Made by a program: the position numbers and the translations under genes. A stretch of 58,529 bases of DNA from Nitrososphaerota archaeon (GTDB lineage: Archaea; Thermoproteota; Nitrososphaeria; Conexivisphaerales; Conexivisphaeraceae): contig WALT01000001.1 of assembly GCA_015522695.1 (NCBI GenBank), positions 1-58,529 of the forward strand. Reading direction: 5' to 3'. Shown here one piece after another: positions 1 to 58,529 of this stretch. The notes beneath the pieces were generated by a model. It was not told where the DNA came from, did not search any database, and worked only from the letters and a program-made list of their open reading frames with translations. Numbering within the stretch: the stretch's first letter is position 1; the number at the start of each line of letters is the position of its first letter.

Positions 1-168
1 CTCATCTTCGACGTTCACGGCCTTTATCCCCGTTCTCGAGGCGACGTTGATCAATTCCCTGTCGGCGCTTAGGAACACACAGCTACCGGAATATGTGCAC
101 GTTTGAATCTGGAGGGCATCTGCCTCGTAAATATGTTCTCTTAGGATTAAAGGCCAAGCCTCGTCAAA
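1..168 (-). pseudogene. PIN-domain (VapC-like) protein, C-terminal fragment, cut by window edge
   Basis: Reading the minus strand in the frame that ends at base 1 gives a stretch of about 55 residues with the familiar C-terminal half of a PIN ribonuclease: EAWPLI, REHIYEADALQI, FLSADRELI and a TGIKAVNV strand. The acidic residues of YEAD and SADRE are those PIN nucleases use for metal binding. The frame is open back to a TAA at 268-270 but holds no ATG, GTG or TTG, and the residues before FFDEAW do not look like the PIN N-terminus with its first catalytic Asp. I read this as a truncated remnant whose last few codons lie left of the window. Family VapC toxins cleave RNA, but this copy should not be active. 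Confidence 0.6.
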
Positions 169-179
169 AAAGGAAATAG

Positions 180-569
180 AAAGGGTGTGTAGAAGTGCTG
201 GAAATAAGATATAGTGATGGAGTAAAATATCTTTTAAATGCGTATAAAAAGGGAGTTGAAGATAGGATTAAGAAAGGATTAGGGTGGGAAGACAAATTAG
301 AGAGTAATAATTTATTTGCGGGGGATTGAGAGAAATTACTTAAGGGCACATGCATTCAGATACTAATTCAAGGAAGAAGTTCTAAGGGCGCAGAGGCTCA
401 GGCAAGAGATATTGAGAAGAAATTTGGGAAATGGAATATTGAGAGCCTGGAGAAAAATCTAGATTCTCTAGAATGTCAGGGAAAAAGAGGAAGAAATTCA
501 AAGAAATTTTATCATATTTTAAAGATGTATTCTATGAGTGAATGTATGATTGAATTACATAAAATGTGA
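180..569 (+). pseudogene. Decayed lysine-rich ORF in AT-rich DNA, one in-frame stop
   Basis: One plus-strand frame stays open from 180 to 569 except for a single TGA at 327-329. The first part reads VLEIRYSDGVKYLLN and continues as a Lys/Glu-rich helix. The second part (about 79 codons) contains AEAQARDIEKKFGKWNIESL. There is no good start codon other than GTG at 195. Base composition is far more AT-rich than the surrounding genes. I do not recognise the family. It may be a degraded acquired gene, possibly what truncated the PIN gene next to it. It could also be chance, since only about 130 codons are involved. Confidence 0.3.
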
Positions 570-1027
570 TGTGAAGGATGTGTATTTAACGTTTCATGTC
601 TCAATATATGCTGAAGCAAAAGTAAGAATATTTAACGTTTCTCTTCCTTTTTAATTTCTTATTCACCTATAAACTCTGGTTTTATTCTATAATATCTCAT
701 ACTCAGTTTATCATTTTTCTTCTTTCTTCTATTTCGTTTCCAAGTTCGAACTTCAAATTTATACTTCAGGCACCACGCCCTAATCCCGATTCGAGTTGTC
801 AAGGCTTAAAGACACGAGGGATGAGATGCTCTGTCTGCTGTGTGGCTGCAAGCCAGGATCTTTCGGTGGCACTGTTGAGGGGACCGGATCGAATATGGAG
901 GAAGCCTCTAGCGAGCTCGCTCTCCATCACCGTCATATCTCGTATTGAAAGTGACCACCTCAAGATTATCGCTATATAATTGAATAATTGAAGTAACATT
1001 TTATAGATTTCTCATTACATGAAAAGC
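570..1027. other. AT-rich intergenic stretch with a G+C-richer island at about 785-985
   Basis: No convincing protein gene is present. Bases 570-770 are very AT-rich. From about 785 to 985 the composition changes to G+C-rich, as seen for RNA genes in thermophiles. A TATA-like ATTTATAC sits at about 756-763, roughly 27 bases upstream of the island. No tRNA, and no SRP or RNase P signature, could be recognised. An unidentified small RNA or a decayed gene are both possible. Confidence 0.3.
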
Positions 1028-1037
1028 TTTTTATATT
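1028..1037 (+). promoter_or_regulatory. TATA box for the PreA-like gene
   Basis: TTTTTATATT is centred about 30 bases before the ATG at 1063. This is the expected archaeal TATA distance if transcription starts at or just before the ATG (leaderless mRNA). No Shine-Dalgarno motif is seen. Confidence 0.55.
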
Positions 1038-1062
1038 CCTTTAACAATAGATCACGTGCAAA

Positions 1063-2379
1063 ATGACAAAATATGATGAGCTAAAAACAACGATCGCTGG
1101 AGTTGAATTTAAAAACCCGTTCATCGTCGGCGTCGGCCCACCTACTAAGAACGCTGAAAAGATAATAAAGATAGCGAAGGGCGGTTGGGCCGGGGCCACC
1201 ACTAAAACCATCATCATCGAGCCGACGAAGGATCCAAGCCCGAGGATGGCAGCAAGGGCTGTGGATGGCCACCTTTTTGCGATGGAAAATATCGAGCTCC
1301 TGACCACGTTCCCCATGTCGGACTGGGAAAAGTGGATTAAGCGGATAAAGGCAGAGGCGCCATCCGACTTCGTGCTCATAGCTAGCATAATGGGCACGCC
1401 AGACCTTGAGACATGGGACGAACCGCTTAAGGTATCACAGGAGGCCGGGGCGGACATGATCGAGCTTAACGTATCATGCCCACATGGCAGCCCGGAACAT
1501 TACATGGGGGCCTATATAGGACAGGATCCGGACCTGACGGCTAGGGTAACGAAGCACGTTAAGAGGGATGCCAAGGTTCCCGTGATCGTGAAGTTTACGC
1601 CCAATGTAACCGATATTAAGCCTATAGCTAAGGCCGCAAATGAAGCGGGCGCGGACGCCTTCACCCTGGCCAACACGCATGGACCCGTAATCATGGGGGT
1701 AGATATCGAAAGGGCTGAACCGATACCTAGCGTCAGGGGCTTTAGCTCACCTGGAGGGATGTCAGGTCCCGCGGTCAAGCCCATAGTATTAAAGCTGATA
1801 GCTGAAACGTTACAAGTGGTCCCAGACGCACAGGTATTCGGGCTCGGCGGCGTCGTATCCTGGTACGACGCGATGGAATATATGATGATAGGGGCCAGGG
1901 CAGTAGAAAGCGTGACGGGAGTGATATGGTATGGAACAGGAATAATCGAAAATCTAATAGATGGAACCCTCGAATTCCTTAAAAGCCATAATTATTCATC
2001 GGTTCAAGACGTAATAGGAAAAGCCTTTTCGAGGCTCAAGGCACACTCCGATCTAAGTTTCGAGAAATGGGCCTCAGCATGGGTCGATCCGGAGAAATGT
2101 ATCGCATGCTCCAGATGCATAGTTGCATGTAGGGATTCAGGAGAGGGTGCCCTATACGTGGATACGGAGAACATGGTAGTGAGGATAGACATCGAAAAAT
2201 GTGGGGGATGCGGCATCTGCCAATACGTATGTCCAACTGGTGCCATAAGGATGGTAGCGAAGGAGGAGGCAGAGAAGATGGAGAAGGAGTTTGAGGTATC
2301 GCCGATTTCGGTGAGGATGCAAAGATATTACTCGAAGTTATATGAAGGGATTAGACCATGCTACCCTCCTATACTATAA
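1063..2379 (+). CDS. Dihydropyrimidine/dihydroorotate dehydrogenase-like flavoprotein with two 4Fe-4S clusters (PreA type)
   Basis: The 438-residue protein has an N-terminal FMN TIM barrel of the class 1 dihydroorotate/dihydropyrimidine dehydrogenase family (about 1-330). It carries the motif NVSCPHG, whose Cys139 matches the active-site Cys of dihydropyrimidine dehydrogenase. A ferredoxin tail follows with two cluster motifs: C346, C349, C352, C356 and C380, C383, C386, C390. The fused architecture matches bacterial PreA and the C-terminal part of DPD, which reduces or oxidises uracil/thymine with electrons passed through Fe-S clusters. No PreT-like NAD(P)H subunit or pyrimidine catabolic gene lies next to it, so its electron partner and exact substrate are unknown. 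It is transcribed alone, with a TATA box about 30 bases upstream of the start. Confidence 0.85.
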   Translation: MTKYDELKTTIAGVEFKNPFIVGVGPPTKNAEKIIKIAKGGWAGATTKTIIIEPTKDPSPRMAARAVDGHLFAMENIELLTTFPMSDWEKWIKRIKAEAPSDFVLIASIMGTPDLETWDEPLKVSQEAGADMIELNVSCPHGSPEHYMGAYIGQDPDLTARVTKHVKRDAKVPVIVKFTPNVTDIKPIAKAANEAGADAFTLANTHGPVIMGVDIERAEPIPSVRGFSSPGGMSGPAVKPIVLKLIAETLQVVPDAQVFGLGGVVSWYDAMEYMMIGARAVESVTGVIWYGTGIIENLIDGTLEFLKSHNYSSVQDVIGKAFSRLKAHSDLSFEKWASAWVDPEKCIACSRCIVACRDSGEGALYVDTENMVVRIDIEKCGGCGICQYVCPTGAIRMVAKEEAEKMEKEFEVSPISVRMQRYYSKLYEGIRPCYPPIL

Positions 2380-2526
2380 TTTTTTAAGCCGTCAAGCCTT
2401 AAAAGATGCATGAGAAGTAAGTACATATTGAGCCCATATCGGTCATCCGGTTATCGGTGATACAATGTTATTGAAGCGGAATGTCACCCAGAGGGGACAT
2501 ATAGGCAGTTCATCGACTGCCAGAGG
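2380..2526. other. Intergenic region with a short hairpin
   Basis: No gene is evident. A 6-bp inverted repeat, GGCAGT/ACTGCC with a 6-base loop, lies at 2504-2521 immediately before the first CRISPR-like repeat. Its role is unknown. Confidence 0.35.
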
Positions 2527-2609
2527 ATTTCAACTTTAGAATTTGGAAACTTGTAGCATAGATTTTGGGATGCCTGTCCCCAAGAAGTTTCAACTTTAGA
2601 ATCGGAAAC
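2527..2609. repeat. Two-copy CRISPR-like repeat (possible array remnant)
   Basis: Two near-identical 23-24 base units lie at 2527-2550 and 2587-2609. Each begins (A/G)TTTCAACTTTAGAAT and ends GGAAAC, differing by one substitution at the 5' end and by TTT versus a shorter TC before GGAAAC. The intervening 36 bases are unique. Repeat length, spacer length and the GTTTCAA...GAAAC shape are those of archaeal CRISPR arrays. No third copy is found one period (about 60 bases) to either side, and no cas genes lie in the window. This is best read as a degenerate relic or a coincidental duplication. Confidence 0.4.
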
Positions 2610-2893
2610 GGCCAACTTGGAGCGTAACTTCACGCCGGTACGCCTTCATCTCAACGCGATCCCTTTCCATATCCACCCATTCAGCCGTATATGTATAATA
2701 ATAGATGATGTCGTTATTCCATTTAATTAATGATATGGGTAATAATATGATAGTCGATAGATAGTTGTGTTGGGATCCGTCTGGATGGATGATCTATATC
2801 ATATCATAATATTATTATGAGCTCGGAACTCCGAAGGATCAACTGAACGGTTCATAAGATCGATTTAACTATGATCGACTGCGATAGTACGAT
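2610..2893. other. Intergenic region upstream of the frameshifted secreted-protein gene
   Basis: No gene is evident. The stretch is partly AT-rich, with alternating TATCATATCATAATATTATT around 2790-2815. A weak TATA-like GATTTAACTA at about 2861-2870 could serve the gene starting at 2894. Confidence 0.3.
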
Positions 2894-3676
2894 GTGTGGC
2901 GGTGGGTCAAAGCAACGGTGATCGCGGCGATCATCATCGCCGTCATACTCGGATCATCTTATTACTATATGTTACGTGTGGCCACGATCGCCGGGAAGTC
3001 CACGACCACGTCCACGGTATCCCCCCCGGTGATGAAACCACCGGTCGAGAGGAAGGTAATCGCCGAGGTTAAGGATTCGACCATCAGCTATAGGGAGGCC
3101 ATAGTATATGAGAAGGGGGTCTTTAGGACCATAGTCGATAGTTGGCGGGAGACATCATCGAATATATCGAACGACGTCGTGAACAGATATGGGCGAAATA
3201 TCAGGATAGTCGATGTGAAATGTCATTACATGGAGGTGAACGACACGGTGACCGTGGAGTTCACGGTCTTGGACAAGGTCTGGACTACCAGCGGTGGAGG
3301 AAGATATGCAGACTTCCTCTGGCTGCTCACCCCCTTGAACCTCGACTTCATAAATAACCATTTCGAGGAGACGAACAAGGGGCTCTTCTGGGAGGGGATG
3401 ATCGACGGCGTGAGGACCAGCGTTGAGGTGCTGTTGCCCCCTCAACCTGTCCCTTACAGGGCATGGCAACAGCCGATAGGCCACTGTCATGGCCATGTCT
3501 GGTGGGGCAAGACCTCTACATCACGTGGATAGCTGGCGATTTTCAGCAAAAGGCAGCCCTCGAGAACACGATGGACGATCATGTTCGACGGCCAGAAGTC
3601 GAGATATCGACATGACAGCTCGAGGTCATGGATCCCTTCGGCGATCATCGCTATCGCGTCCACGGTCCTAGCCTAA
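2894..3676 (+). pseudogene. Membrane-anchored extracytoplasmic protein, apparently frameshifted
   Basis: From a GTG at 2894 the frame gives 212 residues: an N-terminal hydrophobic segment (residues 5-27, VIAAIIIAVILGSSYYYML), a Ser/Thr/Pro linker and a soluble domain, stopping at 3532. The coding pattern continues in other frames. If one G is added to the run at 3504-3507, the frame reads on as GQDLYITWIAGDFQQKAALE. A second shift near 3575-3580 leads into a stretch ending SWIPSAIIAIASTVLA, a likely C-terminal membrane anchor that stops at 3674-3676. The parent protein was therefore probably about 260 residues, held at the membrane at both ends. I do not recognise the family. Either the gene is decaying or there are two indel errors in the sequence. 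Confidence 0.45.
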
Positions 3677-3907
3677 GATTACAGTTTCTCCACCCATCGC
3701 CGGCGATACGTGGAGCTCGTTGGATATTCGGAGGCGCTCACGGATTCCTCATCGTCTTAGATTAGAATTAGATATGTTCAATTTTCATAATCGATATCCT
3801 TTCCTTCCATCGTTCGTCATCTTTTAGTGGATATTCCATGAACAATTATATCGTTCCGTAAATCCTAAGTATTCATCGTTCGATCTCATTTTGACGGAGA
3901 TCGGGGT

Positions 3908-5203
3908 GTGCTGATTGGATTGAGAGGATTCGAAGGTCCAAAACGTCATCTGTATCTGTTGATGATGCTCATCATAGCGCTCATAGTCCTCTCGACGGTT
4001 TTAATGGTCCCCGTCAAGCTCATCGAACCAGACGATGTGACATATTACGTTGCGATGGAGGCGTTTTCCCACGGAAAGATCACGGTTTCTCACTCAGAGC
4101 TCTTAGAACTTCAAAGGGATGTACATTATAAAAATACGGGCAGGCCTGATCATGTAGGCCCACTAGGGGTACAACCGGCGTATGTGAGGATTGGTTTCGA
4201 TAGATACGCCTTGGAGAAGGCTCCAGGCTATCCGTTCATGCTTGCACTCTTTCATGAAATCGGACTTGAGCGGATGATAAACATGGTTCTCGGCCTCATC
4301 GGCCTCATCGTGTTCTACAAATTCATCTCGCTGGAATACGATCCGAGGACGGCCTTCCTTTCGTCCCTGATCCTGCTCTTCAATGCGACCTTCTTGGGGA
4401 TGTTCTACCGGATCTACATGTCGGACTTTTCGAGTATGATGTTCGTGTTGATCGGCGCAGCGCTATATTACATGGGGCTCGAAATGGAAAGCAAGGCACT
4501 AACCGTCCTTTCCGGATTAGCTTTAGGATCGAGCGTCGCCATTAGATATACGAACATCATGATCTACATCGCGCTTTCCCTCTATGTCTCATTGTTTTTA
4601 ATTAAAGGGATGAAGAAGCCGCTCAAATATCTCGAATTGATCATTTTGGGCTCGATTCCTCCTGTGATCCTGCTCATGATATATCATTACATGGTCTTCG
4701 GAGGCCCCTTCACGGTCGGCTATACATATACCATCGGCTATACGAACTTCGCGTTTCAATTCATGTTAAGGGGATGGTGGCATAGGGCCTATTCGATAAT
4801 CATGAGAAACCTCTTGGTCCATCCAAGGCTTATCTTCGAGGGGTTTCCATCGATCTTCCTCCTCCCGGCCGGGCTATACTCCGCGAGGAAAAGTCGCTCG
4901 ATGCCACTTCTATTCCTGTGGTTCTTATCCTACTTTGGGCTGTACTTCCAATACGGTTGGTTGCGCTCGGATTCCTACATATTCCAGATGCGATTTTATC
5001 TCCCCTTCGCCCCAGCGCTCGCAGCTTTAGCAGGCATCTTGATGGCCAAGCTCCTGGATGAAAACGTACCCAATGAGGTTAAGGTGCTGGGTTACACGAT
5101 CTTCGTCTTCATATCGCTTGTAGACGTATTTTCATTTTCGGGTTTCGTGGCCCATTACGTCCTCAATCTCGGGCTCCCGATACCTCCTCCATTTAGGCCC
5201 TGA
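3908..5203 (+). CDS. GT-C fold membrane glycosyltransferase (PMT/ArnT-like)
   Basis: The 431-residue protein has about 10 membrane segments. After the first one comes LIEPDDVTYY, an acidic motif in the first external loop typical of GT-C glycosyltransferases that take sugar from a lipid phosphate donor. The loop also carries EKAPGYPFMLAL, as in the dolichyl-phosphate-mannose/ArnT families (GT39, GT83 and relatives). The predicted role is transfer of a sugar onto protein, lipid or glycan on the outer face of the membrane. The start is GTG 3908, preceded by a GGAG-like sequence. It stands alone, close to a predicted surface protein gene, which fits a surface-glycosylation island. The exact donor and acceptor cannot be read from the sequence. 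Confidence 0.65.
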   Translation: MLIGLRGFEGPKRHLYLLMMLIIALIVLSTVLMVPVKLIEPDDVTYYVAMEAFSHGKITVSHSELLELQRDVHYKNTGRPDHVGPLGVQPAYVRIGFDRYALEKAPGYPFMLALFHEIGLERMINMVLGLIGLIVFYKFISLEYDPRTAFLSSLILLFNATFLGMFYRIYMSDFSSMMFVLIGAALYYMGLEMESKALTVLSGLALGSSVAIRYTNIMIYIALSLYVSLFLIKGMKKPLKYLELIILGSIPPVILLMIYHYMVFGGPFTVGYTYTIGYTNFAFQFMLRGWWHRAYSIIMRNLLVHPRLIFEGFPSIFLLPAGLYSARKSRSMPLLFLWFLSYFGLYFQYGWLRSDSYIFQMRFYLPFAPALAALAGILMAKLLDENVPNEVKVLGYTIFVFISLVDVFSFSGFVAHYVLNLGLPIPPPFRP

Positions 5204-5639
5204 TAGATCCTTGAAAGCTTGGATCGATATTTCACGTGATCACCGGTTGGGGATCAGCCGGCCGATCTACCATCCCTGAAATATCCACCTCACAGCCGTG
5301 GATGTCGTTCAGATCTGGGTGTGATACGAGCTGAAGCCCTCCCATATCGAGCAGAAATCTTCGACCATCGGATCCACCCACGTGTGAGGACGATCTTCAT
5401 CGGTCTGCACTCGACCAGGATAGGATGAGTACTGGAGGAAGACATCCTGTTCTGTGTTGAAGTGTTTCCCCTCCCTTGTGATGGCGTCATCCGACAGAAC
5501 TAAAATTGATCGTCAGGCATAACTCTCTGGGTTTTCGTGCTATTATCCTCCTCGTTAGACGCGTCGTTAACGATGTGCGAAAGAACAGCAATATTAATAA
5601 GCGAGTTAACTATGTGCCATAAGGGGGTGATGCGATAAA
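5204..5639. other. Intergenic region with the promoter and RBS of the radical SAM gene
   Basis: No supported gene lies in 5204-5580. A TATA-like AATATTAATAAG at about 5588-5599 and a strong Shine-Dalgarno sequence GGGGGTGATG at 5623-5632 precede the ATG at 5640. This gene, unlike many others here, seems to have a leader. Confidence 0.45.
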
Positions 5640-7529
5640 ATGGAGACAATAACGGAGGCACATGTCGATATTTTGGGAAATATCCCTTGGAGATTTGAAA
5701 GAATTTCAAATACATCGATAAATAGATTATGGGAGGAGGCCCCAATGATATATAAAATCCTGATGGAATCCAGCAGTTTGGAGGAAGCCAGGAGGAAGCT
5801 ATATCTATACCTTAACGATTTGGAATGGAAACTTCGCGACGGCGCGATACGTTCCCATCCGCTCGATAGGGCGTTGGCCCTCGATGCGATCAGGGTCTTT
5901 AAGAATATATTATCCAGACAGAACGAGAAGATAGCTACGTTCAGCACGCTCGAATATCTGTACAGGCTGGCCAAGGAACCGCGCGGCATTTGGAACGATG
6001 TGGGAATGGGGTTCATCGAGGAGTTCAGACATCTGTTCAAGGCCGTGCACGCTAAGGCTGGTTATTCAGACGGTTGGATGAAGGCGACGCCCGGCGAGGT
6101 AACCACCAGCGAGTTCCTCAGGAAACATGGCCGTGAGGCTGCCCTGATGAGATCCAAATATCTCGATAGCATGGCGTCCAAGGTCAGACGATATCTCAAC
6201 AGACACACCCTTGGATTGGACCCGAAGGTTATAGAGAAGAGGAAGAAGAACAGACAGAAGATACTCGAGCACTTCGGGGCAAAGCTGGACGATTGGTACG
6301 ATTACCGCTGGCAGTTCAAGAACATATTCAAGGAGCTCAAACACGTCGAGGATCTGAAGTCCCTAGTGCCGCTGACGGAGGAAGACATCGTGAACATCAC
6401 GCGCGCGATCGAGAACAGGATACCATTCGGGATAACGCCATATTATCTATCGCTGTTCGACTTCGAGCGAAGCGATAGGAGATATGATCCTCAGGTCCGT
6501 TCACAGGTCATACCACCGACATGGTATGTAGATACGATGATCAAACACAGAAAGGAGAGATTCTATGTCTTCGATTTCATGAGGGAAGCCGATACGACCC
6601 CAGAGGATCTCATCACCAGGAGATACCCCTTCATAGCGATCCTTAAGGCGGCCGATACATGTCCGCAGATCTGCGTCTACTGCCAGAGGAACTGGGAGAT
6701 AGAGTCGGCGTTGAATCCTCGGGGTTTCGTGCCCATGACCAAGATCGAGGAGGCGCTCGAGTGGTTCGAGGAACACGACGCCATGATGGACGTCCTGATA
6801 ACGGGGGGCGACCCCGGTATACTCGGCGAGAGGAAGCTCAAGAAGATCGTTGGGAGGCTCAGCGAGTTCGACCACGTCAAGAACATAAGGATAGGTAGCC
6901 GCATAGTTGTGACGATACCCATGAAGGTGACGGACGGTTTCGCAGAACTTCTCGGCAGTTATATAGAATCGGGGAAGAGGAACATAGCGTTCGTCACCCA
7001 TGTGGAGAGCGCTGAGGAGGTGACTCCGGATATGGCATCGGCCGTCGATAGGCTCAGGAAGAACGGGGTGTACGTGTACAATCAACAGGTGTACACGTTC
7101 GAGACGAGCAGGCGCTTCCAATATGTGCTTACCAGGATAGCGCTCAAGTCGATCGGAATAGATCCCTACTATTCCTTCTACCCGAAGGGCAAGTTCGAAC
7201 AGAGGGATTACCTGGTCCCGGTCGCCAGGCTGGCACAGGAGAGAAAGGAGGAGGCTAGGCTCCTCCCGGGTGCGCTCAGGACGGACGAGTTCGTGTTCAA
7301 CGTCCCGGCCTTGGGTAAAAACCACATCAGGGCATACCAGGACCGTGAGCTAATAGCGATAACGCCGAGATACGGTAACAGGGTTTACCTATGGCATCCG
7401 TGGGAGAAGGGGATAGCGCCCGTCGAGCCGTGGCCTTACGTCGATGTCCCCATATACGACTATTTGAAGAGGCTTGAGGAAAGGGGAGAGGATCCAGGGG
7501 AATACGAAACGATCTGGTATTACTACTGA
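5640..7529 (+). CDS. KamA-family radical SAM/PLP protein (lysine 2,3-aminomutase-like), long form
   Basis: The protein has 629 residues. Residues 1-300 are a mostly helical extension absent from classical lysine 2,3-aminomutase. The radical SAM core follows, with the cluster motif CPQICVYC (C341, C345, C348) and the ITGGDPGI segment characteristic of KamA relatives. Near the C-terminus the motif FNVPALGKNHI supplies a Lys (K560) at the place where KamA binds PLP. The likely reaction is a radical 1,2-amino shift on an amino acid. Lysine to beta-lysine is the best-known case, but the divergent PLP motif and long N-terminal domain leave the substrate open. It converges with livM, overlapping it by 7 bases. 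A strong Shine-Dalgarno sequence and the conserved family length support the ATG start. Confidence 0.75.
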   Translation: METITEAHVDILGNIPWRFERISNTSINRLWEEAPMIYKILMESSSLEEARRKLYLYLNDLEWKLRDGAIRSHPLDRALALDAIRVFKNILSRQNEKIATFSTLEYLYRLAKEPRGIWNDVGMGFIEEFRHLFKAVHAKAGYSDGWMKATPGEVTTSEFLRKHGREAALMRSKYLDSMASKVRRYLNRHTLGLDPKVIEKRKKNRQKILEHFGAKLDDWYDYRWQFKNIFKELKHVEDLKSLVPLTEEDIVNITRAIENRIPFGITPYYLSLFDFERSDRRYDPQVRSQVIPPTWYVDTMIKHRKERFYVFDFMREADTTPEDLITRRYPFIAILKAADTCPQICVYCQRNWEIESALNPRGFVPMTKIEEALEWFEEHDAMMDVLITGGDPGILGERKLKKIVGRLSEFDHVKNIRIGSRIVVTIPMKVTDGFAELLGSYIESGKRNIAFVTHVESAEEVTPDMASAVDRLRKNGVYVYNQQVYTFETSRRFQYVLTRIALKSIGIDPYYSFYPKGKFEQRDYLVPVARLAQERKEEARLLPGALRTDEFVFNVPALGKNHIRAYQDRELIAITPRYGNRVYLWHPWEKGIAPVEPWPYVDVPIYDYLKRLEERGEDPGEYETIWYYY

Positions 7530-8569
7530 GGCCGAGCGGCCTTCCCCATCAATTTTTTTGCCAAAATCATGGGGGTCTTAGCCGGTCTCTCCGGCAGGAG
7601 ACCCTCAGGCTTCTTCATCAAGATGTACATCAAGAGGATCCCGAACACTATATATGCGACGTAGGATGAGCTCGTGGTCAGCGGAAGCAGGTCCTTGAAC
7701 TGTAATATCAACCTCTCCGAGATTATGTATACGAACGAGCCGACGAGCACCCCCAGGTTGTTTCCAGCCCCTCCCATGACGACCATCATCAGGACTATGA
7801 ACGTGACGACCGGTTGAAATGCGGCATCGGAGATGTACATGGTGTAGAACGAGTAGAGGACCCCGGCATATGCGGCGATCATGGAGCCCATGACGAGGGC
7901 CAACATCTTGTAGTATGGCACGTCCTTCCCCAGTGCAGAGGCCGCAAGCTCGTTCTCCCTTATCGCCCTGAGGACCCTTCCCAGAGGGGATTCGGATATC
8001 CTCTCGACCAGGAGATAGACCAGCAACAGGGAAACCCCCATGATGATCAAGTATCCTGACTCGCGCAATCCATAGCCATTCAACCAGACGAAGAGATCCG
8101 GCACGGCGGTTCCATGGGCCCCACATATTATCGGCTCATATACCCTCCCTATGACCCTCACCAGCTCGCTCGCCGCTATCAGCGTTATCGCTAGGTAGTC
8201 CTCCCTCAACCGTATGGCTGGATATGTCGTGAGATATCCGAGCAACCCCCCTATCCCCACGGCGATCACGGCGATGATCAGGAAGAGCGTTATCGCCAAG
8301 GGGGGGTTACCCATCGCGACCGCTGTATAGTGGGATATTATGCGGGGTTCACAATGTGAGGCTATCATCTCCCCCAGGAACACAGCGGTCAGCCTGGACG
8401 TAGCTGCTCCCACGGTGAATGCGCCGGCGGCGAAGAACAGTGCCTTACCGAGGTTCGGGAGTCCTCCGAATCCATATTCCACGTTCAGGCTCAGGGAGAG
8501 TATGCCGTATATGAAGAAGAACGCCGCCACGTCCTCGATGAACGCTATGAAGTTAAACCCGACGACCAA
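7523..8569 (-). CDS. livM: Branched-chain amino acid ABC transporter permease LivM
   Basis: The 348-residue protein has about 8-9 membrane segments. It contains the LivM/LivH signature helix LREDYLAITLIAASELVRV and the cytoplasmic coupling loop ESPLGRVLRAIRENELAASALG, which docks onto the ATPases. It pairs with LivH to form the channel that brings Leu/Ile/Val or related amino acids across the membrane. The ATG at 8569 lies 17 bases inside the end of livH, so the two are translationally coupled. Its 3' end overlaps the convergent radical SAM gene. Other substrates (short amides, urea) occur in this family. Confidence 0.88.
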   Translation of the reverse strand: MVVGFNFIAFIEDVAAFFFIYGILSLSLNVEYGFGGLPNLGKALFFAAGAFTVGAATSRLTAVFLGEMIASHCEPRIISHYTAVAMGNPPLAITLFLIIAVIAVGIGGLLGYLTTYPAIRLREDYLAITLIAASELVRVIGRVYEPIICGAHGTAVPDLFVWLNGYGLRESGYLIIMGVSLLLVYLLVERISESPLGRVLRAIRENELAASALGKDVPYYKMLALVMGSMIAAYAGVLYSFYTMYISDAAFQPVVTFIVLMMVVMGGAGNNLGVLVGSFVYIISERLILQFKDLLPLTTSSSYVAYIVFGILLMYILMKKPEGLLPERPAKTPMILAKKLMGKAARPQ

Positions 8570-9482
8570 TCTTCCCTCTTCCCATGATCCCGGATAGCCC
8601 GCTCGGCACGATCAGGAGCGTCACTATTATGAGCCCGAACGGTATAGCTAACCTCAAATTCGGTGGAAAGCCCATGTATAGCGATAGATAATACGTCCCC
8701 ATTATCTCAGCGACCCCTATCAAGAACCCCCCTATCAGCGATCCATAGATGCTCCCCAGCCCACCGACTATCGATGCCGCGAATATGCTCAACAACAACA
8801 TCCACCCGGCATCGGGCGATGAGACGATCACATGTAGGGGCAATATCGAGCCTGCAAAACCAGCTAGGCCACCTGAAATCATCCAGGCGACGAGATAGAC
8901 CCTCTCGACGTCTATCCCCAGGCTACTGGCCAAGCCCGGGTTCTCTATCGATGCCCGCATGGCCACCCCGAACTTCGTCTTGGTCAACAACAGGTATAGC
9001 ACGACGTTGAACAGGACGACGAACCCGACGATGAAGTAAAGCCTGGCCGGAAGCCCCAGCAAGGTGTAATCCAGCTGTCTCCAATATATGTTATATAGAT
9101 CCACGTTCGTCGTCAAGAAGAACACGTCCGTGTAGACGTAGAGTAGTCCCCTTATCGCTATGGATAGTGCCAAGCTCGCTATCAGGAGCGTGGTCGGGGA
9201 GGCGCTCGATCGGAATAGAGGTCTGAATATCAGCAAGTAGGAAGCCAGGGCCACGATGCTGCCGGCTAGGAAGCCGAGGGGTGAGGCCGCATACGCAGAT
9301 ATCGGGAGCGGAAGTCCCATCCCCAATATCAAGGACGAGACGACATACGTCCCTACGACTACGAACTCTCCATATGCCAAGTTCGCCAGCTTCAACGTTA
9401 TGTACGTCAGGGTGAGCCCCACGGCTAGGAAGGACAACGTGCTGCCGTACACCAAGGAGTCCACTAGCACGCTGGCTATCAT
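8553..9482 (-). CDS. livH: Branched-chain amino acid ABC transporter permease LivH
   Basis: The 309-residue polytopic protein belongs to the LivH family. It has an N-terminal LTYITLKLANLAYGEFVVVG segment and the coupling loop TKTKFGVAMRASIENPGLAS, then a GGLGSIYGSLIGGFLIG stretch typical of the second half of these permeases. It is the first gene of a minus-strand livHM pair that faces away from livK-livG-livF. An AT-rich TATA-like element about 35 bases upstream lies in the shared 90-base divergent promoter region, so both halves of the transporter can be controlled together. Confidence 0.88.
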   Translation of the reverse strand: MIASVLVDSLVYGSTLSFLAVGLTLTYITLKLANLAYGEFVVVGTYVVSSLILGMGLPLPISAYAASPLGFLAGSIVALASYLLIFRPLFRSSASPTTLLIASLALSIAIRGLLYVYTDVFFLTTNVDLYNIYWRQLDYTLLGLPARLYFIVGFVVLFNVVLYLLLTKTKFGVAMRASIENPGLASSLGIDVERVYLVAWMISGGLAGFAGSILPLHVIVSSPDAGWMLLLSIFAASIVGGLGSIYGSLIGGFLIGVAEIMGTYYLSLYMGFPPNLRLAIPFGLIIVTLLIVPSGLSGIMGRGKIGRRV

Positions 9483-9513
9483 CTACTGCGCTTACCCCAC
9501 GCTGGATGAAGAC

Positions 9514-9548
9514 GATAAAAATCTTTCTAAAACGAAAGATCTATATTA
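9514..9548. promoter_or_regulatory. Divergent promoter of the liv transporter genes
   Basis: On minus, GATTTTTATC (9514-9523) lies about 35 bases before the livH start. On plus, CTATATTA (9541-9548) lies about 30 bases before the TTG start of livK. The two core promoters are back to back within about 35 bases, so a regulator binding between them could act on both. Confidence 0.45.
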
Positions 9549-9573
9549 TCCCCCCTAAGCTCTTGACGGGGAA

Positions 9574-10788
9574 TTGCATAGAGGGATATCCACTGGTGTA
9601 ATTGCTCTCACAGTGGTGATAGTCGTGATAGTGGTGGCTGCTGGTGCATGGTACATGATGCAGGGTAGCGCAGCTAGGGAATACCCGATAGGGGAGCTCG
9701 CCCCGCTAACCGGTCAATTGTCGAGCTATGGTAGAGGGATGGACAGAGCCGTTAGGTTGGCCATCGATGACGTGAACACATATGCCAAGGATCGGGGGAT
9801 GAACATGCACTTCACGATAGTATCGGAGGATTCGAAGACGGACCCCACGGTCGCCCTCCAGAAGTTCCAGGCGCTCGCCGCCAAAGGCGTCAAGGTGGTG
9901 GTCGGCCCCATGGCGAGCTCAGAGGTCGCGGCGCTCAGGGAGGAGGCAAATGCACGCAAGGTCGTCGTCATCAGTCCATCATCCACTTCTCCCAAGTTGG
10001 CTATAGCTGACGACTACGTCTTCAGGGTGCCACCGGCTGATCAGCTACAGGGTAAGGCCCTGGCCACGCTCATAAAGAAAACCGGTGCAGATAAGGTCGT
10101 CGCCCTCGTGAGGGATGACTCCTGGGGAGTGGCGCTCTACGATGAGGTGAAGAAGAACTTCGAGACGCTCGGGGGGAGCATGGTGGCCGTGAAATATGAC
10201 CCGAGCAAGCAGGACTTCACGGCTGAGGTTTCGCTGGCCTCCAGCAAGGCGAAGGATATCGGAGCCAACGGATTGTTGATGATATCGTTCGAGGAGGCGA
10301 TAGTGCTCATGGACGCCGCGAACAAGGATCCCCTGCTTTCAAAGCTCAGATGGTATGGGACCGACGGCACAGCATATTCCGACAAGATAGTTCAAGAGGC
10401 CGGTAACACCGCTGCTGGACACAGGTTCATAGGTACGATAGCTGGTGGCGTGAAGAATCCGAAGACGGAGCATTTCATAACGGCTTTCAAGGATAAGTAT
10501 GGCGTCGGCCCGAAGGCATATGATTATTATTCATATGATGCGGCGTGGTTGGCCGCCCTTTCCATAATCAAGGCCGGTAAATACGATGGAGTGGCCATAA
10601 AGAACGTGATAATGCAGGTGGCGGATAACTATGAGGGCGTGACGGGCAAGCTCACGCTCAACAAGTATGGAGATAGAGCATACGGCAGCTACACGATATG
10701 GGAAGTCGTCCTGAAGAACGGGAAGCCCGTGTACAAGGACGTCGGGTCCTACGATGCTGCAACCGATACCCTGACTCTCAGTGAGTAA
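9574..10788 (+). CDS. livK: Branched-chain amino acid ABC transporter substrate-binding protein
   Basis: The 404-residue protein starts at TTG. An N-terminal hydrophobic helix (residues 8-29) anchors or exports it; there is no clear lipobox Cys. The rest is a periplasmic-binding-protein fold of the Leu/Ile/Val receptor family: YPIGELAPLTGQLSSYGRG at the start of lobe 1, then VVVGPMASSEV, VVISPSSTSP and KAYDYYSYDAAWLAALSI. It captures the ligand outside the cell and delivers it to LivHM. It is followed by the two ATPase genes on the same strand. The ligand cannot be told from sequence alone; amino acids are most likely. Confidence 0.88.
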   Translation: MHRGISTGVIALTVVIVVIVVAAGAWYMMQGSAAREYPIGELAPLTGQLSSYGRGMDRAVRLAIDDVNTYAKDRGMNMHFTIVSEDSKTDPTVALQKFQALAAKGVKVVVGPMASSEVAALREEANARKVVVISPSSTSPKLAIADDYVFRVPPADQLQGKALATLIKKTGADKVVALVRDDSWGVALYDEVKKNFETLGGSMVAVKYDPSKQDFTAEVSLASSKAKDIGANGLLMISFEEAIVLMDAANKDPLLSKLRWYGTDGTAYSDKIVQEAGNTAAGHRFIGTIAGGVKNPKTEHFITAFKDKYGVGPKAYDYYSYDAAWLAALSIIKAGKYDGVAIKNVIMQVADNYEGVTGKLTLNKYGDRAYGSYTIWEVVLKNGKPVYKDVGSYDAATDTLTLSE

Positions 10789-10821
10789 AACATATCAATA
10801 ACATATCCTTTTTCTCTGCGG

Positions 10822-11571
10822 TTGCTCAGGGTTAGGCGGGTTACGAAGTCATTTGGAGGTCTAAAGGCCGTAGATGATGTCGATCTAGAGGTCGAGAGGG
10901 GTTCATTGACGCTGTTGATAGGGCCCAATGGCAGCGGTAAGACGACGTTGATAAACACGATCAGCGGTGTATACAAGCCGGATTCGGGCGACGTGATCTT
11001 CGACGGTCAGGACATAACCGGTTGGGAGTCCCACAGGATATTCTCCGCAGGCCTCGTGAGGACCTTCCAAACGCCCGCCCTATTCCCTAAGATGACCGTC
11101 TTGGAGAACGTGTTGGTGGCCGCTAGGGATAACGAAGGGGAGAAGCCGCTCAATGCGATATTGACCAAGGGTTGGATGAAGGAAGAGGAGAGGACGGTTA
11201 AAAGGGCATTGGAGATCCTGAGCATCGTAGAGCTCGGGGACAAATGGAACTCCTATGCCTACCAGTTGAGTGGAGGACAGATGAAGCTCCTCGAGATAGC
11301 CAAGGTGTTGATGACGGAGCCCAAGATGATAATGATGGATGAGCCCATAGCGGGCGTCCTTCCAAAGCTGGCTCATGAGATATTGGAACTTCTGGTGGAC
11401 CTGAAGATGAACGGCGGACTCACCTTCTTGATGGTCGAGCATAGGTTGGACATAATGCTCGGCTATGCCGATCACGTTTACGTGATGCATAACGGTAAAA
11501 TGATATATTCCGGTAAGCCAACAGAGGCGCTGAAGGACCCTCTCGTGATAGAGGCCTATCTAGGGGGTTGA
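10822..11571 (+). CDS. livG: Branched-chain amino acid ABC transporter ATPase LivG
   Basis: The 249-residue ABC ATPase has Walker A GPNGSGKTT, the family-specific Q-loop region AGLVRTFQTPALFPKMTVLENV, signature LSGGQMKLLEIAKVL, Walker B MIMMDEP and a switch His in MVEHRLD. The AGLVRTFQ segment and the C-terminal IEAYLGG are typical of LivG. In place of the usual GLNP after the Walker B it reads IAGVLPKLA. The start is TTG at 10822, 33 bases after livK. The next gene begins 4 bases after this stop, so livK-livG-livF form an operon. Confidence 0.88.
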   Translation: MLRVRRVTKSFGGLKAVDDVDLEVERGSLTLLIGPNGSGKTTLINTISGVYKPDSGDVIFDGQDITGWESHRIFSAGLVRTFQTPALFPKMTVLENVLVAARDNEGEKPLNAILTKGWMKEEERTVKRALEILSIVELGDKWNSYAYQLSGGQMKLLEIAKVLMTEPKMIMMDEPIAGVLPKLAHEILELLVDLKMNGGLTFLMVEHRLDIMLGYADHVYVMHNGKMIYSGKPTEALKDPLVIEAYLGG

Positions 11572-11575
11572 GGGG

Positions 11576-12301
11576 ATGCTGAAGGTAAACCAACTCAACG
11601 CCGGATATGGGAAGTTCCAGATACTTTACGATATCAGCCTTAAAGCTGAGAGGGACGCGGTAACGGTCATCGTGGGGCCCAATGGCAGCGGTAAGACGAC
11701 GTTATTGAAGAGCGTGGCCGGTCTCGCGACAGTGTATTCAGGGGAGATATTATTGGAGGACAACTGTATAAGGGGACATAAGCCTTACGAGATAGCATCG
11801 ATGGGCGTGGCCTACCTCCCTCAGGTCGGCAACGTCTTCCAGAACCTGACGGTCGAGGAGAATCTACGCATGGCGGGCTACCTACTCTCCGATGGGGAAT
11901 ATAAGGAGGGATTATCCGAGGCGTTCAGAGTGTTCCCCCAGGTCAAGGATTGGTTACATAAACCCGTATGGTGGCTCAGCGGTGGTGAGAGACAGGTGCT
12001 GGCGATATCCATGGCGATAGTTCGTAACACTAAGCTCATGTTGATGGATGAGCCGACCGCCGCCCTCGCTCCGAAGCTAGCCGCCCAGATATTGGACAAG
12101 ATCAAGCAGGCCGGTAGGGAGCTGGGGATAACGGTGCTCCTCGTCGAACAGAATGCACTCAGGGCGTTGGAGATAAGCGACTACGCCTATCTGCTCGTCG
12201 CCGGAAGGGTGGCGTACAACGGCGACTCCAGGGATATGCTCAATAATCCCAAGCTGGCGTCGATGTACCTGGGCGTGAAGTACAAGGCCACGGCGGAATG
12301 A
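11576..12301 (+). CDS. livF: Branched-chain amino acid ABC transporter ATPase LivF
   Basis: The 241-residue ABC ATPase has LNAGYGKFQILYDISL, Walker A GPNGSGKTT, MGVAYLPQVGNVFQNLTVEE, signature LSGGERQVLAISMAI, Walker B LMLMDEPTAALAPKL and switch motif LLVEQNA. The YLPQ segment and C-terminal MYLG ending distinguish LivF from LivG. It acts as a LivG/LivF heterodimer driving LivHM. The ATG at 11576 lies 4 bases after the livG stop, with GAGGGG just before it as ribosome binding site. The topoisomerase gene starts 3 bases after its stop and is probably co-transcribed. Confidence 0.88.
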   Translation: MLKVNQLNAGYGKFQILYDISLKAERDAVTVIVGPNGSGKTTLLKSVAGLATVYSGEILLEDNCIRGHKPYEIASMGVAYLPQVGNVFQNLTVEENLRMAGYLLSDGEYKEGLSEAFRVFPQVKDWLHKPVWWLSGGERQVLAISMAIVRNTKLMLMDEPTAALAPKLAAQILDKIKQAGRELGITVLLVEQNALRALEISDYAYLLVAGRVAYNGDSRDMLNNPKLASMYLGVKYKATAE

Positions 12302-12304
12302 GCC

Positions 12305-14101
12305 ATGATCCTCGTAATCACGGAGAAGCCGAAGGTAGCCAAGATGCTCTGTCTCCATCTGACGTCGAGCAAGACATGTAAAGGTAAAGGCAAAACGGTC
12401 GATATATACGGGATCAGATCGTATGAATTTAAGTCGGACGAGGATGAGGTGCTGATCCTACCCCTCGAGGGTCATATAACTGAGATGGACTCCAGCGACG
12501 AGTACGATGATTGGCGATCATCCGATCCCAAGATGTTGATAACCGATGAGGGGGCGATCGTGAAATATTATACGTCCATCAAACATGTGCAGGCGCTAAA
12601 GCGATTGGCGCCGAGGACGAGGATGGTTATCCTGGCTACAGATGCCGATGAGGAAGGATGCGCCATAGGCATCGATGCGCTACGCGTAGTACTGAAGTAT
12701 AATCCATCCGTACATGTCAAGCGTTTATGGCTCTCCACAACCCAGCCCGAGGACGTTAAGAGGGCATGGAGGGATCTGGTGGAACCCAGGTATAGGTGGG
12801 CCGAGGCCGTGGAGGCCAGAAGGAGGATAGATGCGATGATAGGCTTCTCGGCCACCAGGGAGCTCACGCTATCGACGAAGGGATTCCCCACCGAGTTCAA
12901 GGGGGTGTTGAGCGTGGGGAGGGTTCAGACCGCCCTACTATCTTTATTGTATACCAGGGAGAGGGAGATCAGGGAGTTCAAGCCGAAGCCCTACTGGAAT
13001 CTGATCGCGAGGATTGAAACGGGTGAAGGTTCATTCCAGGTCTCCTACACGGGTAATCCCATCTGGAGCGAGGAGGATGCGGACGATATAGCTAGTAAGG
13101 TGAAGGGGGTCGATCGCGGTGTGGTGAAGGGCGTTGAATCCACCGAGGAGGAGCTAGCACCACCTCCTCCCCTCAACACGACGCGCATGCTGGGCCTGAT
13201 CTCAGCGAAATTGGGCGTGTCCCCGAGCCGTGCCATGAAGATAGCCGAGGACCTCTACCTCAATGCCCTCATAACTTATCCTAGGACCGACACGGACAAG
13301 TTCACGTCGTTCAATCACGGTAAGATCCTGACGAGGATCGCCTCCTCATCCTCATCCTCCGATATCGCCCATCTTGCGGCGAAGATATTCCACATGAACC
13401 CCGGACTGACTTTAACCAGGAACGGTACGAGATACCTCGGGGACCACGAGCCCGTCGCACCGATAAACGTTCCACATAGGGTCGATGATATCGATGGGAG
13501 GGCATGGGAGCTGATCGCACGTCGATACCTAGCCCTGTTCTATCCACGGGCAGTCCTGGTCAACACGAAGATAAACGTGGATATAGGTGGGCTGGATTTT
13601 TTCACCCGGGGAAGGGTTGTAAAGGATGTGGGCTTTCTGGAGGTCTACGGTGCGGTCGAGGGGATCTCGACGGTGGAGCTTCCGAGGTTGAGCGAGGGCG
13701 AGGATGTTAGGATAGCGGGGATCACGTTGAGAAAACAACTGACGAAGCCCCCCAAGAGATATAGGGAGGCCGAGCTCATGGGGCTCATGGAGAAACACGG
13801 TATCGGGACGAAATCGTCCAGGCCGGAGATAACGAGCATACTGAAGAGACGTGGTTATATCGAGGTGAGGAAGGGAAGGATCTATATCACGGATCTCGGG
13901 TACAGGCTCGCCGAGCTGTTGAACGACGTTTGGGGCTCGTTCGCGACCCCGAGCTTCACGAGGGATGTCGAGGGATTGATGGAGAAGATAAAGACAGGGG
14001 AGCTCGATTGGAGGGAGTCCGTGAACATCGTCAGGCATAGATATCTCGATCTATTCGAGAAGTTGAGGATGGAGAAGGCCAGGCTAGCTGCCTCGACCTA
14101 A
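12305..14101 (+). CDS. topA: Type IA DNA topoisomerase (TopA/Topo III family), no zinc-finger tail
   Basis: The 598-residue protein begins with a TOPRIM domain: Glu in ITEKPKVAK and the acidic triad in ATDADEEG. The cap and gate domains follow, with the active-site Tyr325 in ITYPRTDTDKF, then KGVLSVGRVQT and GIGTKSSRPEI. It relaxes negatively supercoiled or single-stranded-containing DNA through a 5'-phosphotyrosine intermediate. It ends shortly after the core, so it lacks the C-terminal zinc fingers many archaeal and bacterial enzymes carry. It is not reverse gyrase, as there is no helicase half. It is tightly spaced behind livF, and the acetyltransferase gene follows without a gap. Confidence 0.88.
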   Translation: MILVITEKPKVAKMLCLHLTSSKTCKGKGKTVDIYGIRSYEFKSDEDEVLILPLEGHITEMDSSDEYDDWRSSDPKMLITDEGAIVKYYTSIKHVQALKRLAPRTRMVILATDADEEGCAIGIDALRVVLKYNPSVHVKRLWLSTTQPEDVKRAWRDLVEPRYRWAEAVEARRRIDAMIGFSATRELTLSTKGFPTEFKGVLSVGRVQTALLSLLYTREREIREFKPKPYWNLIARIETGEGSFQVSYTGNPIWSEEDADDIASKVKGVDRGVVKGVESTEEELAPPPPLNTTRMLGLISAKLGVSPSRAMKIAEDLYLNALITYPRTDTDKFTSFNHGKILTRIASSSSSSDIAHLAAKIFHMNPGLTLTRNGTRYLGDHEPVAPINVPHRVDDIDGRAWELIARRYLALFYPRAVLVNTKINVDIGGLDFFTRGRVVKDVGFLEVYGAVEGISTVELPRLSEGEDVRIAGITLRKQLTKPPKRYREAELMGLMEKHGIGTKSSRPEITSILKRRGYIEVRKGRIYITDLGYRLAELLNDVWGSFATPSFTRDVEGLMEKIKTGELDWRESVNIVRHRYLDLFEKLRMEKARLAAST

Positions 14102-14629
14102 ATGTTTATTAAAAACATGACATGGCCCTCCTCAACCTTGACGGGGCTCGTCATACGTGAACCTAAGGAAGCAGATCTGGATGCCCTGACAGCGCTATGG
14201 AAGGAGCTCGTGGAGGATCATCATGGCGGTGAAGGTTTACTCTTCGATCGCTCAGCTGAGATCGTGTGGAGGAAATATGTCATGCACATCGTCAAGGGGC
14301 TGGATGGAGATGGAGATGGAGATGGCCTCTTGGTGGCCGAGGAGGACGGTGAGGTCTCCGGATACATCCTCTATAGGCTCCTGAAGCCCAATATTCCATC
14401 ACGTTATGCTGGACACATCTACATCTCGGATATAGTTGTGAAGAGGGAACGTAGAAGGAGGGGGATAGCTTCAGCGATGCTCAGCTTTCTGATGAACTCC
14501 CTCGGGGTTGGTCCGTACAGGGTGTTCCTGCGAGTTCCATCCAGGAACCTCGCAGCCGTGAACTTCTATGCGAAGCACGGTTTTAAGATAGGCGAATACG
14601 TGATGGAGAGGGAGATCGACGAAGATTAG
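14102..14629 (+). CDS. GNAT-family N-acetyltransferase (RimI-like)
   Basis: The 175-residue GNAT protein has VIREPKEADLDALTALWKEL as beta1-alpha1, ISDIVVKRERRRRGIASAML as the acetyl-CoA-binding strand and Q/RxxGxA loop, and NLAAVNFYAKHGFKIGEYVM as the C-terminal part. It resembles RimI-type protein alpha-N-acetyltransferases but also other small-molecule acetyltransferases, so the substrate is open. The ATG directly abuts the topA stop; a TTG about 36 bases later (just before the VIREP strand) is an alternative start. A GATGGA hexamer repeated almost four times at 14303-14325 encodes a DGDGDGDG loop. Confidence 0.75.
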   Translation: MFIKNMTWPSSTLTGLVIREPKEADLDALTALWKELVEDHHGGEGLLFDRSAEIVWRKYVMHIVKGLDGDGDGDGLLVAEEDGEVSGYILYRLLKPNIPSRYAGHIYISDIVVKRERRRRGIASAMLSFLMNSLGVGPYRVFLRVPSRNLAAVNFYAKHGFKIGEYVMEREIDED

Positions 14630-14673
14630 GGGACGATCTTCTTAAAAGCTGGCAGCGCATAGGTCGGAGCGCC

Positions 14674-15960
14674 ATGGGGATGACCTTAACGGAGAAGATA
14701 CTGGCACGCGCCTCTGGGCTCGCCGACGTATCTCCCGGCGACGTCGTCATAGCAAAGGTCGATAGGGTGATGATGCACGATGTGGGGGCTCCAGGTGTTC
14801 AGGACGTGTTCGAGGATCTCGAGAGGAGGGGCTTCGACGTCGGGAAATTATACGATCCCAACATGGTCTGGATGACCGAGGACCATTTCGTGCCCGCGGT
14901 CGACGTCAAGTCGGCTGAGAACATAAAGATGATGGAGGAGATGGCCATGAGGTTTGGGATAAAGGAATATTATAGATATGGCCTTGGCACGTACGGCATA
15001 TGTCACGTATTAGCATATGAGGAGGCCTTGGTCGAACCGGGTCAGGTCTATGTCGGCACCGATTCCCACACCACGACGGCCGGGGCGTTGGGGGCACTGG
15101 CGACAGGGATGGGCCACACGGATGTCGCCTACATACTACTCCATGGCAAGATATGGTTCAGGGTGCCGGAGACGATGTACTTCAGCCTCAGGGGGTCGCT
15201 TAGGCCAGGTATCATGGGCAAGGACGTCATCCTGAAGATACTCGGTGATGTGGGCGCAGATGGCGCGACGTATAGGGCGATGGAGTTCGGAGGGGATGGA
15301 TTGCACAGTCTACCGCTGGAGGAGCGTCTGACGATAGCCAACATGACGGTCGAAGCCGGGGCCAAGAACGGGATAATGCCATCGGACGATGTCGTCATCG
15401 GATATTATAAAAGCAGAGGAAGGACTTTCGGGGAGAGGTTGCTACCAGATCCGGACGCGGAATACGAGGATGAGTATGAGTACGACCTCCAGGAGATCGA
15501 ACCCATGGTCGCGAAACCTTACTCCCCGGCCAATACCACCGAGATCGGTGAGGTCGAGGGCACGGAGATAGATGAAGCTTACATAGGCTCCTGCACCGGC
15601 GGAAAGTATTACGATATGTTACAAGCTGCACGTGTGATAAGAAGATCGGGTAAGAGGGCCAGATCCAGGTTGATAGTGGTCCCTGCGACCACCCACGTGT
15701 ACCGCAGGATGATCAAGGAAGGTCTCGTCGATGTGTTCATCGATGCAGGTGCCGTGATAGGTCCCCCGACTTGTGGCGCATGTATAGGAGGTCACATGGG
15801 CGTTCTAGGTAAGGGGGAGGTGGCGGTATCAGCCACCAACAGGAACTTCCCCGGCCGCATGGGCCACCGCGAGTCCCTAGTATATCTAGCTAGCCCCATG
15901 ACCGTGGCAGCCTCGGCGATCGAGGGGAAGATAACAGATCCGAGGAGGTTGGAGGTGTAA
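14674..15960 (+). CDS. leuC: 3-isopropylmalate dehydratase/homoaconitase-type large subunit
   Basis: The 428-residue member of the archaeal LeuC/HacA family isomerises a 2-hydroxy tricarboxylate-like acid by dehydration and rehydration using a 4Fe-4S cluster. The motif GTDSHTTTAGALGALATGMG is clear. Cluster ligands are Cys307 in GSCTGGKYYD and Cys367/Cys370 in PTCGACIGG; the C-terminal segment is NRNFPGRMGH. It pairs with the small subunit 3 bases downstream. Isopropylmalate (leucine) and homoaconitate (lysine or 2-oxo acid chain elongation) cannot be separated from this subunit, and no other leucine or lysine gene is adjacent. A citrate synthase gene is two genes away, so an aconitase-like role is a further, weaker, possibility. 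Confidence 0.82.
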   Translation: MGMTLTEKILARASGLADVSPGDVVIAKVDRVMMHDVGAPGVQDVFEDLERRGFDVGKLYDPNMVWMTEDHFVPAVDVKSAENIKMMEEMAMRFGIKEYYRYGLGTYGICHVLAYEEALVEPGQVYVGTDSHTTTAGALGALATGMGHTDVAYILLHGKIWFRVPETMYFSLRGSLRPGIMGKDVILKILGDVGADGATYRAMEFGGDGLHSLPLEERLTIANMTVEAGAKNGIMPSDDVVIGYYKSRGRTFGERLLPDPDAEYEDEYEYDLQEIEPMVAKPYSPANTTEIGEVEGTEIDEAYIGSCTGGKYYDMLQAARVIRRSGKRARSRLIVVPATTHVYRRMIKEGLVDVFIDAGAVIGPPTCGACIGGHMGVLGKGEVAVSATNRNFPGRMGHRESLVYLASPMTVAASAIEGKITDPRRLEV

Positions 15961-15963
15961 AGC

Positions 15964-16473
15964 TTGGTCGACGTGCTCAAAGGTCGTGCTCATAAATATG
16001 GGGATAACGTCGACACGGATCAGATAATACCTGCACCTTACCTCAAGGATCTGAGCCCTGAGAGCCTAGGCTCACATGCCATGGAAGGTGCGGACCCGAA
16101 GTTCCATGAAAAGGTGCAGCCGGGCGATTTCGTGCTGGCCGGCAGGAACTTCGGATCAGGCTCGAGCAGGGAACATGCCCCGATGGCCCTCAAATACGCC
16201 GGTGTGAGGGCGGTCCTGGCGATCAGTTTCGCGCGGATATTCTATAGGAACGCCGTGGATGGCGGTCATCTCCTGCCGGTGATGATATCTGAGGATGCCT
16301 ATGACAGTATAGAGGATGGGGATGAGATCGAAATAGACCTCGGCAAGGGGATCGTGAAGGATCTATCGAAGGATGAGATATTTCATGTGAAGCCCTTCCC
16401 ACAGTTGGTCGGGAGGATAGTCGACTCGGGGGGGATATTCAACATCAGGGATCTCGCTGATTTGCTCGAATAG
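15964..16473 (+). CDS. leuD: 3-isopropylmalate dehydratase/homoaconitase-type small subunit
   Basis: The 169-residue LeuD/HacB-type swivel domain has DTDQIIPAPYLKDLSPESLG (the substrate-recognition loop), the anion-binding GSGSSREHAPMALKYAG motif and FARIFYRNAVDGG. In methanogens this loop reads YLRT in homoaconitase and YLVY in isopropylmalate isomerase; YLKD here matches neither exactly. It starts at TTG 3 bases after leuC, consistent with translational coupling, and it completes the active site on the large subunit. Confidence 0.82.
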   Translation: MVDVLKGRAHKYGDNVDTDQIIPAPYLKDLSPESLGSHAMEGADPKFHEKVQPGDFVLAGRNFGSGSSREHAPMALKYAGVRAVLAISFARIFYRNAVDGGHLLPVMISEDAYDSIEDGDEIEIDLGKGIVKDLSKDEIFHVKPFPQLVGRIVDSGGIFNIRDLADLLE

Positions 16474-16519
16474 CGATATCTCAGTTCACCCGTCGTGCCG
16501 GTTCGATCGTGGACCTCCT

Positions 16520-17764
16520 TCAGCGTTCGAAGCCGTCCCCTTTAACATGGACTTCACCTCCATATCTATCGAAGTACAACGTCTTAACATCGTCGAGCGC
16601 CCGATCCTCGAGATCCCGTAATGAGAGCGAAAGGTAAAGGTTCCATATCGACCGTGAGCTGGTCCTCGTCACGGCTGCACGTGTGGCTTCCATGGCACAA
16701 CAGTCGGGGTAATCGAGCACCGATCCTTCATAGGTTCCTATCCTTCGGGCGATCTCCACTATCTCCTCCTTATCGAATCCTATAAGCGGTAAGAGGACGG
16801 GCATCCCGACCAATGGTAGTAGGGATGTCAGGTTCGGAAGGGTCTGTGAGGCTACCTGGCCCAGGCTATCTCCAGTGGCTATGGCTGAAGCCTTCACCCT
16901 CCTGGCGAGTTTCGCCGCAACGCGCATGATGAAGAGGCGGAACAACATGGTCGAGTATCTGAGGTCATCCAGCTCCCCGACCCTCTCCCCGACCCGCTCA
17001 CATGGCAGTGAGAATAACCTCGTCCTGATCAAATATGCAGAAAGCCTTTTCACTATATCGGTTATCTTTGTGATATTGATAGGATCGTAATCCCGAAACG
17101 GATAGAAGTGTATGAGATCGACCGTCACGCCCCTCTTGGCCAACATCCAAGCCGCGACGGGGGAATCTATGCCACCGGATAACAGGACGAGGACCCTGCC
17201 CGAGGATCCCACGGGCAGGCCTCCTGGTCCCCTGATCTTCTCACAGTATAGGAGGGCTTTATCGTGGAGGATCTCCACGTATAGCGTTAGGTCTGGGTTC
17301 CTGAGATCGACATCTAATCCGGTCTTCTTCCTCACCTCCTCTCCCAGGATCCTGTTTACCTCGATCGATTTGAGCGGATAGCCCTTGTCGGCCCTCGAGG
17401 TATCGACCTTAAAGCTCGAGGTATCGGCCTTCATACAACATTCCATCGTCCTGCGAGCCTTTAGGATCAGTGGGTCGACCTCACGTTTCGATGAGAAACA
17501 TGGGGAATAGTGGCTGACGCCGAAGACCTCAACCAACCGATCTGCAGCCCTGATGGCCGCGAGCTCTCCATCCCCGTGTTCCGGCAGCGTCACCAAGATC
17601 CTTCCAGGCTTCCTGGCTATATCGACCTCCTCGATGGCTCCGAGCACCCTCCTGATGTTCTCCACGAGCTTCTCCTCGAACATCCACCTGTTCCTTCCCT
17701 TCAACGCTATCTCTCCATAGTGTACAACTATACATTCATAGTTGCAGCGTCTACCGCGTGTCAT
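16520..17764 (-). CDS. thiI: tRNA 4-thiouridine synthase / thiamine thiazole sulfur carrier ThiI
   Basis: The 414-residue protein has an N-terminal ferredoxin-like and THUMP region (about 1-170; VHYGEIALKGRNRWMFEEKL at the start) and a PP-loop pyrophosphatase domain with LSGGIDSPVAAWMLAKRG (SGGIDS at 196-201). It adenylates U8 of tRNA for sulfur insertion. No C-terminal rhodanese domain is present, as usual in archaea. A Cys pair in YPDCCAMEATRAAV is a candidate sulfur-handling site, but that is inference. The gene is alone on minus and starts with ATG about 100 bases from the divergent citrate synthase. Confidence 0.87.
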   Translation of the reverse strand: MTRGRRCNYECIVVHYGEIALKGRNRWMFEEKLVENIRRVLGAIEEVDIARKPGRILVTLPEHGDGELAAIRAADRLVEVFGVSHYSPCFSSKREVDPLILKARRTMECCMKADTSSFKVDTSRADKGYPLKSIEVNRILGEEVRKKTGLDVDLRNPDLTLYVEILHDKALLYCEKIRGPGGLPVGSSGRVLVLLSGGIDSPVAAWMLAKRGVTVDLIHFYPFRDYDPINITKITDIVKRLSAYLIRTRLFSLPCERVGERVGELDDLRYSTMLFRLFIMRVAAKLARRVKASAIATGDSLGQVASQTLPNLTSLLPLVGMPVLLPLIGFDKEEIVEIARRIGTYEGSVLDYPDCCAMEATRAAVTRTSSRSIWNLYLSLSLRDLEDRALDDVKTLYFDRYGGEVHVKGDGFER

Positions 17765-17836
17765 GTGTGTAGATGGTGGTCCAGAAAATTTTTTTACTTA
17801 TCGCATATAGTTTAAAGACGTATCGGCTAGAAATAG

Positions 17837-17844
17837 TTTATATA
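17837..17844 (+). promoter_or_regulatory. TATA box of the citrate synthase gene
   Basis: TTTATATA is centred about 30 bases before the ATG at 17871, predicting a leaderless or nearly leaderless mRNA. Confidence 0.6.
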
Positions 17845-17870
17845 CAGGGTGAGGCTCAACGACCACTGGA

Positions 17871-19073
17871 ATGCCTAGAAAACCAACTCCTGATATGCAG
17901 AAATGGTGTGTCGATGAGAAGGGCCAGCCGAGGATCAACAAGGGAGCTGAGAACGTATGTGTCGACGAATCTGAGATCTGTTTTATAGATGGTTTCCACA
18001 GCAAGCTGTATTATAGGGGTTATAGTATAGAGGATCTCGCACAGCACAGCACGTTCGAGGAGACGGCATATCTGTTATGGTTCGGTAAGCTTCCGACCAG
18101 GAACGAGCTGAAGGAGTTCGATCAAAAACTGCGCGACAACAGGGAACTCCCAGAGGCAGCCTACGATGTGATAAGGGAGATACCGAAGGACACCCACCCG
18201 ATGGAGGCCCTGAGGACGGCCACGTCTTTCGTGGGCAATCTGGATCCTGAGAAGCAGAAACTGGGGATCGAATACGTGCCGTCCAAGGCCATAAGCCTGA
18301 CGGCTAAGTTACCGACGATAGTTGCTGCCCTGGCTAGGGTGAAGGACGGCAAGGAGCCAGTAAAACCTAGGTCCGACCTCTCACATGCGTCCAACTTCTT
18401 GTATATGCTCCATGGCGAGGAACCGAGCGAGGAATGGACGCGGTCCATGGACCTATCGTTGGTGTTATATGCAGAACATGAGATGAATGCATCTGCCTTC
18501 TCGACCGTGGTGGTCGGATCGACGCTTTCCGATTACTATTCGGCGATCGTCGGTGGTATAGGTGCGCTGAGAGGTCCTCTACATGGCGGTGCGAACGAGG
18601 AGGCCGTCAAACAATTCAATGAGATAGGATCGCTCGACAACGTCGACAAGTGGTATCAGGAGAACATACTCAGCGGTAAGCGCAGGGTTATGGGCGCTGG
18701 GCATAGGGTCTACAAGAGTTACGATCCGAGGGCACGTATATTCAGGGAACATGCCAAGAGGTTCGCCGAGACCTCAGGAATTCCTGAGGTCAAGAAGCTC
18801 TATGACATAGCGTTCAGGCTCGAGGAATTGGTCATGGGCCAGCTCTGTGAGACCAGAGGAATATGCACCAACGTGGACTACTGGAGCGGAATTGTCTACT
18901 ACGCGATGAACATCCCAATAGAACAGTACACGCCGATATTTGCCATAGCCAGGATAGCTGGATGGACCGCCCATCTACTGGAATACGTGTCGAGGAATAG
19001 GATAGTCAGGCCGCGCCTCTACTACAAGGGCATGCTGGACCTCGAATATACGCTCGTGGACAAGCGCGGTTAA
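17871..19073 (+). CDS. gltA: Citrate synthase
   Basis: The 400-residue type II-like archaeal citrate synthase has FHSKLYYRGYSIEDLAQHST, LYAEHEMNASAFSTVVVGST (catalytic His in YAEHEMNAS), GALRGPLHGGANEEAV, RRVMGAGHRVYKSYDPRA (second catalytic His in GAGHRVYK) and IARIAGWTAHLLEY. It condenses acetyl-CoA with oxaloacetate. The N-terminus has extra residues before the core, with two Cys. A T-run follows the stop at 19088. 2-Methylcitrate activity is common in archaeal homologues and cannot be excluded. Its proximity to leuCD suggests tricarboxylate metabolism, but the genes are separated by thiI on the other strand. Confidence 0.9.
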   Translation: MPRKPTPDMQKWCVDEKGQPRINKGAENVCVDESEICFIDGFHSKLYYRGYSIEDLAQHSTFEETAYLLWFGKLPTRNELKEFDQKLRDNRELPEAAYDVIREIPKDTHPMEALRTATSFVGNLDPEKQKLGIEYVPSKAISLTAKLPTIVAALARVKDGKEPVKPRSDLSHASNFLYMLHGEEPSEEWTRSMDLSLVLYAEHEMNASAFSTVVVGSTLSDYYSAIVGGIGALRGPLHGGANEEAVKQFNEIGSLDNVDKWYQENILSGKRRVMGAGHRVYKSYDPRARIFREHAKRFAETSGIPEVKKLYDIAFRLEELVMGQLCETRGICTNVDYWSGIVYYAMNIPIEQYTPIFAIARIAGWTAHLLEYVSRNRIVRPRLYYKGMLDLEYTLVDKRG

Positions 19074-19087
19074 GGCGACCGCCATCA

Positions 19088-19094
19088 TTTTTTT
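19088..19094 (+). terminator. T-run, probable terminator after citrate synthase
   Basis: TTTTTTT lies 14 bases after the citrate synthase stop and touches the stop of the convergent Pelota gene. Archaeal RNA polymerase terminates at such T-runs without a hairpin. Confidence 0.45.
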
Positions 19095-20157
19095 ATAATA
19101 TCCTGAACCTCAACGTAGCCAATATTCCACCGAAGCTCCTTATCCAAACCCTGAGTTCCGGGATCCTGGACTCGATTATAGCCACCCTGGCCCCTTTCTC
19201 CTCGGCGCCCTCCATGAGATCGAGCACCCTCCTCCTCAGATCGATGTCCGGGTTCCTCACCAGATCGGAGTCGACGACGACGAGTTCAGCCGCGCCCAGC
19301 TCCACGGCCTTCTCCACGCCGTCCAACGTGTACGCTAAGAGCTCCGGGTTGTGCGCCGCCCTGATGTTTATTTCCTCCATCAGATGTAATTCCTCGAGGA
19401 CGAGGCTCTCCTTGAGGAGCTTCTCCAACGTTTTCCTCCTGATGGCTTCATGGATCCCCTTAACCCCTCCAGTGGATGTATCCTCCATCAACAGCTTCAC
19501 ATCGACCTTCATTCCCTCCCTGATCCTGTCCGATAACAACCTCTTCCAGTGGGCTGGACCGGACAACACAACGAACCCAACACCCAACTCCTTCGCCGCC
19601 TCCACTATCCTCATCGAGTACTCCCTGAGTTTCTCGTCCAACCTCCTCTCCCTATCATCCGGCATCTGTTTCCCGGGAAGCGCCAACTCATCCTCCATCA
19701 ATACCTCCACGCCGCTGCCCCTGATGCTCGCGAGGGCGAAGTCCTCATCATCGATCGCGGCCACCAAAACCCGAATCCTTCCAGTTCTGGACAACTTCGC
19801 CAGTCTTCCAAGATCCTTATCACCCCACTTCCGTTCCCTCCTGATGACGACCTCCATCCCGGGCTCCAATGAAAGGGTGTGATATTGTCCATAGAGGTCT
19901 ACCTCCTTCGGTGAGGATTCTATGATGCCGTGCACGCGCAGCCGCGTCGTGAAGGGCTGATACTCGACCTTCTCGGTCTTCACCCCCAGGACCATGCTCT
20001 TCCTACGGCTGCTGGTGGACGTCTTCAGCTCACGGGAGCTCCTGGAGAAGACGACATCGCCCTTCTCCAACGTCGAGGCCAGGGCCCATATGTCCTCCTC
20101 GCTCTCCAGCCTCAACCTCAGGACCCTCCTGTTATCTTCGAGCTTCAGATCTCGCAT
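19093..20157 (-). CDS. pelA: mRNA surveillance protein Pelota (Dom34)
   Basis: The 354-residue archaeal Pelota has three domains. The N-terminal Sm-like fold has GDVVFSRSSRELKTSTSSRR, KTEKVEYQPFTTRLRVHG and GQYHTLSLEPG. The central eRF1-like domain lacks a GGQ motif, as expected for Pelota. The C-terminal eL30-like fold has AVELGAAELVVVDSDLVRN. It rescues stalled ribosomes on aberrant mRNA together with an EF1A/Hbs1-type GTPase and ABCE1. The gene lies back to back with EF-2, sharing an 81-base promoter region, so two translation factors may be co-regulated. Confidence 0.92.
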   Translation of the reverse strand: MRDLKLEDNRRVLRLRLESEEDIWALASTLEKGDVVFSRSSRELKTSTSSRRKSMVLGVKTEKVEYQPFTTRLRVHGIIESSPKEVDLYGQYHTLSLEPGMEVVIRRERKWGDKDLGRLAKLSRTGRIRVLVAAIDDEDFALASIRGSGVEVLMEDELALPGKQMPDDRERRLDEKLREYSMRIVEAAKELGVGFVVLSGPAHWKRLLSDRIREGMKVDVKLLMEDTSTGGVKGIHEAIRRKTLEKLLKESLVLEELHLMEEINIRAAHNPELLAYTLDGVEKAVELGAAELVVVDSDLVRNPDIDLRRRVLDLMEGAEEKGARVAIIESRIPELRVWIRSFGGILATLRFRIL

Positions 20158-20220
20158 GATCTACACGGTGATATGGTTCGAGCTAATGTTTAATAGCTCT
20201 TGAGCTAGCGTCAAACGCGT

Positions 20221-20229
20221 TGAGGAGGT
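20221..20229 (+). promoter_or_regulatory. Shine-Dalgarno site of EF-2
   Basis: GAGGAGGTG lies 9 bases before the ATG at 20239. It is complementary to the 3' end of 16S rRNA and supports this start. A TATA-like TGTTTAATAG at about 20186-20195 lies upstream. Confidence 0.6.
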
Positions 20230-20238
20230 GTACGACGC

Positions 20239-22431
20239 ATGCCAAGGTTCAAGACAGTTTCCGAGGCCCTCAGGATCGTTCACGAGAGGGAACAGCTCAG
20301 GAACTTCGGAATAATAGCCCATGTCGACCACGGCAAGACGACCCTCTCCGACTCGCTGCTGGCCGCAGCGGGCATGTTATCCCCCAGCGTCGCTGGTCAG
20401 GCCCTCTTCCTAGACTATCTCGATCTCGAGCAGAAGCGCGGTATAACGATAAAATCCGCCAACATCACCCTATATTATGAATATAAGGATAGACCGTACG
20501 TGTTCAACATGATCGACACCCCTGGGCATATAGACTTCACGGGAAAGGTTACCAGGAGCCTCAGAGCGCTGGATGGTGCGGTGGTCGTCGTCGATGCCGT
20601 CGAGGGGGTGATGGTGCAGACCGAGACCGTGACCAGACAGGCATTGGAGGAGAGGGTTAGACCGGTGCTCTTCATAAATAAGATCGATAGGCTGGTCAAG
20701 GAGCTGCGCTTAACCCCAGATAGGATGCAGAAGTGGCTTGCGAATGTGATAAGCGACTTCAACAAGCTCATCGACGTGTATGCGGAGCCGGAGTACAGGG
20801 ATAAATGGAGGGTGAGCGTCCAGAGCGACACGGTGGCCTTTGGCAGCGCTAAGGATAGGTGGGGCTTCACGTTCTCGATGGCCAGGGACCGCGGGATAAC
20901 TTTCAAGGACATCTATGAGGCATACGTCAGCGACAACCTGGAGGACCTGCGGAAGAGGGCAATCCTTCACGATGCCGTCCTGAAGATAATCATAGAACAC
21001 ATACCTCCACCGAACGTCGCCCAGAGGTATAGGATACCGAAGATCTGGAGGGGGGATATAAACGGCGAGATCGGTAGGGCGATGCTGGAGTGCGATCCAG
21101 ACGGTCCGGCCGTGATGATGGCCACGAACGTGGTCGTCGATCCTCAAGCGGGTATAGTGGCCACCGGGAGGCTTTTCAGCGGCACGATACATGAGGGAGA
21201 TCCCGTCTGGCTCGTGAACACTAGAGCCCCCCAGAGGGTGCAGAGCGTGCAGATGTTCATGGGTCCTTATAGGGAGGTGATAGGGATGTTGCCGGCTGGC
21301 AATATACCCGCACTCCTCGGCCTCGAGAAGGCCAGGGCTGGAGAGACGATATCGACCGTGAAGGATATCGTGCCCTTCGAGGCCATACGTTACGTCAGCG
21401 AACCAGTGGTCACGATGGCGGTTGAGCCGAGGAACCCACGAGATCTGCCGAAGCTGATAGATGCCCTGCAGAGGATGCATATAGAGGATCCCAACCTGGT
21501 CGTGACGATAAATGAGGAGACGGGGGAGACGCTCGTCAGCGGGATGGGCGTCCTCCATCTGGATGTGGCGATGATAATGCTGAAGGAACAGGGGATAGAC
21601 ATAATCCCGAGCCGACCGATAATAAACTATAGGGAGACGATATCGACCAAGGCTGGCCCTGTGCTCGCCAAGAGTCCTAACAGGCACAACAAGGTGTACG
21701 TCAGGGTTGAACCGCTGGGTGAGGACGTGATAGAGCTCATAAGGTCGGGCAGGATCAACGAGAACATGGACAGGAGGGAGATAGCGAGGATCCTGAGGGA
21801 GCACGGCTGGAGCACGGACGAGGCCAGGGGGGTCGTCGCAATAGATGAAAGGGGAAACCTGCTCGTGGATGCGACGAAGGGTGTACAGTTCCTCCAGGAG
21901 TCCATGGACTACCTCAAGGCCGGCTGGATGGACGTGATGAATGCAGGCCCGCTGGCACAGGAATATGCCCGAGGCGTCAAGACGGTGTTGCATCACTTCG
22001 TTCCACACGAAGATCCGGCGCATAGGACATATGCGCAGCTGATGCCGGCGATGCGTAAGGCCGTACTTGGAGCCACGCTGTTGGCTAGGCCCACGCTTCT
22101 GGAACCTGTGTTGGGCATAGATGTAAAGTGCCCCTCGGAGCTCATAGGCTCGGTGACGGGCGTCATATCGTCGAAGCGGGGCAAGGTGATCGATATAGTG
22201 CAGAAGGAATATCTCGTGTTGGTGACTGGCGAGATGCCCGCAGCTGAGACATTCGACCTGGCTGAGGTGATGCGCAGCATGACGGCCGGTAAAGCCGTGT
22301 GGAGCACTCACTTTAAGGCGTGGAGGCCTGTCCCCAATAGCCTACTTCGAAGCATCATAACGGGCATACGTAAGCGCAAGGGATTGCCACCGGGTGTGCC
22401 ATCGCCGGGCGAGTTCCTTGACAAGGAGTAG
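20239..22431 (+). CDS. fusA: Translation elongation factor 2 (EF-2) with an atypical diphthamide loop
   Basis: The 730-residue translocase GTPase has G1 AHVDHGKTTLSD (27-38), switch region QKRGITIKSA, G3 DTPGHIDF and G4 NKIDRL; domains II-V follow. The C-terminal domain reads GEMPAAETFDLAEVMRSMTA. It moves tRNA and mRNA on the ribosome. In domain IV the tip loop, usually LHxDxxHRGxxQ with His modified to diphthamide, reads PHEDPAHRTYAQ here (residues 589-600). His595 is present, but the Gly after HR is Thr, and about five residues are inserted between the preceding strand (TVLHHF) and the loop. It is either the only EF-2, adapted to work without standard diphthamide, or a paralogue of the kind reported in lineages lacking dph genes. 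Confidence 0.92.
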   Translation: MPRFKTVSEALRIVHEREQLRNFGIIAHVDHGKTTLSDSLLAAAGMLSPSVAGQALFLDYLDLEQKRGITIKSANITLYYEYKDRPYVFNMIDTPGHIDFTGKVTRSLRALDGAVVVVDAVEGVMVQTETVTRQALEERVRPVLFINKIDRLVKELRLTPDRMQKWLANVISDFNKLIDVYAEPEYRDKWRVSVQSDTVAFGSAKDRWGFTFSMARDRGITFKDIYEAYVSDNLEDLRKRAILHDAVLKIIIEHIPPPNVAQRYRIPKIWRGDINGEIGRAMLECDPDGPAVMMATNVVVDPQAGIVATGRLFSGTIHEGDPVWLVNTRAPQRVQSVQMFMGPYREVIGMLPAGNIPALLGLEKARAGETISTVKDIVPFEAIRYVSEPVVTMAVEPRNPRDLPKLIDALQRMHIEDPNLVVTINEETGETLVSGMGVLHLDVAMIMLKEQGIDIIPSRPIINYRETISTKAGPVLAKSPNRHNKVYVRVEPLGEDVIELIRSGRINENMDRREIARILREHGWSTDEARGVVAIDERGNLLVDATKGVQFLQESMDYLKAGWMDVMNAGPLAQEYARGVKTVLHHFVPHEDPAHRTYAQLMPAMRKAVLGATLLARPTLLEPVLGIDVKCPSELIGSVTGVISSKRGKVIDIVQKEYLVLVTGEMPAAETFDLAEVMRSMTAGKAVWSTHFKAWRPVPNSLLRSIITGIRKRKGLPPGVPSPGEFLDKE

Positions 22432-22857
22432 AGTCAGCAGCTACCGGTGACGAAGTAGTCCACCGACATTTTCGCTGATAACTTTCTATATTCATCTTCA
22501 GCCAGTTACCCGATCTCGCATATCGATTCAAATAGATATCGGCGCCGATATCCTTCAACAGTTCCTGATTACATACGTGGGCAACGGTTCCCACGTACTC
22601 ATCCATTACTCATGTCTATCGTCCAAGCCCTACTTCGGAATACGATCCAATAGTTTCCTCGAATTCCCCTAATCGAACTCGGGTTCATTCATGCATTTGT
22701 GCTCACCCACCCTCGACATCTTCATCGAGGTCGAACGCTCCATCGAATTTACAAACATAATGGATCTATAGGTATTTCTTGTCCAACGATAAGATCCCTA
22801 AAATCCACCAATGCATTGAATGAAAAATGAAACCATTACCTACATAAAGCCAGAAAG
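22432..22857. other. Intergenic region between EF-2 and the TnpB element
   Basis: No supported gene is present. A short minus-strand frame at about 22530-22606 (beginning MDEYVGTVAHVCNQELLKDIG) looks coding-like but has no recognisable family and loses coherence downstream. It may be a decayed gene fragment left beside the insertion element. Confidence 0.3.
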
Positions 22858-22877
22858 CCCCCCACTTAAGTGGGGGG
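22858..22877. repeat. Perfect palindrome at the left end of the TnpB element
   Basis: CCCCCCACTTAAGTGGGGGG can fold into a 10-bp hairpin arm or act as the transposase-recognised stem-loop of an IS605-type left end. It abuts the first ATG of the tnpB frame, so translation probably begins further in, or the hairpin limits it. Confidence 0.65.
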
Positions 22878-24011
22878 ATGAATGGCGAAAATCTAAATAT
22901 TGACTTGAAGAATTCATGTTCGGGTTCGGGCGAGTCGCCCTTGAAAGCGAGGAAGACCATTAAGGCTAAGATCCTTGAACTTAGGAAGGGAAAAGAGGAA
23001 CTTCTAAGACGTGAATATGAAAATTGGCAACGCTATCTCAGAGGCGATAAGTCAGCTCGGCTTTATTCAGCAACGAAGCAACAGGCAGATAGACTTCTAA
23101 AGAGGCTTAAGGGCAGGTTAAAGGCGAACAAAGAGTATCCGATGATTCTTAGAAGGGATGTCTATAGAGCCAACACCAAGTTAACTCCCTGTTGGCTTAA
23201 GATACCTATCTACGGGGTTAGGGGAGGAATAAATGTTCCAATAAGGACACATGAGCCTATAACCAATGGCATGGTTTGTAGGGAGGCAAAAATCATAAGG
23301 AAGGGTGAAGAGTGGTTCGTCCACATAACCGTTGAGAAGGAGGTTGAGGAGAGAAGCCCTGGATCTATTCTGGGAATAGACCTAGGCATAAGGTGGATAG
23401 CCACAACCGTCAACTCAAACGACCCCAACCCGAAACCAAAATTCTATGGAAAAGAGCTTAGAAGGGTTAAGGGACACTACTTCTACCTCAGAAGGACGCT
23501 TCAGAGGAAAAAGGCCTACAAGGCCATAAAAAAGGTTGGATATAAAGAGAGGAGGGTAGTCGACGACCTCCTCCACAAGATAAGCAGAGCAATAGTTAAC
23601 GAAGCCCTGGAAACGAATTCGATGATCGTTCTAGGGAACCTTAAGGGAATAAGAAGAAGAAACGGCAGAGGTCGAAGGTTCAACAGAGAACTCAACAACG
23701 GATTCCCGTACTATAAACTAAGCCGGTTCATAGAATATAAGGCGAGATGGCTTGGAATAAAAGTCTTGAAGATAAGTGAGAGAAACACGTCTAAGCTGTG
23801 CCATAAGTGTGGACATAAAGGAGTCCGAGTCGGAAGCTCCTTCAGATGCCCAAACTGCGGATACCAATGCAACGCAGACTATAATGGAGCCATGAATATA
23901 CTCAAGCGGGGAATGGGCTATATGCCTAATCCAGGGGCTGGATTGACGCAGCCCAGAACTCGGTATGATGAAGCCCTCGGGGTTGAAGAACCGAGAATCT
24001 CCCTGCTTTAG
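22878..24011 (+). CDS. tnpB: TnpB (IS605 OrfB), RuvC-II acidic residue replaced by Gly
   Basis: From ATG 22878 the protein is 377 residues. TnpB homology begins around residue 25 (KTIKAKILELRKGKEELLRR), so TTG at 22943 is an alternative start. Visible motifs: LYSATKQQADRL near 62-73; RuvC-I Asp168 in LGIDLGIRWIATTV; zinc finger C308, C311, C324, C327; RuvC-III Asp334 in CNADYNGAMNI. At RuvC-II, where TnpB normally has E(D/N)L, the sequence is MIVLGNLKGIR, with Gly253 in place of Glu. TnpB proteins are RNA-guided DNA nucleases that use an RNA from the element's right end. Loss of this Glu suggests a weakened or inactive nuclease, a rearranged active site, or a DNA-binding role. Confidence 0.85.
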   Translation: MNGENLNIDLKNSCSGSGESPLKARKTIKAKILELRKGKEELLRREYENWQRYLRGDKSARLYSATKQQADRLLKRLKGRLKANKEYPMILRRDVYRANTKLTPCWLKIPIYGVRGGINVPIRTHEPITNGMVCREAKIIRKGEEWFVHITVEKEVEERSPGSILGIDLGIRWIATTVNSNDPNPKPKFYGKELRRVKGHYFYLRRTLQRKKAYKAIKKVGYKERRVVDDLLHKISRAIVNEALETNSMIVLGNLKGIRRRNGRGRRFNRELNNGFPYYKLSRFIEYKARWLGIKVLKISERNTSKLCHKCGHKGVRVGSSFRCPNCGYQCNADYNGAMNILKRGMGYMPNPGAGLTQPRTRYDEALGVEEPRISLL

Positions 24012-24026
24012 CGGGGAGAATGTCAA
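23960..24026 (+). ncRNA. Candidate omega/reRNA scaffold at the 3' end of tnpB
   Basis: Overlapping the last tnpB codons are two consecutive hairpins: a 5-bp CTCGG/CCGAG stem at 23976-23995, and a 9-bp stem closed by a TTTA loop at 23998-24019. GAATGTCAA follows. In known TnpB systems the guide RNA scaffold spans this region and the guide is the flanking DNA to the right of the element. The transcript is inferred from position and structure only. Confidence 0.5.
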
Positions 24027-24058
24027 ATCAGGCGCCATGGGATTCCTCGATGGACAGC

Positions 24059-24535
24059 TCATGATCTACAATTCCTCGACAACGTTTCCTCGATCAGCTT
24101 GTATTCCCTTTCATATCCGGTGGCACCCTTGTCGCTCTGAGGCTCCAATATCCCGCAGAACCCGACGTCCACATAGAACCTAGCCTCCGGTTGACCGCTG
24201 GCATGGACTAGGGATATCATATCGTTAGCGAAACCATTCATGCTCACAAGCACCTCCAGTACCCTCGTGGCGTCACATGTTTTCCCGGCGATTTTCACAA
24301 GTCTAGCTTCTCCCTTGCTCCACGTCCAGTAGTGCATAGTTCTATCCACGGTTGCTATCACGACCGTCTTGCCCTTACCACATAATATATGGCCAACATC
24401 CTCGACGAAATGCCTCTCATAACCGCTGGAACCCAACACGCCCAAGATCTCATCGACGACGTCCCTCCTTGTCATCACGTGCTTAGGGGATATCATGACC
24501 GATATATTATATTTCGCTGTCACCATTCGAGGCAT
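24059..24535 (-). CDS. Hypothetical protein, 158 residues
   Basis: I do not recognise this protein. It is soluble, with no membrane segment and four scattered Cys. It shows mixed helix and strand: ISPKHVMTRRDVVDEILGVL as a helix, then KGKTVVIATVDRTMHYWTW and RFYVDVGFCGILEPQ as strands. Internal ATG codons at 24526 and 24496 are alternative starts; the first ATG has an AT-rich GTAATACTTA only 10 bases upstream, so a later start is quite possible. Its 3' end lies about 35 bases from the right hairpin of the TnpB element, so the C-terminus may have been altered by that insertion. Confidence 0.5.
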   Translation of the reverse strand: MPRMVTAKYNISVMISPKHVMTRRDVVDEILGVLGSSGYERHFVEDVGHILCGKGKTVVIATVDRTMHYWTWSKGEARLVKIAGKTCDATRVLEVLVSMNGFANDMISLVHASGQPEARFYVDVGFCGILEPQSDKGATGYEREYKLIEETLSRNCRS

Positions 24536-24803
24536 CTTAAGTATTACACGGTGATCTGACCGTGGATGTCCCCGACGATGCAGCCATTATCGAGGTGGAG
24601 GGCGAGATAGACATGGGAAAGGCCGATATCATCTTCATCAAGGTCCTATGCCAGATCGTCATCATGGCTGATCCCGGGCATCCCTGATGTTTTTGATGAT
24701 AAATCCTTCAGAACCGGCGATCGCACGGGATATCGTTGCGCCTCCGATCCGATGCCGTCGCAAGGTCCTTCGTTGGAGGTCATGTCGATGGACGCAGGAT
24801 AAG
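24536..24803. other. Intergenic region before tRNA-Gly
   Basis: No firm gene is present. A plus-strand frame at about 24562-24687 (VDVPDDAAIIEVEGEIDMGK and on, ending PGHP) looks coding-like but is only about 41 codons and matches nothing I know. It may be a small gene or a remnant. Confidence 0.3.
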
Positions 24804-24812
24804 ACATTTATC
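24804..24812 (+). promoter_or_regulatory. TATA box for tRNA-Gly
   Basis: ACATTTATC is centred about 30 bases before the first base of the tRNA at 24839, the usual archaeal spacing. Confidence 0.5.
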
Positions 24813-24838
24813 CTCATGAAGCTTCGTGTCAACTGCAG

Positions 24839-24914
24839 GCGGCGGTCGTCTAGCCCGGTCTAGGACGCTGGCCTCCCAAGCCAGTGGTCGCGGGTTCGAA
24901 TCCCGCCCGCCGCA
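24839..24914 (+). tRNA. tRNA-Gly (anticodon CCC)
   Basis: The 76-base cloverleaf has acceptor GCGGCGG paired with CCGCCGC, D arm GTCT/GGAC, anticodon stem CTGGC/GCCAG with loop CTCCCAA (anticodon CCC), and T arm GCGGG-TTCGAAT-CCCGC. The discriminator is A. CCA is not encoded. There is no intron. An open frame on the opposite strand runs into it. Confidence 0.95.
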
Positions 24915-25321
24915 TCATCCTCATGACCCTGGCCACCAGCTATCCTCTCGAGGTCATCCTCGGTCAAAGCACCAGCAGCGATCAAGTTGGCTAGGGAGTT
25001 CGTCGAGGCAAACCCCGCGATCTTCCCGGTCCTCCCTCTGGTCTGGCGCCACCTGAGGCTGGTGTTACCGCTCTTCGACTCGTAGATCACGCCGAGGACT
25101 TCCCTTGCCCTCACGAACGTTATATCCCTCATCTTCTTGAGCGTCACCTTATCGGAGGCCTCCACGTATATGGCGCCCTTCGTCTCATCCCTTTCCGGGA
25201 AGACCGAGTGATCCTTGAGGTATTCCCCCGGTATGAACGACCTACACGTACTGACTATGAGGAATTTCCTGAACCTCTCCAACGTCGTCTCGGCCTCTAT
25301 CTCAAGCGGTCCTACGCTCAT
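24860..25321 (-). CDS. Hypothetical protein whose frame runs antisense into tRNA-Gly
   Basis: The 153-codon frame starts at ATG 25321, with an AT-rich TATA element (25346-25358) about 30 bases upstream, so it is probably a real leaderless gene. Residues 1-135 look like a genuine soluble protein (LERFRKFLIVSTCRSFIPGE, KGAIYVEASDKVTLKKMRDI). The last residues, GGIRTRDHWLGRPAS, are simply the antisense translation of the tRNA, and the only stop lies inside the tRNA gene. The original stop was probably lost, or the gene was truncated when DNA was exchanged next to the tRNA. The family is not recognised. Confidence 0.5.
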   Translation of the reverse strand: MSVGPLEIEAETTLERFRKFLIVSTCRSFIPGEYLKDHSVFPERDETKGAIYVEASDKVTLKKMRDITFVRAREVLGVIYESKSGNTSLRWRQTRGRTGKIAGFASTNSLANLIAAGALTEDDLERIAGGQGHEDDAAGGIRTRDHWLGRPAS

Positions 25322-25345
25322 GAAAGCTGCGGCGTCATCCTGGGC

Positions 25346-25358
25346 TAAAAATTTTTAT
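25346..25358 (-). promoter_or_regulatory. AT-rich TATA element, nearly symmetric
   Basis: TAAAAATTTTTAT lies about 30 bases upstream of the ATG at 25321 on minus. It is almost palindromic, so it could also act on plus. Confidence 0.45.
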
Positions 25359-25582
25359 CCATGGACCATCTATCGGTGGTAGCTAGTGCGATGATGACTC
25401 TAGCCCTGGGCTGATGATGATGGCCTGGATCTTGAGTGCTGAGCTCCCGTTCACATTTCGCCGCCGTTTCGTCTACGAATTCTCCACAATACATCTCCAT
25501 CAAGACGACGTTCTTGATGGTTCATCGTTATGGATCCTGATCATCATGTCGTCGCACCCCGGAGGGCTCTTGACGAAGACTA
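25359..25582. other. Intergenic region, no gene recognised
   Basis: Several overlapping open frames exist, but none shows a family signature or good initiation signals. I see nothing here that can be supported. Confidence 0.3.
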
Positions 25583-25893
25583 TTGGATGGAAAACTGGGG
25601 TCGTACGACGTCGATCGGGATACCGACGGGGAGGTTGGAGCTTTGATGAAAGCTTATGGGTTCACCCGGATGATGTCCGGGATTATGTTTCTATTCTCAC
25701 CTCCGTTGCTCGTTCTCAACGCTATAGTGCATGAGGGCGAGGTCACGCCGACGCGGATAAAGGGGAAGCTGGACTCAGTTATAAGGGGGTCATGCGCGGT
25801 CTAAAGCTCCTCATGGACCTTGACCTGACCGAGGAGAAGCGCTTCGGCAGGATCCGCGTGTACAGGTTTAAGGAAGGCGCAATCGAAGATTAG
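25583..25893 (+). pseudogene. Winged-helix transcriptional regulator, frameshifted at a G-run
   Basis: From TTG 25583 (or ATG 25646) the frame gives MKAYGFTRMMSGIMFLFSPP and then LNAIVHEGEVTPTRIKGKLD, a helix-turn-helix-like region, before stopping at 25804. The other frame, from 25792 to 25893, gives MRGLKLLMDLDLTEEKRFGR followed by IRVYRF, the wing of an archaeal winged-helix domain. One extra G in the GGGGG at 25785-25789 would join them into a single protein of about 103 residues. It is therefore a recent pseudogene or a one-base sequence error. If intact it would be a small DNA-binding regulator; its target is unknown. Confidence 0.55.
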
Positions 25894-25940
25894 ATTATAG
25901 GATATCCGAGTTCATATTCATATCATGTATTGTGAAATCA

Positions 25941-26318
25941 CTAGATATACTTTTTTAGATACTTTTCGCTCCAGATCTTCGAATATTCCTCCATGTCCAT
26001 CCCCTCGAGACACTGTCTACAGATGCACGGTGCGGACACCTTCTCTATCGTACACTGAGGATAATATTCACATCCCTTACAAGCGATCTCCCTTCCACAA
26101 CCTATACATTCATGGACTATCTCAACAGGAGCACCCTTCAGGGCCCCTGAGATTATGTGCACTATCTTTTCTAGATCGGACTCAGGGGTGATCAAAAATC
26201 CCCTCTTGCTATCGTATTTCACCCCAGCCCTCATCAGGTCCCGGAAGGCACCGCCACCGAGCCTGGGTAGGCGTATCCACCTGTTTAGCTTGACCTCCAC
26301 TGCCATCCACATCATCAT
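25941..26318 (-). CDS. Cysteine-rich conserved archaeal protein, probable zinc binding
   Basis: The 125-residue protein starts with a basic half (RWIRLPRLGGGAFRDLMRAG, then KYDSKRGFLITPESDLEKI), suggestive of nucleic-acid contact. The C-terminal half has eight Cys: CIGCGREIACKGC, YYPQC and CICRQC, probably two metal sites. It is the last gene of the exosome-ECF cluster, starting one base before the end of ecfT, so probably co-transcribed. I recall similar small proteins of unknown function in TACK archaea but cannot name a family. A nucleic-acid or regulatory role is inference only. Confidence 0.6.
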   Translation of the reverse strand: MMMWMAVEVKLNRWIRLPRLGGGAFRDLMRAGVKYDSKRGFLITPESDLEKIVHIISGALKGAPVEIVHECIGCGREIACKGCEYYPQCTIEKVSAPCICRQCLEGMDMEEYSKIWSEKYLKKYI

Positions 26319-26319
26319 T

Positions 26320-27048
26320 TCAATAGATAAGTAAAAACGTTAACGCCGCGGTAGCTAGGACAACGATCACGATGCACGACCAGTCGTATTTCGAGAACTT
26401 GAGCTCGTAGATGGAAGTCGGTCTCTTAGAGACGCCATATCCTCTGACCTCGATGGCCTCGGCCAGATCATTGCTCCTCAACAGTGCGGTCACTATCATC
26501 GGCACGAGTATCGGTGATAGCTTCCTGAGCCTAGTTATGGGGTTCCCCTTCTCGAACTCCAGTCCCCTCGACCTCTGGGCGGCGATTATCTGCGATAGAT
26601 CCAGCATCAGGACCGGCACGAATCTAACGGCTGTGGTGAAGGCGAACACGACGTCCCTTGGAGCCCTCAACCATTTGAGCACCTGCTCTAGCTCGTCCGG
26701 AGACGTGGTCAGGAAGAAGACGGAAGTAGACGATACTATGCTCAGGAACCTCAAGCTCAACGTGAGGGAATATATCACGCTATATCCTATGGTTATATTG
26801 ATGACTAGTATGAACGCCACCAGGATCCCAGTCAGGATCTGGAGCTTGGCCAACCTCCTGAGTATCTTGCTCAATGTCCCCGCTAAGATGACGAGGGCGA
26901 GCACCAATACCACCTTGGGGAGATCGAGGAAGGCCAGCGAGAAAGCGAACAACATCAGCGCTATCAGCAGCCTACAACGGGGATCCAATCTGTGTATAGG
27001 GGAACTTGTAGGCCTGTACACTAGGGCCTCTGTGATTACATGGGCCAC
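26320..27048 (-). CDS. ecfT: ECF transporter transmembrane subunit EcfT (CbiQ-like)
   Basis: The 242-residue membrane protein has about 5 helices. Start segment PTSSPIHRLDPRCRLLIALM is followed by paired Ala/Arg/Gly coupling motifs, AAQRSRGLEFEKG and AIEVRGYG. These coupling helices connect the two ATPases to a substrate-binding S protein. It overlaps the upstream ATPase gene by 13 bases. The S component that decides the vitamin or metal substrate is not in the window, so this may be a shared (group II) module. Confidence 0.85.
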   Translation of the reverse strand: MAHVITEALVYRPTSSPIHRLDPRCRLLIALMLFAFSLAFLDLPKVVLVLALVILAGTLSKILRRLAKLQILTGILVAFILVINITIGYSVIYSLTLSLRFLSIVSSTSVFFLTTSPDELEQVLKWLRAPRDVVFAFTTAVRFVPVLMLDLSQIIAAQRSRGLEFEKGNPITRLRKLSPILVPMIVTALLRSNDLAEAIEVRGYGVSKRPTSIYELKFSKYDWSCIVIVVLATAALTFLLIY

Positions 27049-27857
27049 CCTTTAACCTCCAATATCCTCTTCGCAGCCTCACTCGGCGTCCTGGGCGGGT
27101 TTTTCCAACCGAGCTTTGCCGCCAGTTCGGCGAGCTGTGGCAGCCTCAAGCTCGCCTCGTGCAATATCTCCTCATCCGTGAACACGACGTCCACCTTGCC
27201 ATCCGCCAATATCCTTCCCTTGGAGAAGACAAGTATACGTGGATTTAAAGCCCATAGGAACTCCATGTCGTGACTTACCAAGATCGCCGTCTTCCCTCTC
27301 TGGGACCAGGAAACTATCAAGTCCAGCAACTGCCGCTTATTGTTCAGGTCCTGGCCCACGGTGGGCTCATCGAGGACCAGTATCTTTGGATCCCAAGCTA
27401 TAGCCGATGCTATACATAATCTCTTCTTTTCTCCCCCGCTGAGGCTAAGGGGAGGTTTTTCCCTGTATTGTAGGAGGCCGAAATCCTCAAGAACCCTCTC
27501 AGCCACCAGTCCAGGGTTCTCCACATCGAAGTTCTTTAACCCGAATAACACCTCCTCGGACACGGTCTCCGAGAACAGCTGATGGTGAGGGTTCTGAAAG
27601 ATTATGCCGACATCCCTCGACAGCCGTGCGACGCTCTCGTCCTTGGTATCGCGTCCAAGGACCTTCACGAGACCTTTGTCCGGTTTGAGGAGACCGTTTA
27701 TATGCTTGGCGAACGTAGTCTTGCCGGCTCCGTTAGGACCGACGACGCCCACGATCTCTCCCTTACCTATAGTTACCGTCACATCCTTGAGCGCATAATC
27801 TTGATGACTGCTATATCTATACCATACGTGATCGAACTCTATCGCGCTCAATATCAC
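27036..27857 (-). CDS. ecfA: ECF transporter ATPase EcfA (second)
   Basis: The 273-residue ABC ATPase has Walker A GPNGAGKTTFAKHINGL, Q-loop region GIIFQNPHHQLFSETVSEEV, signature LSLSGGEKKRLCIAS, Walker B ILVLDEPTVGQDL and switch VSHDMEF. The QNPHHQLF segment is characteristic of ECF/cobalt-type ATPases. It forms a heterodimer with the ATPase encoded just upstream, with which it overlaps by 4 bases. It powers uptake of a vitamin or transition metal through EcfT plus an S component. Confidence 0.87.
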   Translation of the reverse strand: MILSAIEFDHVWYRYSSHQDYALKDVTVTIGKGEIVGVVGPNGAGKTTFAKHINGLLKPDKGLVKVLGRDTKDESVARLSRDVGIIFQNPHHQLFSETVSEEVLFGLKNFDVENPGLVAERVLEDFGLLQYREKPPLSLSGGEKKRLCIASAIAWDPKILVLDEPTVGQDLNNKRQLLDLIVSWSQRGKTAILVSHDMEFLWALNPRILVFSKGRILADGKVDVVFTDEEILHEASLRLPQLAELAAKLGWKNPPRTPSEAAKRILEVKGWPM

Positions 27858-28759
27858 CGATCGACCGGGGATATCCTCTTGATGATTGAAACTAGCTCAT
27901 CGACCGTCATCGGCGGCTTCTCCATCTTTATCCCCCTCTTCGCGACCTCGTGATAGATGTCCACGACTGGTGGCACAGCTATACCCGCAGCCTTCAATCT
28001 ATTTATGTTGACCTCATTTTCGAACAATCGACGGGGCCTCCCGGATAGGACCACCCTTCCATCCTTGAGGGCTATGATGAAGTCGACCTTGGGTAACAGC
28101 AGCTCAAGCCTATGCTCGACCGCTATCACTGTCAAGTTCAGCATCTTACTTAAGCCCTCGACGAAGTCGAGTACGGTGGTCGCGGTGAGGGGATCTAGCA
28201 ATGATGTCGGTTCATCCAGGATCAGGATCTCGGGCTCGGATGCTAAAGCCCCAGCCACAGCTACCCGTTGCTTCTGGCCGTCGGAGAGCTCATAAGGGGC
28301 CTTATCCCTCAGGTCCTTTATCCCCGTCGTTTCGAGGGCCCATTCGACTCGCCTTTTTATCTCGGCGGGAGGCAGGCCCATGTTCTCCAGTGTGAAGGCG
28401 ACATCCCTCTCCACGCTGAACATGAAGATCTGATTCTCCGGGTTCTGGAAGACGTATCCCACATGTCTAGCGAGCTCGGATATCTGGGTCCCCCGCACAT
28501 CCTTACCCAGGACCACGACTTCACCCGAATATTCGCCCTCGTATACATGTGGTATCAAGCCGATCATGCTCCTCAATAACGTCGTCTTACCGCTACCCGT
28601 TGCCCCCGCAACCAGATAAAAGCCACCCCTCTCGAAACATAGATCGATATCCCTGAGGGCATCCTCGTCCGCATCCCTATATCTGAAGGTGAAATCCCTG
28701 AAGATGACCACGGGTTTCCCGCATCCCTGCCCAGATGTCAAATCCAAATTAGATGACAT
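27854..28759 (-). CDS. ecfA: ECF transporter ATPase EcfA' (first)
   Basis: The 301-residue ABC ATPase has Walker A GATGSGKTTLLRSMIGL, the ECF-type VGYVFQNPENQIFMFSVERD, a signature of LSDGQKQRVAVAGAL (Asp instead of the first Gly, a common EcfA' variant) and Walker B ILILDEPTSLLDPL. It overlaps the DHH gene by 11 bases upstream and the second ATPase by 4 bases downstream, so it belongs to the same transcription unit as the exosome genes. Confidence 0.87.
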   Translation of the reverse strand: MSSNLDLTSGQGCGKPVVIFRDFTFRYRDADEDALRDIDLCFERGGFYLVAGATGSGKTTLLRSMIGLIPHVYEGEYSGEVVVLGKDVRGTQISELARHVGYVFQNPENQIFMFSVERDVAFTLENMGLPPAEIKRRVEWALETTGIKDLRDKAPYELSDGQKQRVAVAGALASEPEILILDEPTSLLDPLTATTVLDFVEGLSKMLNLTVIAVEHRLELLLPKVDFIIALKDGRVVLSGRPRRLFENEVNINRLKAAGIAVPPVVDIYHEVAKRGIKMEKPPMTVDELVSIIKRISPVDR

Positions 28760-29759
28760 CTTCCAGGCGCTCGCCCAATGCTTCCCTCAGGACATCTAAT
28801 ATAACATCTATCGTCGTTCCTAGATCGGCGCTGACCTGGAATGCAGCTGCGTTCGCATGTCCACCCCCCGATCCATTGAGCCTTTCAGCTATCGTCTTGG
28901 CCAGGTCGCCGGTGTGTACGCCGGTCCTTTCATGGAAGAATGTGGACGACCTGAGGTTGCCCATCACCGACCTTTTCTTCTTGCCCACGGCTATCGCCAA
29001 GTCGGCCCCCAAACTCATTAACGCCTGTGCAACCGATGATTGATAGGAGTCCACCGTCGTGACGGCTATCACCCATTTCCCAACCTTCAATATCCTCATG
29101 CGTCGTGCACCCTTCATCTTGGCGATGATTTCGGAATAATCAGGGCGTTTTACCAACAGATCCCTCAACTCGGAAAGTTTTATGCCGCAGGTCTCGCAAA
29201 GCCTGTGAAGTACAGGTAGATCATCACACCCTATCATCTGTAGACCCTTCGTGTCGGCGAGGACCCCCATGATGAGCAGACAGGCCTCCTCATCCGTCAG
29301 GAGATCTTCCTCCATGAGCAGTTCTGCGACTATCTCCGCGGTCGACGATCTGTTCGGATATACCAGATAAGAATCCCCCGCGATCCCTTGTAGCCTGGCA
29401 TCGGGGGGATGGTGATCTATCACCAGAATCTTCGTCCCCTTGTGCTCTATGTAGTCGAGCAGACGTGGCTCTATCCTGTTCGCGCTACTATGGTCGAGAA
29501 ATATCATGAGATCCGGTTTTTTTTGAAGAAGTTCATCCATCTCAGTTAAATATCTTATCGAATATCGTTCAAGGATCTCCCGCGCCTTCTTGGATGGTCC
29601 CTCCGGTATGTACAACGAGAGCCTATCACGACGGCCGAGTTTTTCCGCAGCCAGTATTATGGCTGCGCTCGAGGTCGTCGCATCGACGTCCGCCAGCCTG
29701 TGTGCTACGATCGCGATCGTATCATGGCTTTCAAAGAGCTTCCCGATCCTTATCCTCAT
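28749..29759 (-). CDS. DHH-family phosphoesterase (NrnA/RecJ-like)
   Basis: The 336-residue protein has motif I AIVAHRLADVDATTSS, motif II LMIFLDHSS, the DHH motif in KILVIDHHPPDARL and the C-terminal DHHA1 domain with NGSGGGHANAAAFQ. These Mn-dependent enzymes hydrolyse phosphodiester or phosphomonoester bonds; archaeal relatives include nanoRNases, pAp phosphatases and RecJ-like exonucleases. Its size and architecture suggest degradation of very short RNA or nucleotides, which would complement the exosome encoded in the same cluster. That link is inference. Confidence 0.83.
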   Translation of the reverse strand: MRIRIGKLFESHDTIAIVAHRLADVDATTSSAAIILAAEKLGRRDRLSLYIPEGPSKKAREILERYSIRYLTEMDELLQKKPDLMIFLDHSSANRIEPRLLDYIEHKGTKILVIDHHPPDARLQGIAGDSYLVYPNRSSTAEIVAELLMEEDLLTDEEACLLIMGVLADTKGLQMIGCDDLPVLHRLCETCGIKLSELRDLLVKRPDYSEIIAKMKGARRMRILKVGKWVIAVTTVDSYQSSVAQALMSLGADLAIAVGKKKRSVMGNLRSSTFFHERTGVHTGDLAKTIAERLNGSGGGHANAAAFQVSADLGTTIDVILDVLREALGERLEDVI

Positions 29760-29774
29760 CTACCTTTCCTACCG

Positions 29775-30137
29775 CTAGCTGGCTTTCCTTCCTGCTTCGA
29801 GCACTTCCCTTATCTTCGTCTGAAGCTCTTGCAGGTTCTGTCTGAGCCTCTCCTCCTGTTTTGACAATATGTTGAGTCTGGTCTCAGCTAGCTCCTTTCT
29901 CTCCTTGAGCTCCTGTTCGAGCTTCTCCTTGTTGCTCCTCACGAGGATCGTACCTGCTTGTTTGAATATTTCAGCGCCATCCGGTGCGCCCTCAAGTTCC
30001 TCCAAGGCGTTTTTTATCTCGGTCAACTCCGCCTCTACTTGCTGTTTTTGAACGAGTACGGACTGTAGTGTAGCTTGAAGCTGCTCATATCTCGCTAGCT
30101 GTTCCTGAAGCCACGGGGGGACTTCGGCTGTGCTCAT
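29775..30137 (-). CDS. pfdB: Prefoldin beta subunit
   Basis: The 120-residue protein consists of two long coiled-coil helices (about 10-50 and 72-115) around a short hairpin with DGAEIFKQAGTILVRSNKEK, the conserved beta-prefoldin core. Six subunits (two alpha, four beta) form a jellyfish-shaped chaperone that passes nascent proteins to the thermosome. It overlaps the Pcc1 gene by 4 bases. The alpha subunit is not in this window. Confidence 0.9.
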   Translation of the reverse strand: MSTAEVPPWLQEQLARYEQLQATLQSVLVQKQQVEAELTEIKNALEELEGAPDGAEIFKQAGTILVRSNKEKLEQELKERKELAETRLNILSKQEERLRQNLQELQTKIREVLEAGRKAS

Positions 30138-30394
30138 GGTTCCACCATCAAGACACTCCTGTATGCTGTCCTTAAAAGTCTTAAAACGCTGGCGAGGAAT
30201 GCCCTCGCATCTCCGATGTTCAAGTTCGTGCCCTCGATCAGTAGCTCAGCCTTCGCACCATCTTCGATGAGGGAGACCCTGTACGGAAATCTATCATCGG
30301 TCGCGTCGGCCTTCAGCGCTTCGTAGATGGCGAGCAGGAGCTTGTGATCCCCATCGGAGATGCTGATTTTGACTGCTGCGGTGGCTGAACCCAT
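30134..30394 (-). CDS. pcc1: KEOPS complex Pcc1-like subunit
   Basis: The 86-residue protein has the Pcc1 fold: VKISISDGDHKLLLAIYEAL as beta1-alpha1, YRVSLIEDGAKAELLIEGT as a beta hairpin, and DARAFLASVLRLLRTAYRSV as the dimerisation helix. In archaea Pcc1 dimerises and bridges Kae1 complexes that make t6A on tRNA. It lies between ribosomal protein L37Ae and prefoldin beta, a placement commonly seen in archaeal exosome clusters. Confidence 0.85.
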   Translation of the reverse strand: MGSATAAVKISISDGDHKLLLAIYEALKADATDDRFPYRVSLIEDGAKAELLIEGTNLNIGDARAFLASVLRLLRTAYRSVLMVEP

Positions 30395-30406
30395 CAGGAC
30401 CGGGCT

Positions 30407-30616
30407 CTATGATATTGTATATGCTGCACCGGCGACCTTGTATCCACACTTCTCGCACTCCCATATCCCGATCGCCACCCTCTTGAACCTGTACGATCCA
30501 CACCTCGGGCACTGTCTCCTGGCCCTCAGTGTGGACAGCGCCTTGGTATAGCGTTTCCTGACCGAGGTACCATACTTCGGCCCCAATCCCTTCAGGGCTT
30601 TCCTCTTCCTTTTCAT
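30407..30616 (-). CDS. rpl37ae: 50S ribosomal protein L37Ae (eL43)
   Basis: The 69-residue basic protein has a C4 zinc ribbon: C36-C39 in QCPRCGSYRF and C54-C57 in WECEKCGYKVAGAAY. The N-terminus GLGPKYGTSVRKRY is the rRNA-binding tail. It overlaps the rrp42 stop by 4 bases, fitting translational coupling in the exosome operon. Confidence 0.93.
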   Translation of the reverse strand: MKRKRKALKGLGPKYGTSVRKRYTKALSTLRARRQCPRCGSYRFKRVAIGIWECEKCGYKVAGAAYTIS

Positions 30617-31434
30617 GGACTGATACTCCTCTTGACGATCTCCCGGATCTCCCGCGCCTTCCCATCGGCCTCTCCTATTAAGTTTACTATCTCATCCGGC
30701 GTCCAGCTCCCCGGCTCCCCCTTTTGAATGGCACATAGCGTGTTGTCTTCGGAGAACACGATCGTAAGCCTAGTATCTATCACAGCCTCCTCCTCCTCGG
30801 TCGGGTCGAAGACTATGTAGTCCCCTATCTTGGCGGCTGTTATCGAGATGGGTATCGTGGTTATCGGAAGCTGTACAATGTTACCGGTTGCCTTGACCGT
30901 CCCATCTCCATCGACCTCATACTCCGGTATCTTCGCGGTCGCTAACGCTGAGACCACAGCGTAAGAGGTCGCGTCGAATAGGTTGCCGTCGATGTTGAGG
31001 ACATCGACGTCGGCGAATATAGCGTATACCTGCTCTCCCGGCTTCACGGCCAGCTTGCTTAGGTCCACCATCCCCGATTCTCTGATCCCCCTGTCGACGA
31101 CCCTGGCCAATTCTATGGCGTTCTCATCAGGGGGGCCCGGCTCTATGTAGGGGGAGGCGAACGGGAGGAACTCCGTGTTGACTATGAGTATCCCCTTGTC
31201 CGGGGTATCCTTGAACGGCCTGTCCAGCTCTACCTTGACGCCGGCTATGACAGAAGTATCCCCTAGATCGACCTTGGCCGATCCCTCAGCCTTGTCGATC
31301 ACGTTAGTCTCTATCTTCACAGGCCGATAGTCGAGTAGTCCACGATCGTCAAGCCTGTGGCCCTTGGCCAGCAACGATAACAACCTCTCCTTCCTCAGAC
31401 GTTCGATGACGAAACTTCTCCTACTGAGCGACAT
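30613..31434 (-). CDS. rrp42: Exosome complex subunit Rrp42
   Basis: The 273-residue RNase PH fold protein has LLAKGHRLDDRGLLDYRPVK at the start and VDLGDTSVIAGVKVELDRPF, then DPTEEEEAVIDTRLTIVFSE. Rrp42 forms the hexameric exosome ring with Rrp41 and shapes the active site without being catalytic itself. It begins six bases after the rrp41 stop. The order Rrp4-Rrp41-Rrp42 is the standard archaeal superoperon. Confidence 0.92.
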   Translation of the reverse strand: MSLSRRSFVIERLRKERLLSLLAKGHRLDDRGLLDYRPVKIETNVIDKAEGSAKVDLGDTSVIAGVKVELDRPFKDTPDKGILIVNTEFLPFASPYIEPGPPDENAIELARVVDRGIRESGMVDLSKLAVKPGEQVYAIFADVDVLNIDGNLFDATSYAVVSALATAKIPEYEVDGDGTVKATGNIVQLPITTIPISITAAKIGDYIVFDPTEEEEAVIDTRLTIVFSEDNTLCAIQKGEPGSWTPDEIVNLIGEADGKAREIREIVKRSISP

Positions 31435-31440
31435 CCGATA

Positions 31441-32154
31441 TCACCTATCCTGTTTGAAGTAATAATCCTGAAGGGCACTCCGCTGTATGCCATAGATCTG
31501 CTCACAGCCATGGACCGCTAGATCTAGTGCTCGATCGAACTCCTCGTGCAAGAGCTTCCCGTCCATCTGCAACAATGTTATCCTATTGAGGTTTGGCATG
31601 TATGCCACCGGGAGATCGACCTCCCCCTCCTTATCCTCTTGATCGTTGAGATCGAGCACTATGTGGCCATCGATCTTTCCCACGGCGCAGCTGGCGACCA
31701 TGTCCCTCATCGGTATCCCTGCATTTGCCAGCGCCACGGAGGCCGCAGTTATGCTAGCTCCCCTTGAACCGCCATCCGACTCTAAAACCTCTATGAAGAT
31801 ATCGAGCGCCGTCCTCGGGTATTCCTCTATCATTATAGCGGCCTCCAAGGCCTCCCTTATCACCTTGGAGAGTTCTATTTCCCTTCTGGATGGTTGAGGC
31901 GATTTCCTCTCCTGGACTGAAAACGGCGACATGTGATATCTACACCTTATGAACATGCGGTCAGGAAGGGCTAGATGTCTTGGGTGGACCTCTTTAGGTC
32001 CATATACGGCGACGATTATCTTGTTCTTCCCATGCTCTATATATGCAGAGCCATCGGCGTTCTTGAGGACTCCCACCTCTATCTTGACCGGTCTCATCTC
32101 ATTCAACCCCCTACCATCTACCCTTCTTCCCTGTTCGTCGACGAGTTTACCCAA
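31441..32154 (-). CDS. rrp41: Exosome complex catalytic subunit Rrp41
   Basis: The 237-residue RNase PH fold protein has [20 protein letters not shown] and the RNA/phosphate-binding [13 protein letters not shown]. The metal-site acidic residues lie in the segment around [20 protein letters not shown]. It carries the phosphorolytic 3'-5' RNase activity of the archaeal exosome and also adds A-rich tails. It starts four bases after the end of rrp4. Confidence 0.93.
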
Positions 32155-32158
32155 TACT

Positions 32159-32830
32159 CTACCCTCCCATGTCGAACATGCTCTTAATGCTTTTCGTCAG
32201 CACATCCGGTCTGTCCTCGGATTCCACCAGCCTTATAGCCCTGATCGCCAGCGATGTTCCTTCGGGCGAGCCCTCGATGACGATTACGCCGTTCATCCCC
32301 ACCGTCAACTTGCACCCTGTAGCCTCCTCTATCATTTTGTTCAATCTTTCCCGGCGATCTATGAGCCTGTAGATGCTCGATGGGGAAACCCGTACAAGCT
32401 CGCCATCGGATACCCGTCCTAGGCCAGGTCCCCTCAACGTCAACAATGGATCCCTGCTGAGATCGAAAGCCAAGACCCTGGCGACTATGGCATCGCCCAC
32501 TTCGAGCTTATTTTCTGCCATCTTCTCTAAAGATCCTTTCCTCAAGACTTCCTTGGCCAACAGATAGGCGTAGAATATCGAGTTTATATCGACGGTCCAT
32601 GAGAGGACGTTGTAGTCCACTATCACACCGACCACAGTGTCGCCCTGTCTAGGTATGTACTTCCCCTTAACCGGGACGACGTGCACACGATTATCCTCTA
32701 TCTCAGCTATCCCAACCTTCGTGGCCAATATCCTTTCTCCATCCCTATATGTGTTAGGCCCTGGAGAATAATCGCCCTCGGCCACCACATCTCCAGGGAT
32801 GACATATTTTCTCTTCTTCATGGATATCAC
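32159..32830 (-). CDS. rrp4: Exosome cap subunit Rrp4
   Basis: The 223-residue protein has an N-terminal domain ([20 protein letters not shown]), a central S1 domain ([20 protein letters not shown]) and a C-terminal KH domain with [16 protein letters not shown]. Rrp4 sits on top of the Rrp41/42 ring and feeds RNA substrates into the channel. The SBDS gene ends one base upstream of it. Confidence 0.92.
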
Positions 32831-32831
32831 C

Positions 32832-33527
32832 TCACTCCATCGGGGTTATCGTAGCCGTCCCCTTGGTCAGGGACTCGATCCTATCGACGAATTCGCTTTG
32901 AGAGGCTATCGGTATCCTCAGTTCAGCTACTAGGCCTCCGTCACCGCGCCACGTCTCCTTGAGTATCTCACCATATGCCTTCAGAACGCCATAGGACTTA
33001 GTGGAATACTGCACAGGTATCTCCACGCGGAGGTCGATCACACCGGTCTTCAAAGGCAGTATAGGTCTCAAGGCATCGACGACGCGTTTGATCTGTTCCT
33101 CCACAGGTTTAAATGGATCTATCGGTACCTTCACCTGCTTCAACGCCTGCTCGAGCCTGAGGGGCGGATGTGGTGTGTTGGTTTTTGGATCCACGAAATT
33201 TCTCGATAGATAATTTATGATCTGCTTTCGTTTGTCCTCGAGGAGTTGTTTCCTTTGCTCGGACGTCAGCTGCAACTCCCCTCTGTCCAGGATCTCCCTC
33301 GCTATCCTACCTCGATCGGTCGTTCCGAAGGCCCTTCTCAGCCTTTCCTCGGATGCCTTCTCACCCTTAGATGAATTCGTGTAGATGACGTCGATCGCGA
33401 GTATCTCGTCGATCGCGAGAGCCCTCCTACTGCTGGTCTTATACTGTAGAGCCTTGTCCGGCTTCACCAAGATCTCGAACTTTTCCCCTCTAACATCTAA
33501 CCTAGCTATTGTTAACTGTCCACTCAC
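32832..33527 (-). CDS. sdo1: Ribosome maturation protein SDO1/SBDS
   Basis: The 231-residue archaeal SBDS has the N-terminal FYSH domain with [20 protein letters not shown] and a [20 protein letters not shown] segment, a middle helical domain, and a C-terminal ferredoxin-like domain ending near [17 protein letters not shown]. In eukaryotes SBDS works with the EF-2-like GTPase EFL1 to release eIF6 from the 60S subunit; in archaea EF-2 itself may be the partner, notable given the unusual EF-2 here. Confidence 0.92.
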
Positions 33528-33572
33528 GTAGTAACGTTCTAAAGCGTGGGATAATAACTCTTCCGCGGCTTA

Positions 33573-34289
33573 TCACTTTACCTTCTCTATGTAGGAGGTG
33601 ATCTCCTCCATGCTCAGCCTTCTCATCCGCCGCGTGCTCGCATCGATGACGGCTATCTTTATACTCTTGGGATCCACGATCTTCTTCTCCTCGATCTTCT
33701 TCGCCCCCTCCAAAAGCAGGAGTATGATCCCCTCCAGATTTAGGTCGTTGGAGTACTTACCTTCCAACAGTTCGTTCAGCTGATCGCTTCCTCCACCTAT
33801 CGCTATAGCCTCATATCTCAGATAGGTGCCACTGGGATCCGTCGTGAACACGCTCGGTCCCTTCTTATCCACACCGGCGACGATCAACGAGACGCCAAAC
33901 GGTCTTACCCCCGCGTACTGTGTGTATTGTTGTGCTAGATCGCCGACCCTCTTAGCTAAGGTCTCAACCTCGATCGGCTCATCATATAGAAGTCTGTGGT
34001 TCTGGGCTGCCACACGGGCGTGATCTATGAGGACCCTGGCATCGGGGACGTAGCCAGCCGCCACAGCCCCTACATGATCATCGACCTGGAATAGCTTCTG
34101 GCTCAACCCTGGACTCTGAAGCTTCCTCAACCTCTCCTCGGCGAAGAGGATCACACCATCGGTGGCCTTGGCACCTGCCGCCAGCGTTCCCCTACGTACC
34201 GTCTCTATCGCATACTCAACCTGATATAGCCTACCGTCGGGCGAGAATATCGTGAGGGCCCTATCGTAACCAGCTGAAGGAGCGAACAT
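33573..34289 (-). CDS. psmA: Proteasome alpha subunit
   Basis: The 238-residue protein begins with the alpha-type N-terminus GYDRALTIFSPDGRLYQVEY, followed by the body with YVPDARVLIDHARVAAQNHR and GGGSDQLNELLEGKYS. Seven alpha subunits form the outer rings of the 20S proteasome and gate access to the beta chamber. It is the first gene of the long minus-strand cluster, facing away from mtnA. No beta subunit is in the window. Confidence 0.94.
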   Translation of the reverse strand: MFAPSAGYDRALTIFSPDGRLYQVEYAIETVRRGTLAAGAKATDGVILFAEERLRKLQSPGLSQKLFQVDDHVGAVAAGYVPDARVLIDHARVAAQNHRLLYDEPIEVETLAKRVGDLAQQYTQYAGVRPFGVSLIVAGVDKKGPSVFTTDPSGTYLRYEAIAIGGGSDQLNELLEGKYSNDLNLEGIILLLLEGAKKIEEKKIVDPKSIKIAVIDASTRRMRRLSMEEITSYIEKVK

Positions 34290-34323
34290 ATCGTTCTAAC
34301 CTCGGGCTGGGCATGGCAATAAA

Positions 34324-34333
34324 TCTTTAAAGC
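34324..34333 (+). promoter_or_regulatory. TATA-like element before mtnA, in the psmA/mtnA divergent region
   Basis: TCTTTAAAGC is about 30 bases before the TTG start of mtnA. The 70-base gap must also hold the psmA promoter on minus. Confidence 0.4.
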
Positions 34334-34359
34334 CTTTACTCTCCATCGATCGACCTCGG

Positions 34360-35385
34360 TTGTCGAAGGAGTTCAGACATGTGATCTATGATGCTGATGG
34401 GGCCACACTCAGGGTGATCGACCAGCGTTATCTGCCGACCCGGGTGAGATGGTTTACGGTGTATGATGCTGACACAGCTTATCGGGCGATAAGGAAGATG
34501 ATCGTCAGAGGTGCACCGTTGATCGGCGTCACAGGCGCCTTCGGATTCGCGTTTGAGGTCAGGATCAGGGATATGATGGGTGAGGACGTGAATGCAGATG
34601 AGATCGCCGACCACATCACCTCCGCACGCCCAACTGCTGTGAACCTGCCGAACGCCATTTCGAGGGTGCTATCTGCCTATATGAAGGGAGGGTGGAGGGA
34701 GGCCCTTCGTGAGGCCATCAGGATAATGGAGTATGAAGAGGAATCATCCTATAAGATAGGCATCTATGGCTCCGAACTCCTCGAAGATGGCGATGTCGTC
34801 CTGACGCACTGTAATGCGGGTGCGTTGGCCACCGTCAAATATGGAACGGCGCTGGCGCCAGTACGGGTGGCGATGGAAAAGGGCAAGCTCATCCATGTGA
34901 TAGCGACCGAAACGAGACCGGTGCTGCAAGGAGCTAGATTGACTACATTTGAACTGGTAAAGGACGGCATAGACACGACCTTAATTTCGGATACGATGGT
35001 AGGTTATGCGATGTATAAGGGCCTCGTGGACAAGGTGATCGTAGGGGCTGATAGGGTATTGGCGGATGGCCATGTGTTCAACAAGATAGGTACATATCAG
35101 GTGGCTATATTGGCGAAGAAACATGGCATCCCGTTTTACGTAGCACTTCCCATTTCAACATTGGACCTCAAAGGTACGGTTGAGGATGTGATCATAGAGG
35201 AGCGTGATCCTAACGAGGTACTTTACGTGAGGGGCAGACGTATAGCTGCTAGAGGTGTCCATGTGTTAAATCCGGCCTTCGATGTCACCCCCCCGGAGTA
35301 CGTCACAGCCCTCATAACGGATAGAGGGATAATACGTCCACCATTCAGGATGGCCTTATCGGATCTGGTGAGGGGAAATGTTTAA
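34360..35385 (+). CDS. mtnA: S-methyl-5-thioribose-1-phosphate isomerase
   Basis: The 341-residue member of the eIF2B-alpha-like isomerases has VRGAPLIGVTGAFGFAFEV, the catalytic Cys151 in THCNAGALATVKYG, TETRPVLQGARLT, the catalytic Asp231 in VGADRVLADG, GTYQVAILAKKHGIPFYVA and NPAFDVTPPEYVTALITDRG. The Cys and Asp pair and the NPAFDVTPP ending identify MtnA rather than ribose-1,5-bisphosphate isomerase. It converts methylthioribose-1-phosphate to methylthioribulose-1-phosphate in methionine salvage. The start is TTG at 34360. Confidence 0.88.
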   Translation: MSKEFRHVIYDADGATLRVIDQRYLPTRVRWFTVYDADTAYRAIRKMIVRGAPLIGVTGAFGFAFEVRIRDMMGEDVNADEIADHITSARPTAVNLPNAISRVLSAYMKGGWREALREAIRIMEYEEESSYKIGIYGSELLEDGDVVLTHCNAGALATVKYGTALAPVRVAMEKGKLIHVIATETRPVLQGARLTTFELVKDGIDTTLISDTMVGYAMYKGLVDKVIVGADRVLADGHVFNKIGTYQVAILAKKHGIPFYVALPISTLDLKGTVEDVIIEERDPNEVLYVRGRRIAARGVHVLNPAFDVTPPEYVTALITDRGIIRPPFRMALSDLVRGNV

Positions 35386-35414
35386 CTTCCCTGACGTGTC
35401 ATCGTGAAATTTCC

Positions 35415-35505
<91 letters not shown>

Positions 35506-35553
35506 ACTCGGGAAAAGAGTTATCTATCGCCCTCTCGGCCTGAACGTTGAAGG

Positions 35554-35898
35554 TTGACCGGGTCGGATCTCAAGGGTAGAGTGGAGGAGGTAATCACACT
35601 GTTCTCTGAACTCGATTCGGAGCTCGACAAGCTCGAGGTCGAGGTCGGCGTGTGGAGGAGATCCCTTCTGGATGAAGCAGAAAGGTTGTCGAGAAAGGCC
35701 GGCGAGGAGCTCATGGAGCTGGCGAGGAAGGAGGGCGAACGTATGGTCTCGGAGAGGGAGGCGGAGGCCAGGGAGGAGGCTGAAAAAATATTGGAGGACG
35801 CCAGCAAAAGGGTACAGGAGCTTAGCGATAGGATCGATAGGGCGAGGGATGAATTGATGAAGATAGTGCTAGATGGCATAATGCCTCGATCGAGGTGA
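35554..35898 (+). CDS. atpH: A-type ATP synthase subunit H (peripheral stalk coiled coil)
   Basis: The 114-residue protein is almost entirely coiled coil, rich in Glu, Lys and Arg with heptad spacing of Leu, Val and Ala (LSRKAGEELMELARKEGERM). Its size and its position as first gene of the ATP synthase cluster identify it as the H/G-type stator subunit that pairs with E to form the peripheral stalk. The start is TTG at 35554, after an AAGG sequence. The C subunit follows 4 bases after its stop. Confidence 0.75.
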   Translation: MTGSDLKGRVEEVITLFSELDSELDKLEVEVGVWRRSLLDEAERLSRKAGEELMELARKEGERMVSEREAEAREEAEKILEDASKRVQELSDRIDRARDELMKIVLDGIMPRSR

Positions 35899-35902
35899 GG
35901 GC

Positions 35903-36973
35903 ATGCCGGTCATCCTACATGGTATAAAGGACATAATATATCCGATCGTTAAGGCATACTTCATCAGGAGCACGTTCTTGGATAGAACATTCTTCGATCT
36001 TTTATCGAGGGCCTCGAGCGTCAGGGAGATCGTCGACAGGCTTAAGACAACGAGATATGCAGGATATCTAGAGGGGGTCGTCGACGCCAAGGGCCTCGAG
36101 ATGTCACTTTTCCGCAGCTTGATAGATACGCACTTTTACCTGCTTAGCTTATACCCAGATGAGAGGGTCTTACGGGCCCTGTTTAGCCGCTACATATCGT
36201 GGGATGTCAAAACCGTGCTTAAGGGAAAGGCCCTGGGCATGGAGTACGAGAAGATCCTAGGACATGTGTATCTCAGGGCTGAGGAGCTTCTAGGACGGCG
36301 GGACTTGATAGTGAGGGCAGCATCGATCAAGACCCTGGCGGATGCCGTCGAGGAACTATCCAACACAGAATATGGTGAAGTAGCCGCGAGAGGACTCCGG
36401 CTCTACGGGGAAACGGGGGATCCTGCCGTCTTCGATCTCGTCGTTGATAGATATACCGTGGGTCTGATCGTGGAGTCGGTCTCGCCCGGGAAGGGAAGAG
36501 ATGTGAAGAAGATGGTCCCCGGCGGGGGGTTTGATGATTATACCAATGAACTGGTCCTCTCCTTCATCGACGAGTACAATCTGGGCTTATCCTTGAGGTT
36601 CAGCGACCTGAGGCTCACCCGCCTCCAAGCACAATCCCTCTTGATCGGTGGTTCACCATATCTCAACGTTGGCAAGCTTGGAAAGCTCATCAAGGAGGGG
36701 GCGAGCACGGCTGAATACAGGGCCCTCTTGGAGAGGACCCCCTACTCAACTTCGATCATGGGAGAGGGTAAGGACCCCCTCTTGAAATCCATCCTCTTGA
36801 GAAGGCTCGTGCTGGCTTCTTCGACGTGGCGCAAGACGCCGCTATCCCATCCGGTGCTGGTCGCCACCGTGCTCTTGATCGAGAATGAGGTCAGAAATTT
36901 ATCCGCCGTGACCTTCGGCGTCGAGAACAGGTTACCGCGTGAGGAGATCGAACATCGCTTGATCATCATCTAA
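35903..36973 (+). CDS. atpC: A-type ATP synthase subunit C
   Basis: The 356-residue helical protein of the V-type d/A-type C family has LKTTRYAGYLEGVVDAKGLE, FLDRTFFDLLSRASS, then RALFSRYISWDVKTVLKGKA and LRADLIV-like repeats typical of the funnel-shaped C subunit. It connects the central stalk to the membrane ring. The gene ends 2 bases before the end of the convergent subunit I gene, so the plus-strand operon H-C is interrupted at this point. Confidence 0.85.
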   Translation: MPVILHGIKDIIYPIVKAYFIRSTFLDRTFFDLLSRASSVREIVDRLKTTRYAGYLEGVVDAKGLEMSLFRSLIDTHFYLLSLYPDERVLRALFSRYISWDVKTVLKGKALGMEYEKILGHVYLRAEELLGRRDLIVRAASIKTLADAVEELSNTEYGEVAARGLRLYGETGDPAVFDLVVDRYTVGLIVESVSPGKGRDVKKMVPGGGFDDYTNELVLSFIDEYNLGLSLRFSDLRLTRLQAQSLLIGGSPYLNVGKLGKLIKEGASTAEYRALLERTPYSTSIMGEGKDPLLKSILLRRLVLASSTWRKTPLSHPVLVATVLLIENEVRNLSAVTFGVENRLPREEIEHRLIII

Positions 36974-36975
36974 AT

Positions 36976-38982
36976 CTAATACATACCTAACCTTATCCTC
37001 TTGCCCTCGAGCGTTATGGGTTTGAACGAAATACCTGTTCCCTCGTAGAACTTCGTGAACCACTCGTATATGTGAAGCCTGAGGTCCTGTATGTAAACGA
37101 TCAATCCCTCGAGCATTATGACGCCTATGTTGCCTATCACGACGACGCCGATCCCTAGCGTACCGAGACCGAACCCCATGTTGACGACCTGCAGTAGCGC
37201 CGTGTGCACGAGGAGCAATACGGCAAGCCTAGCGTAGCTCATGGTATTGGCCATGAACTCGATTATCTTCAACAGCCATTCGACGAGCCCTTCCATCAAT
37301 CCTCCCATCGCGCTCCCCTCCCTCCTCAACAAGGACCTGCCAGCTATTATGATCGCAGACATCATCAACAGGATCGGAAGCGTTATTTGGGTGGTTTGTC
37401 CAGTTGAAATCCCCAACGGTGTTGGATTGTTCATCCACATCTTATCGAAACTGTAACCAGAATAGATGAATGCGAGCGAGAAGAATATACCCGCGATATA
37501 GAGGACGAGAAGCGGTAACTTCACAAGTAGCGCTTCCATCCTGCTCCTGTTTTTAAGGGTCTGATAGAAGTCCATCACCAGACCTATGGTTATATGGATG
37601 ACCCCGACAAGCAGCGCTATACTGAGCAATTGAAGTGCCACATCGGCGCTCAATTCGCTGACGTGAAGCAATGGCAGCCGAACGCCTGCCAATGACACCC
37701 CCATTTCACCATATAACGGCAATCCGAATATCTCGCCCGTAACCAAACCTACGAGCATCGACGACACTCCGAAGGCCATCAACGCAGTGCCCCATTTCCT
37801 GAGCTCCTCGAAGCCCCTCAGCTTGAGCAGCAAGCCGGTGAGGGCGAGCAGGATGCCGTGCCCCACATCTCCGAACATCAAACCGAAGAACGCTGGGAAC
37901 ACTATCGATATCACGGGCGTAGGATCCAACTCCTCCTTCGAGGGTAAACCTTGGGTGAGCGTTATAGGTTCGAAGTTGCTCGTGTATACACCGTTCCTCA
38001 ACAGGGTCGGCGTCTCGCTCGTCTCCCTCTGTATCGAGATCAGATAGTCGCCGAACCTCCCCATGAACTCACGGAGCATCTTCCCAGGTACGTAACCCGC
38101 TATTATCGCGATGCGTTTCAACGTCGGCGATTTCATCCGCCTTACCTGTTCCCTGAGCAATTCCGAGGCCTCCAATAGGGAGGCGATCTCATCTGTTTCA
38201 TCCGCCTTGAGCTCCATCAACCTCCTTCCATGGACTTGTAGTTCCTTCTCCATGGTCACGATCTCACCTTTTATTTTATCGAATGCTTCGGATGGTATAT
38301 CCGGGTATCCTTCAGGTATCCTGACCGGTAAGACGTCGAATGCTTTAAGCACCCGTTCAACTAGCTCTCCCTTCTCCATGGTGGAGATCACGGCGCATAC
38401 TGTCTCCTGTCTGCTTACGGGTTCGCTAAAGATGATGCCTTCATCCCCTATGCTCCTCTTAATCTCCTCCAGGTCCTTCCTCGATATGACCACCAGCTGC
38501 ACGGAGAACCTTCTTATCCTCTCAAGCTGGCTCAGGCTCGTCCTCAACGTCGAGAAGGCCCTGATCGTAGCCTTCATCTTCCTGAGCTCATCGAGCTTTC
38601 TCTTCATCTTATCGATATCATCGAGTAGGCGTTCTATCTCGTCCAAATTCTCCTGTGTACTCTTCTCCAGATCGGCTATGAGCTTCAAAAAGCTATCAGC
38701 TATCATCGTCTTCCTGTCCTCCTCCCTGTAACCCTTGCGCAATGCCTCGATAACCCCTAGTTCCTTCTGTATCCCGAGCTTCTCCGAAATCGTATGAAGT
38801 CTAGAGTATATCCTATCGAGTCTATCGACCAGATCCACATCGAGGAATTCCCTCTGTTCTTCATAGAAATGGAAATATCTAAACTTACTTAACTCGCTGA
38901 GCAATCGATCATATTCGCCCCTTTCGGTGGCAAGCACGACAGGCACGCTTAGCTCGACGGGCATCGCCTGGGTGATGATCAC
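36976..38982 (-). CDS. atpI: A-type ATP synthase subunit I (membrane stator)
   Basis: The 668-residue protein has an N-terminal cytoplasmic half (about 1-330) with long coiled coils (LIADLEKSTQENLDEIERLL). The C-terminal membrane half has about 7-8 helices: PAFFGLMFGDVGHGILLALT is the diagnostic entry motif, and NTMSYARLAVLLLVHTALLQ near the end carries the conserved Arg needed for proton passage. It forms the proton half-channels against the K ring. It is encoded on the strand opposite to all other ATPase genes, convergent with C and divergent from F, so its expression is separately controlled. Confidence 0.92.
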   Translation of the reverse strand: MIITQAMPVELSVPVVLATERGEYDRLLSELSKFRYFHFYEEQREFLDVDLVDRLDRIYSRLHTISEKLGIQKELGVIEALRKGYREEDRKTMIADSFLKLIADLEKSTQENLDEIERLLDDIDKMKRKLDELRKMKATIRAFSTLRTSLSQLERIRRFSVQLVVISRKDLEEIKRSIGDEGIIFSEPVSRQETVCAVISTMEKGELVERVLKAFDVLPVRIPEGYPDIPSEAFDKIKGEIVTMEKELQVHGRRLMELKADETDEIASLLEASELLREQVRRMKSPTLKRIAIIAGYVPGKMLREFMGRFGDYLISIQRETSETPTLLRNGVYTSNFEPITLTQGLPSKEELDPTPVISIVFPAFFGLMFGDVGHGILLALTGLLLKLRGFEELRKWGTALMAFGVSSMLVGLVTGEIFGLPLYGEMGVSLAGVRLPLLHVSELSADVALQLLSIALLVGVIHITIGLVMDFYQTLKNRSRMEALLVKLPLLVLYIAGIFFSLAFIYSGYSFDKMWMNNPTPLGISTGQTTQITLPILLMMSAIIIAGRSLLRREGSAMGGLMEGLVEWLLKIIEFMANTMSYARLAVLLLVHTALLQVVNMGFGLGTLGIGVVVIGNIGVIMLEGLIVYIQDLRLHIYEWFTKFYEGTGISFKPITLEGKRIRLGMY

Positions 38983-38997
38983 GCCGTAAAGAGCAAG

Positions 38998-39005
38998 TTA
39001 TAAAT
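38998..39005 (+). promoter_or_regulatory. TATA box for atpF-atpE-atpA-atpB-atpD
   Basis: TTATAAAT is about 28 bases before the ATG of atpF at 39030. The 47-base gap between atpI and atpF must also contain the atpI promoter. Confidence 0.55.
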
Positions 39006-39029
39006 CTTGAGTAACATGCCATAAACCCG

Positions 39030-39326
39030 ATGAGGGTCATCGCGCTGGGGCGCAGGGCGTTCGTCAACGCGTTCAGGCTTGCAGGGGTAGAGGGGATAGA
39101 GATCTCCACGTCGGAGGGGATGCTCAAGATGGTCAAGCAGCTGATCAGCTCAGGCGATGTCGGTCTGATATTGTTGAGCGAGGATCTGGCCGACGAGGTG
39201 AGGGTCGATCTCGCCGCCATGAGGAAGGGGCATCCTGTACCCCTGTTATATGAGCTTCCGCCGCCCGGCGGGCGGCTCAAGCAAATAGATTATATGCAGC
39301 TTGTTAAGGAGATCGTTGGTATATGA
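39030..39326 (+). CDS. atpF: A-type ATP synthase subunit F
   Basis: The 98-residue CheY-like alpha/beta protein starts MRVIALGRRAFVNAFRLAGV, continues with SSGDVGLILLSEDLADEVRV and ends VKEIVGI. These are the family's strand and helix pattern, including the GLILLSEDLA strand and a Pro-rich loop (LPPPGG). It is part of the rotating central stalk with D. The stop overlaps the start of atpE by 4 bases. Confidence 0.88.
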   Translation: MRVIALGRRAFVNAFRLAGVEGIEISTSEGMLKMVKQLISSGDVGLILLSEDLADEVRVDLAAMRKGHPVPLLYELPPPGGRLKQIDYMQLVKEIVGI

Positions 39327-39934
39327 GCGGTGGTAAACCCAAGGTTATCGGCGAGGTGCTGGAACGTGAAAGGGGGGACCTATTATCAATGCTTCAGAAG
39401 GCCCTCAAGGACTCCTATGATGCAGTCGATAGGATTAAGCGGGAGACCTCCATCAAGCTTGAGGAGATCGAGCGCGAGTATTCGACGAAGGCTGAGAGCG
39501 CATATGCCACGATAACGAGCTCGGCAGAGCTTGAAGCCAAAAGTGAATATCTGAAGTTGTTCGAGCTGGAATCGGAGAGGATAATGCACGATGCCCTCAC
39601 GAGGATAGCTGAAATGCCACGTGATTCCCATTACGAGAAGATCTTGGAGGAGATCTTGGGGGAGGCCATCGGGGTGGTCAACGCCGACGCCGTGATAGTG
39701 AGGTCAGCTGAAGATGATGTGGAACTCGTTAAGAAGGTGGCCAGGAGGATGTCGAGGAGGAAGGATATGAGGACGAAGATCAAGGTTTCAGGTGACGTCG
39801 TCGAGTCCGTGGGGGGAGTCATCGTCAGCAATGAGGAAGGCACGGTGTCTTACAATAACACATTCGAGGCACGGCTGTCGAGGATTGCTGATGGTTTGAA
39901 GAGGGCGATGTTCGACCGTATAATGGAGGCGTGA
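39323..39934 (+). CDS. atpE: A-type ATP synthase subunit E (peripheral stalk)
   Basis: The 203-residue protein has an N-terminal coiled coil ([20 protein letters not shown]) followed by a globular alpha/beta C-terminal domain with [20 protein letters not shown] and [20 protein letters not shown]; the latter is the conserved GGV(I/V)...G..V.NT signature of subunit E. It forms the outer stalk with H and binds A/B. It is translationally coupled to atpF (4-base overlap) and lies 4 bases before atpA. Confidence 0.9.
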
Positions 39935-39938
39935 TGGG

Positions 39939-41723
39939 ATGCCGGTCAAGGGCAAGATAGTCTGGGTCAGCGGCCCTACGGTGAGGGCCGACGATATGAC
40001 TGGGGCAAGGATGTACGAGATGGTCAGGGTGGGCGAGGATAGGCTCGTGGGTGAGATAATAAAGCTCGAAGGCGATATAGCCTTCATCCAAGTTTATGAG
40101 TCCACGAGCGGTCTAAAGCCTGGAGAACCAGTTGAGGGAACAGGTCAGCCGCTATCAGTAGCCCTAGGGCCCGGCATAATAGGCAAAATCTATGACGGGT
40201 TGCAGAGACCGTTGACGGATATAGCGTCTAGGGTTGGGCCTTTCGTACATCGGGGGATTTACGTCTTCAGCTTATCATTGGATAAACCTTGGAGATTTAC
40301 CCCGCTCGTGAAGGGCGGGGACGAGATCGAGGGCGGGTGGGTCCTCGGCACGGTCCCCGAAACGCCCCTAATAGAACACAAGATCCTGGCCCCTCCAACG
40401 TTACCTAAAGCGAAGGTCATCTCGGTTGAGCCGGAGGGTGAATATGACTTGGAGCATCCGATAGTCACCGTAGAAACGAAGCAGAGCAGACGAGAGCTTA
40501 AGATGTACCATTATTGGCCGGTCAGGAGGAAGAGGCCCTATCGGAGGAAGATCCCAGCACAGGTGCCGTTGATAACAGGTCAAAGGGTCCTCGACACCTT
40601 CTTTCCACTCGCTAAGGGCGGAACTGCTGCAATACCAGGTGGCTTCGGCACCGGGAAGACGGTGGCATTACACCAGATCTCCTCATGGGCCGATGCCAAG
40701 GTCGTCGTTCATGTCGGCTGTGGTGAAAGGGGGAATGAGATGACGGAGGTCCTGGTGAAGTTCCCCGAGCTCAAGGATCCATATTCGGGAAGACCGTTGA
40801 TGGAGAGGACGATATTGATAGCGAATACCAGTAATATGCCGGTGGCAGCTAGGGAGGCCAGCATATACACGGGGGCAACGCTCGCTGAATATTATAGGGA
40901 TATGGGCTATGATGTGGTGATGGTCGCGGACTCGACGAGCAGATGGGCTGAGGCCTTGAGGGAGATCAGCGGAAGGTTGGAGGAGATGCCAGCGGAGGAG
41001 GGCTTTCCATCCTATCTGGCCTCGAGGCTCGCCGAGTTCTACGAGCGTGCTGGTAGAGTCGAGGCTCTGGGTGAACCCAACAGGATAGGCTCGGTCACGT
41101 TGATAGGGGCGGTATCGCCACCCGGTGCTGATTTCACCGAGCCTGTGACGATGCACACCCTGAGGTTCGTCAGGACGTTCTGGTCTCTGGACACGAGGCT
41201 GGCCTATTCACGTCACTATCCAGCAGTAAACTGGATGCTCAGTTACTCCATGTACCTCGATGCGATCCAAGAGGTATGGGAGAGGGAAGTCGACAAGGAC
41301 TGGAGATATCTCAGAGACCGCGCGTACGAGGTCCTTCAAAGGGAGGATGCGCTCAAGGAGATAGTCAGGCTTTTAGGACCGGAGGTATTGCCGGATGAGG
41401 AGAAGTTAGTGCTCGACGTCGCCAGGATGTTGAAGATAGGCTTCTTGCAACAGAACGCCTACGATCCTGTGGACACCTACTCAAGTCCTCGAAAACAGGT
41501 GATGCTATTGCGCCTGTTCGTGGAGTTCTATAATAGGGCTCTCGATGCGTTGGAGAAGGGAGTGAGGATAGACGATGTGAGGGCGGTCAAGGTGGCGGCC
41601 AAGTTGCCCAGGGTTAAGTTCGAGGTTCCCGAGGATAGGCTGGAGGAGATAGAGGGGATAAGGAGGGAGATCCATGAGGAATTCGATGAACTGTCGGCCG
41701 AGGTGGTGAGGGGCATCGTCTAG
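39939..41723 (+). CDS. atpA: A-type ATP synthase catalytic subunit A
   Basis: The 594-residue protein has Walker [14 protein letters not shown] near residue 235, the family-specific [15 protein letters not shown], the Walker B-like [15 protein letters not shown] with [14 protein letters not shown], and the non-homologous insertion with [20 protein letters not shown]. It hydrolyses or makes ATP at three A/B interfaces. It starts 4 bases after atpE with GGGATG as initiation context. The following B gene lacks a canonical start codon close to this stop. Confidence 0.95.
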
Positions 41724-41772
41724 CTGGAGCGGCGTAGAATATACGAACATCAGGGAGATCCGTGGGCCTCTG

Positions 41773-43107
41773 ATGATAATAGAAGGGGTGACCAGGGCGG
41801 CCTTCGATGAGCTCGTGGAGATAGAGACCTCTGAGGGGGATCGCAGGCTTGGAAGGGTTCTAGAGGTCGGCATGGGCAAGGCTGTAGTCCAGGTGTTCGA
41901 GGGGACTTCTGGACTGGCGACCAGAGGAGTCAAGGCTCGCTTCTCAGGGAGGACGCTGGAGATCCCCGTGTCACCTGACGTCCTGGGCCGCATATTCGAC
42001 GGTCTGGGCCGTCCAATAGATGGTCTGCCGGCTCTCATCGGCGAGAAGAAGCTCGACGTTAACGGTGCGCCGATAAACCCAGCGATGAGGGACTATCCTG
42101 AGGATTTCATACAGACCGGCGTATCAGTCATAGATGGGATGCTCACACTGGTTCGGGGCCAGAAGCTGCCGATATTCTCAGGCTCAGGTCTACCCCATGA
42201 TCTACTGGCGGCACAGGTCGCAAGACAGGCGACCGTGTTAGGGAAAGAGGAGGAGTTCGCCGTCGTCTTTGCTGCGATAGGCGTTCAGCACGATACGGCC
42301 GAGTTCTTCCGCAGATCGCTCGAAGGATCCGGAGCCATGAGGAGGAGCGTACTGTTCCTGAACTTGGCCGACAATCCGGCAATAGAGAGGATAGTCACCC
42401 CGAGGGTGGCGCTTACCGCGGCCGAATATATGGCCTTCGATCTCGACATGCACGTCTTGGTCATACTTACCGACATGACGAACTATGCGGAGGCGCTCCG
42501 TGAGATCAGCGCTGCCAGAGAGGAGGTCCCGGGGAGAAAGGGTTATCCAGGCTACTTGTACACCGATCTGGCGACGATATATGAGAGGGCCGGGAGGATA
42601 AAAGGGAGGAAAGGCAGCATAACACAGCTCCCGATACTCACGATGCCCAGCGATGACATAACGCACCCGATATCCGACTTGACAGGGTATATAACTGAGG
42701 GTCAAATAGTCCTAGGCAGGGAACTCCACAGGAAGGGCATATACCCGCCCGTCAACGTCCTTATGAGCCTAAGCAGGTTGATGAAAGATGGTATAGGTGA
42801 GGGAAAGACGAGGTCGGATCACTCGGGTGTGAGCAACCAGCTTTACGATGCATATTCCAGGGCCCAGGAGTTGAGGGCATTGGCTGAAATAATAGGTAAG
42901 AGCAGTCTGTCACCGGTGGACCTCAAATACCTGACGTTCGGCGATCTTTTCGAACGCCGCTTCTTAAGCCAGGGGTTCGCGGAGAACAGGGATATCGAAA
43001 CCACGTTAAACATGGCATGGGAGGTCCTCTCAGTACTACCTGAACAAGAGCTGACCAAGATAAGGAGGGAACACATAGAGAGATATCATAGGGCTGAACA
43101 GCGATGA
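41773..43107 (+). CDS. atpB: A-type ATP synthase subunit B; N-terminal start uncertain
   Basis: From the first ATG (41773) the protein is 444 residues: [36 protein letters not shown], the degenerate P-loop [15 protein letters not shown] of the non-catalytic subunit, and [20 protein letters not shown]. Homology begins before this ATG: codons 41734-41772 encode [13 protein letters not shown], the conserved first strand of the family. Between the in-frame TGA at 41707 and 41773 there is no ATG, GTG or TTG. A GGAG at 41726-41729 lies just before GTA 41734, so initiation at a non-standard codon, a sequence error or real N-terminal loss are all possible. It overlaps atpD by 4 bases. Confidence 0.92.
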
Positions 43108-43754
43108 GCTCGATGCTCAGGGGAATACAGCCGACGAAGTTGGAGCTCATAAGGCTTCGACGCAGTATCGATATCTCGAGACGGATCTATAAAATACTTG
43201 AGGACAAGAAGGAGGTCCTGCTCAGGAAGCTTACCGAGAGCGTGAAGGAGGCGAGAAAGGTAAGGGAGAAGATATCAGGTAATCTATTGGAGAGCTATAG
43301 GCCGCTCGTGAAGGCGTATATGGATATGGGGGTAACGAAGATGGACGCGATAGCACTATCGACGCCCACCTCCGTTGAGGTCGATGTGAAATTGCTCAGG
43401 ATGATGGACGTCCAAGTTCCGACGTTGAAGGTCGAACATGAGCCTCAATCCGCCAGATATGGCATCTCAGACACAAGCCCCTACCTCGATGAGGCAGTGA
43501 GGAAGATCTCCGGGTTGCTCGCTGATATACTCAAAGCTGCGGAGCTCGAGAACTCGATATTCCGAATAGCCGCCGAGCTGGAGAGGACCCAAAGGCTGAT
43601 CAACGCCCTGGAGTACATAATAATACCCAGTTATGAGGAGGCGATAAAGTTCATCTCGATGATCTTGGAGGAGCGGGAGAGGGAGGAATTCGTTAGGCTT
43701 AAAAAGTTGAAGAGCGCCATGGAGAGGTCGAGGTCGCTTAAGGGGGAAGGCTGA
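43104..43754 (+). CDS. atpD: A-type ATP synthase subunit D (central rotor)
   Basis: The 216-residue protein starts with the conserved [20 protein letters not shown], has two long antiparallel coiled-coil halves, and near the C-terminus the [20 protein letters not shown] motif typical of subunit D. It is the shaft that rotates inside A3B3 with F. The start overlaps the stop of atpB, and a very short coiled-coil frame follows 4 bases after its stop. Confidence 0.92.
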
Positions 43755-43758
43755 GGTT

Positions 43759-43899
43759 TTGTCGTCGAAGGTCGATGAGAAGTTTGAGCAGGTGAAGGGA
43801 GAACTCGAGACGAAGCTCGATCACTACATTCGGGAAGTGGATAAACGTCTAGATGAGATCAGATCTAAATATGAGTCTATGCTCCCCAGCCCTGGATAG
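43759..43899 (+). CDS. Small coiled-coil protein (46 residues) between ATPase subunits D and K
   Basis: TTG at 43759, 4 bases after the atpD stop and preceded by GGCTGAGG, opens a 46-codon frame. It reads MSSKVDEKFEQVKGELETKL and continues to a YIREVDKRLDEIRSKYESML helix, ending LPSPG. The protein is highly charged with heptad-like spacing (I, V, L), that is, a single amphipathic helix or coiled coil. Its location makes co-translation with the ATPase operon likely. It may assist assembly or form a stator contact, but no named family is recognised. It is short enough that automated gene calling could miss it. Confidence 0.6.
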   Translation: MSSKVDEKFEQVKGELETKLDHYIREVDKRLDEIRSKYESMLPSPG

Positions 43900-43903
43900 A
43901 AGA

Positions 43904-43911
43904 TTTATAAA
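43904..43911 (+). promoter_or_regulatory. TATA box for the ATPase proteolipid gene
   Basis: TTTATAAA lies about 33 bases before the ATG of atpK, giving the abundant ring subunit its own promoter inside the cluster. Confidence 0.5.
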
Positions 43912-43940
43912 CGACGCCTCTCAGCTACCAAAGCGCTGCC

Positions 43941-44213
43941 ATGGGCTCACTGCAACTACTCGTCACATCGATACCTGCGCTTCAGGCCGTCATCAGCGAT
44001 ATAGGTATGGGGCTGATATCTGCGGCGATAGCGTTCGGGTTATCTGCGGTAGGTGCTGCGATCGCTATAGGTAGGGCTGGTTCGGCTGGTCTTGCAGCAG
44101 CGGCCGAAAGACCTGAATTGAGGACGACTGCGATCATAATCGCGGCCCTTGGAGAGGCGCTGGCCATCTACGGCCTGATAGTGGTCATATTGTTGATAGG
44201 GGCATCCCACTGA
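43941..44213 (+). CDS. atpK: A-type ATP synthase proteolipid subunit K (c ring)
   Basis: The 90-residue, two-helix proteolipid has helix 1 GMGLISAAIAFGLSAVGAAI with a GRAGSAGLAAAAERPE loop, and helix 2 IIIAALGEALAIYGLIVVIL carrying the ion-binding Glu72 in LGEALAIYG. The site has no obvious Na+-binding signature (Gln/Thr pattern), so proton coupling is more likely. It has its own TATA box, allowing the excess synthesis needed for a multi-copy ring. Confidence 0.92.
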   Translation: MGSLQLLVTSIPALQAVISDIGMGLISAAIAFGLSAVGAAIAIGRAGSAGLAAAAERPELRTTAIIIAALGEALAIYGLIVVILLIGASH

Positions 44214-44229
44214 TCTCCGATCGTAATAA

Positions 44230-44463
44230 TTAAATATGTCCTGTTTTTATTGCCCAATCGGTCAATACTTTAGCGGCCAAAACGAATCCAGCCAGCACAA
44301 CGATCGATATTACGAGTGCATAGATAGCTGAGGTCACCTTATCCGCCTTCTCGGAGAAGTACCAATACGATGTCAATAATGCTGCACCCGATCCCCCAGC
44401 TATCATGAGGGCCAACAGGGCGATGTAAATCTGGACCTTTATCTGGCTTCTACGCCTTCCCAT
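44230..44463 (-). CDS. Small membrane protein with two transmembrane helices
   Basis: The 77-residue protein has a basic N-terminus (MGRRRSQIKVQ), a first helix (IYIALLALMIAGGSGAALLT), a short polar loop (YWYFSEKADK) and a second helix (AIYALVISIVVLAGFVLAAK). I do not recognise it. It is convergent with atpK and divergent from tatA. Positive-inside topology puts both ends in the cytoplasm. Confidence 0.5.
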   Translation of the reverse strand: MGRRRSQIKVQIYIALLALMIAGGSGAALLTSYWYFSEKADKVTSAIYALVISIVVLAGFVLAAKVLTDWAIKTGHI

Positions 44464-44554
44464 TACGATCGTTCAGCGGGGAGGTGTATATTACGGTACC
44501 TGTACACATTTCGTCCTTCCACTTTTCAGAAACATTAATTAGTTCGTTACGCCG

Positions 44555-44851
44555 ATGAAAGCCGGAATGTCACCACTGTACATTGAGGGCGTTGAATGGA
44601 TAATCGTCATCGCGCTCATAGTGGTTCTCCTGATATGGGGCCCTGAGAAGATACCTAAGCTCGCCCGTTCCTTTGGACAGGCTAAAAGGGAATTCGAGAA
44701 AGCATCTAAGGAGGCTGAAGCCACGGTCGAGGAGATCGCGAAGACGTCGTCTGATCCCGTGCTCGAGCTCGCTCACCAGTTGGGGATAGAGACTAAAGGT
44801 ATGACAAAAGAGGAGATATTGGCTGAGATAAGAAAGGTCACGAAGAAATAA
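44555..44851 (+). CDS. tatA: Sec-independent protein translocase TatA
   Basis: The 98-residue protein has an N-terminal membrane helix (EWIIVIALIVVLLIWGPEKI) followed by an amphipathic helix LARSFGQAKREFEKASKEAE and a charged tail. The FGP-like hinge appears as WGPEKIPKLAR. It oligomerises to form the passage for folded Tat substrates. It lies directly before tatC on the same strand, about 50 bases away. ATG 44567 is an alternative start four codons later. Confidence 0.88.
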   Translation: MKAGMSPLYIEGVEWIIVIALIVVLLIWGPEKIPKLARSFGQAKREFEKASKEAEATVEEIAKTSSDPVLELAHQLGIETKGMTKEEILAEIRKVTKK

Positions 44852-44904
44852 ACGATATGAATGATTTTACGAAGGATCTACCGTAAAACGGTGCTGGATA
44901 TTCG

Positions 44905-45807
44905 ATGAGTGAGGATGAAGATGAGAGAAAATCCGAGGATAGGAAAGCGACGGTATGGGAACATTTACTTGAACTTTCTCGACGCTTAAGGGCGATCCTA
45001 TACTCGATATTCTTGATAACAGTCGCGTTCATGGTGATACCTGGGGATCCCAGCGTCTTTCTGAACCCATCCCTTCTGCTGACATCATATAAACCCCTCG
45101 TGGTCGAGGTCCTCGATGTCATAAGGGCTCAAATCCTGCCCGGTAACGTCGTGTTGATAGGTGGTGAACTGACATCGGGCATAGAGCTCTATCTGATAAT
45201 CTCCGTGTTCTTCGGCGTCATCTTCAGCACACCTGTGATTGCATACGAGATTTATAAATACATAGATCCAGCGTTATATCCTCATGAGAAGGGAATGATC
45301 TATCCCTTCACAATATCGTTCATAGGGCTCTTCGTAGGTGGAGCGCTCTTCGGCTATTTCTTCCTGGTCAAGATAATGATAGAGGCACTCGTGCCCTTCA
45401 TATATTGGGTCGGTGCACAGCCGATAATCTACGTGATGGACTTCTATCAATTGGTGTTGATAACCGTGACTCTGACGGGTTTATCCTTCACGTTCCCGGC
45501 CGTTTATGTGCTGCTCGTTCGAGCTGGCTTTACGAACACGGCATCGCTTACACGCAACAGGCGCTATATCTATGTGATATTGTTCATAATAACGGCTTTG
45601 ATAACGCCAGACGGCGGCCCGATCGCCGACGTAATACTTTTCGTTCCGATAGTGGTGATGATGGAGATCGCAATATTCATAGCCAGACGATACGAGAGGG
45701 AAAGGCTTGAGGAGGAGATGAAGAACTGGCCTACATGTCCTTATTGTGGTGCTAAAATCCCGCCGGATGAGGTATTTTGTCCAAAATGTGGGCGTAGTTT
45801 GCAATAG
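44905..45807 (+). CDS. tatC: TatC with a fused C-terminal zinc ribbon
   Basis: The 300-residue protein begins with WEHLLELSRRLRAILYSIFL, the conserved TatC N-terminus that binds twin-arginine signals. Six helices follow, with FSTPVIAYEIYKYIDPALYP and FALPVY-like GLSFTFPAVYVLLVRAGFTN. After the last helix and a charged linker (RRYERERLEEEMKNWPT) comes a complete zinc ribbon: C278, C281, C292, C295 (CPYCGAK and FCPKCGRS). TatC is usually about 250 residues without such a domain. The ribbon lies on the cytoplasmic side, where signal peptides or cofactor-loaded substrates would be met. Confidence 0.9.
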   Translation: MSEDEDERKSEDRKATVWEHLLELSRRLRAILYSIFLITVAFMVIPGDPSVFLNPSLLLTSYKPLVVEVLDVIRAQILPGNVVLIGGELTSGIELYLIISVFFGVIFSTPVIAYEIYKYIDPALYPHEKGMIYPFTISFIGLFVGGALFGYFFLVKIMIEALVPFIYWVGAQPIIYVMDFYQLVLITVTLTGLSFTFPAVYVLLVRAGFTNTASLTRNRRYIYVILFIITALITPDGGPIADVILFVPIVVMMEIAIFIARRYERERLEEEMKNWPTCPYCGAKIPPDEVFCPKCGRSLQ

Positions 45808-45847
45808 CTAACAGTGTAGTAGGTGCGAATGGGCCCTCTCATTTGAG

Positions 45848-46918
45848 CTAAAACGGCTTTACGGCGATCAAGACATGTCGTAGCCTGGGTGCAATCCCCG
45901 TCAGTTTTCTACCCCTCTTGGACAGGAAAAATATCGACAGGGAAATGACGTCGGCGATACATTTCAGGCTACTCATGTTACACGTTCCCTCCTGTTTATT
46001 GGAGACGAACCTGTAAGCTCTCCTGAATATCGAGAAGCGGCGCTCCATGACATCGACGTATGTGTTTAACGACGCATCGAGATAATCTCCTCCTGACATC
46101 GCATCAGCCAGTATGCGTGCGGACTCCAAACTGGGCAAGATACCCTCGCCCAATATTGGAAAGACGGTCCCGGCGGCCTCGCCCACAGCTACTATCGGCC
46201 GACCTTCGTCGGCGATCAATGGCCTGAGTAGGCCAGGGGGCTTGATCCTCAACGACCTTCCTCCCCTCCACAATATCGATGTAGGGCGATGTTTGTCGAG
46301 GAAATCCCTTAGAAAGGTCAGGTGCCTGCTGAAGGCATCCCCGGCGCCGACGAAAAATCTTCCTCCTCCGAGGGGGAAGTACCACAGATAGCCAGCATAT
46401 CTCGAGAAGGGCTTCACGTAGAAGTCCTCGAAGGGCGGTTCCCCATATTCGACCAACAGCTGATATGTTGGCAACATTCTATCGCCTGATGTGGGCTTGC
46501 CGATTATGCCCCTAGAAACCCCGGTGGCATCTACGATTACGTCGATGCCATTGTTCAGCGCTTCCATCCTCGATATCCTATGGGAGTACTCGACCTCAAA
46601 TTTTCTTGCAACATCCAGGATAAGCCTAGGTTTATCTATCGTGACCAGGTTCTCCACTGGAACTTCGTACACGATTCCCCCTAACTCTACCAGAAGAACC
46701 CTCGCCTCAGCTAGGACATAGCTATCGCTGTGAAGGTCGATCTCCCTGAGATATCCATCGAGCATGTCCTTGTTGGTGGCCCAGGCGCAAATAGAGATAT
46801 ATGATTCCTTGCTTTGCCCCTCGTACCCCTTGACGTTTATCGTTCCAACTCCTGATAAGAGCGCGCCGAGATATGAGCCCGCGGTTCCCACACCTATTAT
46901 GCCAACATTTAACGTCAT
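45848..46918 (-). CDS. FAD-dependent oxidoreductase of the geranylgeranyl reductase family
   Basis: The 356-residue protein starts with the dinucleotide-binding LNVGIIGVGTAGSYLGALLS, where the usual GAGPAGS is GVGTAGS. It has YLWYFPLGGGRFFVGAGDAF in the middle and the FAD motif GRPIVAVGEAAGTVFPILGE. Members reduce the geranylgeranyl chains of archaeal ether lipids or menaquinone side chains. Its place between tat and complex I genes suggests membrane lipid or quinone maturation. The precise substrate is not determinable. Confidence 0.78.
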   Translation of the reverse strand: MTLNVGIIGVGTAGSYLGALLSGVGTINVKGYEGQSKESYISICAWATNKDMLDGYLREIDLHSDSYVLAEARVLLVELGGIVYEVPVENLVTIDKPRLILDVARKFEVEYSHRISRMEALNNGIDVIVDATGVSRGIIGKPTSGDRMLPTYQLLVEYGEPPFEDFYVKPFSRYAGYLWYFPLGGGRFFVGAGDAFSRHLTFLRDFLDKHRPTSILWRGGRSLRIKPPGLLRPLIADEGRPIVAVGEAAGTVFPILGEGILPSLESARILADAMSGGDYLDASLNTYVDVMERRFSIFRRAYRFVSNKQEGTCNMSSLKCIADVISLSIFFLSKRGRKLTGIAPRLRHVLIAVKPF

Positions 46919-47015
46919 CGGGCCGCCATTTGAAATCGATACATGATCCGTTTAAATGATATTACTGGATCGGAAAAACCTTAAGGGACTCCTCCCCGGG
47001 TCTGCTGGATGTGGC

Positions 47016-47384
47016 TTGCCGCTCAGTCAGCCCTTGTTGTCACTGATCGCGTATCTGTTGCTGGCCATCGAGGGTGGTATAGTCTCCATCCTTATACCTC
47101 TCTTGATAGCGCCTAGGATAAGAGGTCTTTTCAAGGAGGACAGGTTCGAGTGTGGTCAGACACCACCTCCTTATGGGAGGCGCAGGCTTGCGATGCAATA
47201 CTATCCGTTTCTCTTGGTCTTCCTCGTCTTCGATGCGGCTAGTTTCATCCTGTTCATGTGGGTTTATGTGAGCAGGGTTTACCCGATCTACTCGTTCCTG
47301 ATCTTCTCCACGCTCTTGTTCCTCCTACTTCCCCCCGTACTGCTCGTCAGGAAGTTGGCGGAGGATATAAGGCAGTGGTGGTAG
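47016..47384 (+). CDS. nuoA: NADH/F420H2-type quinone oxidoreductase subunit A
   Basis: The 122-residue protein (from TTG 47016) has three membrane helices, with the conserved RFECGQTPPPYGRRRLAMQY loop between helices 1 and 2 and FLLVFLVFDAASFILFMWVY in helix 2. The frame is open back to ATG 46956, but a TATA-like CGTTTAAAT at about 46948-46956 implies transcription starting near 46978, so the later TTG is preferred. Subunit A closes the quinone channel with H and J. The next gene starts 2 bases after its stop. Confidence 0.85.
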   Translation: MPLSQPLLSLIAYLLLAIEGGIVSILIPLLIAPRIRGLFKEDRFECGQTPPPYGRRRLAMQYYPFLLVFLVFDAASFILFMWVYVSRVYPIYSFLIFSTLLFLLLPPVLLVRKLAEDIRQWW

Positions 47385-47386
47385 GG

Positions 47387-48490
47387 ATGGATGCTCAAAC
47401 GAAGGACGTCAGGGATTCCGTCTCGTTTTGGCTGATAATATCGCTGGTTGTGATATTGATCATAGGCTGGGTGGTTGAGGGCGATGTGCTCATAGATTTT
47501 CTGGTGGACCTAGTCAGCGGTCCCCAGGTCCTGACGAACCCCCTCTTCCTATCCATAGTATTTCCTGGCCTGCTTTACGTGTCGATAGTGGCGGCTGTGG
47601 CGATATATGTTGAGAGGAAGATAGCGGCGAAGATACAGATAAGGATAGGCCCACAGTACGCAGGTAGGGTAGAGGGTATACTTCAAGTCGTGGCGGATGG
47701 AATAAAGATGGCAGCGAAGGAGTTCGTGATACCCAGGACGGTCGACGTCACCTTCTTCGTGGCGGCACCGATCCTCTCACTTACGGTCGGCATGTTATCG
47801 ATAACCGTCGTGCCATTTAGCCCTACGACCGTGATATTTCCCTTCCCCGTAAATCTGTTGCTGTTCTTCGCCATAGTGAGCTTCTTTCCGTTAACTGCAC
47901 TGCTTGCCGGGTGGGCCAGCAATAACAAGTTCTCGCTCATCGGTGCCGCTAGGGCGCTTTTCCAACAGGCCTCCTATGAGATCCCGATGTTGATATCGGC
48001 TTTGGCCCCTGCGCTGCTTGCCGGTTCCCTCAGGATAGAGGATATAGTGATGGCACAGAAGGACATGCCATTTCTATTTCCAGCGATACTCTCGGCCATA
48101 ATATTCCTGGCAGCTGCATTGGCCGAGACGGAGAAACATCCATTCGAAATTCCAGAGGCCGACAGCGAGATAGTGGCTGGATGGATGACGGAATATTCGA
48201 GCATGCCCTACACGCTCTTCATGCTCGCCGTTTACGTCAAGATGATATCGCTCTCCACACTATTCACGGATCTGTTCCTCTCCGGATGGCTGGGTCCAAT
48301 ATCGTTACCGCCAGAGGCCTGGACCGTCGTGAAGAGCTGGATAGTGTTGTTGATATTCTTAACCGTCAGGGCGTTGTTCCCGAGGATCAGAATCGATCAG
48401 ATGTTGAAGATGGGTTGGGGTTCCATGCTACTCCTATCGGTCGCAGGGCTGTTCTTGGCCATAGCGCTTGGGATGGTGGTTGGTCTATGA
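47387..48490 (+). CDS. nuoH: Complex I subunit H (quinone chamber)
   Basis: The 367-residue protein has eight membrane helices. Diagnostic segments: VAIYVERKIAAKIQIRIGPQ, YAGRVEGILQVVADGIKMAA, and the loop ETEKHPFEIPEADSEIVAGW with its line of acidic residues leading protons from the quinone site to the membrane arm. The ATG at 47387 is preferred: it follows the nuoA stop by 2 bases and matches the family N-terminus. It overlaps nuoJ by 4 bases (ATGA). Confidence 0.93.
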   Translation: MDAQTKDVRDSVSFWLIISLVVILIIGWVVEGDVLIDFLVDLVSGPQVLTNPLFLSIVFPGLLYVSIVAAVAIYVERKIAAKIQIRIGPQYAGRVEGILQVVADGIKMAAKEFVIPRTVDVTFFVAAPILSLTVGMLSITVVPFSPTTVIFPFPVNLLLFFAIVSFFPLTALLAGWASNNKFSLIGAARALFQQASYEIPMLISALAPALLAGSLRIEDIVMAQKDMPFLFPAILSAIIFLAAALAETEKHPFEIPEADSEIVAGWMTEYSSMPYTLFMLAVYVKMISLSTLFTDLFLSGWLGPISLPPEAWTVVKSWIVLLIFLTVRALFPRIRIDQMLKMGWGSMLLLSVAGLFLAIALGMVVGL

Positions 48491-48978
48491 TATTTCCTCC
48501 CGGTCCTCTGGATCCGATCATCATCTTCCTGGCGACCCTATCCGTGATGTCGGCGATCATCGCCCTGGAGTCTAGACAGATAGTCTACGGTGCGGTCTCG
48601 CTCATCGTCATGTTCCTGGGGATTTCAGCGATATTCCTCTACCTTGGAGGTCTATATCTGGGCGTCGTCCAGTTGGGCGTTTATGTCGGGGCAATCGGTG
48701 TTCTGATACTGTTCGCCGTCATCTTGGTCGGGGAGAGCAGGACGCCGGAGCCGAACGTGAACAGGATTATAGGTGCGACGGCTGCAATGATAGTCCTGGG
48801 TTCACTCCTCGTGGGGTTCACAGCCTTACAGATGCTGCCAGCACCCCATCATGTCGGGGCGCAGGAGCTCTCACGTATCGCCTCGAGGCTCATGAGGGAT
48901 TATGGCCTCGTGATAGTAGCCCTGGGCTCCCTCCTCGCCTCGACGGCCTTCGGTTCGGTGATGATAACGAGGAGATGA
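48487..48978 (+). CDS. nuoJ: Complex I subunit J
   Basis: The 163-residue protein has five membrane helices. The conserved helix 3, YLGGLYLGVVQLGVYVGAIG followed by VLILFAVILVGES, matches the (A/G)xxQxxVYVGAI(A/M)VLFLF signature of subunit J; its pi-bulge links quinone chemistry to proton transfer. The start ATG at 48487 overlaps the nuoH stop (ATGA). A longer reading from 48181 is unlikely, because its N-terminus is simply nuoH in another frame. Confidence 0.9.
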   Translation: MIFPPGPLDPIIIFLATLSVMSAIIALESRQIVYGAVSLIVMFLGISAIFLYLGGLYLGVVQLGVYVGAIGVLILFAVILVGESRTPEPNVNRIIGATAAMIVLGSLLVGFTALQMLPAPHHVGAQELSRIASRLMRDYGLVIVALGSLLASTAFGSVMITRR

Positions 48979-49295
48979 TGGTGATGGAGCTCAACCTGAT
49001 AATGGTATCCACACTCTCGATGATCCTGTTCGTCATCGGCGTTTACGGCCTGGTATCGAAGAGGAACTTGCTGCGTCTGATATTTTCGATCGAGATCATG
49101 ATAAACGCGGCCACGCTCAACTTTGTGGCGTTCGCCGCATATCTGGGCTCGAGCATGTCGGTGGCACAGATAGCAGGTGTGATCATAATAGCGTTGGCGG
49201 CCGCTGAGGCGGCAGCTGGACTGTCGTTGATACTCGAAGCGCACAGGCTACGTAAGGACGTCGTGGTCGATCAGCTGAGGGAGATGAAGGGGTGA
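48975..49295 (+). CDS. nuoK: Complex I subunit K
   Basis: The 106-residue, three-helix protein has the two conserved membrane Glu residues of this MrpC-like family: E40 in FSIEIMINAATLNFVAFAAY and E78 in IIIALAAAEAAAGLSLILEA. They carry protons laterally between the quinone module and the antiporter subunits. The ATG at 48975 overlaps the nuoJ stop; ATG 48984 is an alternative. The next gene, the first M-type subunit, begins 6 bases after its stop. Confidence 0.9.
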   Translation: MMVMELNLIMVSTLSMILFVIGVYGLVSKRNLLRLIFSIEIMINAATLNFVAFAAYLGSSMSVAQIAGVIIIALAAAEAAAGLSLILEAHRLRKDVVVDQLREMKG

Positions 49296-49301
49296 GCACA
49301 T

Positions 49302-50789
49302 TTGTTCCTGTTGGCCTCCGTGTTCATCCCGATAATAATCGCATTGGTCCTATTCGCGACTGGGACCAAAGACAAGGCCTTGGCCTCCTGGGGTGGAACG
49401 GGAGCAGCCCTAGCGTCGTTCGCGCTCCTGCTGGCATCTAGCATCTTCAGCGGGATCCTGTCCTACGGCAAAAGGATATCCTTGGAGGAGTATGGATGGT
49501 GGCCCTTGGGCCGAGCTGGGTTCGTGTTAGATGGCCTCACGCTGCCGTTCGCGTTGACGATATCGCTCCTGTCACTGGCGGTCTCCGTCTACTCATTGAG
49601 GTATATGGAGCACAGATTTGAAGAGATGGGGGTTAATTCCTGGGGCCTGTATTACGGCCTCTTGCTCTTCTATTACGCCGGCATGCTGGGTGCCGTCCTC
49701 TCCACGAACATAATAGAATTCTACATATTCTTCGAGGTAATGCTCATACCTTCCTACCTTCTCATAGCCGAGTATGGATATGGAGACAGGCAGCGAATAG
49801 CGCTCATGTATTTCATCTGGACACATGTCGGTGCTCTTGTGATGCTCGCCGGATTGCTTTACGTTGCCCTCTCCTCAGGCAGCTTCCATTATTCCGACCT
49901 GCTCTCCCTGGTGGCCGGTATGTCTCCGACTGCACAATTCTTCGCTGCGTTGGCGATAACGTTGGGCTTCCTCGTCAAGATGGCCGCCTTCGGGCTCCAC
50001 GTGTGGCTGCCCTATGCACATGCTGAGGCGCCAACGCCTGTGAGCGCGCTGTTATCGCCCGCGATGATAGGTATAGGCGGCTTCGGCATCATAAGATACG
50101 TGGAGGAGCTCCTACCACGTGGCTTTTCGCCCATAGCGTTCTGGCTCGCCCTTTGGGCCACGATCACCATGATCTACGCCGGGATAGTGGCACTGGCACA
50201 GGACGACATCAAGAGGCTCTTGGCCTATTCCAGCATCAGCCAAATGGGGTACATGATGATGGGCATCTCCTCGAATACCGCGATGGGCATAGCCGGATCG
50301 GTCTACCTCTACATAAGCCATGGTCTCAGCAAGGCCATCCTGTTCATGATAGCGGGCATCCTGATAATGCAATTCCATGGATTGAGGAGCATTCCAGCGT
50401 TCGGCGGCCTGGCCAAAAGGATGCCCCTGACCGCAACCCTGGCCCTCCTAGGATTCCTGGGCATAATGGGCGTCCCACCGACAGTGGGCTTCATATCAGA
50501 ATTCCTGGTATTCCTAGGTGCCTATACCTCGGCGCTCTCCGGTGGCATAGTTGGTGGGCTCGTGCTCGCAGGGGTGGCGCTGATCGCCACTTTATTGACG
50601 TGGGCATATGCACTGACGACGGTTAAGCGTCTATTCTTTGGACGATATAAAGAGGTCCACGGTGAAGCGCATGACCCTGGTGCAACAGTTCTGCTCCCGA
50701 TGTTCGCCTTGGCCTTCGTATCGTTACTTCTCGGCGTCTATCCGTTCTTGATCGATAGATTTCTTGAATGGTTGGGGATGGGATTATGA
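49302..50789 (+). CDS. nuoM: Complex I antiporter-like subunit M, first copy
   Basis: The 495-residue protein has about 14 helices. It carries Glu145 in EFYIFFEVMLIPSYLL and Lys226 in LGFLVKMAAFGLHVWLPYAH, followed by AEAPTPVSALLSPAMIG and LLAYSSISQMGYMMMGIS, and ends its second half with GFISEFLVFLGAY. The Glu in the last motif is typical of M subunits, where L and N have Lys. The start is TTG at 49302. A second M-type gene lies downstream of nuoL, so this complex has four antiporter-like channels instead of three. Confidence 0.9.
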   Translation: MFLLASVFIPIIIALVLFATGTKDKALASWGGTGAALASFALLLASSIFSGILSYGKRISLEEYGWWPLGRAGFVLDGLTLPFALTISLLSLAVSVYSLRYMEHRFEEMGVNSWGLYYGLLLFYYAGMLGAVLSTNIIEFYIFFEVMLIPSYLLIAEYGYGDRQRIALMYFIWTHVGALVMLAGLLYVALSSGSFHYSDLLSLVAGMSPTAQFFAALAITLGFLVKMAAFGLHVWLPYAHAEAPTPVSALLSPAMIGIGGFGIIRYVEELLPRGFSPIAFWLALWATITMIYAGIVALAQDDIKRLLAYSSISQMGYMMMGISSNTAMGIAGSVYLYISHGLSKAILFMIAGILIMQFHGLRSIPAFGGLAKRMPLTATLALLGFLGIMGVPPTVGFISEFLVFLGAYTSALSGGIVGGLVLAGVALIATLLTWAYALTTVKRLFFGRYKEVHGEAHDPGATVLLPMFALAFVSLLLGVYPFLIDRFLEWLGMGL

Positions 50790-52888
50790 TCGTCAGCACA
50801 ACCGGGCTGGCTTGGATACCGTGGGCCGTTTGGAGTCTGCCCGTGATAGGTGGGCTGCTCGCCCCGATCCTGGCCAAGATGGGGGACCGCATTAGAGATT
50901 GGGGCTCGGTGACGTTCGCCCTGATATCGGCGCTCCTGGCGACCTCGATGCTGTCATGGGCCCTGAGCGGGCAGACCGTCCACGATCAGGTAGGATGGTT
51001 CATGGGGCTCAAGGCAGGCGTCCTAGCGGACCCGCTGGCGGTACTCGTCTCAAACGTCGTCGCGTGGGTCAGCTTCTTCATAATGGTGTATAGCGTCGGC
51101 TATATGCATGGCGATCCTGGAATAGTCAGGTACTGGTTCTTCATGAACTTCTTCATCGGGAACATGCAATTGATAGTGCTATCCGATAACCTGTTCCAGC
51201 TGTTCTTCGGCTGGGAGGGCGTCGGATTATGCAGCTATGCCCTGATAGGTCACTGGTACACGGATGAGGAGGATAAATGGGTCGGCAGCCCTGATCACTA
51301 TGTGTGGGGACTTCCCCAGGCGTACTCCCCTAGCCATGCCGGGATGAAGGCGTTCATCATGACGAGGGCCGGGGACGTCGCCATGCTCGCGGGCATTTTC
51401 TTGATATTCGTCTATGCCAGAACTCTAACCTTCACTGATCTATCATCGAATATAACGTGGGCTAGGGCGATGCACAGCTCTGGACTGTTGCTGCCAGCCT
51501 TCTTGCTACTCCTCGGCGGGGCGATAGGAAAGTCGGCCCAATTCCCGCTCCACGAGTGGCTGCCGGATGCCATGGCTGGCCCGACGTCGGTCTCGGCGCT
51601 AATACATGCCGCCACCATGGTCAAGGCTGGAGTCTTCCTCATCGCAAGGCTGGCACCGATAGCTGCCGCCCTGTCGCTTCTGTTCCCCGAGCTTGAGGTC
51701 TTCTTCCTGACGGTGGCCGCCATAGGGGGCTTCACGGCGTTCCTAGCGGCAAGCCAGGCCCTCGTGTCCGTGGAGTTGAAGAAGGTTCTCGCCTATTCCA
51801 CAGTCTCGCAGATAGGATATATGTTTCTGGCGCTGGGGGCATCAGGTCTGTGGGCCCTGGGCGGTGGCATCACCGGCGCGATGTTCCATCTGCTCTCACA
51901 CGCCATGTTCAAGGCCGGATTGTTCCTCGTAGCGGGCTTCATCATACACGCGGTGGAGAGCCGGTTCATGACGGACATGGGAGGTCTAAGGAAGCACATG
52001 CCACAGTCGTTCCTCATGTTCTTGATACTCGCATTATCCCTAGCTGGTCTTCCGCCCCTGAGTGGTTTCTGGAGCAAGGATCTGATAATATCCGTATCGC
52101 TCGGCCCGGGAGGAGTCCTGGGCTTGATCCTAATGTTCAGTGGGGTCATAACAGCCCTCCTGACTGCGGCCTATAGCCTCAGGATGGTGGGCCTAACGTT
52201 CCTAGGTAAACCCAGTAGGAACGTCGAGCATCTGGAGGAGGAACATGTGCTGCGGGAGGCGCCGTTGACTATCAGGGTGCCCTATTGGGCGCTCGCCTTA
52301 GGCACGATAGCGGTAGGGCTTGCAGGTCCATTGATGGAGAACTCCATCGCCGCCTTCACCGAGGGCTATATCCATTTCTTGGGTGTTGGGGCGAATATCC
52401 TCGAGGTATCGCCCTCATGGTTGCCTCTGACATCCTCACTGAGCGCTGTCATAATAGGCCTGCTCGTAGCATATCCGTTCTACGCGAGCTTCTCTAGGAC
52501 CACACTTCCCTTCTCGAGGGGGATTTCGGGAGCTCTACAGCGGTTCCTCTGGAACCGCTGGTTCGTGAATGCCCTCTACTACAAGATATTCGTCATCCCA
52601 TGGCCCACGATAATCCGTTTAACCGATAAGTACGTCGAGAAGATGGTCTTCGACAATATAAACACGGTCATGTATCTCGCTGCTACAGGAATATCGAGGA
52701 TGGGGATATCCTTCGATACACGTGGAGTGGACGGCGTTGTGAACGCCGTCCCTGAGGGCGGCTCTAGCTCCTCAAATGTGGTGAGGAAGGCGAACACGGG
52801 CTCAGCTCGAACGTACATATACTCGATAGTGATCGGTCTATTATCGCTGGTCGTGCTCGTGACGGCGATATATCTGTGGGTGATCTAG
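50786..52888 (+). CDS. nuoL: Complex I antiporter-like subunit L
   Basis: The 700-residue protein has Glu144 in FFGWEGVGLCSYALIGHWY (the HWY ending is L-specific), LGGAIGKSAQFPLHEWLPDA followed by MAGPTSVSALIHAATMVKAG, and Lys431 in FWSKDLIISVSLG. The C-terminal part beyond about residue 560 should include the long lateral helix that runs along the neighbouring subunits (RFLWNRWFVNALYYKIFV) and a final anchor helix. At 700 residues it is longer than the roughly 610 of E. coli NuoL, which may matter if four antiporters must be spanned. ATG 50786 overlaps the stop of the preceding gene (ATGA). Confidence 0.92.
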   Translation: MIVSTTGLAWIPWAVWSLPVIGGLLAPILAKMGDRIRDWGSVTFALISALLATSMLSWALSGQTVHDQVGWFMGLKAGVLADPLAVLVSNVVAWVSFFIMVYSVGYMHGDPGIVRYWFFMNFFIGNMQLIVLSDNLFQLFFGWEGVGLCSYALIGHWYTDEEDKWVGSPDHYVWGLPQAYSPSHAGMKAFIMTRAGDVAMLAGIFLIFVYARTLTFTDLSSNITWARAMHSSGLLLPAFLLLLGGAIGKSAQFPLHEWLPDAMAGPTSVSALIHAATMVKAGVFLIARLAPIAAALSLLFPELEVFFLTVAAIGGFTAFLAASQALVSVELKKVLAYSTVSQIGYMFLALGASGLWALGGGITGAMFHLLSHAMFKAGLFLVAGFIIHAVESRFMTDMGGLRKHMPQSFLMFLILALSLAGLPPLSGFWSKDLIISVSLGPGGVLGLILMFSGVITALLTAAYSLRMVGLTFLGKPSRNVEHLEEEHVLREAPLTIRVPYWALALGTIAVGLAGPLMENSIAAFTEGYIHFLGVGANILEVSPSWLPLTSSLSAVIIGLLVAYPFYASFSRTTLPFSRGISGALQRFLWNRWFVNALYYKIFVIPWPTIIRLTDKYVEKMVFDNINTVMYLAATGISRMGISFDTRGVDGVVNAVPEGGSSSSNVVRKANTGSARTYIYSIVIGLLSLVVLVTAIYLWVI

Positions 52889-54370
52889 ATGATAGTATCA
52901 TTACTGATATCGCTTCCCATAATCCTCGGACTTGCGGCGTATGCGACTGGTTTTGTCTCGAAGAGGTCGCCGAGGATCATCGGAACTGTTGGGAGCGGTT
53001 TAGTTGCGCTATTGGCGTTATATGCGTTCGCCATGAGCTGGACCCATTCCGGGATCGTCCTCGAGGAACGCTCGGAATGGATACCGGGCATCATATCCTA
53101 TCATGTCGGGCTGGATGGACTGAGCGCTCCCTTCGTGCTTCTGACGGCCGCCCTGACGTTCCTGGCGGCTTTATCGTCATATATCGAGATAGGATCGCAT
53201 GAAAAGGAATATTACTCATTACTCCTGTTATTCGAAGCCGCAGGGATCGGAGTATTCGCAACTTTGGATATGATATTGTTCTACTTCTTCTGGGAGGTTA
53301 CGCTGATACCGATGTTCTTCTTCATAGGGATCTGGGGCGGGCCACGGAGGAAGTACGCATCAATGAAGTTCCTGCTCTACACATTCACCGGGAGCTTGAT
53401 AATGTTGCTGGCGTTCCTAGGGATATACGCCCTCGGCCCCGTGAAGAGCTTCGATTTTCTAAAGCTCCTGGCGCACAAGGACCAACTTCCATTCTGGTTG
53501 CAGATATGGGCCTCGATAGGGATGTTGATAGGCTTCGGCGTCAAGCTTCCGATGTTTCCATTCCACACATGGCTTCCCGACGCACACGTCGAGGCTCCAT
53601 CGCCGATAAGCGTGATACTGGCCGGCGTCCTGCTGAAGATGGGAGGTTATGGATTCATACGGTTCAATCTACAACTGTTAACCCAAGCGGCCATACAGAT
53701 GGCCTGGGTGTATATAGTATTCGGCATCGTCACGATGTTCTATGGCGCCATAGTAGCCTTCATGCAGGACGATTTCAAGAGGATGGTCGCCCTGACGAGC
53801 ATCAACCACATGGGTTACGTGCTCCTCGGTGCCTTTGCAGGGTTGGCGGCGGCCGCCCTCAAGGTACACTCGACACATGCGCTGGAATATGGCATAGGAG
53901 GGGCCATATTCCAGATGTTCAACCATGGGTTCGCAATAGGTTTGATGTTCATAATGGCTGGTGTGTTGAAGCACTACGTCGGATCCAGGAACATCAGCCA
54001 AGTTAGAGGGCTGAGGTTCCTCACGCCGAAGACGTCCGCACTGCTGATCATGGGGGCCTTTGCGGCCATGGGTGTGCCCCTTTACAGCAGCTTTTTGAGC
54101 GAATTCATGGTGATAATGGCTGCGATATCCTTCAACTCGGTGCTCTGGGTCGCCGTGTTCGTGCCTGGCATAACGGCCGGCTATTATCTTTGGACGATCA
54201 GACGGATGGTGTTCACAGAGCCCGTGTCTGGGGCGAAGGCCATCGACATCAGATCATGGGAATTCGTGGCCCTCATCCTCTTCTTGATACCGCTGATGGT
54301 GTTGTTATTTGTGCCAGGCCTGGTGATGAACCCCATATACTCGTACGTGGCCTCGCTGGGGGTGGGCTGA
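52889..54370 (+). CDS. nuoM: Complex I antiporter-like subunit M, second copy
   Basis: The 493-residue protein has Glu136 in FYFFWEVTLIPMFFFIGIWG, GFGVKLPMFPFHTWLPDAHV followed by EAPSPISVILAGVLLKMGGY, MVALTSINHMGYVLLGAFAG and SSFLSEFMVIMAA with the M-type Glu. These match canonical bacterial NuoM (WLPDAHVEAP) more closely than the first copy does. It starts on the base after nuoL ends and overlaps nuoN by 1 base. Confidence 0.92.
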   Translation: MIVSLLISLPIILGLAAYATGFVSKRSPRIIGTVGSGLVALLALYAFAMSWTHSGIVLEERSEWIPGIISYHVGLDGLSAPFVLLTAALTFLAALSSYIEIGSHEKEYYSLLLLFEAAGIGVFATLDMILFYFFWEVTLIPMFFFIGIWGGPRRKYASMKFLLYTFTGSLIMLLAFLGIYALGPVKSFDFLKLLAHKDQLPFWLQIWASIGMLIGFGVKLPMFPFHTWLPDAHVEAPSPISVILAGVLLKMGGYGFIRFNLQLLTQAAIQMAWVYIVFGIVTMFYGAIVAFMQDDFKRMVALTSINHMGYVLLGAFAGLAAAALKVHSTHALEYGIGGAIFQMFNHGFAIGLMFIMAGVLKHYVGSRNISQVRGLRFLTPKTSALLIMGAFAAMGVPLYSSFLSEFMVIMAAISFNSVLWVAVFVPGITAGYYLWTIRRMVFTEPVSGAKAIDIRSWEFVALILFLIPLMVLLFVPGLVMNPIYSYVASLGVG

Positions 54371-55776
54371 TGATATCCGTGATCATAGCCCTTGTACTTC
54401 CCATGGTTTTGATGCCACTCCTCGTGTTGACGAGGAGACAAAGTGTGCTGCCCGAGGCCGTATCGACGTCCGCACTGATAGTCGCGGCCGTGCTGCTGAC
54501 ATCGGTGCCGAGCGGGGCTTATGGGAGTTTTCAGGTGGATATGTTGACCCGTTTCTTCGGCATAACGTTCTTGATAGTATCGTTGATAGCGGTCGTCGGA
54601 ACATATGGCCTCGAGTTCAACGGCGAGAAGCCCGTCTACTATTCGCTGATACTGGCCTCTACAACTGGAATGATACTCGTGGGTGCCACCAATGACATGC
54701 TGGGGCTTATAGTGTCGTGGGAGCTCATGACGATTCCAACCTATCTATTGGCCGGTTTTCTGAAGCACGACACCAGATCCAATGAGGCTGCGATCAAGTA
54801 CTTCCTTGCAGGCGCGATATCTTCGGCCATGATCCTCTATGGATTCTCCCTGGTATATGGGCTTACCGGGGAGACGAGGTTGAACGAGATCTTCGTGAAG
54901 ATGTCCAGGATGGCCTTCGCCCTCCAGCCGTTGGCGCTCATCAGCGGCCTTCTGATACTCTCCGGATTCGCCGTCAAGATGGCGATGGCCCCCTTTCATC
55001 TATGGCTGCCCGATACGCTGACCGGTGCTCCACCCACGGCGTCGGCGATAATAGCTGGAGGCACGAAGAGCGCTGGATTTGCCGCCGCCATCAGGGTCCT
55101 GATACTCGTGTATCTCACCTCCAGGGTATATTACCTCAGCAGCTCCTGGCCCCTATTGCTCGCCATAATGGCGACGATCACGATGACCTGGGGTAACCTC
55201 GCTGCGCTTACACAAAGGAATCTGGCGAGGATGCTGGCCTTCTCCAGTATAGGGCATGCAGGCTATATGCTGGTCGGTCTGGCCGTGCAGGGAACTCAGG
55301 GCGCCCTGCTGGGTGCCACAGGGCTCTTGTTGCACGTCCTCTTCCATGGGGTGATGAAGTCATCGGCGTTCGCCGGCGTCAGGATATTCGGGTACTCATA
55401 TGACGAGCTGTCGGGATTCGGTAGGCGAGCTCCGTTGCCATCGGCATTGATGGCGCTCATATTGTTCTCGCTTGCCGGTATGCCACCCTTCGCCGGCTTC
55501 TGGGGCAAGTTATACCTCTTCCTCGCTGCAATCCAAGCCGGCATGGCTTGGCTCGCCCTGGTCGGCTTCCTGAACAGCGCTCTCTCCCTGGGCTACTATG
55601 GCTATCTGGTCAAGATAATGTTCATGGATGAAGAGGATGGGAGGACCAGGGAGCCACGGATCGGCAGGGGTCCCCTGATTGCATTGATAATCGGCGGGGT
55701 TTTCATGATCATAGCTGGGCTATATCCAACGCCCGTGATCAATGCCGCCATAGCTGCGGCCAAGACTTTCATCTGA
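54370..55776 (+). CDS. nuoN: Complex I antiporter-like subunit N
   Basis: The 468-residue protein has Glu118 in LIVSWELMTIPTYLLAGFLK, the N-type SNEAAIKYFLAGAISSAMIL, GFAVKMAMAPFHLWLPDTLT followed by GAPPTASAIIAGGTKSAGFA, LARMLAFSSIGHAGYMLVG and Lys in GFWGKLYLFLAA. The correct start is ATG 54370, sharing its first base with the stop of the preceding gene; longer readings only translate that gene in another frame. It ends the membrane-arm operon. Confidence 0.92.
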   Translation: MISVIIALVLPMVLMPLLVLTRRQSVLPEAVSTSALIVAAVLLTSVPSGAYGSFQVDMLTRFFGITFLIVSLIAVVGTYGLEFNGEKPVYYSLILASTTGMILVGATNDMLGLIVSWELMTIPTYLLAGFLKHDTRSNEAAIKYFLAGAISSAMILYGFSLVYGLTGETRLNEIFVKMSRMAFALQPLALISGLLILSGFAVKMAMAPFHLWLPDTLTGAPPTASAIIAGGTKSAGFAAAIRVLILVYLTSRVYYLSSSWPLLLAIMATITMTWGNLAALTQRNLARMLAFSSIGHAGYMLVGLAVQGTQGALLGATGLLLHVLFHGVMKSSAFAGVRIFGYSYDELSGFGRRAPLPSALMALILFSLAGMPPFAGFWGKLYLFLAAIQAGMAWLALVGFLNSALSLGYYGYLVKIMFMDEEDGRTREPRIGRGPLIALIIGGVFMIIAGLYPTPVINAAIAAAKTFI

Positions 55777-55826
55777 GCCTTCGACGGGAACCCTTATTTC
55801 AGGCCCTAAGAAGATTAACCCAAACC

Positions 55827-57062
55827 ATGAGCACGGTAAGGGATGTCAACCTGGCACCTTCGGGGGAAAGGAAGATCGAGTGGGCGATGTCCCACATGAA
55901 GGTCCTTACAAGGCTCGTGAAGGAGCTCACAGATGAGGAGCCCTTAAGGGGCTTGAGAATAGGTATGAGCTTGCACCTCGAGGCCAAAACCGCGGCCCTT
56001 GCCATCGGTCTGGAAGAACTGGGGGCCGATGTCTCCGTAACATCATCCAATCCCCTCACGACGCAGGATGATGTCGCAGCTGCACTTGCAGGGAGGATAT
56101 CTCGGGTCTATGCCTGGAGAGGTGAGACCGATGAGGAGTATTGGGAGAACCACCGTAGGGTCCTTGCGGACGATCCGGATATCATCGTCGATGATGGTGC
56201 CGACCTCTCTGTGATGGCGCATGAGCTCGAGGTGGCAAAGGACATCATCGGCGCCACTGAGGAGACGACGACCGGTGTTCAACGCTTTAAAGCCATGGAG
56301 AGGGATGGTGTGTTGAAGTTCCCCGTCATAGCGGTCAACGACGCTAAGAGCAAATATCTGTACGATAACAGGTTCGGAAGTGGACAGAGCGTGTTGGATG
56401 GACTCATGAGGTCTACCAATCTGATGGTGGGCGGCAAACGTATCGTGATCCTCGGCTTCGGATGGGTCGGCAAGGGCGTCGCCGAGCGGTTGCGTGGCAT
56501 GGGAGCACGCGTCATCATCACCGAGGTCGATCCGTTCAGGGCGCTCGAGGCCTACATGGACGGATACGAGGTTATGCCAGCCCTGGATGCGGCGAGGGTC
56601 GGCGAGGTATTCGTCACATGCACGGGCGATATCGGCGTCTTGACAGCAGAACACTTCGAGATCATGAAGGATGGCGCCATCCTCGCGAATGCAGGTCATT
56701 TCGATGTAGAGGTCGATGTAAGGACCCTCAGGAGGATGGCAGTCGAGGAGAGGGAGATCAGGGAGAACGTCAAGGAGTACTTGATGCCGGACGGCCGGCG
56801 GTTATATCTACTTGCAGAGGGGAGGCTCGTGAACATAGCAGCTGCCGATGGACATCCGGTGGAGGTCATGGACCTGAGCTTCTCCACACAGCTGCTATCT
56901 GTCGTGTATCTGGCCCATGATGCTAAGGGCATGGAGGATAGGGTCTATCCAGTTCCCCTGGATCTGGATGAGAGGGTTGTGAAGACCAAGCTGGATGTCG
57001 AGGGTATAAAAATAGACTCCCTAACGGACGAACAGAGGAGATATCTCAGCTCCTGGCATTGA
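55827..57062 (+). CDS. ahcY: S-adenosylhomocysteine hydrolase
   Basis: The 411-residue archaeal adenosylhomocysteinase has LRIGMSLHLEAKTAALAIGL, ADVSVTSSNPLTTQDDVAAA, DDGADLSVM, GATEETTTGVQRFKAMERDG, VNDAKSKYLYDNRFGSGQSV, the NAD-binding KRIVILGFGWVGKGVAERLR, VFVTCTGDIGVLTAEHFEIM, and SFSTQLLSVVYLAH at the end. It splits S-adenosylhomocysteine into adenosine and homocysteine, removing the product of methyltransferases. Its last 17 bases overlap, tail to tail, a deaminase gene that may act on the same substrate. Confidence 0.94.
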   Translation: MSTVRDVNLAPSGERKIEWAMSHMKVLTRLVKELTDEEPLRGLRIGMSLHLEAKTAALAIGLEELGADVSVTSSNPLTTQDDVAAALAGRISRVYAWRGETDEEYWENHRRVLADDPDIIVDDGADLSVMAHELEVAKDIIGATEETTTGVQRFKAMERDGVLKFPVIAVNDAKSKYLYDNRFGSGQSVLDGLMRSTNLMVGGKRIVILGFGWVGKGVAERLRGMGARVIITEVDPFRALEAYMDGYEVMPALDAARVGEVFVTCTGDIGVLTAEHFEIMKDGAILANAGHFDVEVDVRTLRRMAVEEREIRENVKEYLMPDGRRLYLLAEGRLVNIAAADGHPVEVMDLSFSTQLLSVVYLAHDAKGMEDRVYPVPLDLDERVVKTKLDVEGIKIDSLTDEQRRYLSSWH

Positions 57063-58347
57063 CGATGTCCGTGAACTCCCTTGCCTTCTCCAGGGCTTTG
57101 CTTAGACCCTTCATGTGAACGTTCCCTCCCTCCACCAGCTGCTCTCCACCAACATATACCCCCTTGATATCAGCAGTCGTGGCCCCCATCATTATGTTCG
57201 TCGTCAGATCCCATATCGGGTTAAGCCTGGGGCTCTCCAGGTCGAAGACGATGAAGTCCGCCCTGAACCCTTTCCTCAATGTCCCAACGTCCTCCAAGCC
57301 AGCCGCTCTAGCAGAACCCACCGTGGCTGCTATCAGTGCTTCCCTGGCCTTCGCCACGGCCGGCCCTCCCTTCATCGCCCTCTGTAGATAGATCATGAAC
57401 TTGGCCTCCTCGAGCATGTTCATCGAGTCGCTGCTCGCTGGTCCATCCGTTCCGAGGGCTATATTGACCCCCTGCGTCCGGAGTAGTGCTATATCCGCTA
57501 TACCGACGCCTAACCTGGAATTGGACCTGGGACAATGTACGACGCTGGCTCCCTTCCTGCCCAGGAGGGCTGCCTCCTCTTCTGTCAGGTGAACACCATG
57601 GGCAGCTATGAGTTTATCATCTACAAGGCCCAGGGTATCGAGGTAGAACACCGGCGTGAGCCCGGTCATCCTCCTGATCTCCTCCACCTCGGTCGTCGTC
57701 TCAGAGAGGTGCGTGTGGACCTTCAATCCCACCTCGTTCGCCTTCATGGCTATCCTGGACAACAGTTCTTCACTACATGAATATGGTGCGTGTGGACCTA
57801 ATGCCAATTTGATCCTACCTCCACCCACCCTATGTACGAGTTCCAGGTAATCCTCCACCCGGTCGATCCTCCTCCAACTCTCCTCCTCCATGTACTCTAC
57901 CCTATCCATGAACGCCAGGGTTAATACTGCCCGCATCGGCATCTCCTTCAGGACCTCGGCCATCGGCTCCACGTTATAGAAGTCGACGAACGCCGTTATC
58001 CCGGACTGGAGCTGTTCTGCTATACCCAGGAGGTTACCGTAAATGATATGGTCCCTTGACATTCTAGCTTCGATGGGCCATACCTTCTTCGTCAGCCATT
58101 CTTGGAGCGTTAGACCATCGCCCACACCCCTGAGCATGGCCATAGCCGTGTGGGCGTGTGCGTTGACGAATCCAGGGATGACTGCCGTCTTGCCGAGGTC
58201 GACGACCTCAGCGCCCTGTGGATCCATCTCCTCCCTCCTCCCATAATCCATCACACGTCCGTCCTCCACGAGCATGGCGGCATCGGTGATCCAGAGATCA
58301 CGCGGATCTACGAGGAGGAATTCCGTGAGGAATAGCTTCCTGGTCAC
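57046..58347 (-). CDS. mtaD: SAH/MTA deaminase-like amidohydrolase
   Basis: The amidohydrolase of the MtaD/TrzA group is 433 residues from GTG 58347. Metal-binding HxH lies in PGFVNAHAHTAMAMLRGVGD, followed by LALGPHAPYSCS, VHTHLSETTTEVEEIRR, AAHGVHL, VVHCPRSNSRLG and the catalytic Asp in GTDGPASSDSMNML. Homologues deaminate S-adenosylhomocysteine, methylthioadenosine or 5'-deoxyadenosine to the inosine derivatives. ATG 58374 is also in frame, but it would overlap the upstream gene by 26 bases; GTG 58347 follows that stop by one base and fits the family N-terminus. Confidence 0.85.
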   Translation of the reverse strand: MTRKLFLTEFLLVDPRDLWITDAAMLVEDGRVMDYGRREEMDPQGAEVVDLGKTAVIPGFVNAHAHTAMAMLRGVGDGLTLQEWLTKKVWPIEARMSRDHIIYGNLLGIAEQLQSGITAFVDFYNVEPMAEVLKEMPMRAVLTLAFMDRVEYMEEESWRRIDRVEDYLELVHRVGGGRIKLALGPHAPYSCSEELLSRIAMKANEVGLKVHTHLSETTTEVEEIRRMTGLTPVFYLDTLGLVDDKLIAAHGVHLTEEEAALLGRKGASVVHCPRSNSRLGVGIADIALLRTQGVNIALGTDGPASSDSMNMLEEAKFMIYLQRAMKGGPAVAKAREALIAATVGSARAAGLEDVGTLRKGFRADFIVFDLESPRLNPIWDLTTNIMMGATTADIKGVYVGGEQLVEGGNVHMKGLSKALEKAREFTDIVNARS

Positions 58348-58348
58348 G

Positions 58349-58529
58349 TCAGCATCCACCCAATATCCTGCCATCCAGACGCACGGGGGTATATCCTTCC
58401 ACGATGACGTTGAGCGTTTTACCCAGGAGATCCTCCTCCCCCTTCACGACTATCGGTTTATACCAATCGTTCCTAGCTATAAGCGTACCGAGCTTCCGTC
58501 CCCTTTTGATGATCCTCACACATCCCTCC
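58349..58529 (-). CDS. MiaB-like tRNA methylthiotransferase, C-terminal TRAM domain (partial)
   Basis: The minus-strand frame from the right edge to TGA at 58349-58351 encodes about 59 residues with RIIKRGRKLGTLIARNDWYK, PIVVKGEEDLLGKTLNVIVE and YTPVRLDGRILGGC. This is the RNA-binding TRAM beta-barrel that closes MiaB/MtaB-type radical SAM methylthiotransferases, which in archaea convert t6A37 to ms2t6A37 in tRNA. The radical SAM core lies outside the window, so a different TRAM protein cannot be fully excluded. It is directly upstream of the deaminase gene, one base apart. Confidence 0.65.
   Translation of the reverse strand, partial: EGCVRIIKRGRKLGTLIARNDWYKPIVVKGEEDLLGKTLNVIVEGYTPVRLDGRILGGC

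Follow-up and report, generated by a model that had tools for sequence, protein, structure and literature searches.

Complex I of the 2M kind, in which two NuoM-type subunits occur together, was reportedly described by Chadwick et al. in 2018 (cited in PMC7300363, PMC9038741 and PMC9040806). Complexes with an extra NuoM and a helix insertion have been published for both bacteria and archaea (PMC7300363, PMC9038741); the first-pass annotation of the DNA studied here was right that they are known from some bacteria, and too narrow in leaving out the archaea. The archaeal 2M examples without NuoEFG include the heterotrophic marine Thaumarchaeota (clade 2) and Ca. Angelarchaeales (PMC7300363, PMC9038741), and where archaeal complex I lacks NuoEFG, ferredoxin has been inferred as the donor (PMC9038741, PMC12533140). 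The NuoL helix insertion of the enlarged complex is given as about 26 residues (PMC9040806). That an additional proton is pumped by 2M complex I is a hypothesis of the literature.

The window analyzed here is a stretch of 58,529 nt from a Nitrososphaerota archaeon, whose genome of 1.31 Mb in 34 contigs is 95.5% complete. With a probability of about 0.9, we take one of its operons to encode the membrane half of a complex I of the 2M type, which has four antiporter-like subunits and is most likely fed by ferredoxin. Eight adjacent genes on the plus strand (46956 or 47016 to 55776) were each assigned to a subunit family from open reading frames, Pfam and NCBIfam, in the order A-H-J-K-M1-L-M2-N, which bears out the A-H-J-K-M-L-M-N first read from the letters. 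The nuoA gene (46956..47384; PF00507, 45 bits) may start at ATG 46956 (142 aa) or at TTG 47016 (122 aa), and the shorter version is nearer to the 121–125 aa or so of its relatives. It is followed by nuoH (47387..48490; 367 aa from ATG 47387, with the in-frame ORF start at 47258), which reached 314 bits with PF00146 and 322 bits, over the cut-off, with the NuoH model, by nuoJ (48487..48978; 163 aa from ATG 48487, ORF start at 48181; PF00499, 74 bits) and by nuoK (48975..49295; 106 aa; PF00420, 75 bits). The four full antiporter-like subunits are M1 (49302..50789; 495 aa, TTG start; NDH_I_M, 308 bits), NuoL (50768..52888; NDH_I_L, 473 bits), M2 (52889..54370; 493 aa; NDH_I_M, 449 bits) and NuoN (54370..55776; 468 aa from ATG 54370, ORF start at 54190; PF00361, 205 bits, and in the N clade of the trees). 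Both M scores are above the NDH_I_M cut-off of 263.8 bits. As in 2M complex I, a single nuo operon codes for two NuoM-type subunits as well as for NuoL and NuoN. The NuoL has 706 aa from 50768, or the 700 aa noticed earlier from 50786.

In the main tree (LG+C20 PMSF, 89 rows), M2 was placed with canonical NuoM (100/99), and M1 fell in one archaeal group (99/95, with two Geothermarchaeota rows left out). M2 is best classed as the canonical type, and M1 as a deep archaeal paralogue. A recent tandem duplication of nuoM in the window lineage was also considered and ruled out, as the AU test rejects an exclusive archaeal pair of M1 and M2 (p=4e-49). Each of the two M subunits had been credited with the key Glu and Lys residues. 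This holds for M2, in which the four key charged residues are all present. In M1, three of them are retained (TM5 Glu, TM7 Lys, TM12 Glu), and the position of TM8 Lys265 of E. coli NuoM is taken by a Gly, a replacement seen in 25 of the 31 rows labeled M1. Because M1 lacks the TM8 Lys, its proton conduction is putative, and the missing residue was counted against the reading with four pumps.

The lateral helix of NuoL, whose length the first-pass annotation had raised, proved to be long. Counted between two aligned anchors, F608 and Y683 of the window NuoL, it spans 76 residues, which is 23 to 30 more than the 46–53 residues in most three-antiporter operons and contains the insertion of about 26–28 residues that goes with 2M complex I. 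All untruncated NuoL proteins of four-antiporter operons examined have 75–76 residues between these anchors. In the AlphaFold2 model, the extended helix is continuous over residues 611–675 (65 residues, mean pLDDT 89), with pLDDT dropping to 52–70 around residues 651–690, near the helix end; Foldseek with this model led to NuoL chains of complex I. The helix is likewise long in L052, L162, L163, L177 and the first operon of L178, for which the search gave no more than three antiporter genes, and similar cases without a fourth pump have been reported (PMC9040806). The helix alone is therefore no proof of a fourth subunit, and its length was dropped as a strict criterion.

The first-pass annotation had listed none of the genes for B, C, D and I, and BLAST of the whole window agrees, the sole match to NuoI being an unrelated DHO_dh/Fer4 protein (1063–2379). 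Its claim that electron-transfer genes are absent does not stand, however, as the partner genes nuoB-I-C-D are located on another contig of the same genome (L008:8324–11104, on the 20 kb contig C34). They lie inside a ribosomal-protein cluster, between rpS9 and enolase/rpS2, with apparent mevalonate-pathway genes in the same cluster, the gene names on C34 being read from the sequences. NuoB and NuoD have one match each in the genome, both on this contig together with NuoI and NuoC, which gives the genome the NuoB, C, D and I of a NuoEFG-less, ferredoxin-type complex I. Four order-mates of family f2, namely G004, G007 (Centralia_MAG_53), G009 (DRTY1_bin.15) and G011 (YF1.bin89), have the B-I-C-D order close to the same neighbors, and also a separate A-H-J-K-M1-L-M2-N operon. 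Since the split over two loci is kept in all four, it is a conserved layout and not an assembly break.

The NuoD on C34 exceeds the NCBIfam NuoD cut-off PRK06075 (403 vs 360 bits) and has the equivalent of E. coli His224, with Val and Phe at the positions of Y277 and D329 of E. coli NuoCD. In the alignment, the canonical quinone-site Tyr and Asp were found neither in this NuoD nor in the archaeal relatives compared. As the protein passes PRK06075, these two residues were not taken as defining, and their non-conservation was counted against the main reading. In the NuoI ORFs L114, L120, L144, L132, L137, L139 and L136, a 4Fe-4S cysteine motif is interrupted by intein-like insertions that keep the reading frame; two sites are used, with both in L136, and Intein and LAGLIDADG domains were detected in the three that were scanned (L114, L136 and L137). 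The large NuoI of some relatives had been considered as fusions with a donor domain, which was ruled out in favor of inteins.

Could M1 stand outside complex I, as an Mrp-type antiporter or membrane hydrogenase subunit that sits in the operon by chance? In a PDB sequence search, M1 scored 169 bits against MbhH, nearly equal to its 175 bits against NuoM. However, the NuoM-type proteins, M1 and M2 included, form a single clade (100/99) in the 89-row tree, through which Mrp and Mbh are excluded, and the AU test, run for M1 against Hyf, rejects a grouping with these hydrogenase subunits (p=8.5e-5). The phylogeny of both copies that had been proposed as a check thus puts M1 inside NuoM and outside the Mrp and hydrogenase subunits. 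Where a nuo operon of family f1, f4 or f7 has just one M-type gene, that gene is of the M1 type, and a chance placement is very improbable. A profile search of the whole genome gave five PF00361 matches, all on the four antiporter genes of the window, which leaves no other antiporter-type complex for M1 to join. We give hardly any credence to a membrane arm that lacks a partner and is decaying or working as an ion antiporter. The hydrophilic-arm genes do not adjoin the window operon, as such an arm would have it, but the genome has them at another locus, syntenic with that of the four order-mates. The reading frames of the window operon are all uninterrupted, and L, M2 and N retain their key charged residues.

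The direction of electron flow has to be weighed in the same way. No match was obtained in the 95.5%-complete genome for NuoF (PF01512), COX1 (haem-copper oxidase) or CydA (cytochrome bd), while the positive controls matched. Four matches to POR_N (three over the cut-off) and seven to molybdopterin oxidoreductase were recovered. Eight of these proteins were scanned, only one of them being over a curated cut-off; two match alpha subunits of 2-oxoacid:ferredoxin oxidoreductase, and the remaining six match DMSO/thiosulfate-reductase or formate-dehydrogenase-like families. Ferredoxin is likely the electron donor of the window complex I, in what would be an anaerobic metabolism. Alternatively, the complex could run in reverse, with proton influx driving the reduction of ferredoxin from the quinone pool. 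Such a reverse mode has been suggested for the enlarged complex I of autotrophs, for Ca. Manganitrophaceae and for 2M bacteria (PMC9040806), and would agree with a complex for which no donor module was seen. It is unlikely here, as the 2-oxoacid:ferredoxin oxidoreductases are able to supply reduced ferredoxin, and several molybdopterin oxidoreductases could consume quinol. The first-pass annotation had suggested an enlarged complex I that takes its electrons from a donor other than NADH, and such a complex with four antiporters is favored by M1 in the M clade, the long helix and the failure to find NuoF. Of the two observations named in advance as refuting it, M1 grouping with Mrp or membrane hydrogenase subunits and a lateral helix of normal length, neither was made.

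From the gene content, homology and helix length observed, we infer the assembly, donor, acceptor and proton gain of a 12-subunit enzyme without NADH module, made of the eight window subunits and of NuoB, I, C and D from C34. The iron-sulfur clusters of NuoB/NuoI would take up the electrons, with reduced ferredoxin as their most likely source, and a membrane quinone would be reduced. The energy would travel through the antiporter-like subunits, namely N, the two M subunits and L, with the lengthened NuoL helix spanning the extra one, for a gain of perhaps about one proton per two electrons.

The relatives suggest how pump number and helix may have changed. In the NuoL tree, built with the helix columns removed, family f7, which is perhaps Nitrosopumilaceae, has one M and a short helix and branches as the sister group of f2 and the window together, within the starred clade of four-antiporter, long-helix proteins. 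By the simplest reading, M2 and the helix module were probably lost together in f7. At the f7 loci L054, L063, L065 and L066, complex I has a single M, of the M1 type. A sign test of M2 presence against helix length had only 3 independent pairs on starred branches and was for this reason unable to reach significance. By RpS2, the window genome is closer to G001/G002 (71–75%) than to f2 (58–62%); G001–G003 have a one-M complex I with a short helix, and the M1 of G001 joins that of f4 in the 89-row tree. A replacement in the G001–G003 lineage is likely.

Other arrangements were also met. The locus L052 (G020, family f5) has a helix of 77 with only three antiporter genes in the genome, and its family-mate L061 has a short one; the long helix of L052 is possibly a relic of a lost M2. 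In L185 (Rhizobium sp. Pop5 plasmid), the nuo operon has two MrpD-like subunits with M and N, which is the arrangement of the 'green complex I' of rhizobia. A run of five antiporter-like genes was seen on one MAG contig only, that of Ca. Geothermarchaeota CSMAG_1319 (L057/L150, JAUWBL010000039.1), coding for an M-like protein of 464 aa, an M1 of 502, L of 657, M2 of 492 and N of 469. Its NuoL helix has 103 residues between the anchors, two modules beyond the canonical one; the inserted part of the NuoL model is of low confidence, so the structure was not used as evidence. For five pumps, only Ca. Manganitrophaceae was found in the literature on enlarged complex I (PMC9040806). As a tentative reading, held at rather less than even odds, the window belongs to an anaerobic archaeon with a ferredoxin-driven four-pump complex I, and the antiporter number of archaeal complex I shifts stepwise, each step with one NuoL helix module of about 26 residues. 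The module might, as part of the same tentative scheme, have been lost with M2 in f7, gained once more in the five-subunit Ca. Geothermarchaeota and, in one f5 genome, retained although M2 is missing.

That neither NuoF nor an oxygen reductase was detected points to ferredoxin-driven pumping in an anaerobe, in which the redox energy may cover a fifth proton. Among the related lineages, the antiporter subunits number three, four or five and the helix lengths mostly match, which makes them a natural series in which the co-evolution of helix length and pump number can be tested.

The complex I of E. coli (NuoA-N) has the core subunits A-D and H-N in common with that of the window, but has three antiporter subunits, an NADH module and a helix 30 residues shorter between the anchors. 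Complex_I_3 of Ca. Manganitrophaceae is likewise enlarged by additional pump subunits, with a helix insert of 26 residues, and differs in its five pumps and in two MrpD-like subunits that replace NuoL (PMC9040806). The published archaeal 2M examples are like the window in the extra NuoM, the lack of NuoEFG (NuoF being the one searched here) and the NuoL extension of about 26 residues; they are described as aerobes, whereas no COX1 or CydA was found in the window genome, and the split over two loci sets the window genome apart from them. G004, G007, G009 and G011, which come closest to the window in the trees of M1, M2, L and N, have the gene order, the two-locus split and the helix length of the window, whose proteins form a sister branch to theirs. 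Judged by its genes, the window complex I is a further case of the published 2M kind and no new machine, ordinary in kind and of some interest in detail.
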